From Candidatus Kaiserbacteria bacterium (GTDB lineage: Bacteria > Patescibacteriota > Minisyncoccia > Phycocordibacterales > UBA2100): a stretch of DNA of 34,823 bases. The stretch's first letter is position 1. Each line of letters opens with the position of its first letter. The position numbers and the translations under genes are program-made. The stretch lies in contig JACQKA010000061.1 in the NCBI GenBank assembly GCA_016204805.1, forward strand, positions 1-34,823, given 5' to 3'. The notes under the pieces were generated by a model. That model was not told the DNA's origin, made no database searches, and was given only the letters and a program-made list of their open reading frames with translations. This document shows positions 1 through 34,823 of the stretch, piece by piece.

Positions 1-185
1 AAGCCACTTTTCGCTATGACCAATCGCAAGTCTTATCAAAGAACTATGCCCACCATCATACACCTAAACGTCATATTTGTCAATAGTACACACGGAAACA
101 CGGTTGCCAAATAAGGGCCCAGTTAAGCAAAATTGCTTACGGGTTGCGTGACAGCTTGGTTGCCGGCCGATCAATCAAAAAACCT

Positions 186-281
186 ATGAACAACAACGTA
201 TTAACGTATGCCGAATACCAAAAAAGACTGAAAGAATTGAAAACGCCCGAGGACATCGCCTCGTTCGCCCAAGAGCTTTGA
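186..281 (+). pseudogene. Short ORF MNNNVLTYAEYQKRLKELKTPEDIASFAQEL*, possibly a truncated transposase N-terminus
   Basis: Read directly from sequence; 31 codons, no clear SD; composition resembles the N-terminus of a mutator/IS256-type transposase from memory only. Confidence 0.2.
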
Positions 282-326
282 CCCGTCTGGGGTTCCCAAA
301 CAGGCTCGAATTGCTATACTCCCGCA

Positions 327-1379
327 ATGGCAACAATTACAAAGAAACCTGATGAATCCTCTGTCGAGGTTCGCGCAGAGATCGCGGCCGACCGCGTCGC
401 GAAATACCGCAATAAAGCACTCCGCGAGATAAACAGTGAAGTCACTATCAATGGCTTCCGCAAGGGCAGTGTCCCCGAAAATATCTTAGTTCAGCGCCTC
501 GGTGAAGCCGCCATCATGGAACACACCGCGTCGATCGCGATCTCTGACGAACTCCCCGAAATACTCGCGCAGGAAAAGATCATCGCCATCGAAACGCCGA
601 AAGTGACCATCACGAAACTCGCCGCGGGGAATCCTATTGGCTTCACCGCGCTCGTAACCGTCATGCCCGAGGTCACACTCCCCGACTACATAACGATCGC
701 TAAAAAACATGCAGCATCGTTGGAGAAACCGGCGGTTTCGGACGAAGAGGTCGTGGACATGACACGGTTTCTCCGCCGCGAGCGAGCGCGTATCGAGTCG
801 GTGGAAAAAGGTGCCGAACCGGATGTCGCGTACGAAGAAGCACAAAAATTGGAAGAGAATGCCCTACCGCCACTCGATGACACATTCGCGCAATCGTTGG
901 GGGCTACGAACGCGGCCGAGCTCGTCACCCGCATGCGCGAAAATATGCTCGCAGACAAGAACCGCAAAGCGCAAGAAAAAATGCGCCTCGCTATCATCGA
1001 AGGCGTTCTTGAGAAAACATCATTGAAATTGCCGGCTGTGCTCATCGAGCATGAGCTTGACCGCATGTTCGACCGACTCGCGCATGATATAGAGCAGGCC
1101 GGCTCGACCATTAAAGCGTATTTGAAAAGCACGGGAAAAACACCGGAAGCATTGCGCACAGAATGGCGCGAGCCCGCAGAAAAACGCGCGAAAGTGCAGG
1201 TCATCGTGCATGAGATAGCCGCGAAAGAAAAAATCAAAGCAGACCCTGCCGTCGTTTCGCATGAAGTCGAACACATGAAATCGCACCACCGCGATGTGGA
1301 CGAACAGACACTGCGCATGCACGTCGAATCGGCACTGCTTCCTGACGCGGTATTCAGTTGGTTGGAAGGACAGAAATAA
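327..1379 (+). CDS. tig: Trigger factor (peptidyl-prolyl isomerase chaperone)
   Basis: N-terminal ribosome-binding motif region 'INGFRKGSVPENILVQRLGEAAIMEHTA' and overall length/architecture; TATACT 6 nt before ATG. Confidence 0.9.
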   Translation: MATITKKPDESSVEVRAEIAADRVAKYRNKALREINSEVTINGFRKGSVPENILVQRLGEAAIMEHTASIAISDELPEILAQEKIIAIETPKVTITKLAAGNPIGFTALVTVMPEVTLPDYITIAKKHAASLEKPAVSDEEVVDMTRFLRRERARIESVEKGAEPDVAYEEAQKLEENALPPLDDTFAQSLGATNAAELVTRMRENMLADKNRKAQEKMRLAIIEGVLEKTSLKLPAVLIEHELDRMFDRLAHDIEQAGSTIKAYLKSTGKTPEALRTEWREPAEKRAKVQVIVHEIAAKEKIKADPAVVSHEVEHMKSHHRDVDEQTLRMHVESALLPDAVFSWLEGQK

Positions 1380-1387
1380 ACCGCTCC

Positions 1388-1460
1388 GCCGCCCCATCCC
1401 TAAAAATGACCACTCGAGGGCGTTTGCCCAAGCTTTAGTCATTTTTAGGGATGGGGCGGC
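1388..1460. repeat. 23-bp perfect inverted repeat (GCCGCCCCATCCCTAAAAATGAC / reverse complement) with inner GGGC-GTTT-GCCC hairpin
   Basis: Arms 1388-1410 and 1438-1460 are exact reverse complements. Confidence 0.85.
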
Positions 1461-1514
1461 TCCGCTTTCCGCAGATTAAAATCCTTCACTCCTTATTTTT
1501 CTGTCAAAAAAATC

Positions 1515-1543
1515 GCGCCGGGTTCCTTGCGGAATCCCGGCGC
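1515..1543 (-). terminator. Intrinsic terminator for the minus-strand gene 1596-2228
   Basis: GCGCCGGG-TTCC/GGAA-CCCGGCGC hairpin; T-run on the minus strand (plus AAAAAAAT at ~1505-1513). Confidence 0.65.
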
Positions 1544-1595
1544 TTTTCCAAGTTCGAGCGTTTTACAGTAAGGACGCTACCTCAGATTGGCCTAG

Positions 1596-2228
1596 TTAGT
1601 CCGCGATGGGACGCCCCAACCAATCCTTCTTCACAGGCTTAGGCTCCGACAGAGGAACTTCCGAGCCTGTCACCCCGGCGGCGACCAACTTGTCCTTCAG
1701 AACAGTGTTGCCACGGTCCTTTTGGGAGAGAGCGGGACTGCCCCAGAGCGCCGCTTTGTTGACACTCTTGATCTCCTCACGCTGCTGCTTGGCCTTCTCC
1801 TTGCGCTGAGCTTCATCGAGCTCATTGAGGACATCCGAGCGCCGGGTCGTGAACAAAAAGACTCCGGTAACGCCCTCAGGCGGGACCATGAGCTGCTCGA
1901 CGCAGCATGCACTGTCCGCCTTCGGCTCGGGTGGCAATGTGACGAGAAGCGGTTTCCCGTCCTCGCCAACCATCGGCTTTCCATCGGGACCCACCTTCGG
2001 GCTCTTACGAGCCTTGCGGTGGATAAACCCCACCTTGGTGAATCCTTCGTCGACGAGACTCTCCTCAGTCAGAGTGTGGAGGGGGGCCTTCGAAGTCCTG
2101 GCGTTCGGATTGCGTTCCCCGTCCCTTTTCCAAAGAACGTGACCCGCACTCTTGCCATTACAGAACACGCAAACCTGCGCATCGAGCGTGGCCTGCGCCT
2201 TATCAGTATTCTTATCATGGCTTGCCAT
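1596..2228 (-). CDS. Hypothetical protein (MASHDKNTDKAQATLDAQVCVFCNGKS...)
   Basis: ORF with internal ATG preceded by GAGAGGAGAA SD on the minus strand. Confidence 0.6.
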   Translation of the reverse strand: MASHDKNTDKAQATLDAQVCVFCNGKSAGHVLWKRDGERNPNARTSKAPLHTLTEESLVDEGFTKVGFIHRKARKSPKVGPDGKPMVGEDGKPLLVTLPPEPKADSACCVEQLMVPPEGVTGVFLFTTRRSDVLNELDEAQRKEKAKQQREEIKSVNKAALWGSPALSQKDRGNTVLKDKLVAAGVTGSEVPLSEPKPVKKDWLGRPIAD

Positions 2229-2426
2229 GACGTTCTCCTCTCTGTTTACCCTTTCGGGCTTCCAAACTTCAAGGTGCACTTTCGTGACCCTCGGGACTCT
2301 GCGAGTTGAGTTGCCTCTTCTCGTATCGTCCATAAGGGCCGCGAAGGAAAATATAGATGAAAAATCTATGAGCAGTATACCTCAATAAAAACTTGTGTCA
2401 ATGGGCGACATGTGCTGAAAAAAGAA

Positions 2427-2458
2427 GGGGCGAGTAGGGATTTCTCCATGCTCGCCCC
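2427..2458 (-). terminator. Intrinsic terminator downstream of minus-strand gene 2473-3153
   Basis: GGGGCGAG/CTCGCCCC hairpin followed on the minus strand by TTCTTTTTT. Confidence 0.7.
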
Positions 2459-2472
2459 GCCTCCCGTCGTTC

Positions 2473-3153
2473 TTACTTTTTCTCTTTCTTCACGTTTTCC
2501 GAACCTTTCTTAGGCTGCTTTGAGTGACGAGTAGCACGATTTTGCTCTCGCCGCCGCTCTACGCTATGCCTATCTTCGGTGCGATTGCCGAGCGGTGATT
2601 TTCTGCGACCGTTCCGCATGAATTTCGGCACCGGCATCAGCTTGGCTGCACGTTCCCGCGCGGCATCACCGTTAAACGCGGGCTTGTTCTCCCGCTGTCT
2701 TTTAGCATAAGCTGAGTCAATCACCTCGCGATGCTCGCGAAGAACCTGCCAAAAGGCGCCCGGGTTGACGAGCTGTACGCGTGGTTCGCGGCGGAACCAA
2801 TCGCCCCTCGGCAGAACGATTCGCGTCTCGACACCGTCCTTACAGTCCCCGATGTCGTGTTGATCGGGCAACAACAACCGCTCGACCGTCGGGATGCGTT
2901 CCCGCACCTCGTTCAGCACCCGCTCGAGCATTGCCTCCGCCTTCACAGGCGAATCGCGATACGCACGAGCGAACGCCTTGAGAAGCCCGGCGCTTCTGAC
3001 CGGCCACGCCTTTTTTTGCTTCACCGCACTGGCGATGACCTCAATGTCGGCAGCCTTCGCTGCTTCCCGGCGGGCCAAGTACTGCTGCTTCTCATTGTTC
3101 GGGTGATCCGGGTGAGTAGTGTTCGTCTGGGTATTAACCTGTTCGAACTGCAT
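2473..3153 (-). CDS. Hypothetical protein with basic C-terminal tail
   Basis: 226-aa ORF, SD-like AGAAGGGA upstream, own terminator. Confidence 0.6.
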   Translation of the reverse strand: MQFEQVNTQTNTTHPDHPNNEKQQYLARREAAKAADIEVIASAVKQKKAWPVRSAGLLKAFARAYRDSPVKAEAMLERVLNEVRERIPTVERLLLPDQHDIGDCKDGVETRIVLPRGDWFRREPRVQLVNPGAFWQVLREHREVIDSAYAKRQRENKPAFNGDAARERAAKLMPVPKFMRNGRRKSPLGNRTEDRHSVERRREQNRATRHSKQPKKGSENVKKEKK

Positions 3154-3290
3154 GATACGTCCCTTCTGTGAAATGTGTCGATTTGTTTTACGCCCTCGAC
3201 ACCTGCAGGCGTTAATCTATAGTCCGCTAATGATTATATTACCCTTCTATACACTTGTCAACTCTTGTGAGTATGGTATGATACGCCCGT

Positions 3291-3899
3291 ATGGAACCTA
3301 CAAAAAAGAACGACGTGCGCAGTCAGGTATTAGTGCCGATGGTGGTCGAAAAGACCACTATGGGCGAACGGGCGTATGACATCTATTCCCGCCTGTTGAA
3401 GGACCGCATCCTGTTTTTGGACGGCCCGATCGATAGCCACGTCGCAAACCTTATCGTTGCGCAACTTTTGTTTCTTGAATCAGAAGACCCTAAGAAAGAC
3501 ATCCATTTCTATATCAACTCCCCCGGCGGACACGTTTCGGCTGGCCTCGCCATCCTCGACACCATGAATTACATCAAACCGGATGTTTCGACGGTCTGCG
3601 TCGGCATGGCGGCATCGATGGGAGCAATCCTGCTTTCAGGCGGAGCCAAGGGCAAGCGTTTCGTGCTCCCGAACGCGGAGGTCATGATCCACCAGCCATC
3701 CGGCGGCGCCGAAGGTATGGCCGCTGATATCGAGATTACCGCGAAGCAGATCGTGAAGATCCGCGAACGCCTCAACAAGATACTTGCCAAGAACACCAAT
3801 CAGCCGCTCAAGAAGATCGAGACCGATGTCGACCGCGACTTCTTCATGGACGCCGAAGAGTCCGTCGCCTATGGCATCGTCGACAAAATTCTCTCGTAA
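3291..3899 (+). CDS. clpP: ATP-dependent Clp protease proteolytic subunit
   Basis: '[14 protein letters not shown]' Ser motif and 'MIHQPSGG' His motif; FYINSPGG. Confidence 0.97.
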
Positions 3900-3905
3900 C
3901 ACTGA

Positions 3906-3952
3906 TCGCTCGATTGCTTCTCCTGCACCCTGCGGGAGAAGCAATCGAGCGA
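3906..3952. repeat. 18-bp perfect inverted repeat after clpP
   Basis: TCGCTCGATTGCTTCTCC / GGAGAAGCAATCGAGCGA, no T-run. Confidence 0.85.
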
Positions 3953-3998
3953 CAGCACCCGTATTTGCGTACTCGATGGACACTGGTATCATGTCCCC

Positions 3999-4352
3999 AT
4001 GACACACGTTGATCTAGATGACATGCAGGCGCTTTTGGTTGCAGAAAAAGACCAACTCGAAGAAGAGCTTGCGTCGCACGGCAGGAAAACCGGAGGCGAT
4101 TGGCAGGGTTCCTCTACGGAAGTAAAAGCGAGTTCGGCGGATTTCACCGAAATCGCCGACCAAATCGAAGAACTTGCTACCAATGTTCCTATCGTTGAAG
4201 AACTCGAAAAACGCTACCGCGAGGTAACCGCCGCATTGAAGCGTATTGACGACGGCAATTATGGCAAGTGCGAAGTGTGTGGCAAAGAAATCCCCGCCGA
4301 TCGCCTCGAAGCCAACCCCGCCGCGACCACCTGCATCGAACACGCTGAATAG
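3999..4352 (+). CDS. TraR/DksA-type zinc finger protein
   Basis: C-terminal 'ALKRIDDGNYGKCEVCGKEIPADRLEANPAATTCIEHAE'. Confidence 0.88.
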   Translation: MTHVDLDDMQALLVAEKDQLEEELASHGRKTGGDWQGSSTEVKASSADFTEIADQIEELATNVPIVEELEKRYREVTAALKRIDDGNYGKCEVCGKEIPADRLEANPAATTCIEHAE

Positions 4353-4353
4353 A

Positions 4354-4380
4354 AAGAGACCGCACATGGTGCGGTCTCTT
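4354..4380 (+). terminator. Intrinsic terminator
   Basis: AAGAGACCGCAC-ATG-GTGCGGTCTCTT. Confidence 0.7.
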
Positions 4381-4400
4381 CGATTTGTGAGCAACGGCCT

Positions 4401-4571
4401 TTATTCGTGATAAGTGCCGTTCCGCAGGCGCGAGCGCACACGGTTATACACGAACGGATCGCTCCGTTCGCGATCGGCAGCTTCCTTGGCGATCTTGTGT
4501 TCAACCGCCTCTCTCGCCGCCTGTGCCTGACGACGCCCTTTCCGACGCTCTTCATCCGTTAGTCGAGTCAT
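4401..4571 (-). CDS. Small hypothetical protein (MTRLTDEERRKGRRQAQAAREAVEHK...)
   Basis: GAGGAGAAACGCC-ATG on minus strand. Confidence 0.5.
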   Translation of the reverse strand: MTRLTDEERRKGRRQAQAAREAVEHKIAKEAADRERSDPFVYNRVRSRLRNGTYHE

Positions 4572-4674
4572 GGCGTTTCTCCTCACATGCTAGTGTTTAG
4601 CCTTTTAAACTATAGATTATATAATTGAAAATGTCAAGTGCTTCTGGGGGTTCTTTGCTTGTACAATCTCCTTC

Positions 4675-6195
4675 ATGTCATTTGCCCGTGTGTTCTCTGC
4701 ACAGCCGGGAATTCCGAAAGGAAAGCTCGTTCACGTCGAAACGGATGTATCGCGCGGGCTCCATGCGTTCTCGATAGTCGGTCTCGCCGACAAAGCCGTT
4801 GATGAAGCCCGCGATCGCATTTCATCCGCCATCAAGCACACCAACAAAGATTTCAAGCCACCTAAAGCAACCAACAAAAAGATCGTAATATCGCTCGCCC
4901 CCGCCACCATCAAAAAAGAGGGGGCGGTGTTCGATCTGCCGATGGCGATCTCGTACCTCATCGCATCGGAACAGCTCAAGTGCGGTCCAAAACGCATCAT
5001 GTTTGCGGGCGAACTTTCGCTCGACGGCGGACTGCGCCCCATCCACGGGGCGCTTTCTATTGCACAAGTCGCCCGTGAAAAAGGATACGAGTCGCTCATT
5101 CTCCCGCACGAAAATGCAGATGAAGCCGCACTTATAGACGGCATCGTTATCTACGGCGCGGATTCATTGGGCGACGTCATCGCACACATCAAAACAGACA
5201 AGCCGACGCTACAGCCGCACGAACGAGCGCCGCGCGGGCGGGCACCGTACGAAGGTGTGAATTTTGATGACATTCGTGGGCAAGAAACCGCTAAGCGCGC
5301 GCTCGAAATCGCCGCTGCGGGTGCGCACAACATCGCGCTCTGGGGACCGCCCGGTACGGGCAAGACTATGCTCGCCCGTGCAATGCGTTCCATCCTGCCA
5401 CAACTTTCACCCGAAGCTACCATCGAAGTCACCACCATCCATTCCTATGCGGGCGCAAACGAAGGCCCGATGTTCGATCCACCGTTTCGCTCACCACATC
5501 ACACCACTTCCTATGCCGCGCTCATTGGTGGCGGCACTATCCCGCGCCCCGGCGAAGTCACACTCGCACACCGCGGCATTCTTTTCCTGGATGAGTTCCC
5601 CGAATTCCACCGCGACTGTGTGCAGGCACTGCGCGAACCGCTCGAAGACAAAGTGGTTTCCGTTTCCCGCGCGAAAGGTTCGCACGTGTTCCCTGCGAAT
5701 TTCATTCTGGTCGCTGCATTGAATCCGTGCCCATGCGGGCGATGGGGGACAGCGCGCTGTGAATGTTCGGCGCTTCTGGTGGAGAGATACAAACGCAAAA
5801 TGTCGGGTCCCATCGCCGATCGCATTGATATGTGGGTCATGGTGTCCGAAATGCCACTCGAAGCGCTCGCCACCCGTTCGGAGCGCACCACGCGCGAGAC
5901 CGATGCCTTGCGTGAACGTGTCGAGCGCGCCCGCACGATGCAGAGCGCGCGCTTCAACGAAACGACACTCGAAACAAACAGCGATATGGATGCGCGCCGT
6001 CTGGAATCGCTCGCAAACATCACCACACAGTCCGAAAACGACCTGCGTAACGCCGCCCGTTCCATGAATCTTTCACCGCGCGGCTACCATCGCACGGTCA
6101 AACTCGCCCGCACCATCGCGGACCTCGCCGAATCCGACACCATCGAACCCGTCCATGTCCTCGAAGCGCTCCAATACCGCGAACGGGGGTGGTAA
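4675..6195 (+). CDS. comM: YifB/ComM-family Mg chelatase-like AAA+ ATPase
   Basis: 'GPPGTGKTMLARAM' Walker A, 'GILFLDEFPEF' Walker B, 'NPCPCG' motif, N-terminal ChlI domain. Confidence 0.93.
   Translation: MSFARVFSAQPGIPKGKLVHVETDVSRGLHAFSIVGLADKAVDEARDRISSAIKHTNKDFKPPKATNKKIVISLAPATIKKEGAVFDLPMAISYLIASEQLKCGPKRIMFAGELSLDGGLRPIHGALSIAQVAREKGYESLILPHENADEAALIDGIVIYGADSLGDVIAHIKTDKPTLQPHERAPRGRAPYEGVNFDDIRGQETAKRALEIAAAGAHNIALWGPPGTGKTMLARAMRSILPQLSPEATIEVTTIHSYAGANEGPMFDPPFRSPHHTTSYAALIGGGTIPRPGEVTLAHRGILFLDEFPEFHRDCVQALREPLEDKVVSVSRAKGSHVFPANFILVAALNPCPCGRWGTARCECSALLVERYKRKMSGPIADRIDMWVMVSEMPLEALATRSERTTRETDALRERVERARTMQSARFNETTLETNSDMDARRLESLANITTQSENDLRNAARSMNLSPRGYHRTVKLARTIADLAESDTIEPVHVLEALQYRERGW
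6175..6194 (+). repeat. 20-bp direct repeat copy 1 (TACCGCGAACGGGGGTGGTA), end of comM
   Basis: Exact copy at 6709-6728. Confidence 0.9.
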
Positions 6196-6214
6196 GGTTT
6201 GGTACACTAGTTTC

Positions 6215-6694
6215 ATGAGCATGGAACGCGGCCGCGGCACAAAAGCGCCTACCGTAGGCAAGTCTGAAAAAATTTCAGCCGAAGAGAAAATTCGGATGGT
6301 TAAGGAATGTATCGCTGCCGACATGCCCCAACGCAACAAACTTACTATCGATCCTATTCTCGGGTTGAGCCCGCACCAAGCGACAAAGATCCAAGAGCAG
6401 AAGGATGAGTACGTCGCCCGCATCGAACAGGAACGCGAGGCAGGTCGCGACGGTGCGGCTCTTTCACCGGAACAGCAGGCGGATTTCCTCCTCGAAGACA
6501 TCATCGCGTGGGGAATGCATTACGATGTTAGCCACCCATCCGACAATTTCAAATGGCTCGGCGAAGAAGGCGACGGCTTTCTTGCGGCTGGGCTGCACGA
6601 CAAGGCAGGATATCGTACGGACGACCGCTTCCTACATGAAGAAACATGCAAAGAGATCGATCGCATCAAATTACACATGCGTAACCAAGCGTAA
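6215..6694 (+). CDS. Hypothetical protein with C-terminal ETCKEIDRIKLHM motif
   Basis: TACACT at 6203-6208 six nt before ATG; 159 codons. Confidence 0.65.
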   Translation: MSMERGRGTKAPTVGKSEKISAEEKIRMVKECIAADMPQRNKLTIDPILGLSPHQATKIQEQKDEYVARIEQEREAGRDGAALSPEQQADFLLEDIIAWGMHYDVSHPSDNFKWLGEEGDGFLAAGLHDKAGYRTDDRFLHEETCKEIDRIKLHMRNQA

Positions 6695-6708
6695 CCTCGG
6701 CACTCCAT

Positions 6709-6728
6709 TACCGCGAACGGGGGTGGTA
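6709..6728 (+). repeat. 20-bp direct repeat copy 2, outside comM
   Basis: Identical to 6175-6194. Confidence 0.9.
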
Positions 6729-6747
6729 GCTGTGCTATATTGTTTTC

Positions 6748-7020
6748 ATGTTTGAAAGACAACGGGAACATCCCGGACCTGAATATAACGAAATAATGGC
6801 GGTGAAATTGCGAAGGGAGGCGGAAGCTAAAGAAAAGCTAGTCGCACAGGAGACGTGGCCTGAACCGCCAGCCGACCCGTTGGAAAAATTGCGCGAAAGA
6901 ATTCCAGAACTTTTCGAACAAGGCAAAAAAGTTGAGCGCGCTATCGCTCAAAGCCGGAACGACATCCGCACCCCGGAGGAAGAGTTTGTAAACATGGTAT
7001 TTCGCGTCTTGGGTCTCTGA
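6748..7020 (+). CDS. Small hypothetical protein
   Basis: TATATT at 6736-6741 six nt before ATG. Confidence 0.6.
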   Translation: MFERQREHPGPEYNEIMAVKLRREAEAKEKLVAQETWPEPPADPLEKLRERIPELFEQGKKVERAIAQSRNDIRTPEEEFVNMVFRVLGL

Positions 7021-7022
7021 GT

Positions 7023-7376
7023 ATGAATATCGTTCGAAATCTGGCAGGTGATTTTGCACAGCACGTAGTGCGGGAATTCGGTATTGAGGCAGAGTCTGAC
7101 GACGCAAAAGCGTATTTGGTAGGCCAGTTGGCGGAAAATATTTCCGGCCGGGTGCTTTTGGAAGCGACGAAGCTGATTCCTGACGAAAAACAGGTGGAAT
7201 TCAGCGCGCTTGCCGAGGGGACCGACGCGGATGCAATCGAACGTTTCTTGGCGCCATATATTCCTGATTTTCAATCATTTGTCCGATCGGAAACTCACAA
7301 AGAGATCGAGAGAACAAAAGCATACATGTTTGAAAGGTTAGAAGCACCGGCAACAGGCGAGGGACAGTGCAAATGA
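7023..7376 (+). CDS. Hypothetical protein (DUF5663-like from memory)
   Basis: Follows previous ORF closely; C-terminal 'SETHKEIERTKAYM' resembles the end of 6215-6694. Confidence 0.55.
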   Translation: MNIVRNLAGDFAQHVVREFGIEAESDDAKAYLVGQLAENISGRVLLEATKLIPDEKQVEFSALAEGTDADAIERFLAPYIPDFQSFVRSETHKEIERTKAYMFERLEAPATGEGQCK

Positions 7377-7395
7377 CTTCCTCTTGCAATACGCA

Positions 7396-7515
7396 GGGCA
7401 TACATAGTTGGATGCAGTTCGAGGAGCGCAAGCAAAATGAAACGAGCCGTACTTAACGTACGGTGAGATTCATTTTGTGAAGTGCGACAAAGAAATGCGC
7501 CAACTATGGATGCCC
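7396..7515. repeat. 120-nt imperfect hairpin with nested stems
   Basis: GGGCATACATAGTTGG/CCAACTATGGATGCCC (15/16), CAAAATGAA/TTCATTTTG, CCGTAC/GTACGG. Confidence 0.7.
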
Positions 7516-8555
7516 TAGAATGGATTCTTGGCGCCACGCACTTCAATGTGCAAATGCGGACCTGTCGAGCGGCCGGTGTTTCCTACAGCACCGATAAGTT
7601 GGCCCTGTGCCACGTGTTCGCCCACTGAAGTGGAAACGCGAGAGAGGTGCGCATACAATGTTTGTGTACCATTTCCGTGGCTGATGACCACATAATTTCC
7701 GTAACCGCCGTTCCATCCGCCTTCACGCGCGATGATGACATCACCCGCGGCTGTGGCAACCACCGAAGAACCGGTCGATGCCCCGAGGTCGACACCGTTA
7801 TAACCATGAAGCCCCTGCGTTTTATGGTACCCGCTTGGGATCGGACTCGTGTAATAGCCGGAATATTCTGGTCCATTGCCACCACGGAAAGGGGTTGATG
7901 CTGTGCGGCGTACCGGAGCCGGCTTCGGCGCCTCCATCTCGCCATCCGGCACGATAATCATCGTACCTTCGGCAAGCACTTGATCAGGATCGATGTCGTT
8001 GTAGCGAGACGCTTCGTCCAGATCGCCGCCATATTTCTTGACAATGTCACGCAACGTACCGCCGCGCTGAACGGTGTAGCGAATGCCGGTTACTGGAAGG
8101 ATAACAAGCGTCTGCCCCGGCTGAATGCCCTTGGCATTCGAAATGTCATTCGCCCACATGATAGTGTTCACGGAAACATTGAACAATTTGGCGATTGAAG
8201 AAAGGTTGTCCCCCGTCCGTACAACATAGGTGCTGATCTGACTGCTCTTTGCACTTTCTTCAATCTCAAGTGGGGTGCCCGCAGGACCTTCTTGGGGAAC
8301 AAGTGCGGTGCCGCCCACCACCTCGATGCCACCTCCGCCGATACCCGAATAGTCGTTCCCTGTCATGGACGGAAGGGGGAGCGACATGGTTTGTATGGTC
8401 TCCCGCTTGCCACCGCCGGTCGCTCCGGTTCCAAATGGCCAAAAGGCGTCTGCACTCAAGGGGAGAAGAGGGCTTATCATAGCCAAAATAGAAATGACCG
8501 AGAGGATCCCTCCCCGGATAATCGGTTCGTATGTCTTCGACCGCGGAGATGCCAC
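7515..8555 (-). CDS. Secreted LysM-repeat, M23-family peptidoglycan endopeptidase
   Basis: 'YVVRTGDNLSSIAKLFNVSVNTIMWANDI' LysM; 'HGYNGVDLGASTGSSVVATAAGDVI...GPHLHIEVR' M23. Confidence 0.92.
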   Translation of the reverse strand: MASPRSKTYEPIIRGGILSVISILAMISPLLPLSADAFWPFGTGATGGGKRETIQTMSLPLPSMTGNDYSGIGGGGIEVVGGTALVPQEGPAGTPLEIEESAKSSQISTYVVRTGDNLSSIAKLFNVSVNTIMWANDISNAKGIQPGQTLVILPVTGIRYTVQRGGTLRDIVKKYGGDLDEASRYNDIDPDQVLAEGTMIIVPDGEMEAPKPAPVRRTASTPFRGGNGPEYSGYYTSPIPSGYHKTQGLHGYNGVDLGASTGSSVVATAAGDVIIAREGGWNGGYGNYVVISHGNGTQTLYAHLSRVSTSVGEHVAQGQLIGAVGNTGRSTGPHLHIEVRGAKNPF

Positions 8556-8804
8556 CTCCGCAGGCGAATCATTATGTAGTTGTTTTATAAGCCAAACGAC
8601 GCCGGTTTCTTTGGGTTTCTGGCATATTTTGGCTCAACAGTGCCAAAATTCGGTAAAAACAGCTCCAGCGACCCCTTCACTCTACCTTCACGTGAAGAGG
8701 GGCGTCAATAGCCGTTTGGCTACCACGGTGGATTAGCCAGAAGTCAAAAAATGAGGCGCGGCAGATGTTGCCGCGCCCTTGTGTCACCGTGTACCGTTGT
8801 GTCG

Positions 8805-9239
8805 TTACTTCGTCGCCGCTTTTGGCTTAACAGCCATTGTCGACATCATCTTACTGAACAAAGTGGCCGAGAAGCCCCAGACGTCGACCAAGACAACCAT
8901 CAAGAAGATCAGACCGACCTGTATCTGGAACGTAGTCGGATGGATAGCGCCGTGATACCATGCAGCGCATACCCACCAGAACGCGCCGAACGGCAGATAC
9001 GACATGGACTCTTCGAGTGCTGCCTCGAACGGTGTCATCTCGACCTTCGCATCGACATACTCGATGAACAGATACGCCATCGCGATAGTCGCGACGACCG
9101 CCCACGCAATGAGTGTATCGGTACCGGCGAGGGGTGTATACCCTTGCCAGCCGTAGGCAAAGGTAAAGACCATCAGCATGTACGCCACCGTGGCCCCGAG
9201 TGACAGAGCTTGGATGAGTGGACCAACTCTGTTTTTCAT
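8805..9239 (-). CDS. Hypothetical multi-pass membrane protein
   Basis: Several hydrophobic segments; AAGGAAAG SD-like upstream. Confidence 0.65.
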   Translation of the reverse strand: MKNRVGPLIQALSLGATVAYMLMVFTFAYGWQGYTPLAGTDTLIAWAVVATIAMAYLFIEYVDAKVEMTPFEAALEESMSYLPFGAFWWVCAAWYHGAIHPTTFQIQVGLIFLMVVLVDVWGFSATLFSKMMSTMAVKPKAATK

Positions 9240-9345
9240 TGGCTTTCCTTTCTTTCTCTATAAGACCGTTTCATGAACGGCCATTTCAACTCTAGTACGG
9301 AAAAAACCACCGTCAAGCAACGAGTGCGCATGGTATATTTTGCCA

Positions 9346-11349
9346 ATGCAGTATCTTGAAGGCCTGAATGACGCGCAAAAAGAAGCAGTCTTTCACACGG
9401 ATGGCCCCTTGATGATCATCGCCGGAGCCGGCGCGGGGAAGACAAAGACCATCACGCACCGCATTGCGCATTTGATCGCAAGCGGCGTGCCTTCGGATTC
9501 TATCCTTGCTGTTACCTTCACAAACAAAGCGGCCGGGGAGATGCGCGAACGTGTTTCAAAGTTGCTCGCGACGATCCCACACGCGAACGCACCTCTTTCA
9601 ATGCACGTTGACCGACGTATGCCATTCGTCTCCACCTTCCATTCGCTCGGCGTGCGGTTGTTGCGTGAACATGCGGCGGCTGTCGGTCTTCCCCGATCAT
9701 TTGTCATCTGGGACCGCGCTGATTCAGCAAAGGCAGTCAAAAAGGCGCTCGAAGATATCGGTTACGACAAACGGTACGAGCCACGAACCGTGCTCTCAAA
9801 GATCTCCCGCATAAAAGGCGACGGTGTGACGCTCGCCGAATTTGGCTCGCATGCGAAAAACCCCTGGGAACAAACAGTCGCGACCGTATGGCGACAGTAT
9901 GAAGAAGCGCTCAAGCACGACCATGCGCTCGATTTTGATGATTTGTTGCTCACGACACTCGAACTGCTCTCGAAAAATGAAGGTGTCTTGGAACGCTGCC
10001 GCGCGCGATGGTCGCACATTACGATCGACGAATACCAAGATACCAACCGCGTGCAGTTCGAACTCGCTCATCTATTGACGGGCGACAAGAAAAATATATG
10101 TGTGGTCGGTGACATAGATCAAAATATCTACAGTTGGCGTGGTGCCGATATTGAACATCTGCTGTCATTCGAAAAGATATTCCCCGGCACAAAAGTAGTT
10201 CTTCTTGAACAGAATTATCGCTCGACACAAACCATCCTCGCCGTGGCGCAGGACATTATCAGCAAGAACAAGCACCGATTCGACAAAAAACTGACGACCG
10301 CAAACGATGCGGGCGAACCGGTGTCGGTCTATTATGCTATGACCGAACAGGACGAAGCGTACTTTGTCGCGGGCACATGCGCCGAATTGATCGCGGCGGG
10401 CACCCCCGCGAAAGAAATTGCCGTGTTGTACCGCGCTAATTTCCAATCGCGCGTACTTGAAGAAGCTTTTCTGCAGATCGGTGTGCCGTATCGCGTGCTC
10501 GGCACGAAATTCTTCGACCGCAAAGAGATCAAGGATGTCCTGTCGTATCTCCGCGCGGCGTTCAACCAGAAAAGCGCGGTTGATATCGCGCGCATAGTGT
10601 GCGTGCCGCCGCGCGGCATCGGTAAAGCGACACTTGCCAAGATCCTCACTGACGAACGCGACACGCTGACGGGCGCTACCAAGAAAAAAGTCGATGATTT
10701 TTTCGCATTACTTGATGAACTGCGCGCCTACGCAGAAAAACACGCCGTATCGGAAACGTTAAAATTCGCATTGAAGAAAACCGGCATCGAAGCTGACCTG
10801 CGCAAAGGTGGAGAAGAGGGTATGGAGCGGCTCGAAAACCTCCGCGAACTCGTTACCCTATCGCTCAAATACGATGACCTGCTTGTGGCTTCATATATGA
10901 AGCCATCGCCAACGGACAATTCCGTACACAGAGATGTCGAGAAAGCCGTCCCCGGTATTGAAAAATTACTTGAAGACGCGGCGCTTCTCGGAGAACAAGA
11001 TTCACTCGACGATCCTGGTGAGAAAAATACGGTATCGCTCATGACCGTGCATGCGTCAAAAGGGCTCGAATTTGATGTGGTTTTTGTCGTCGGGCTCGAA
11101 GAAGGCCTGTTCCCCCATGAAAGAAATGAGGAGGGTGCGGACACAGAGGAAGAACGGCGGCTTTTTTATGTGGCACTTACCCGCGCCCGTAAAAAAGTTT
11201 TCTTAAGCCACGCCGCAACTCGCATGCTCTATGGTACACGCACCATCGGTGTTGCATCTCAATTCCTGACCGATATATCGCCGGAGTACACGGAACAGCA
11301 GCGACCCGGATTGCTTGGTGGGGGACCCATAGAAAGAGTCATCAGATAA
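9346..11349 (+). CDS. pcrA: UvrD/PcrA-type superfamily 1 DNA helicase
   Basis: 'AGAGAGKTKTITHRI', 'DEYQDTN', 'SLMTVHASKGLEFDVVFVVGLEEGLFPH', 'RRLFYVALTRARKK'. Confidence 0.95.
   Translation: MQYLEGLNDAQKEAVFHTDGPLMIIAGAGAGKTKTITHRIAHLIASGVPSDSILAVTFTNKAAGEMRERVSKLLATIPHANAPLSMHVDRRMPFVSTFHSLGVRLLREHAAAVGLPRSFVIWDRADSAKAVKKALEDIGYDKRYEPRTVLSKISRIKGDGVTLAEFGSHAKNPWEQTVATVWRQYEEALKHDHALDFDDLLLTTLELLSKNEGVLERCRARWSHITIDEYQDTNRVQFELAHLLTGDKKNICVVGDIDQNIYSWRGADIEHLLSFEKIFPGTKVVLLEQNYRSTQTILAVAQDIISKNKHRFDKKLTTANDAGEPVSVYYAMTEQDEAYFVAGTCAELIAAGTPAKEIAVLYRANFQSRVLEEAFLQIGVPYRVLGTKFFDRKEIKDVLSYLRAAFNQKSAVDIARIVCVPPRGIGKATLAKILTDERDTLTGATKKKVDDFFALLDELRAYAEKHAVSETLKFALKKTGIEADLRKGGEEGMERLENLRELVTLSLKYDDLLVASYMKPSPTDNSVHRDVEKAVPGIEKLLEDAALLGEQDSLDDPGEKNTVSLMTVHASKGLEFDVVFVVGLEEGLFPHERNEEGADTEEERRLFYVALTRARKKVFLSHAATRMLYGTRTIGVASQFLTDISPEYTEQQRPGLLGGGPIERVIR
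10886..10905. repeat. 20-bp perfect palindrome TGGCTTCATATATGAAGCCA inside pcrA
   Basis: Exact copy at 11387-11406. Confidence 0.95.
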
Positions 11350-11351
11350 AA

Positions 11352-11371
11352 CAGTTCACTATAGTGAACTG
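11352..11371. repeat. 20-bp perfect palindrome CAGTTCACTATAGTGAACTG
   Basis: Self reverse-complementary. Confidence 0.95.
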
Positions 11372-11386
11372 GCAGAAAATAGTCAC

Positions 11387-11406
11387 TGGCTTCATATATG
11401 AAGCCA
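11387..11406. repeat. 20-bp perfect palindrome TGGCTTCATATATGAAGCCA
   Basis: Self reverse-complementary; second copy in pcrA. Confidence 0.95.
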
Positions 11407-11412
11407 CCTTAA

Positions 11413-11440
11413 CCACCACTTTCATGTATGAAAGTGGTGG
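11413..11440. repeat. Inverted repeat with 13-bp arms and 2-nt spacer
   Basis: CCACCACTTTCAT-GT-ATGAAAGTGGTGG. Confidence 0.95.
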
Positions 11441-11507
11441 TGGTCGGAAGCCACGACTATCTGCTATCTGTCGTAGAAAGTTCACATGTATCGCCCTTAT
11501 GCACGGC

Positions 11508-11532
11508 CATGATAGAATCTCCTTCTATCATG
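11508..11532. repeat. Hairpin spanning the rsmA -10 box and start codon
   Basis: CATGATAGAA-TCTCC-TTCTATCATG. Confidence 0.9.
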
Positions 11533-12315
11533 AGTAAAAAACGTGCGGCTACATTGGGGCAGCATTTCTTGAACGCTCGGTGGGCGGCGACGCTTGTCGC
11601 GCAGTCGGCCGGCGTTGCGCCTGGAGTAACCGTACTCGAGATTGGTCCCGGCACCGGCAACTTGACGCACGAATTGCTTGCGCTCGGCGGCAAGGTCATC
11701 GCGGTTGAAAAAGATTCAGCACTCATCGAATTATTGCGTCTCCGATTCCGAGACGAGATCGCTTCCGGCGCTTTGACTGTCATTGGAAACGACATCCGGA
11801 ATGTTTCGCCCGAAACTTTGGGACTCGCTGCGCATGAGTACGTACTCTCCGCGAACATTCCCTATTACATCACCGGCGATATCATCCGCACTTTTTTGGA
11901 AACGAACATACAGCCGAAACAGATGGCGCTTTTGGTGCAAAAAGAAGTAGCCGAGCGCATCGCGCGCAGTAAAAAAGAAAGCATCCTCTCCCTCTCCGTC
12001 AAAGCGTATGGCACGCCGAAATACGTCAAAACAGTTTCGCGCTCGTGTTTCTCCCCCGCACCGAATGTCGATTCGGCGATACTTGCGATCACGAACATTT
12101 CGCGCGATTTCTTTTCCGATATTTCAGAGGAGCAATTTTTTAAGGTGCTCAAGGCAGGGTTCGCGAGCAAACGTAAGATGCTCGCCGGCAATCTGAAAAA
12201 GATCACCCCACCCGCGCAGATAGAAAAAGCATTTCAAGCATGCGGCATCAAACTGAAAATCCGCGCCGAGGATGTTTCATTGAAAGCGTGGGGGTGTTTG
12301 GTGCGGGAATTGTAG
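11530..12315 (+). CDS. rsmA: 16S rRNA (adenine1518/1519-N6) dimethyltransferase
   Basis: 'KKRAATLGQHFLNARWAATLVAQSAGVAPGVTVLEIGPGTGNLTHELL', 'NIPYYITGDII'. Confidence 0.93.
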   Translation: MSKKRAATLGQHFLNARWAATLVAQSAGVAPGVTVLEIGPGTGNLTHELLALGGKVIAVEKDSALIELLRLRFRDEIASGALTVIGNDIRNVSPETLGLAAHEYVLSANIPYYITGDIIRTFLETNIQPKQMALLVQKEVAERIARSKKESILSLSVKAYGTPKYVKTVSRSCFSPAPNVDSAILAITNISRDFFSDISEEQFFKVLKAGFASKRKMLAGNLKKITPPAQIEKAFQACGIKLKIRAEDVSLKAWGCLVREL

Positions 12316-12332
12316 TGACGGTCACAACTCTC

Positions 12333-12557
12333 GCGTGCTTCCGCACGCTCGGTCGCGACCCTTACAGGGTCTGTACACCTTTTGGATATTTTGTTCGTGC
12401 TCCGCACTTCAAAATATCTCAAAAGGTCTTGCGGTGCTCCAAATATTCGCACCTCACCCGCCTCGCGGTTTTTTGTGCCGAATGCACAAAAAACATCGCT
12501 GCGGCAGAGTAGCCAGTGCAAAACAGTGCGAAGGCACTGTTTTACTACTGGCTACTC
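12333..12557. repeat. Array of consecutive hairpin-forming inverted repeats
   Basis: GCGTGC/GCACGC; GACCC/GGGTC; ACCTTTTGGATATTTTG/CAAAATATCTCAAAAGGT; TTTTTTGTGC/GCACAAAAAA; GAGTAGCCAGT..AAAACAGTGC/GCACTGTTTT..ACTGGCTACTC. Confidence 0.8.
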
Positions 12558-12880
12558 CCCATCATCGTGATGAGTGAACCGGGCCACGTGATAAGAGGAC
12601 GACGCGACACGATGCAGTAATAATTGATGCTTGCGAGACCGAGGAGCCACTGCCCAGCATGCCGTGGCGGACCGAAGAGATATGTTTTGGTCGATGGCGC
12701 CCAGATGTATGGACCGCCACGAGGTGGCCCGAGCGATGCATAGATGACTTCATTGTAACAAGGGCGCACGATCGATGCCTGCCCGCCGAACGGAAACGCG
12801 TACGCGACGAACGGCATGAGTGTTGTCCCTATAATAAATGCGGTCATGCTTGCGCGGAACGAAAGGGTACGTATGTGCAT
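12545..12880 (-). CDS. Small secreted/membrane hypothetical protein
   Basis: Hydrophobic N-terminus MHIRTLSFRASMTAFIIGTTLMPFVAYA; TATAGT six nt upstream of ATG on minus strand. Confidence 0.6.
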   Translation of the reverse strand: MHIRTLSFRASMTAFIIGTTLMPFVAYAFPFGGQASIVRPCYNEVIYASLGPPRGGPYIWAPSTKTYLFGPPRHAGQWLLGLASINYYCIVSRRPLITWPGSLITMMGSSQ

Positions 12881-12921
12881 ACCACAACTATACCACCTGG
12901 AAATCGTGCTAGGATAACCCT

Positions 12922-13875
12922 GTGGATTGGATGAAAGCACACCTCACGCTTGTCTATGGCATCGGGCTCGGCCTTTTAGTATTGTCAGGTGCGGTATTGG
13001 TTTCAAATAAATTCGCCACCTACGGCGGCGGTGATTCATACACGTGGGGCACCTATAATGGGGCGGGGCGTTTTGTCCCAACCGAGCAATTTATAGGAAG
13101 CTCTCGCAATGATGCCCCGCTCGAAGTTCCCATCACCATCGAAGAACTCTCCCGCACGCTACAAACCAACCCCGATCGCGTCTACGCTTCGCTCGGCCCC
13201 GGTGGCACGGCTCCGGCGTCCAACAATTTTTTTGGAACCACAACCGCTGAGGGAGTCATCGAACTGGGAGCTGACGCTGTTGATGCTTTGCTGAAATCGA
13301 TAAAACCGACCGCCTATACCGGAAATCTCACTGCTGACGAAGGGACACTGGACGAAATCTATCACTTTATCCCGAAAAATATCGGGTCCGTAGGTGTTTC
13401 CGAACAGAGCAAAATGACCAAGGCGCAGCAGGAGCTGTATAACTATGGCAACGAAGCGGGGTCGTTCATTGAACTGTACAGTTCGATCTGGGCCCCGGTA
13501 CAAGCCGGTATTCATCGCAGTTACGTCGAAGACCGCGGGAACCCCGAAAAAGCGACGGCCCTGAAAAAGCTCGGGAATGGGCTTTATGAGGTCGGTTTGG
13601 GTTTGGGTGGTATGGAAATAATACCGTCCGCTATGACGAAACAGCATCGTGATCTCGTGGCAGCATATAAAACCGTAGGAGAAAAGACCGAGGCAATTGC
13701 CTTTGCAATCACCGATGATGATCTGTATGCCGCTCTCGTAGACTACAATAGATCGGCTGATGAATTCTTGCGCAGTTATTTAGCTATCACGACCGTGTTC
13801 ACATTGAACAGCGTTACGTTCAAAGAAACCGATCCTGGTAGTGTGTTTGTCTACAACGCCTCTCAAACTTTCTAA
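12922..13875 (+). CDS. Membrane-anchored hypothetical protein
   Basis: N-terminal TM helix; TAGGAT six nt before GTG start. Confidence 0.65.
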   Translation: MDWMKAHLTLVYGIGLGLLVLSGAVLVSNKFATYGGGDSYTWGTYNGAGRFVPTEQFIGSSRNDAPLEVPITIEELSRTLQTNPDRVYASLGPGGTAPASNNFFGTTTAEGVIELGADAVDALLKSIKPTAYTGNLTADEGTLDEIYHFIPKNIGSVGVSEQSKMTKAQQELYNYGNEAGSFIELYSSIWAPVQAGIHRSYVEDRGNPEKATALKKLGNGLYEVGLGLGGMEIIPSAMTKQHRDLVAAYKTVGEKTEAIAFAITDDDLYAALVDYNRSADEFLRSYLAITTVFTLNSVTFKETDPGSVFVYNASQTF

Positions 13876-13938
13876 TCTTTTCAACAGTTTCTCGGCGTGC
13901 CGAGCTTGGAGCTCTCTGGGGCGCTGTATACTTAATGA

Positions 13939-14823
13939 GTGGAAAACACTGGAACTCAATTTTCCGGGAGTATTCGCATTGCGGCCGCTCTTTCAGTCGC
14001 ACTGCTCTTCGCTGTCATTGGTGCCAAGTGGGGAACACGCAACGCGCCAACACCGATCATTGTCAAACAACCTCCCGTCGATCTCCTGACTGATCGTGTG
14101 TATGTTTCAGAAAGTGACACTGACGGCGATGGTATTCCTGACTGGCTGGAAACATTGCAGGGAAGCGACCCGCGGGACCCCGCATCTTCTGCCGCTTCCA
14201 CCACGCTGGTATCGTTCGATGCGTTCGCGGCAACCAAGCTACCGGATGATGATTCGCTCACCGCACAGACGATCAACCGCATGGTAGATGGTTACTTGGC
14301 GCTCAAAGACCAGGGGCTGTATACTCCGGCGCGCGCGCAAGAGCTGGGCCAATCAATCGCCGACAGTGTCCATGTCACTACACCCTTCACGCCCTATGTC
14401 ATGAATGACATCACGGTCGTCGCTGACACATCGCTCGATGCCGCGCTCGCGCACCGCACCAAGATGCAGGCCGCATTGAGGCCGCTCCACACGATACGTG
14501 ACCCGGATATCTTGATCTATGGGCGGTATCTCGAACGAAAAGACCCCGACGATCTGGCGGCATTGTCCGCGCGCGCCGAAGAATACCGATCGGTCGCACA
14601 ATCCATCGCAAATATACCCGTTCCAAAAGACTTCGCTGAAACGCAACTCGCCATGGTCAACGGTCTTACGTTTTTCGCCTCGGTTATCGACAATATGGTT
14701 GCGCGCGTAGAAGATCCATTCGCATCGATGGCACTACTTTCCGTGTTCAATCGATCGGAACAATACGTCGAAACCACTATCATCAGACTCAACGACCTCT
14801 ACCGCATCAAAGTCGCATCATGA
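13939..14823 (+). CDS. Membrane-anchored hypothetical with calcium-binding-type DTDGDGIPDWLE motif
   Basis: TM helix plus thrombospondin type-3-like repeat; TATACT six nt before GTG. Confidence 0.68.
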   Translation: MENTGTQFSGSIRIAAALSVALLFAVIGAKWGTRNAPTPIIVKQPPVDLLTDRVYVSESDTDGDGIPDWLETLQGSDPRDPASSAASTTLVSFDAFAATKLPDDDSLTAQTINRMVDGYLALKDQGLYTPARAQELGQSIADSVHVTTPFTPYVMNDITVVADTSLDAALAHRTKMQAALRPLHTIRDPDILIYGRYLERKDPDDLAALSARAEEYRSVAQSIANIPVPKDFAETQLAMVNGLTFFASVIDNMVARVEDPFASMALLSVFNRSEQYVETTIIRLNDLYRIKVAS

Positions 14824-16844
14824 CATCATGTATTAAACAATCGTTCTTGGTTTTCATCCTCGCGCTGGGCGCGCCTTTGATGGCGTCCGCACAGGCAACG
14901 ACAACCCGACCCGCGCCCCCGAGCGTATTCGATTGTGACGGCAGTCCGTTGGAACGCGGCTTCTATTTCGTGCTCGAAGGTCAGTACGTACCGGTGTCCG
15001 ACATGGCGGTAACGCGCAACACCAGTAACACCATCGATAACCTGAACCGACTGGTCTACAAAGAATGCGTGCTCGATATCATCGCGCGCGAACAGGGGGA
15101 TGCGGCGCTTACACGCTATGCGGGCAGTATCATTGAACGCACAAACCGGGGGCGCAGCGGGGCACCGGAATTCGTCGCGAACCCCGAACTCGAATTGAAA
15201 CAGCGTGCCACAGAGTCCACTGTAGAGTTCATTAAAAAATACAACATTGACAAAAATATATGCGCCCCTTTTGTGGAACAAGCGAAGTTTTCGATCGCGC
15301 GCGAATACATGCGTGACGCAAATGACCCTGTAAGTGCCTTTCGTTGCTCTTTGGGTCTTGCGCCAGCCGATCAAGAGGCGTTCTTGGCCGGGCAGACCGC
15401 AAAAGGTGGTAGGAATGGATTGTGGGAACTGTTCTCGAACCCTGCCAACAATCCGTGGGGGGCATCGCTTGCGACCAAAGTCGAGGGTAACCGCCAAAGA
15501 ACGCTCAAAAACGAAGCTCTTCTCATGCAGTGGAATTGGGGTAATGGTTTTTATCCCCGCGAAGAGGTCAATAAGGAGCCGCAAAGCACGGGGGAAGATC
15601 GTCTTACGCGGTACACTAACACTCCGTCATATTTCGTTTCGCGCATTGCGGAACAGGCCCTCAAATCAGGATTCGAACGCCTTCAAAACTCACATGAACT
15701 CGGCGAGGTCACTGCCGCGACATTCGCCGGCTTGACCAATCAGGTCATGACGTCAACCAGTGGATTCAATGGTCTTTCACAAACCACCGCGGGGGGTGGC
15801 ATTTCGTACGTTGAGCAATTAGCGAACCTCGCTCTAGGCCAGCTTCGCGACACGGTTGCCGACACCGCTATCGCGCGGGTGCGCAGTGCGATCGCAACAG
15901 AACAAGCATATGCGGCAACCAAACAACGGACAAAAACAGTGCTCCAAGATGGAGCAAATAAATTAGGCTCCGCTGAAGACCAATGTTGGACGCAGGTCAT
16001 TCCTGCGGTACAAGCAAAAGCCGCACAAGGAAACTGCACGACGACCGGTGGCATAGGCGGCATCGGAGGCATCACTACGTGTACGCCAGTTCAACTCAAT
16101 ATCTCCACATCTTCCACAAAGATAACGGGCGGTACGATATCGCTGGGACTCTCTTCCGGCTCGATCATGCAGAATGGCATCGCATTTACACTCTCCGCGA
16201 CACCATCCGCCACTATCCAAAGTGCGTCATTCTCATCATCGCCGAGGATATCGACGACGACCACAGCGACGATGTCCATTCTACTCGGCCCGACAACAGC
16301 GATATCGCCCGGGGCGAGCATCACTATGAAGACACCGATAACTTCGTTCTTCTCGAGCGGCACGCTCGCCATCAAACTGAATCCGGGACAGTTATTATCG
16401 TTCGGCACAACACTCATCACACTCGATCCTATAGCGCCGTTCGCCCAAGCGCTCGTGTCACTCGCAGTCGGTCCCGCACGTCTGTTCGCTGACCCTGTCA
16501 TCGCCGCGCAAATCACGCCACTCATGGCCCAGATCGATCAGGATCTCATCGACTCTGCAAATGGTGTCGCATTTCTGGTCGCCATTGAGACCGATCTTTC
16601 GAATCGCGACGACCCCGCCACACAGCGCGATGCACTCGACCGTCTCGAAAATCTGCTCGCAAGCGGCCAGATACACAGCCAGCGCGATGCGCAGAGCGCA
16701 GAGCTCCAGCGTGCACAGGTTTTCGACGCAACACAGACACTGCTCACCGATACGCAGGCATCATGGACCTCGAACGGTAATTGGTGCGAAGTGAGCAACC
16801 CGAACGTCATTCAGGCATGGTTCGATAAGTGGAAGGTGTCATAA
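14820..16844 (+). CDS. Secreted hypothetical protein with Ser/Thr-rich internal segment
   Basis: Signal peptide 'FLVFILALGAPLMASAQA'; 4-nt overlap with preceding gene. Confidence 0.75.
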   Translation: MTSCIKQSFLVFILALGAPLMASAQATTTRPAPPSVFDCDGSPLERGFYFVLEGQYVPVSDMAVTRNTSNTIDNLNRLVYKECVLDIIAREQGDAALTRYAGSIIERTNRGRSGAPEFVANPELELKQRATESTVEFIKKYNIDKNICAPFVEQAKFSIAREYMRDANDPVSAFRCSLGLAPADQEAFLAGQTAKGGRNGLWELFSNPANNPWGASLATKVEGNRQRTLKNEALLMQWNWGNGFYPREEVNKEPQSTGEDRLTRYTNTPSYFVSRIAEQALKSGFERLQNSHELGEVTAATFAGLTNQVMTSTSGFNGLSQTTAGGGISYVEQLANLALGQLRDTVADTAIARVRSAIATEQAYAATKQRTKTVLQDGANKLGSAEDQCWTQVIPAVQAKAAQGNCTTTGGIGGIGGITTCTPVQLNISTSSTKITGGTISLGLSSGSIMQNGIAFTLSATPSATIQSASFSSSPRISTTTTATMSILLGPTTAISPGASITMKTPITSFFSSGTLAIKLNPGQLLSFGTTLITLDPIAPFAQALVSLAVGPARLFADPVIAAQITPLMAQIDQDLIDSANGVAFLVAIETDLSNRDDPATQRDALDRLENLLASGQIHSQRDAQSAELQRAQVFDATQTLLTDTQASWTSNGNWCEVSNPNVIQAWFDKWKVS

Positions 16845-16846
16845 GT

Positions 16847-18862
16847 ATGTCTACTCTCCTTAGCTTCGGCAACACGCTCTACACCATCGCGACGAACCCC
16901 ATTGATAGCCTGATGGGCCTTATCGGTTCTATCATCATCTCCATCACCAGCTTGGTGCTCTATTTCGCATCGACAGTATTCGAACTGATCCTTGATGCAA
17001 CCGTGATAGGATTCGGTGCGACCCTCACACAGTACGGCATTCTCGACGGCATACAGCTCGTCTGGTCTGCGTTCCGCGATATCTCGAACATCATCATTAT
17101 TGGGATGTTTGTTTTTGTGGCTATCTCGATGATTTTGGGGAACGCTACCTATGGCACGAAGAAATTCGTGGCACGTGTCTTGGTCGTCGCTGTCCTGATA
17201 AATTTCAGCCTACTGTTTACACAACTGGTCATCGATACCTCAAACCTCGCGGCGAATCAATTCTATAAAGGAGTGCGCGCGGCCGTCGTGAATAACCAAG
17301 CGGTGTTCCAAGAAACCACTCAGGGCACAATCGAGCAGGCAGCAGACACACTCTGGAACAAGCAGGGGGGGGTGGCGGGCGCGTTTATGAACAAAATGGG
17401 TATCTCCAGCTTTTTCGACACGGCTGGAATGGTCGCGTCTGTAGCTGATAGCCAGACGAACTGGCTTAAATCCGTCGGCCTTGCAATGTTCTTCACGTTT
17501 GTTGTTGTTGTGCTCATCATCGCCACAGCCGCTGTCTTCTTATACGGCGCATATCTGATGACCGCGCGTGCATTACTTCTCATTTTCCTGCTTGCGACCT
17601 CATCCATAGCATTTGCCGCGTGGCTCGTGCCAAAATATGGGGAGGGCAAATATGGATGGAGTGGCTGGCTCGAGACACTCATCCAGAATGCGGTTTTCGC
17701 ACCAATGCTTATGATCATGCTTTGGGCCTCGCTCGTTATATTAAGCAAGGCGCCCACCGGCTCATTAGGGGCATTCATTCAACATCCGGACGCATCAAGT
17801 CCTCAAGAGGCGATGGCGACCGTGGTTGTATACCTTTTCACGCTCGGCATGCTGTATCTATCGCTCAAAATCTCGAGTAGCTTCTCAAAGAAGATAACTG
17901 GGTTCAATATTGCCACGGCAGCACTCAATATTGGTGGCCGTTGGGCGGGCGGAGCTGTTGGCATGTCGAGTCGCCTTGGGGTACGTGCCATAGAAAGGAC
18001 TGGCCTGCCGGTAAAAGCAGACAAGGGGAGGTTGTGGTCTCCGGTGGGTGGTCCTGCCGGCAATATAGAGAGGGCTCTTGCATTCATGACCGACAAAGCT
18101 CTCAAATCGGCGCACAAAGCATCATTCAACCCTGCACGCCTGCCCCAGGCATTGAGCGAGAAGTTCGACAACCTAGACAAGCGCTATGGTTTTAGTGCAC
18201 AAGGTAAAGGTGGTAATGCGGCGGCAGATAAACGAGCAGAAACTGCACGTGAGGAGGCCCTCAAGGAGATGACAGGGGCTATGACCAAGGCAAGTAAGGC
18301 AAGCGACACCGAACGTGCGAAAATTCTCAAAGACACATTGAAAGAAACAGTCGACGCGAGCAAACAAAATGCGACTGAACAAACAAAGGCTCTTGAGAGA
18401 TTATCGACGGCACACGAAGAAATGTTGCGCCAGGTAGACAATCTTAACAAGGAAGAACAGTACTTGCCTGCTGGGTCAATAGAACAGCAGAATGTTGCTG
18501 TTCAGCGCAAGGAGATGCAACGTAAGGTGGAGGAAAGTGCCGAACGAATCGAAAAGGCTGCGCTTGTTGCCGAAAAAGCAAAGAAGGATGCCGAAGATAC
18601 GCCAGAAAACAAGACTCGCTGGGAGCGAGAGGCTTTGGAAAACATGTCGGGCGCAATTGCAAAATTAGAGGCCGTAAAAGAACATGAGTACCTCGAGAAG
18701 AAATATCCGGGAGAAGAAGGGGTACTGATGCGCCAAAAAGTCCTCAGCTTTACCCGCCGTCAGCGAAAGGTCAAAGATATAAGCCAGGCGCTTAGTGAAT
18801 TCCAGAAGAAGGAGGACAGTGGACAATCAAAAACAAAACCAGACGCGGACAAACCCCACTAA
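16847..18862 (+). CDS. VirB6/TrbL-like multi-pass membrane protein with long coiled-coil tail
   Basis: Multiple TM segments, immediate downstream position, charged coiled-coil C-terminus. Confidence 0.7.
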   Translation: MSTLLSFGNTLYTIATNPIDSLMGLIGSIIISITSLVLYFASTVFELILDATVIGFGATLTQYGILDGIQLVWSAFRDISNIIIIGMFVFVAISMILGNATYGTKKFVARVLVVAVLINFSLLFTQLVIDTSNLAANQFYKGVRAAVVNNQAVFQETTQGTIEQAADTLWNKQGGVAGAFMNKMGISSFFDTAGMVASVADSQTNWLKSVGLAMFFTFVVVVLIIATAAVFLYGAYLMTARALLLIFLLATSSIAFAAWLVPKYGEGKYGWSGWLETLIQNAVFAPMLMIMLWASLVILSKAPTGSLGAFIQHPDASSPQEAMATVVVYLFTLGMLYLSLKISSSFSKKITGFNIATAALNIGGRWAGGAVGMSSRLGVRAIERTGLPVKADKGRLWSPVGGPAGNIERALAFMTDKALKSAHKASFNPARLPQALSEKFDNLDKRYGFSAQGKGGNAAADKRAETAREEALKEMTGAMTKASKASDTERAKILKDTLKETVDASKQNATEQTKALERLSTAHEEMLRQVDNLNKEEQYLPAGSIEQQNVAVQRKEMQRKVEESAERIEKAALVAEKAKKDAEDTPENKTRWEREALENMSGAIAKLEAVKEHEYLEKKYPGEEGVLMRQKVLSFTRRQRKVKDISQALSEFQKKEDSGQSKTKPDADKPH

Positions 18863-18865
18863 ACT

Positions 18866-19435
18866 ATGGATAACAAAGAAAAACTATTAGAGGAACGCTT
18901 CGCACAGTTACCTGACGCTGTGCAGAAAGCGATCACGAGCGCGGATGTGGAACAGCATTTGCGTAAATTGTCTGACACCAACCAACTCCATCTCGACCAG
19001 TGGCAAGAGCTCGAAACCGAAGTGATGATGACGTTGATGGGTATCAAGCCGGTCAGTACACTCCAAGAAAATATCAAGAAAAATGTGCATGTGGACGACG
19101 CAACAGCCGCCAAACTTTCTCAAAATATCTCTGAAATAGTTTTCAACCCTATTCGCCACGAGCTGGACCGCTTTCTCGCAGCAGAACACGCCCAGGCCCC
19201 CGTAAAAGAGGGGGAGACCATCCAGGATCTTTCAGCCGACATTGAAAAAGGTGTTGCCCCTACACCCATGCCAAACCCCGCCCCTGCGCCGACTCCAACT
19301 CCTGCACCCCCTCCGGCCCCACCAAAACCAACCGTGATTCGTACGGAAGCGCCCGCATCTTACACCCCTGGGCAGACGAGCATCGCGCGCAAAGACATCC
19401 ATTCTGACCCATACCGCATCGCTCCGGATGCATAA
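18866..19435 (+). CDS. Hypothetical protein with Pro-rich linker
   Basis: Starts 3 nt after the preceding stop; PTPMPNPAPAPTPTPAPPPAPPKP. Confidence 0.7.
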   Translation: MDNKEKLLEERFAQLPDAVQKAITSADVEQHLRKLSDTNQLHLDQWQELETEVMMTLMGIKPVSTLQENIKKNVHVDDATAAKLSQNISEIVFNPIRHELDRFLAAEHAQAPVKEGETIQDLSADIEKGVAPTPMPNPAPAPTPTPAPPPAPPKPTVIRTEAPASYTPGQTSIARKDIHSDPYRIAPDA

Positions 19436-19483
19436 CCCTCTCCCTCAATTTGACTTTGCAATAACTCAGCGTAGAAAACACTT

Positions 19484-19515
19484 CACCCCCGCACGAGCTT
19501 GTTCGTGCGGGGGTG
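19484..19515. terminator. Bidirectional terminator-like hairpin between convergent genes
   Basis: CACCCCCGCACGA/TTCGTGCGGGGGTG. Confidence 0.75.
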
Positions 19516-19528
19516 TTTCGTTTAATGA

Positions 19529-21058
19529 TTATCGGGCGTATTCGATGACGCGGTTTTCGCGGATGACATGGACTTTGATCTCGCCTGGGTATTGCATTTC
19601 TTTTTCGATCTGATCGGCGATGTCGCGGGCGAGCTTATGCGCTTCGAGGTCCGTGACTTGATCGGGTTTTACGAATACGCGCACTTCGCGACCGGCTTGG
19701 ATAGCGTACACTTTCTCCACACCAGGCTTGCTTTTTGCGATCCCTTCCAATTCCTCGAGACGTTTAATGTAGTTTTCCACTGAATCACGACGTGCGCCCG
19801 GGCGTCCGCCTGAAATGGCGTCCGCAACCTGCACGATCATGCTTTCCGGAGTTTCGTACGGGTATTCTTCGTGGTGCGCCTGCATGGCTTTGACCACGGC
19901 TTCGGAAACTCCGAATTTCTGGAGGATGCGTCGGCCTATCTCAACGTGTGTGCCAGGGACTTCGTGGTCGACGGCTTTACCGATATCGTGGAAGAGTGCG
20001 CCAGCGCGTGCTACAGCGACGTCTGCGCCGAGTTCCTCTGCGAGGATACCTGCAACGTGCGTCATCTCGACCGAGTGGTCGAGCACATTCTGGCCATAGC
20101 TAGTGCGGAAATAGAGACGACCGAGGATCTGTAGCAGTTTCGGATCGGCGTTCGGTACGCGCGCTTCGTACGCTGCCTCCTCCCCTTTCTTTTTCATGAT
20201 CTGGTTAATCTCTTCCTGCGCTTTCAAGACAACTTCTTCGATTTTTGCCGGCTGGATACGGCCATCGAGAATCAGGTTTTCGAGCGCAACACGTGCGACC
20301 TGTCGGCGTACCGGGTCGAACGATGAAAGCGTAATGGTCCCCGGCGTGTCGTCGACGATGACTTCAACACCGGTAGCGCGCTCAAACGCGCGGATATTAC
20401 GGCCTTCCTTACCGATGATCTTGCCTTTGATCTCATCATTGGGGAGTGCCACGGTTGTGGCGAGTACGTCAGACACAACCGAATTGCCAATGCGGTGCAC
20501 CGCCGTCGTTAGGATCTCTTTCGCTTTCTTGTCGAGTTTTTCGCGGTTGGCGTTCTCCAATTTGTAGATGCGTATGAGGATGTCTTCTTCCGAACGCTTT
20601 TCAACCATGGCAAGAAGTTCTGTTTTAGCGTCTTCGGATGAAAGGCCGGCTGCTTTTTCAAGCGCTCCTTCGCGTTCTGCCGCGAGCGCATCCACGCGTT
20701 CTTTCACACGCTTCACTTCTTCGATCTTGTTCTTCAATTCCGATTGTTCTTTGTCCTGATCCGCCTGTCGTTTATCCAAAAGCTCTTCTCGGCGCAACAG
20801 GCGCTCTTCGGATTTCTTCAAGTCCTGTTCTTTCCCCCTGTGTTCGTTGATGATCGCATCGGCTTTTGCCTTTGCGGCTTTCTCGCCTTCATCCGTGATG
20901 CGCTTCACTTTTTCCTGCGCATCAAGCATCATCTGCTTGATCTCGAGCTCCATCGAACCGCGCTTCCCGAGCGAAATGATGAGCCGCAGGAAGTATCCTA
21001 TCCCAATACCAACGATGCCCGCGAGGGCCAACAGTACCGCTACTATTTTTAATTCCAT
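19529..21058 (-). CDS. rny: Ribonuclease Y
   Basis: N-terminal TM, coiled coil, KH 'GKIIGKEGRNIRAFERATGVEVIVDDTP', HD 'GALFHDIGKAVDHE'. Confidence 0.96.
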   Translation of the reverse strand: MELKIVAVLLALAGIVGIGIGYFLRLIISLGKRGSMELEIKQMMLDAQEKVKRITDEGEKAAKAKADAIINEHRGKEQDLKKSEERLLRREELLDKRQADQDKEQSELKNKIEEVKRVKERVDALAAEREGALEKAAGLSSEDAKTELLAMVEKRSEEDILIRIYKLENANREKLDKKAKEILTTAVHRIGNSVVSDVLATTVALPNDEIKGKIIGKEGRNIRAFERATGVEVIVDDTPGTITLSSFDPVRRQVARVALENLILDGRIQPAKIEEVVLKAQEEINQIMKKKGEEAAYEARVPNADPKLLQILGRLYFRTSYGQNVLDHSVEMTHVAGILAEELGADVAVARAGALFHDIGKAVDHEVPGTHVEIGRRILQKFGVSEAVVKAMQAHHEEYPYETPESMIVQVADAISGGRPGARRDSVENYIKRLEELEGIAKSKPGVEKVYAIQAGREVRVFVKPDQVTDLEAHKLARDIADQIEKEMQYPGEIKVHVIRENRVIEYAR

Positions 21059-21370
21059 ACGCGAACGCTGTTCGCGCGCCAAAAGTTTACGCCCCTGTCG
21101 TTACTGAAAAATCAAGGATTAAAAGCATTTTTCCCGTACTGTTGATAGGTTGCATAGCTCTCTGCGCACTACTCCAGCTCAATTACACAATTTTTTATTA
21201 AGGTGTGTACGGCGAGTATAGCAGGAGTGTTCGTACCACTCAAGGTCTCGGAATGATGCAGTGTGGTATATGGAAGGTACAGGAGAAAAGCAAATCAATA
21301 TAAATGGTATCCGAGCTTGCTGAAAGTTATGAGCCGTCACCACGGGAAAAGAACCCTTGCGCAAGGCGCT

Positions 21371-22987
21371 TTAGAGACGGCGTTCGGCACGCAAGCGCGC
21401 GAGCGCTTCGACAAACGAATGCGGACTTTCCGATATGATCAGATAGTCCCGTGACGGGAATGAATAGAGCATCCTGATGTCGCCATTTTCATCGCGGAGC
21501 GCACGCACGTCATAGTTCTTGATGAGCACATCTTCAAAACTGACCAGATGCGGTATGCCCTGCTCGTCCGTTTTTTCGTAGTGAACGAGGGGAAAGAGCG
21601 GAGTCATATCATCGTTAAACGACGGTTCCCATGCGAGCATGCCTGCGAATGCGTGCTCGTATGAAGCGACGGGAATAATGATGACGGGTACATTTTCATC
21701 AATAGTGTGTGTGCCGAAGAAAAAGTCTGTACCCACACTGCGAACAAGTTCGTCTGGTGCGGTGGGCGCGATCGCCTGCAGGAATTCTGCCGTGGTCGCG
21801 GGGCGTTCCCCACCCGCGGTCGATACCGTAGGAACGATGCGCAACATGGCACCCAATGTCAGGTTGCCCTGATAGCGCGATGTAGCGAGTTGTGCGCGGA
21901 CCTCGCGCGGGTTCTGGTCAGGGAGCAAGGGGAAGCTCAATGTTTGTTCGGCGAAAACGAGTGACGAACCAAGATCAGTCTGCTGCCCACCAGATCGTTC
22001 AGACTGCACGATAAAGACCGCAAAGAGAGCGGCACCACCGAGCGCAAACAGGAGCGCGAGTATCGCGAACAGACGGAACATGCGTAGGCGGCGGCGTGCA
22101 CGAGTGGCATCGACGACACTCTCAACATCAGCGGTCTGGCGCTCTCGTTCGCTCTCGAGCGTCGCCGCATGGATGAGCGACATCTTACGGACCTTCACCA
22201 GATCACGGAGGTCGTCTTTCAATGTGTGGAGTGACGTGACGACCGGTCGTTTGTCCGGGCGGCTCTCCGAAGGGAGAGCTTCATTTGGGGTGAGGCCAGG
22301 CTTGTTTAGTACGGCGCCCATTACGGGTGGTGTTTCCGCCGGTGTGGGTGCTGTTGGAGAAAGTTCTCCAACAATACTTTCGGCGAGCGTCTGTGGGGTG
22401 ACCGGCGTGTGTGTCTCCGGTCGCGACAAGACCGGCGCACTCGAGCCTTCGGGGGTAACGATATGCACCTCCTGCTCTTTCGGGATGACGTTTCCCAATT
22501 CCGGAAATTTTTGTGCGGTGGATGGGGTCTTGGGAATCTCCGGGACAGAAGAACGTACCAAAGGCCCCCCGGTCGGTGGTGGCGAAGGAGGCGCATTCCG
22601 GCGCTCGGGCAGTTTGGTTTGTTCGACGATGCGTACAAGGCTCTGTGTCGGTGTTGCTGGCGGAGACGCCTGTTGTATTGGGGGCGGCGGTTTCGGAACA
22701 ACAGCGGGTGGTTCTGTATGTATGGAAGCAACCGATGTGTCATCGATCGCTGATGGATGCGGCATCACAATGGATGCAGGCACGATCTCCGCATCGAGTT
22801 TTGCTGTGGGGACTGTCTTTGCAATCAGGACTGGTTGCAGTTTGGGTATGGGTGCTGGCACTGCCCGCCCAGGCGTCGTTTCGTTTCCCGGAAGATCAGT
22901 AAAGCGAATGGACTTGAGCGCGTCTTGGATCGCCTGCTCGTTATCGGCGTTCGCGTCTGCCTCCTTGTCCGTTCCTATGTTCGCCAT
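21371..22987 (-). CDS. Hypothetical single-pass membrane protein with long Pro-rich N-terminal region
   Basis: Pro/Ser-rich ~300 aa, TM 'LFAILALLFALGGAALFAVFIV', globular C-terminus; overlaps pnp 3' end. Confidence 0.7.
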   Translation of the reverse strand: MANIGTDKEADANADNEQAIQDALKSIRFTDLPGNETTPGRAVPAPIPKLQPVLIAKTVPTAKLDAEIVPASIVMPHPSAIDDTSVASIHTEPPAVVPKPPPPIQQASPPATPTQSLVRIVEQTKLPERRNAPPSPPPTGGPLVRSSVPEIPKTPSTAQKFPELGNVIPKEQEVHIVTPEGSSAPVLSRPETHTPVTPQTLAESIVGELSPTAPTPAETPPVMGAVLNKPGLTPNEALPSESRPDKRPVVTSLHTLKDDLRDLVKVRKMSLIHAATLESERERQTADVESVVDATRARRRLRMFRLFAILALLFALGGAALFAVFIVQSERSGGQQTDLGSSLVFAEQTLSFPLLPDQNPREVRAQLATSRYQGNLTLGAMLRIVPTVSTAGGERPATTAEFLQAIAPTAPDELVRSVGTDFFFGTHTIDENVPVIIIPVASYEHAFAGMLAWEPSFNDDMTPLFPLVHYEKTDEQGIPHLVSFEDVLIKNYDVRALRDENGDIRMLYSFPSRDYLIISESPHSFVEALARLRAERRL

Positions 22988-25127
22988 AATTTCCTGGGGG
23001 CGCTTCCGTGAGTCCTTTGCGCACAGCAAACTCAGGATCCACCCCCTTTATAGATAGATTATAGCGCCCTTTCTCGTCCACCTCTTTGATAACCACGGGG
23101 ACTACTTCGCCGATCTTTACGGCATCCGAAATTTTCGCGATGCGGAACGGTGCGACTTCGGACACGTGCACCAAACCTTCGGTGTTGGGGCCGATTTTTA
23201 CGAACGCGCCGAAGTCGAGCATGCGTATGACCTCGCCTTCGAAACGCTCCCCCACCGAATATTCGCGGGTGAGGTCGGAGATCTCTTTCGCCGCGGCCTC
23301 CGCTGTGCCGTTCTTGCCAGTGATAAAGACCGAGCCGTCGTCTTCGATAGTGATCTCGTCTACTTTCGTGCGGTCTTTGATGCCGTTGATCATCTTGCCG
23401 CCGGGGCCGATGACAAGACCGATCTGATCCACCTTGATCTTGAGCGTGATGATCTTCGGCGCGCGCGGTGAAATATTTTCGCGCGGTGCGGCAATTGCCG
23501 AAAGCAGAACGCCAAGTATTTCCAACCGCGCTTTCTTTGCCTGCACGAACGCTTCCGCGAGCACGGGAATCGGCACGCCGCTCACTTTGACGTCCATCTG
23601 CACTGCGGTGACACCGTCTTTTGTCCCCGCGACCTTAAAGTCCATGTCGCCGTGGTGGTCCTCGGGTCCCTGGATGTCAGTCAGCACGGTGAAGATAGCG
23701 CCGTCCGACATCATGCCCATCGCGATACCCGCGACGGGTTTTTTGATGGGGACGCCCGCATCCATGAGCGCGAGCGTGCCGGCGCAGACCGTACCCATTG
23801 ACGTAGAACCGTTTGACGCAAGACATTCGGATACGATGCGCATCGCGTAGGGAAAATCGATTTTGGCGGGCAAGACCGCGCGCAATGCTTTCTCCGCGAG
23901 CGCACCGTGGCCTATCATACGGCGGTTCGTACTGCCGACCCGTCCTGTTTCACCCACGCTGTATGGAGGAAAGTTGTAGTGGAGCATGAATCGCTTTTTC
24001 GCGTTCTGCAACTCCATCGTATCTATGAGCTGTGCCTGGTCAGGTCCACCCAACGTGAGTGTTGCGAGGACGTGCGTTGCGCCGCGATAGAAAATCCCCG
24101 AGCCATGCAGGACCGGCGACACACCGCCCGCTTGTGCAAACAGCGGACGGATCTGATCAAACGCGCGGCCATCCACGCGCTTTCCTTTTTTGATGGCGAG
24201 ATCGTGCACGTACTGGTCCATGCGGTGTTCGAAATATGTTTCCAATTTTCCCGGTTCAACATCGGCGAATTGTGCTACTGCGTGCACCATCCATTCTTTC
24301 TTGAGTGTCCCGAAGTCTTCTTTCGCGAGCAGATCTTTCTTTGTGCCGATGAGCGTGCCGATGATCTCATCAAATGCCGGCGCGAGGCGCTCGTCGTCCA
24401 CGAATGCCGGCACAAACACAAATTTCTCCACGCCGCGTTCTTTGATGATGGTGTTCTGCCAGGCCTGTATCTTTTCGATCTCTTCCGACGCGCGCGACAG
24501 CGCCGCGGTGAGTGCGTCTTCCGGCATTTCCGATGCGCCCACTTCGATCATATTGATGAGGCCGTCCTTGCCGCATGCCGTGAGATCCATAATGGCGCGC
24601 GGAGAGCCGTCTTCGTCGCGCTGTTTGTAGGTCGGGTTGACGATGAAATCGTCGCTCCCCTCTTCAAGTCCGATGCGAATTGCAGAAACGGGACCGTTCC
24701 ATGGAATGTGCGATGTGCCGATGGCGAGCGACGCGGCGGTGACCGCAAGAATATCAGTGTCGTATTCCTCAAGCGAGAGCACGGTGATGATGACCTGCAC
24801 GTCGCGCTTCAATCCTTTCGGGAACAGCGGACGGATGGTGCGGTCAACGATGCGGCCCGAGAGCACCGCTTCGTCAGACGGACGCCCCTCCCGCCTCATG
24901 AAACGGCTACCGAGAATGGCGCCCGCGGCGTAAAAACGCTCCTCGTATTCCACCGAGAGCGGGAAATAATCCAGCGCGGAATCTTCTGTTCCCATGACAG
25001 CAGTCGCCAAGACGGCGCTGTTACCGTACCGCACCAGGACCGAACCGTGCGCCTGGTCCGCCCAATCGTTAAATTCCGCGGTGAGTGTTTTGCCGCCCAC
25101 TTCTAATGAATATTCTTTTTTGTGCAT
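22941..25127 (-). CDS. pnp: Polyribonucleotide nucleotidyltransferase
   Basis: Two RNase PH domains, KH 'IGLVIGPGGKMINGI', C-terminal S1 'GERFEGEVIRMLDFGAFVKI'. Confidence 0.96.
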   Translation of the reverse strand: MHKKEYSLEVGGKTLTAEFNDWADQAHGSVLVRYGNSAVLATAVMGTEDSALDYFPLSVEYEERFYAAGAILGSRFMRREGRPSDEAVLSGRIVDRTIRPLFPKGLKRDVQVIITVLSLEEYDTDILAVTAASLAIGTSHIPWNGPVSAIRIGLEEGSDDFIVNPTYKQRDEDGSPRAIMDLTACGKDGLINMIEVGASEMPEDALTAALSRASEEIEKIQAWQNTIIKERGVEKFVFVPAFVDDERLAPAFDEIIGTLIGTKKDLLAKEDFGTLKKEWMVHAVAQFADVEPGKLETYFEHRMDQYVHDLAIKKGKRVDGRAFDQIRPLFAQAGGVSPVLHGSGIFYRGATHVLATLTLGGPDQAQLIDTMELQNAKKRFMLHYNFPPYSVGETGRVGSTNRRMIGHGALAEKALRAVLPAKIDFPYAMRIVSECLASNGSTSMGTVCAGTLALMDAGVPIKKPVAGIAMGMMSDGAIFTVLTDIQGPEDHHGDMDFKVAGTKDGVTAVQMDVKVSGVPIPVLAEAFVQAKKARLEILGVLLSAIAAPRENISPRAPKIITLKIKVDQIGLVIGPGGKMINGIKDRTKVDEITIEDDGSVFITGKNGTAEAAAKEISDLTREYSVGERFEGEVIRMLDFGAFVKIGPNTEGLVHVSEVAPFRIAKISDAVKIGEVVPVVIKEVDEKGRYNLSIKGVDPEFAVRKGLTEAPPGNYGEHRNGQGGRRERR

Positions 25128-25363
25128 ACGGTACGGCTTGCGCACACGGCACACTTCTGCGTCAGCGACATCGCAACGGCGTTCGTCGTATATTCAATAC
25201 GCCTCGCTTGTTGCTTGCCGCTTCCTTGAATTGCATCCATGTGCGCAACCCTTAATTAATGTGATCTTCGGATTCCAGCATTCAATCTATTGAATACTGT
25301 CTACCCAAAGACCACGCTGATATGACATGACTATAATCTTTTTCCAGAAAATAGAAAGCAAGG

Positions 25364-25389
25364 GCCGGTTTCGCGAATGCGAAACCGGC
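25364..25389 (-). terminator. Intrinsic terminator
   Basis: GCCGGTTTCGC-GAAT-GCGAAACCGGC. Confidence 0.65.
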
Positions 25390-25393
25390 ATGC

Positions 25394-25591
25394 TCATTTT
25401 TCTTTCGTGAACATCGCCGCCCCAACGATAGTGAGGGGAAGCCAGATAAAAATACCCATCCACTGAGCAAGAGTCTGTGCGTGTTCGCCGGAGATATGGA
25501 AAAATGCTACCGCGTGATCGGTATAGAGAAAAGCGAACTCTACTGCGACGACGCCCACAGCAAGGAACAAAACTCCCAGAACAATTCTCAT
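25394..25591 (-). CDS. Small two-TM membrane protein
   Basis: 65 aa, two hydrophobic segments, SD AGGAGAAA-like upstream. Confidence 0.6.
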   Translation of the reverse strand: MRIVLGVLFLAVGVVAVEFAFLYTDHAVAFFHISGEHAQTLAQWMGIFIWLPLTIVGAAMFTKEK

Positions 25592-25721
25592 GACACGTTT
25601 CTCCTAACTCCTAAACTACCTTCACATTCCCACACATTATCCGCGCTAGCAACTTCCGCTTTTCGTATAAGTTGTTATTCTCGGCTTAGTTGTCATTTCA
25701 AAACAGAAGAGAGGTGAAACA

Positions 25722-27152
25722 ATGTGTGGAGTATTTGCTGTATGTGGTACTCCGGAAGCGGCAAAAACTACTTCTGTGGGGCTACACCATCTTCAACATC
25801 GTGGGCAAGAAGCCGGTGGCATCGTTTCGTTCGAAGGTGAACATTTTTATGAACACCGTGAAGGAGGTCTTATAGGGCGAATCTTTAACAAATCAGTCGT
25901 CGCACGATTGAGCGGCACCGCGGCGATTGGTCAAGTCCGGTATTCGACGTCTGGCGTCAAACACGAAGATGTAGTCAAACAGGCACGAGATGCGCAACCG
26001 ATGCTCAAAAAAATTCTTCCGTTCGGCACTGTCGCACTCGCGCATAACGGGAATCTCACAAACGCCAAAACATTGCAATTAGAACTTGCGCTTACGGGCA
26101 AGGTGTTTGAAACACAAAAGAGCGATGATGAAATGATAGATACCGAAGTCGCTTTGATGCTTATTGGTGCGGCGATCGAGCCAACGTTGGTTGGTCGTCT
26201 CAAAACAGTACTCCCACTGCTCGAGGGTGCCTATGCGTTTATCGTGATGACTTCAAAGCAAATGATCGGTGTCTGTGATCCGCTTGGCATCAGGCCACTT
26301 ATGCTGGGCCGATATAAAGGGGCGTGGATGCTTGCCTCGGAAACATGCGCTATCGAAGGTCTGGATGCTGAGTTTGTGCGGCCGATACAACCGGGAGAAA
26401 TGATCGCCATTGAAGACGGAAAAATCACCTCGCACACATTCAGTGTGAAACAACCTTCGCGCTTGTGTATCTTTGAGCACATATACTTTTCGAAACCGGA
26501 CAGTACGCTTGAAGGCAAAAGTGTAATGCAAACACGTGAAGCTCTTGGGCGTGAGCTCGCACGCGAGGCGTCTATCGATGCAGATATCGTGTGTGCGATC
26601 CCGGACTCAGGAAATTACGCCGCGTTGGGTTTTAGCCAAGAGTCAGGCATTCCATTTGCATTCGGCATCATACGTCATCATTACGTCGGGCGCGTGTTCA
26701 TTCAGCCGCCAGACGAGCGGGACCGTGATATTTCACTCAAGCACAACATTGTGCGGGCGGCTGTCCAAGGCAAGCGTGTTGTGTTGGTTGATGACAGTCT
26801 GGTACGTGGTATAACAGCCCAACGAATTGTCGCGCGGCTTAAGCGTGCCGGTGCGCGCGAAGTGCACTTACGTCTATCGAGTCCTCCATGGCAACATGGA
26901 TGTTATTACGGCATAGACGAAGCGAACGTCCACCGGAGGGTGGCGAAGCCATACGAAAACGTGGCGGTAGTTTGTGAACATGTCTGTGCACTTACTGGTG
27001 CAGATTCGGTAGCATATTTGTCAGTCGATGGTATGTATCGCGCTGTACATGGCGAGCCGCGCAACAGCACATGCGCGCAATCCTGCGACGCCTGTTTCAC
27101 AGGACGCTTCCCCACACCACTTACTGACCGGTGTGGCGGACGGATCCACTAA
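25722..27152 (+). CDS. purF: Amidophosphoribosyltransferase
   Basis: Cys2 nucleophile 'MCGVFAVCG', 'HRGQEAGGI', 'VDDSLVRGIT' PRPP motif, 'CDACFTGRFP'. Confidence 0.95.
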   Translation: MCGVFAVCGTPEAAKTTSVGLHHLQHRGQEAGGIVSFEGEHFYEHREGGLIGRIFNKSVVARLSGTAAIGQVRYSTSGVKHEDVVKQARDAQPMLKKILPFGTVALAHNGNLTNAKTLQLELALTGKVFETQKSDDEMIDTEVALMLIGAAIEPTLVGRLKTVLPLLEGAYAFIVMTSKQMIGVCDPLGIRPLMLGRYKGAWMLASETCAIEGLDAEFVRPIQPGEMIAIEDGKITSHTFSVKQPSRLCIFEHIYFSKPDSTLEGKSVMQTREALGRELAREASIDADIVCAIPDSGNYAALGFSQESGIPFAFGIIRHHYVGRVFIQPPDERDRDISLKHNIVRAAVQGKRVVLVDDSLVRGITAQRIVARLKRAGAREVHLRLSSPPWQHGCYYGIDEANVHRRVAKPYENVAVVCEHVCALTGADSVAYLSVDGMYRAVHGEPRNSTCAQSCDACFTGRFPTPLTDRCGGRIH

Positions 27153-27183
27153 AAAACGGCCGGGCATTCGCTCGGCCGTTTTT
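27152..27183. terminator. Intrinsic terminator (both strands)
   Basis: AAAAACGGCCG...CGGCCGTTTTT. Confidence 0.8.
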
Positions 27184-27186
27184 CTC

Positions 27187-27819
27187 TTATGAATATTTTT
27201 TGTTTTTCTTCGGCGTATGCGAATGTTCTACGGAAATACCCAAGATGCTTTCACCTTTTGTTTCGTTGATCGCAATCTCAAGTGCCTTCTCATAGCTTCC
27301 CAGACTGTCTCGACTTCTCAACCAGTGCGCAATGGCTTCATTACTCTCAAACAGCGGGAAGAGATCATATCCCGCATCGCGCAGCTTTCGAGCAATGCAC
27401 AGGGCTTCTGCCCATGCTCGTCGCTCATCGGCGACTTCGCGGCCAGCACCCCGTACACCCCTATTGCGCATTACAAAATATTCGTAAAGTCTCCCGTGTT
27501 TATTGAGTGTTATGACGTGCCCCATTTCATGAAGTAGTGCAAAGATCTCTCGCGGGTCAGCACCGATCGCATCAAAATTACAATGAATACTTCGTCCATT
27601 AACATTAAGTTGGAATTTACCCTCACTGTCAGGCAGGATCGAGAATCCTGACACGAACGCATTGAGGTTTATGCGAGTAGATTTTCCCGCGCGGTCAACT
27701 TTGACCAGTTCTAACCCAAGACTACCTTCACCGCTGTAAACTTCAAGGGAAATATCGGCAGTCAGTTTTATGATCTCATTTGGAAATCGTTCGGGGTGTG
27801 CGCTCGTGGCTTTTTCCAT
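27187..27819 (-). CDS. Putative zinc metallopeptidase-like protein
   Basis: 'LLHEMGHVI' HExxH motif and downstream 'ERRAWAEAL'; TATACT six nt before ATG on minus strand. Confidence 0.55.
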   Translation of the reverse strand: MEKATSAHPERFPNEIIKLTADISLEVYSGEGSLGLELVKVDRAGKSTRINLNAFVSGFSILPDSEGKFQLNVNGRSIHCNFDAIGADPREIFALLHEMGHVITLNKHGRLYEYFVMRNRGVRGAGREVADERRAWAEALCIARKLRDAGYDLFPLFESNEAIAHWLRSRDSLGSYEKALEIAINETKGESILGISVEHSHTPKKNKKYS

Positions 27820-27850
27820 GCGTGCAGTATAGCAAAGTGCGTGAGCAAAG

Positions 27851-27878
27851 CCGGCACCCTGCGAAAGCAGGGTGCCGG
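27851..27878 (-). terminator. Terminator-like hairpin with GAAA loop
   Basis: CCGGCACCCTGC-GAAA-GCAGGGTGCCGG. Confidence 0.6.
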
Positions 27879-27901
27879 CGACGCGTTTAGCGTTTACTGT
27901 A

Positions 27902-28474
27902 TTATCCCAGATCCTCTTCTTTCTGCGACGTTGTGTTGTCAGTACGGGAATTGCGGCGCATTGGGCGATAGTTGATAAGATATTTCTTCGGGTCTGCGTC
28001 CATGTCGACGAAATCGTCGGCCGCTTCTTTGAGCCGGCCTGAAGCTGACTTGCCGAATGAGATCACTTCGACTTGGCATCCGCTGTGCATCTGGAGGTAT
28101 TGCACCAATGGAACGAAATCGCCGTCGCCTGTCGCAAGGATGACGGTATCGAGTTTCGGAGCCATTGTGATGGCGTCTACCGCAAGTCCGACATCCCAAT
28201 CCGCTTTCTTGGCGCCGCCGAAGAAAACTTGAAGATCTTTGGTGCGGGCTTCGATGCCGAGTTTGGTAAGCGCTTCGAAAAAGCCCTTCTCTTCGCCCGA
28301 CTCCGTGGTAACCACGTACGCGCGGGCGCGGATGAGCTCCCGCCCAGCGACTGCTTCTTTGAGCATCGCGCCGAAATTGACACGTGTCTTGTAAATATTT
28401 TTAGCGCTGTGGTAGAGATTCTGCGTGTCGATGAACACTCCTACGCGCTGTTCTGCATGTTTAATAACTGCCAT
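27902..28474 (-). CDS. NYN-domain (LabA/DUF88-like) protein
   Basis: 'VGVFIDTQNLYHSAK', 'VDAITMAPKLDTVILATGDGDFVPLVQYL'. Confidence 0.85.
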   Translation of the reverse strand: MAVIKHAEQRVGVFIDTQNLYHSAKNIYKTRVNFGAMLKEAVAGRELIRARAYVVTTESGEEKGFFEALTKLGIEARTKDLQVFFGGAKKADWDVGLAVDAITMAPKLDTVILATGDGDFVPLVQYLQMHSGCQVEVISFGKSASGRLKEAADDFVDMDADPKKYLINYRPMRRNSRTDNTTSQKEEDLG

Positions 28475-28553
28475 ATCTTAGAATTTGTTAATTGAGTGAA
28501 GCGAAATTTAAAAATTATTAGACCCCGCTCCACTTTTGCTATTAAAAGACCCC

Positions 28554-28602
28554 GTGACGCGCGCGGCCGAATAGGCCATCCCTCACGGGCGAAGCGCGTC
28601 AC
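28554..28602. repeat. Three-way-junction-like inverted repeat
   Basis: GTGACGCGC/GCGCGTCAC enclosing GGCC-GAATA-GGCC and CCC-TCAC-GGG. Confidence 0.6.
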
Positions 28603-28691
28603 CGTACTATTGCTGACAAACGAAAAAACTTTGCCCGCCAACTATCTTACTACGCAAAAGAGGTGCGGGGAAAATGATGAAGCGAGCGAAC

Positions 28692-28958
28692 TTACTTCTT
28701 CAATCCCAACTTCTTCACCAACGCATTGTATGAACGCTTGCTCTTCTTCTCCAAGTATTTCAAATGGCGGCGGCGGTCTGCGACGAGCCCCAATAGGCCG
28801 CGGCGCGAGTGCCTGTCCTTGTCATTTTTCTTCAAATGCGACGAAAGTTCGTCAATGCGGCGCGTTAAAATTGCGATCTGCACTTCCGGAGAGCCCGTAT
28901 CCGTTTCATGACGGCCGACTTCTCCGATCACATTTGCCTTCTTTCGCTTTGTCAGCAT
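28692..28958 (-). CDS. rpsO: 30S ribosomal protein S15
   Basis: 'DTGSPEVQIAILTRRIDELSSHLKKNDKDRHSRRGLLGLVADRRRHLKYL'. Confidence 0.97.
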   Translation of the reverse strand: MLTKRKKANVIGEVGRHETDTGSPEVQIAILTRRIDELSSHLKKNDKDRHSRRGLLGLVADRRRHLKYLEKKSKRSYNALVKKLGLKK

Positions 28959-29037
28959 AGCATGAGTATATCACAGTCATGGCTAGAGCGCAAGGGTTTT
29001 CAGTGTTGTAGCGTAGGCGCGGTATACTAAAGGAGCT

Positions 29038-29952
29038 ATGGCAGAAAAGTCGGAAATTGCGCGATGTAAGCAGGAATTTCTTGAATATGTCGAGATCGAA
29101 CGGGGTCGGTCGGTAAAAACGGTCGAGAATTATGATCGCTATTTAACACGCTACTTTGAGCACGCAGGTATTGAAAAACCAGCAGAGATCACTGACGACA
29201 GTGTTCGCGAGTTCCGACTGTGGCTCAACCGCCAACCGGCGCGGAGCGGTTCCGTCAGTCGTCGCACGCAGAACTATTATCTCATCGCCCTGCGTGCGTT
29301 TCTCAAATACCTGCGCAAACGCTCGGTGAAAACGCTCGAGCCGGAAAAGATCGAGCTCGCCAAACTGGGCGAGCGTGAAGTCGAGTTCATTCAGGACGAG
29401 GAGTTGATGCGGCTTTTGAAAGCTCCTAAGGGCGGTTCGCTCACGGCGCTTCGCGATCGAGCGATACTTGAAACTCTCTTCTCTACCGGTCTGCGCGTTG
29501 CCGAACTCGCGTCGCTCAATCGTGATATCAATCTGAATCGCGACGAGCTTTCGGTGCGTGGCAAGGGCGACAAATTGCGCGTGGTGTTCCTTTCCGATGA
29601 CGCGAAGAAATCCATTGCCGAATACCTTAAAAAACGCGACGATATTGACGATTCCCTCTTTGCGCAGACGGGGAAACCATCGAACAAAGACTGTTCGACG
29701 CGGCTCACCACCCGTTCCATCGAACGCATCGTTAAAAAACATGCCATTGGGGCTGGTATCACGAAAAAAGTCACACCTCACACAGTTCGCCACAGCTTTG
29801 CGACCGACTTGTTGCAGAACGGCGCGGATATTCGCAGCGTGCAGGCGCTTTTGGGGCACGCGAGCATCAATACGACGCAGATTTACACCCACGTGACCGA
29901 CAAACATCTTCGCGATGTTCACAAAAAATTCCACGGCAAGACTCGCGGATGA
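29038..29952 (+). CDS. Tyrosine recombinase, XerC/XerD-like
   Basis: 'TGLRVAELASL', 'HTVRHSFATDLLQNGADIRSVQALLGHASINTTQIYTHV'. Confidence 0.92.
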   Translation: MAEKSEIARCKQEFLEYVEIERGRSVKTVENYDRYLTRYFEHAGIEKPAEITDDSVREFRLWLNRQPARSGSVSRRTQNYYLIALRAFLKYLRKRSVKTLEPEKIELAKLGEREVEFIQDEELMRLLKAPKGGSLTALRDRAILETLFSTGLRVAELASLNRDINLNRDELSVRGKGDKLRVVFLSDDAKKSIAEYLKKRDDIDDSLFAQTGKPSNKDCSTRLTTRSIERIVKKHAIGAGITKKVTPHTVRHSFATDLLQNGADIRSVQALLGHASINTTQIYTHVTDKHLRDVHKKFHGKTRG

Positions 29953-29982
29953 AGTCAGAAGAGGCACCATGTATGGCGCCTC

Positions 29983-30443
29983 TTAATTCAATGTGCGTTT
30001 GGGTTTTGTCGATTTTGGAGCTGGTTCGTCCTCATCCTCGTCAATATCATCCCCGTTCTTCGCTTCGCTTTTGCGATATACAAGGACGAAATCCTTACGG
30101 ATATGCCATGAAAACGGTACATCGATCCATTCAAGGGGGCTGCCACTGATGCAAAATAGGTGAGCATCGAATGCAGAAGGCTGTGCTCGTTGAACAGTCG
30201 ATGAGCTTTTGCAAAGTCTCCCTGCTCGTGTGCATCATGCATGCGCGAGCCTTTTTCCGCGTACAAAGCGTCCATCTGCTGTATAAAAGTAGGTACTTGT
30301 TCCTGCACATGATCGCCGGGCTGTATATCGGTAATATGCTCGCCGATCATCGACAAAATGTGCATTGGGACATTATTCACTTCCCGCATCAACTCAATAA
30401 TAGACATACTGGCCTCTGCGAAACGCGGGGAGTTTTTTATCAT
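29983..30443 (-). CDS. Hypothetical protein, apparently frameshifted near 30135-30139; in the other frame it ends ...RKSEAKNGDDIDEDEDEPAPKSTKPKRTLN*
   Basis: The other frame's tail matches the C-terminus style of the neighbouring paralogue 30453-30917. Confidence 0.6.
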
Positions 30444-30452
30444 GATGTCCCC

Positions 30453-30917
30453 CTAATTCATCTTTTTGCGGTTAGGAAGCTTGGCTGGTTTTTCGTCCTC
30501 GTCATCTTCCGTATCGTTCTCGATAGCTTCGTCTGGCTCTTTCGTACGGAGGATAATCTGGTAATTCTTGCAGATCTTCGCATCAAAACGATCATCACAC
30601 ACTTCTTCTGCGGTGAGCATGGAGGAAATGCTGAGGTTGAGCAGAGCGTACAGTGTGTCCATCTGGGTGTAAAACCGCACCTCGTCCTCTTCATTGCCGA
30701 GCGTGACGGCATCTTCTGCCTGGGCTTCTTTTTGCTTGCCGAGAGTGAATAGCTGTTGCCCAAACTGAGCCAGCTGACCTTTCACAATGTCACCGGATTG
30801 GATTGGAGGCAGTTTTTTTGCCTGAGCATCGATTTGGATTTGCGTGATCGCGCCGACTTCGCACAGCAGATCGTGGACAATCTCGGGAAGTGTGACCGTA
30901 AGTGGTGTTACTCCCAT
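30453..30917 (-). CDS. Hypothetical protein, paralogue of 29983-30443
   Basis: AGGAGG SD upstream; shared QMD(A/T)LYA and acidic C-terminus. Confidence 0.65.
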   Translation of the reverse strand: MGVTPLTVTLPEIVHDLLCEVGAITQIQIDAQAKKLPPIQSGDIVKGQLAQFGQQLFTLGKQKEAQAEDAVTLGNEEDEVRFYTQMDTLYALLNLSISSMLTAEEVCDDRFDAKICKNYQIILRTKEPDEAIENDTEDDEDEKPAKLPNRKKMN

Positions 30918-30971
30918 GCGCGTATCCTCCTGTGTACTCGTTTCATCCTCGCACCGCACGCATCGCGGTCA

Positions 30972-31009
30972 ACCCCTTATCACTTTCGGGCCCGAAAGTG
31001 ATAAGGGGT
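30972..31009. repeat. 38-bp perfect spacer-less palindrome
   Basis: ACCCCTTATCACTTTCGGG|CCCGAAAGTGATAAGGGGT. Confidence 0.97.
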
Positions 31010-31051
31010 CAATATGTACTGAATCATAAGTCTGTGTGATACCATGGCCGC

Positions 31052-31846
31052 ATGGTGAAACTCGTTTCGTGGAATGTGAACGGCATCCGTGCAGTGCACA
31101 AAAAAGGAATGTTTCTGCCGATGATTCAGAACCTGAAACCGGATATCCTCTGCCTGCAAGAGACCAAGGCAGAACGAGGGCAGGCGGTTATCGATTTGCC
31201 GGAATATGAAGAGTATTGGAATTCAGCTAAAAAGAAGGGGTATAGCGGTACCGCCATATTCACCAAAATGAAACCGTTGAACATTGCGCTGGATTTCCCC
31301 GAACATATTGTCAAAAAATTCGAACTGAAGGATGGATATGGTGATCTGACGGGCGAAGGTCGTCTCATTGCCATGGAATTCGAGGACTTTTTCGTAGTAA
31401 ATGTCTATACGCCCAATGCAAAACCGGACCTTAGTCGCCTCGACATGCGCCACAAACACTGGGACCGGGCGTTTCTCGCATATTGTAAGGAACTGAACAA
31501 GAAAAAGCCGGTTATTTTCTGCGGCGACTTGAATGTTGCGCATACCTATGACGACTTGGCGAACCCTAAACAAAACGAGGGCGGTCACGGTTTCACCAAA
31601 GAAGAACGCGAAGGCATAGACAACATGATCGAAGCGGGTTTTGCGGACACATTTCGTATGTTTGTGAAAGGAAATGGCCACTATACGTGGTGGAGCAACT
31701 TCTCTGCGGCACGCGACAGGAACATCGGCTGGAGAATCGATTATTTCTTTGTGAGCAAGGATGGCGTGAAGCATGTCAAAAATGCCAGCATTCACAATGA
31801 ATTTTATGGATCTGACCACTGCCCCATATCGCTTGAGTGGAAATAA
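31052..31846 (+). CDS. xth: Exodeoxyribonuclease III
   Basis: 'VSWNVNGIRAV', 'LQETKA', 'GDLNVAH', 'GWRIDYFFVS', 'SDHCPISLEW'. Confidence 0.95.
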   Translation: MVKLVSWNVNGIRAVHKKGMFLPMIQNLKPDILCLQETKAERGQAVIDLPEYEEYWNSAKKKGYSGTAIFTKMKPLNIALDFPEHIVKKFELKDGYGDLTGEGRLIAMEFEDFFVVNVYTPNAKPDLSRLDMRHKHWDRAFLAYCKELNKKKPVIFCGDLNVAHTYDDLANPKQNEGGHGFTKEEREGIDNMIEAGFADTFRMFVKGNGHYTWWSNFSAARDRNIGWRIDYFFVSKDGVKHVKNASIHNEFYGSDHCPISLEWK

Positions 31847-31881
31847 TCTGATAGGTTAGGCAGAGGAAGAAGGAGGTGTAC

Positions 31882-32346
31882 ATGCCGAAGAAGCTGACGT
31901 TCAGTTATCACATGCTCTCGCCTGTCACCATTACGGAACAGGATGTAAAAGATGTCCAACGGTTGAATGACCTATTGCTGGTTAAAAGCCCCAAAATCAC
32001 CCAGCAAGACCTCATCATTTGTGCGCGTACGAGCTTCATATTCGTCGCGCGTAAGTGGCAGGACAATGGCAATGGTCGGATCATCGGCATGGCGAGTCTG
32101 GTGATAAGCCATCTGCCCGCTTCGCGGTGCGAAGGCTTTGTCGAGGACGTTGCTGTAGCGCCAAAGCACCGCCGTAGAGGTATCGCAAGCGTTCTTGTAC
32201 AACAAATCAGTGATTATGCACGCGAGAGAGGAGCTCACGTTGTGTATGTTGCATCGCACGTAGCACGACAGGAAGGCCATGCTTTCTATATAGCATTAGG
32301 CTTTAAAGAGCTTGACGTAAAGGTTTTTGAGCTCCCGCTTAAATAA
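31882..32346 (+). CDS. GNAT-family N-acetyltransferase
   Basis: 'EDVAVAPKHRRRGIASVLVQQI' acetyl-CoA motif; AGGAGG SD 5 nt upstream. Confidence 0.85.
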   Translation: MPKKLTFSYHMLSPVTITEQDVKDVQRLNDLLLVKSPKITQQDLIICARTSFIFVARKWQDNGNGRIIGMASLVISHLPASRCEGFVEDVAVAPKHRRRGIASVLVQQISDYARERGAHVVYVASHVARQEGHAFYIALGFKELDVKVFELPLK

Positions 32347-32403
32347 CGGACAGCGCCCTCACAGGCGCTGTCTTTTTAAAAGACAGTTATCAACAGGTAT
32401 CCC

Positions 32404-32438
32404 TTGACAACATAATGTCCTTTGAATAGGGTGAAAGC
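32404..32438 (+). promoter_or_regulatory. Transposase promoter, TTGACA-N17-TAGGGT-N6-ATG
   Basis: -35 32404-32409, -10 32427-32432, start codon 32439. Confidence 0.65.
32416..32423 (+). repeat. TGTCCTTT motif, candidate left-end transposase site
   Basis: Inverted copies TAAAGGACA at 34128-34136 and 34213-34221, direct copy at 34181-34189. Confidence 0.45.
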
Positions 32439-33314
32439 ATGGCAAAGGAAAACAAGTACAGCATCCGCGACCTAAAACGTGATTTCCCCACCGATGAGGC
32501 GGTGCTGGATTTCATATTCGACAGCCGCCACAGCCGTAAATGCTCCTGTGGAGGATCGTACAAGCGCATAACGAGGCGTAAACAGTACCAGTGCTCTAAG
32601 TGCCGCTACCAGATCGCCCCTACAGCAGGCACCGTCTTTCACAAGTCAGACACTCCCTTGGTGCTCTGGTTCCATGCCGTCTTTATCTTCTCCAATGCCA
32701 AGAGCGGTATTTCGGCCAAAGAGCTAGAGCGACAGCTCGGCGTCACCTACAAGTGCGCGTGGCGCATTCTCTCGCAGATCAGGAAAGCACTCGGAGAGCA
32801 GGGAGATGACAAACTCCGCGGAGATGTAGAAACGGATGCCGCGTACATTGGTGGGGTATACAAGGCGGGAAAGAATAACGAGCTTTTGAGCGTAGCCGTT
32901 TCAAAGAAAGCCCCGATCATCGCGGCCATAGAGCGTGGCGGAGAGGCGCGTGTCAAAGTGCTCCCTAATCTCACAGCCAAAGAGCAAGCAACCTTCGTGG
33001 AGAAAACAGTGAACCCCATAGGTACGCGCCTCATGACTGACAAAACAACGGCACTGGACCGTGTGGCGTGGGGCTACGAACGCCATTTTGTAGACCATTC
33101 ACGCAAGGAGTATGTCCGGGGCGACATCCACGTCAACAACGTCGAGACGTTCTGGGCGCATGTGAAGCGATCTGTGCGCGGCACGTACAAGGTGGTATCT
33201 AAGCGACACCTCCAGAGTTATCTCGATGCGTTTGTTTTCCATTACAACAATCGGCACAACGACAGCGCCCGATTTGCGGCGTTGCTTGGAATGCTATTGC
33301 GTGGCGCAAGATAG
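32439..33314 (+). CDS. IS1595-family (ISXO2-like) transposase
   Basis: N-terminal zinc ribbon CxC..CxxC, 'VETDAAYIGG', 'MTDKTTALDRV', 'VNNVETFWAHVKRSVRGTYKVVSKRHLQSYLDAFVFHYNNR'. Confidence 0.92.
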   Translation: MAKENKYSIRDLKRDFPTDEAVLDFIFDSRHSRKCSCGGSYKRITRRKQYQCSKCRYQIAPTAGTVFHKSDTPLVLWFHAVFIFSNAKSGISAKELERQLGVTYKCAWRILSQIRKALGEQGDDKLRGDVETDAAYIGGVYKAGKNNELLSVAVSKKAPIIAAIERGGEARVKVLPNLTAKEQATFVEKTVNPIGTRLMTDKTTALDRVAWGYERHFVDHSRKEYVRGDIHVNNVETFWAHVKRSVRGTYKVVSKRHLQSYLDAFVFHYNNRHNDSARFAALLGMLLRGAR

Positions 33315-33414
33315 CGAGAAAAGTTTTTCGGTTCATGGTTATCCCCAATTTTAGCATTCTTTCTCTTGTGCACCGCAATGGCAATGGGATACTAAAGGTG
33401 TGGAGGTACGTAGT

Positions 33415-33447
33415 ATGGGTATGACTTATAAATCACAAATCAAATAA
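33415..33447 (+). CDS. Candidate 10-aa leader peptide MGMTYKSQIK*
   Basis: GGAGG at 33402-33406, 8 nt before ATG; promoter-like TTGTGC-N16-GATACT at 33366-33393. Confidence 0.4.
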   Translation: MGMTYKSQIK

Positions 33448-33454
33448 GAGTACG

Positions 33455-33575
33455 CTCTCGGTTTGATTGTGAGGCGTCTAGGGAAACCTACATGCCTCCA
33501 CAGGACATTGTGGTTTGTGATGTAAAAAGTCACCAACCCTGATGCCTCACAATCAGTTCGGGAGTTTTCTTTTTT
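33455..33575 (+). ncRNA. Candidate compact structured ncRNA with intrinsic terminator
   Basis: CTCTCG/CGGGAG, GATTGTGAGGC/GCCTCACAATC (33465-33475/33544-33554), inner TAGG-GAAA-CCTA, CCACA..TGTGG and GTGA..TCAC hairpins, TTTTCTTTTTT tail. Confidence 0.65.
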
Positions 33576-33612
33576 GCAAAAAAAATAGCGTGCGCAAAAT
33601 GGGAAAGCAAAA

Positions 33613-34084
33613 AGCACCTCTTTTTTGGAGTTAGTTGCCCCCCGTTAGGTTAATGGATAAACCAGTCCGCTACTAACGTACAAATATTGGTTCGATTCCA
33701 ATACGGGGGACAACTGACTCTAAAAGGTGCTCTCTGCCTAACCTATATGACAGACCACGAGGACTGTCGTATGGGCATAATGCCCCCACCTGTCTTTACC
33801 GTCAAGTAGGGGCAACTGGATAACTTTTGTTCTTTGATTTCACTCATGGTCACCTCTAGGGAAAATTACCTTTGCGTGTCGTAGCACATTGCCAGCCACC
33901 CGATGCCACCTACGGCATCGTAAAGGTCGTTTTACTAGCACGATAATCCATACTTTCGTATGTCTTACCGTTACCGTCGTGCCGATGATGGAACGTACTG
34001 CACGGAGCAGTACGCCGATCGGTACCCGAAGACAACCGTCCGCGAACGCGTATAGGTTGATGGCTACCCCTGTGGGGTGGCCAT
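33613..34084 (+). ncRNA. Candidate larger structured RNA region containing the tRNA-like domain
   Basis: AGCACCT/AGGTGCT, GAGTTAGTTG/CAACTGACTC, GACAG/CTGTC, GGGCAT/ATGCCC, CGATGCC/GGCATCG, GTAAA/TTTAC, CATAC/GTATG, CGTACTGC/GCAGTACG, ATGGCTACCCC/GGGGTGGCCAT. Confidence 0.5.
33639..33710 (+). tRNA. tRNA or tRNA-like sequence, anticodon ACU, class I variable loop, Arg-like body
   Basis: CCCCCGT/ACGGGGG acceptor, GGTT-AATGGATA-AACC D arm, GTCCG-CTACTAA-CGTAC anticodon arm (one C.U mismatch), ATTGG-TTCGATT-CCAAT T arm. Confidence 0.65.
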
Positions 34085-34117
34085 GAGTAATATCAAAAAA
34101 CTTTTATCTCCAAACAT

Positions 34118-34165
34118 CATACCTCTCTAAAGGACATAATATTATGCGTTCAGGGGAGAGGTATG
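34118..34165. repeat. 10-bp inverted repeat around TAAAGGACATAATATTATG
   Basis: CATACCTCTC (34118-34127) / GAGAGGTATG (34156-34165). Confidence 0.7.
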
Positions 34166-34168
34166 CAG

Positions 34169-34177
34169 TTATCCACA
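34169..34177 (+). other. Single DnaA-box-like TTATCCACA
   Basis: Exact consensus match; related TTATCAACA at 32387-32395. Confidence 0.3.
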
Positions 34178-34180
34178 GGG

Positions 34181-34221
34181 TGTCCTTTACACTATTCTGT
34201 AAGACAGTAATCTAAAGGACA
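34181..34221. repeat. Inverted repeat TGTCCTTTA ... TAAAGGACA
   Basis: 9-bp arms at 34181-34189 and 34213-34221. Confidence 0.75.
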
Positions 34222-34379
34222 GAGGTTCTTTAAGGCAACATCAATGCGTGCCATTAGGCACAACTAGTACAGGGTACTCTCACAACACAATGTAAAGTAA
34301 GTGGGACCACCGAGGTAACCCACCGATTGTAAAAAATGGTACCTGAGTAGTATACGTTGATCCATTGCCAAAGTTTTTG

Positions 34380-34418
34380 AAACGCCTTGTGGGGATATAT
34401 AAACGCCACAAGGCGTTT
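34380..34418 (+). terminator. Terminator-like hairpin
   Basis: AAACGCCTTGTGG (34380-34392) / CCACAAGGCGTTT (34406-34418) followed by TC. Confidence 0.6.
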
Positions 34419-34718
34419 TCATATGGTAGAAAAATAAGGAGCCTGCGACTATATTTTTCACCACCCCGCTGCAATTTGCTTTTCCACAAAAGGCTTTCTA
34501 TTGAAAATATGGGGGTGAGATGGGTCGAGCGATGTCGTTAGCAGCAGATTTTGGAGTAGAAATGCAAAGTGCGGCTGGGGTTGCCCTCGCCCGCGCCTCG
34601 CATCTCATCAATTTCCACGAAACTCCGAGGCATATTCACGCTCATCGAACTGCATCCAATTCCACAAACCCTCTCCGCACCTGGCATCTGGGGACTTTTA
34701 TCTAAATTGTCCCTTGAA

Positions 34719-34823
34719 CTAACTGACGTGATACTTTTCCCTAAGCTTTTCAACCTCTTTTTCATCTTCTTCGGCTCGGCGTTCTTTGCCCTGCTCCCCC
34801 AGTTTCTTTAGTTCTTCTGCAGG
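34719..34823 (-). CDS. C-terminal end of a charged protein running off the window (..PAEELKKLGEQGKERRAEEDEKEVEKLREKYHVS*)
   Basis: Open minus-strand frame at the window edge with protein-like charged coiled-coil composition. Confidence 0.5.
   Translation of the reverse strand, partial: PAEELKKLGEQGKERRAEEDEKEVEKLREKYHVS

What the first reader, a model, noticed from the sequence alone, without database searches (positions are those of the whole stretch)
33366..34090. Undescribed-looking, multi-domain structured RNA locus with an embedded tRNA, directly downstream of an IS1595 transposase
The ~0.7 kb lacks a convincing long ORF but has at least ten strong hairpins, including CGATGCC-ACCTAC-GGCATCG (33901-33920), CGTACTGC-ACGGA-GCAGTACG (33994-34014) and ATGGCTACCCC-TGT-GGGGTGGCCAT (34060-34084). 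Wobbles in three independent stems (CTCTCG/CGGGAG, GAGTTAGTTG/CAACTGACTC, ATGGCTACCCC/GGGGTGGCCAT) are G.U on the plus strand and would be A.C on the minus strand, so selection on a plus-strand RNA is plausible. The 10-mer TCTAGGGAAA occurs at 33477-33486 and 33855-33864, linking the two halves. I did not recognise RNase P, tmRNA, SRP or 6S signatures. Large ornate RNAs such as GOLLD and ROOL are, from memory, often found near tRNAs, so this may be an analogous class.
Basis: partly seen in the sequence, partly recalled or inferred. Interest (0 to 1): 0.9.

Follow-up and report, generated by a model that had tools for sequence, protein, structure and literature searches.

The report
Transposon-borne RNA with tRNA-like domain
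A jumping gene in a tiny-genome (Patescibacteria) bacterium carries, as cargo, a gene for a large and intricately folded RNA that holds an odd tRNA look-alike, and related jumping genes carry RNAs of similar architecture, which points to an undescribed kind of mobile RNA of unknown function.

Summary
It lies inside an IS1595-type transposon, 32392-34165, with inverted ends and a perfect 8-bp target duplication (CAGTTATC). Eighteen related elements across Patescibacteria have the same ends, 0.6-2.7 kb of cargo, and insertion into a TTATCCACA (DnaA-box-like) motif (15/18 sites match at 8 or more of 9 bases; background 7/1080). Cargo is either protein (NYN nuclease, defence-like genes) or structured RNA. 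In several unalignable RNA cargos the 5' end has three interleaved helices, A-B-C-A'-B'-C' (window, L096, L146, and in variant form L139 and L143: 0/150 shuffles each; protein cargos: no signal), next to a tRNA-like domain. The window's tRNA-like domain is tRNA-Arg-derived, with anticodon ACU and a broken anticodon stem. It sits on a helix preserved by compensatory changes in two other elements. Normal chromosomal tRNA-Arg genes in the same order can also have such flanking helices. No Rfam family other than tRNA matches. Shown: transposon, cargo status, structure, recurrence. Not shown: transcription and function. Best functional guess: a tRNA-mimic RNA used in element/phage/host conflict.

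The parts
32392..34165 (+). complete IS1595-type transposon (1774 bp) carrying the RNA locus as cargo
   Evidence: inverted ends plus 8-bp direct repeat; same layout in 17 related elements
32384..32391 (.). left target-site duplication CAGTTATC
   Evidence: identical to 34166-34173
34166..34173 (.). right target-site duplication CAGTTATC, first bases of the interrupted motif CAGTTATCCACAGG
   Evidence: the uninterrupted motif is conserved in about 19 relatives at the same place
32392..32416 (+). left inverted end AACAGGTATCCCTTGACAACATAAT
   Evidence: shared with related elements
34141..34165 (-). right inverted end (reverse complement CATACCTCTCCCCTGAACGCATAAT)
   Evidence: 14 of 19 core bases match the consensus, TSD at the fixed register
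32439..33314 (+). IS1595-family DDE transposase (291 aa)
   Evidence: Pfam DDE_Tnp_IS1595 E 2.4e-28, Zn_ribbon_IS1595
33366..33393 (+). weak promoter-like pair TTGTGC-16-GATACT just upstream of helix A
   Evidence: read by eye; weak here (shuffles reach the best score in 70/300) but strong at the same place in L160, L146, L143
33399..33573 (+). 5' domain of three interleaved helices: A 33399-33413/33488-33502, B 33426-33442/33508-33524, C 33446-33478/33541-33573
   Evidence: 0/150 shuffles reach its score; duplex energies -20.8, -13.0, -41.4 kcal/mol
33613..33731 (+). tRNA-like domain on a long stem (33613-33619/33725-33731 and 33628-33637/33711-33720)
   Evidence: helix kept by both-side changes in L162 and L096
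33639..33711 (+). tRNA-Arg-like cloverleaf, anticodon ACU, 29:41 C-U mismatch in the anticodon stem
   Evidence: ARAGORN, Rfam RF00005 56 bits; stem mismatch
33742..33775 (+). hairpin CCTATATGACAGACC/GGACTGTCGTATGGG
33829..34101 (+). third domain, closed by helix 33829-33856/34074-34101, enclosing the hairpins at 33901-33920, 33994-34014 and 34060-34084
   Evidence: score 22.6 against shuffle maximum 14.2; comparable long closing helices in L096 and L160

Best explanation
The locus is the passenger of an IS1595-type cut-and-paste transposon (32392-34165) that inserted into a DnaA-box-like TTATCCACA motif in front of a conserved small-RNA promoter. The passenger is a self-contained RNA gene of about 700 nt (about 33399-34101). 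By analogy with its relatives, transcription starts at helix A. The 5' end has three interleaved helices (A-B-C-A'-B'-C'), then a tRNA-Arg-like domain on a long stem, then a third domain closed by a long helix. Inferred: the RNA works as a tRNA mimic that engages a tRNA-binding factor (anticodon nuclease, ArgRS, RNase P or the ribosome) in conflicts between element, phage and host, and the transposon spreads it as an advantage gene, as sister elements spread nucleases and restriction genes. The transposon, cargo status, helices and recurrence are shown by sequence. Transcription and the mimic function are inferred (function about 0.3).
For: Perfect 8-bp TSD and inverted ends in the window and 17 relatives. 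15/18 rebuilt target sites match TTATCCACA at 8 or more of 9 bases, against 7/1080 random sites. The empty site is conserved in about 19 relatives. Fold z -9.5. Interleaved helices 0/150 shuffles in window, L096, L146, L139, L143; 1/150 in L099; 6/150 in L160; no signal in most protein-cargo elements. Strong promoters 5-7 nt before helix A in L160, L146, L143. tRNA-like extension helix with both-side changes in 3 elements. Anticodon [AG]CU with 29:41 mismatch in window, L162, L096 and three IMG/VR loci, against 0 of 34 normal tRNA-Arg(NCU) with a 28:42 or 29:41 mismatch. Sister cargos include NYN nucleases, a PADLOC candidate defence family and a methyltransferase.
Against: No expression data. 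The ABC signal is weak or absent in other structured cargos (L087, L092, L161, L162, L077), so the RNAs may not be one family. The topology was first seen by eye and tested afterwards. The three helices might be alternative conformations. An extended helix around tRNA-Arg is also found at normal chromosomal tRNA-Arg genes of the order. The window's own promoter is weak. No direct evidence for mimicry or defence.
Confidence: 0.65

Rival explanations
1. The cargo is a working tRNA gene: the hairpin precursor is processed to a tRNA-Arg with anticodon ACU that reads Ser AGU/AGC codons or resists an anticodon nuclease. The rest of the structured DNA is leader, trailer and unrelated sequence.
For: The cloverleaf scores well above the tRNA cut-off. 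Some ordinary tRNA-Arg genes in this order also lie in long flanking inverted repeats, so such precursors can evidently yield tRNA. Phage contigs carry Arg-body tRNAs with ACU/GCU anticodons. Phage tRNAs with altered anticodon loops are proposed to evade host nucleases (PMC10264068).
Against: The middle anticodon-stem pair is broken in window, L162, L096, L190, L191 and L240 but in none of 34 normal tRNA-Arg(NCU). An Arg body with an ACU anticodon would misread serine codons. It leaves the 5' and 3' structured domains unexplained.
Confidence: 0.25
2. The RNA is an ornate phage/mobile-element RNA of the GOLLD/ROOL sort, forming a homo-oligomeric cage with the tRNA-like domain as payload or linker.
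For: [quoted passage not shown]
Against: No match to GOLLD, ROOL or any other Rfam family even at E up to 5. The transposon rather than prophage context and the interleaved 5' domain were not found described for them.
Confidence: 0.15
3. The structured region regulates the transposon itself (antisense or end-proximal RNA, or DNA hairpins used in transposition).
For: It lies between the transposase and the right end in the window and in the other elements with structured cargo.
Against: Many sister elements have only protein cargo there and still have TSDs. The RNA orientation relative to the transposase is reversed in L162, and apparently in L099 and L077. DDE elements are not known to need ssDNA hairpins.
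Confidence: 0.1
4. It is degenerate DNA: a decayed tRNA copy and chance inverted repeats with no function.
For: Mismatched anticodon stem; no close homologue of the whole region in 195 related genomes.
Against: Fold z -9.5; long helices far beyond shuffles; helices preserved with changed sequence in independent elements.
Confidence: 0.1

Closest known systems
IS1595 family of insertion sequences and transposons
   Same: DDE_Tnp_IS1595 transposase, terminal inverted repeats, 8-bp direct repeats (8-bp DRs also reported for ISApl4, PMC12561309)
   Different: long cargo in every complete element, some of it structured RNA; insertion into a TTATCCACA motif instead of the generally A/T-rich sites reported for ISApl4
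GOLLD RNA / ROOL RNA
   Same: large multi-domain RNA of mobile elements with tRNA association
   Different: no Rfam covariance match; carried by a DDE transposon; a tRNA-like domain on a long helix and an interleaved 5' domain
tRNA-Arg (UCU/CCU) genes of Patescibacteria and phages
   Same: tRNA-Arg-like body; extended flanking helix also seen in some chromosomal genes
   Different: anticodon ACU; 29:41 mismatch; located inside a transposon next to other structured domains
HEARO/omega RNA and IS110 bridge RNA (transposon ncRNAs; from memory)
   Same: noncoding RNA encoded inside a transposon near the transposase gene
   Different: those RNAs guide their partner proteins and are part of the mobility machinery; here the RNA is optional cargo of a DDE element and in some elements runs in the opposite orientation
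ABCABC 'pseudotrefoil' pseudoknots (PMC3390330)
   Same: three mutually crossing helices; 51 sequences in that survey
   Different: average length 74 nt there; here about 165-175 nt with helices of up to about 30 bp

Membership tests
IS1595 transposon family | IS1595-type DDE transposase | tested here: met
   Pfam PF12762 E 2.4e-28
IS1595 transposon family | terminal inverted repeats and about 8-bp target duplication | tested here: met
IS1595 transposon family | catalysed transposition | not testable with these tools
   only one copy in the genome; conserved empty site in relatives
GOLLD / ROOL / other Rfam RNA | match to the family covariance model | tested here: not met
   only tRNA at gathering; nothing else relevant at E up to 5
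GOLLD / ROOL / other Rfam RNA | homo-oligomeric RNA cage | not testable with these tools
   needs cryo-EM
tmRNA | tmRNA structure with tag ORF | tested here: not met
   ARAGORN and Rfam find none
canonical tRNA gene | cloverleaf fold | tested here: met
   RF00005 56.1 bits, gathering 29
canonical tRNA gene | intact anticodon stem and anticodon fitting its body | tested here: not met
   29:41 mismatch, Arg-like body with ACU anticodon
canonical tRNA gene | processing and aminoacylation | not testable with these tools
   needs tRNA sequencing or a charging assay
tRNA-Arg-like cargo group (window, L162, L096) | extended helix kept by compensatory changes | tested here: met
   21 of 31 pairs of the whole domain with change on both sides, 92.5% of cells paired; three sequences only

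The most novel reading that the evidence does not exclude
Patescibacterial IS1595-type transposons that home to DnaA-box-like sites disperse an undescribed class of large RNAs, defined by a 5' interleaved three-helix (pseudotrefoil-like) domain plus a tRNA-like domain, acting as tRNA mimics in phage/host/element conflict.
Probability: 0.4. Interest if true: 0.88.

Novelty: new variant of a known kind. Interest (0 to 1): 0.72.

Why it matters
Large structured bacterial RNAs of unknown function are few, and their link to tRNAs and mobile elements is an open puzzle. A transposon group in which RNA cargo alternates with defence-like protein cargo gives natural replicates and a testable hypothesis for what such RNAs do. 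The TTATCCACA insertion preference is a separate, directly testable property of a DDE transposase.

Tried and rejected
Rfam at permissive E: only tRNA; the other hits are below-threshold chance matches. Whole-region DNA search in 195 relatives and in phages: almost only tRNA-Arg matches. Model R1 over 247 genomes: normal tRNA-Arg genes score up to about 90 bits, so R1 does not separate the cargo group by score; most of the best hits proved to be ordinary tRNA-Arg genes, several with flanking inverted repeats. L160 tRNA-like domain: only 7 bits with R1 and no Rfam hit, so tentative. First ABC score was inflated by one strong stem in controls; replaced by the sum of the two weaker helices. A MITE or repeat origin: the element is single copy in its genome. 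TCTAGGGAAA repeat: near chance. Pattern search was loose; few matches proved to be tRNAs.

Full report
Observation. The region folds far better than shuffles on both strands (z -9.5 on +, -11.4 on -). Rfam gives only tRNA.

It is transposon cargo. The transposase at 32439-33314 is IS1595-type. Relatives at 53-63% identity, found across Patescibacteria and in IMG/VR contigs, share a left end TATCCCTTGACAACATAAT about 40 bp before the start codon. A matching inverted end lies 0.6-2.7 kb downstream of the transposase. In the 12 elements first examined, one candidate right end carries an identical 8-bp word at a fixed register with the left flank. A search that requires the TSD extends this to 18 distinct elements of this clade (there the TSD is a criterion, so it is not independent evidence). 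For the window the ends are 32392 and 34165 and the TSD is CAGTTATC. The region called '33366-34090' is therefore passenger DNA.

Target site. When flank, one TSD and the other flank are joined, 15 of 18 sites contain a 9-mer matching TTATCCACA at 8 or 9 positions, usually at the same register and in either orientation; random 32-mers from the same loci reach this in 7 of 1080. In the window the hit motif is part of a promoter-like block (GTTATCCACAGGNTGTCCTTTACA...TATTCT) conserved in about 19 genomes of the family, downstream of an exonuclease III-like gene in most and convergent with a CCA-adding-enzyme gene. That is the empty site. IS1595 relatives such as ISApl4 show 8-bp but generally A/T-rich repeats.

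Cargo. Some elements carry proteins: NYN nucleases (L087, L091), a protein matching PADLOC candidate defence family PDC-S42 (L101), a long ORF that reads like type I restriction-modification (L095; my reading) and uncharacterised membrane proteins (L088, L093, L096, L139, L146). A 798-bp element without transposase carries what reads as a DNA methyltransferase gene (L185). Others carry structured noncoding DNA (window, L092, L099, L160, L161, L162, and parts of L087, L089, L096, L139, L146).

tRNA-like domain. In the window, L162 (opposite strand of its cargo) and L096, the cargo holds a tRNA-Arg-like cloverleaf with anticodon ACU, ACU and GCU, closed by a helix that continues beyond the acceptor stem. 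Across the three, 92.5% of structural cells are paired and 21 of 31 pairs change on both sides, against 7 in shuffles. The middle anticodon-stem pair (29:41) is broken in all three and also in IMG/VR loci L190, L191 and L240; none of 34 normal tRNA-Arg(NCU) in the fetched loci is broken at 28:42 or 29:41. The ACU-type pattern occurs in 1 of 244 genomes of the order, namely this one. Caution: several normal chromosomal tRNA-Arg genes in the order also sit in long flanking inverted repeats, so the extended helix by itself is not diagnostic.

Interleaved 5' domain. Reading L146, L160, L096 and the window showed three helices in the order A-B-C-A'-B'-C'. A search over all cargos, scored by the two weaker helices, gives 0/150 shuffles for window, L096, L146, L139 and L143, 1/150 for L099 (minus strand), 6/150 for L160 and 7/150 for L077 (minus). 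It gives no signal for L087, L089, L092, L161 and L162, nor for protein-cargo elements (the nearest, L101 and L148, 9/150 each). In L139 and L143 helix A is the extended acceptor stem of a tRNA-Asp-like cloverleaf, and B and C pair its D and anticodon arms with downstream sequence. Duplex energies for the window are -20.8, -13.0 and -41.4 kcal/mol. Promoter pairs lie 5-7 nt before helix A in L160, L146 and L143 (0-1/300 shuffles), moderately in L096 and L139, weakly in the window, and not in L099 or L077. The topology corresponds to the rare ABCABC 'pseudotrefoil' class. Whether the three helices coexist or alternate is not known.

Third domain. A 26-31-nt helix closes a roughly 200-300-nt domain in the window, L096 and L160, well beyond shuffles. 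In L096 and L160 it encloses a small ORF; the window has no convincing one.

Function. Nothing here tests it. A tRNA mimic in conflicts between phage, host and element fits the altered anticodon arm, the presence of ACU Arg-like tRNAs in viral contigs, the defence-like sister cargo, and the literature on phage tRNAs that evade anticodon nucleases. A working tRNA and a GOLLD/ROOL-like assembly are the main rivals.

Limits. MAG and viral contigs only; no expression data; the ABC topology was noticed before it was tested; 150 shuffles cap each p-value near 0.007; only three sequences support the tRNA-extension covariation; the cargo RNAs cannot be aligned as a whole, so 'one family' is a hypothesis.

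Noticed in passing
window 34166-34425: Conserved promoter-like block, short noncoding stretch and terminator, at the same place in about 19 genomes of the family, convergent with a CCA-adding-enzyme gene; no Rfam match. Looks like an undescribed small RNA gene whose upstream motif the transposon interrupted.
   Followed up: partly
G000 contig C68 (L002) 1-138 versus window 34290-34427: Strain variant at 97% identity with paired changes in the terminator stem.
   Followed up: partly
L164, L165, L166, L167, L168, L172: Normal chromosomal tRNA-Arg genes inside long perfect or near-perfect inverted repeats; why is unexplained.
   Followed up: no
L195, L203, L209, L210, L215, L228, L240, L270: IMG/VR contigs with short-variable-arm tRNAs carrying ACU or GCU anticodons.
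   Followed up: no
L139 3076-3211 and L143 2500-2645: tRNA-Asp-like cargo whose D and anticodon arms have strong complements just downstream.
   Followed up: partly
L160 1397-1534, L096 5818-6045, L146 3435-3614, L089 5718-5879: Small ORFs inside or next to the structured RNA cargo; the L160 and L096 products end in or contain lysine runs.
   Followed up: no
L185 1692-2489: 798-bp non-autonomous element with the same ends and an 8-bp TSD, apparently carrying a DNA methyltransferase gene.
   Followed up: no
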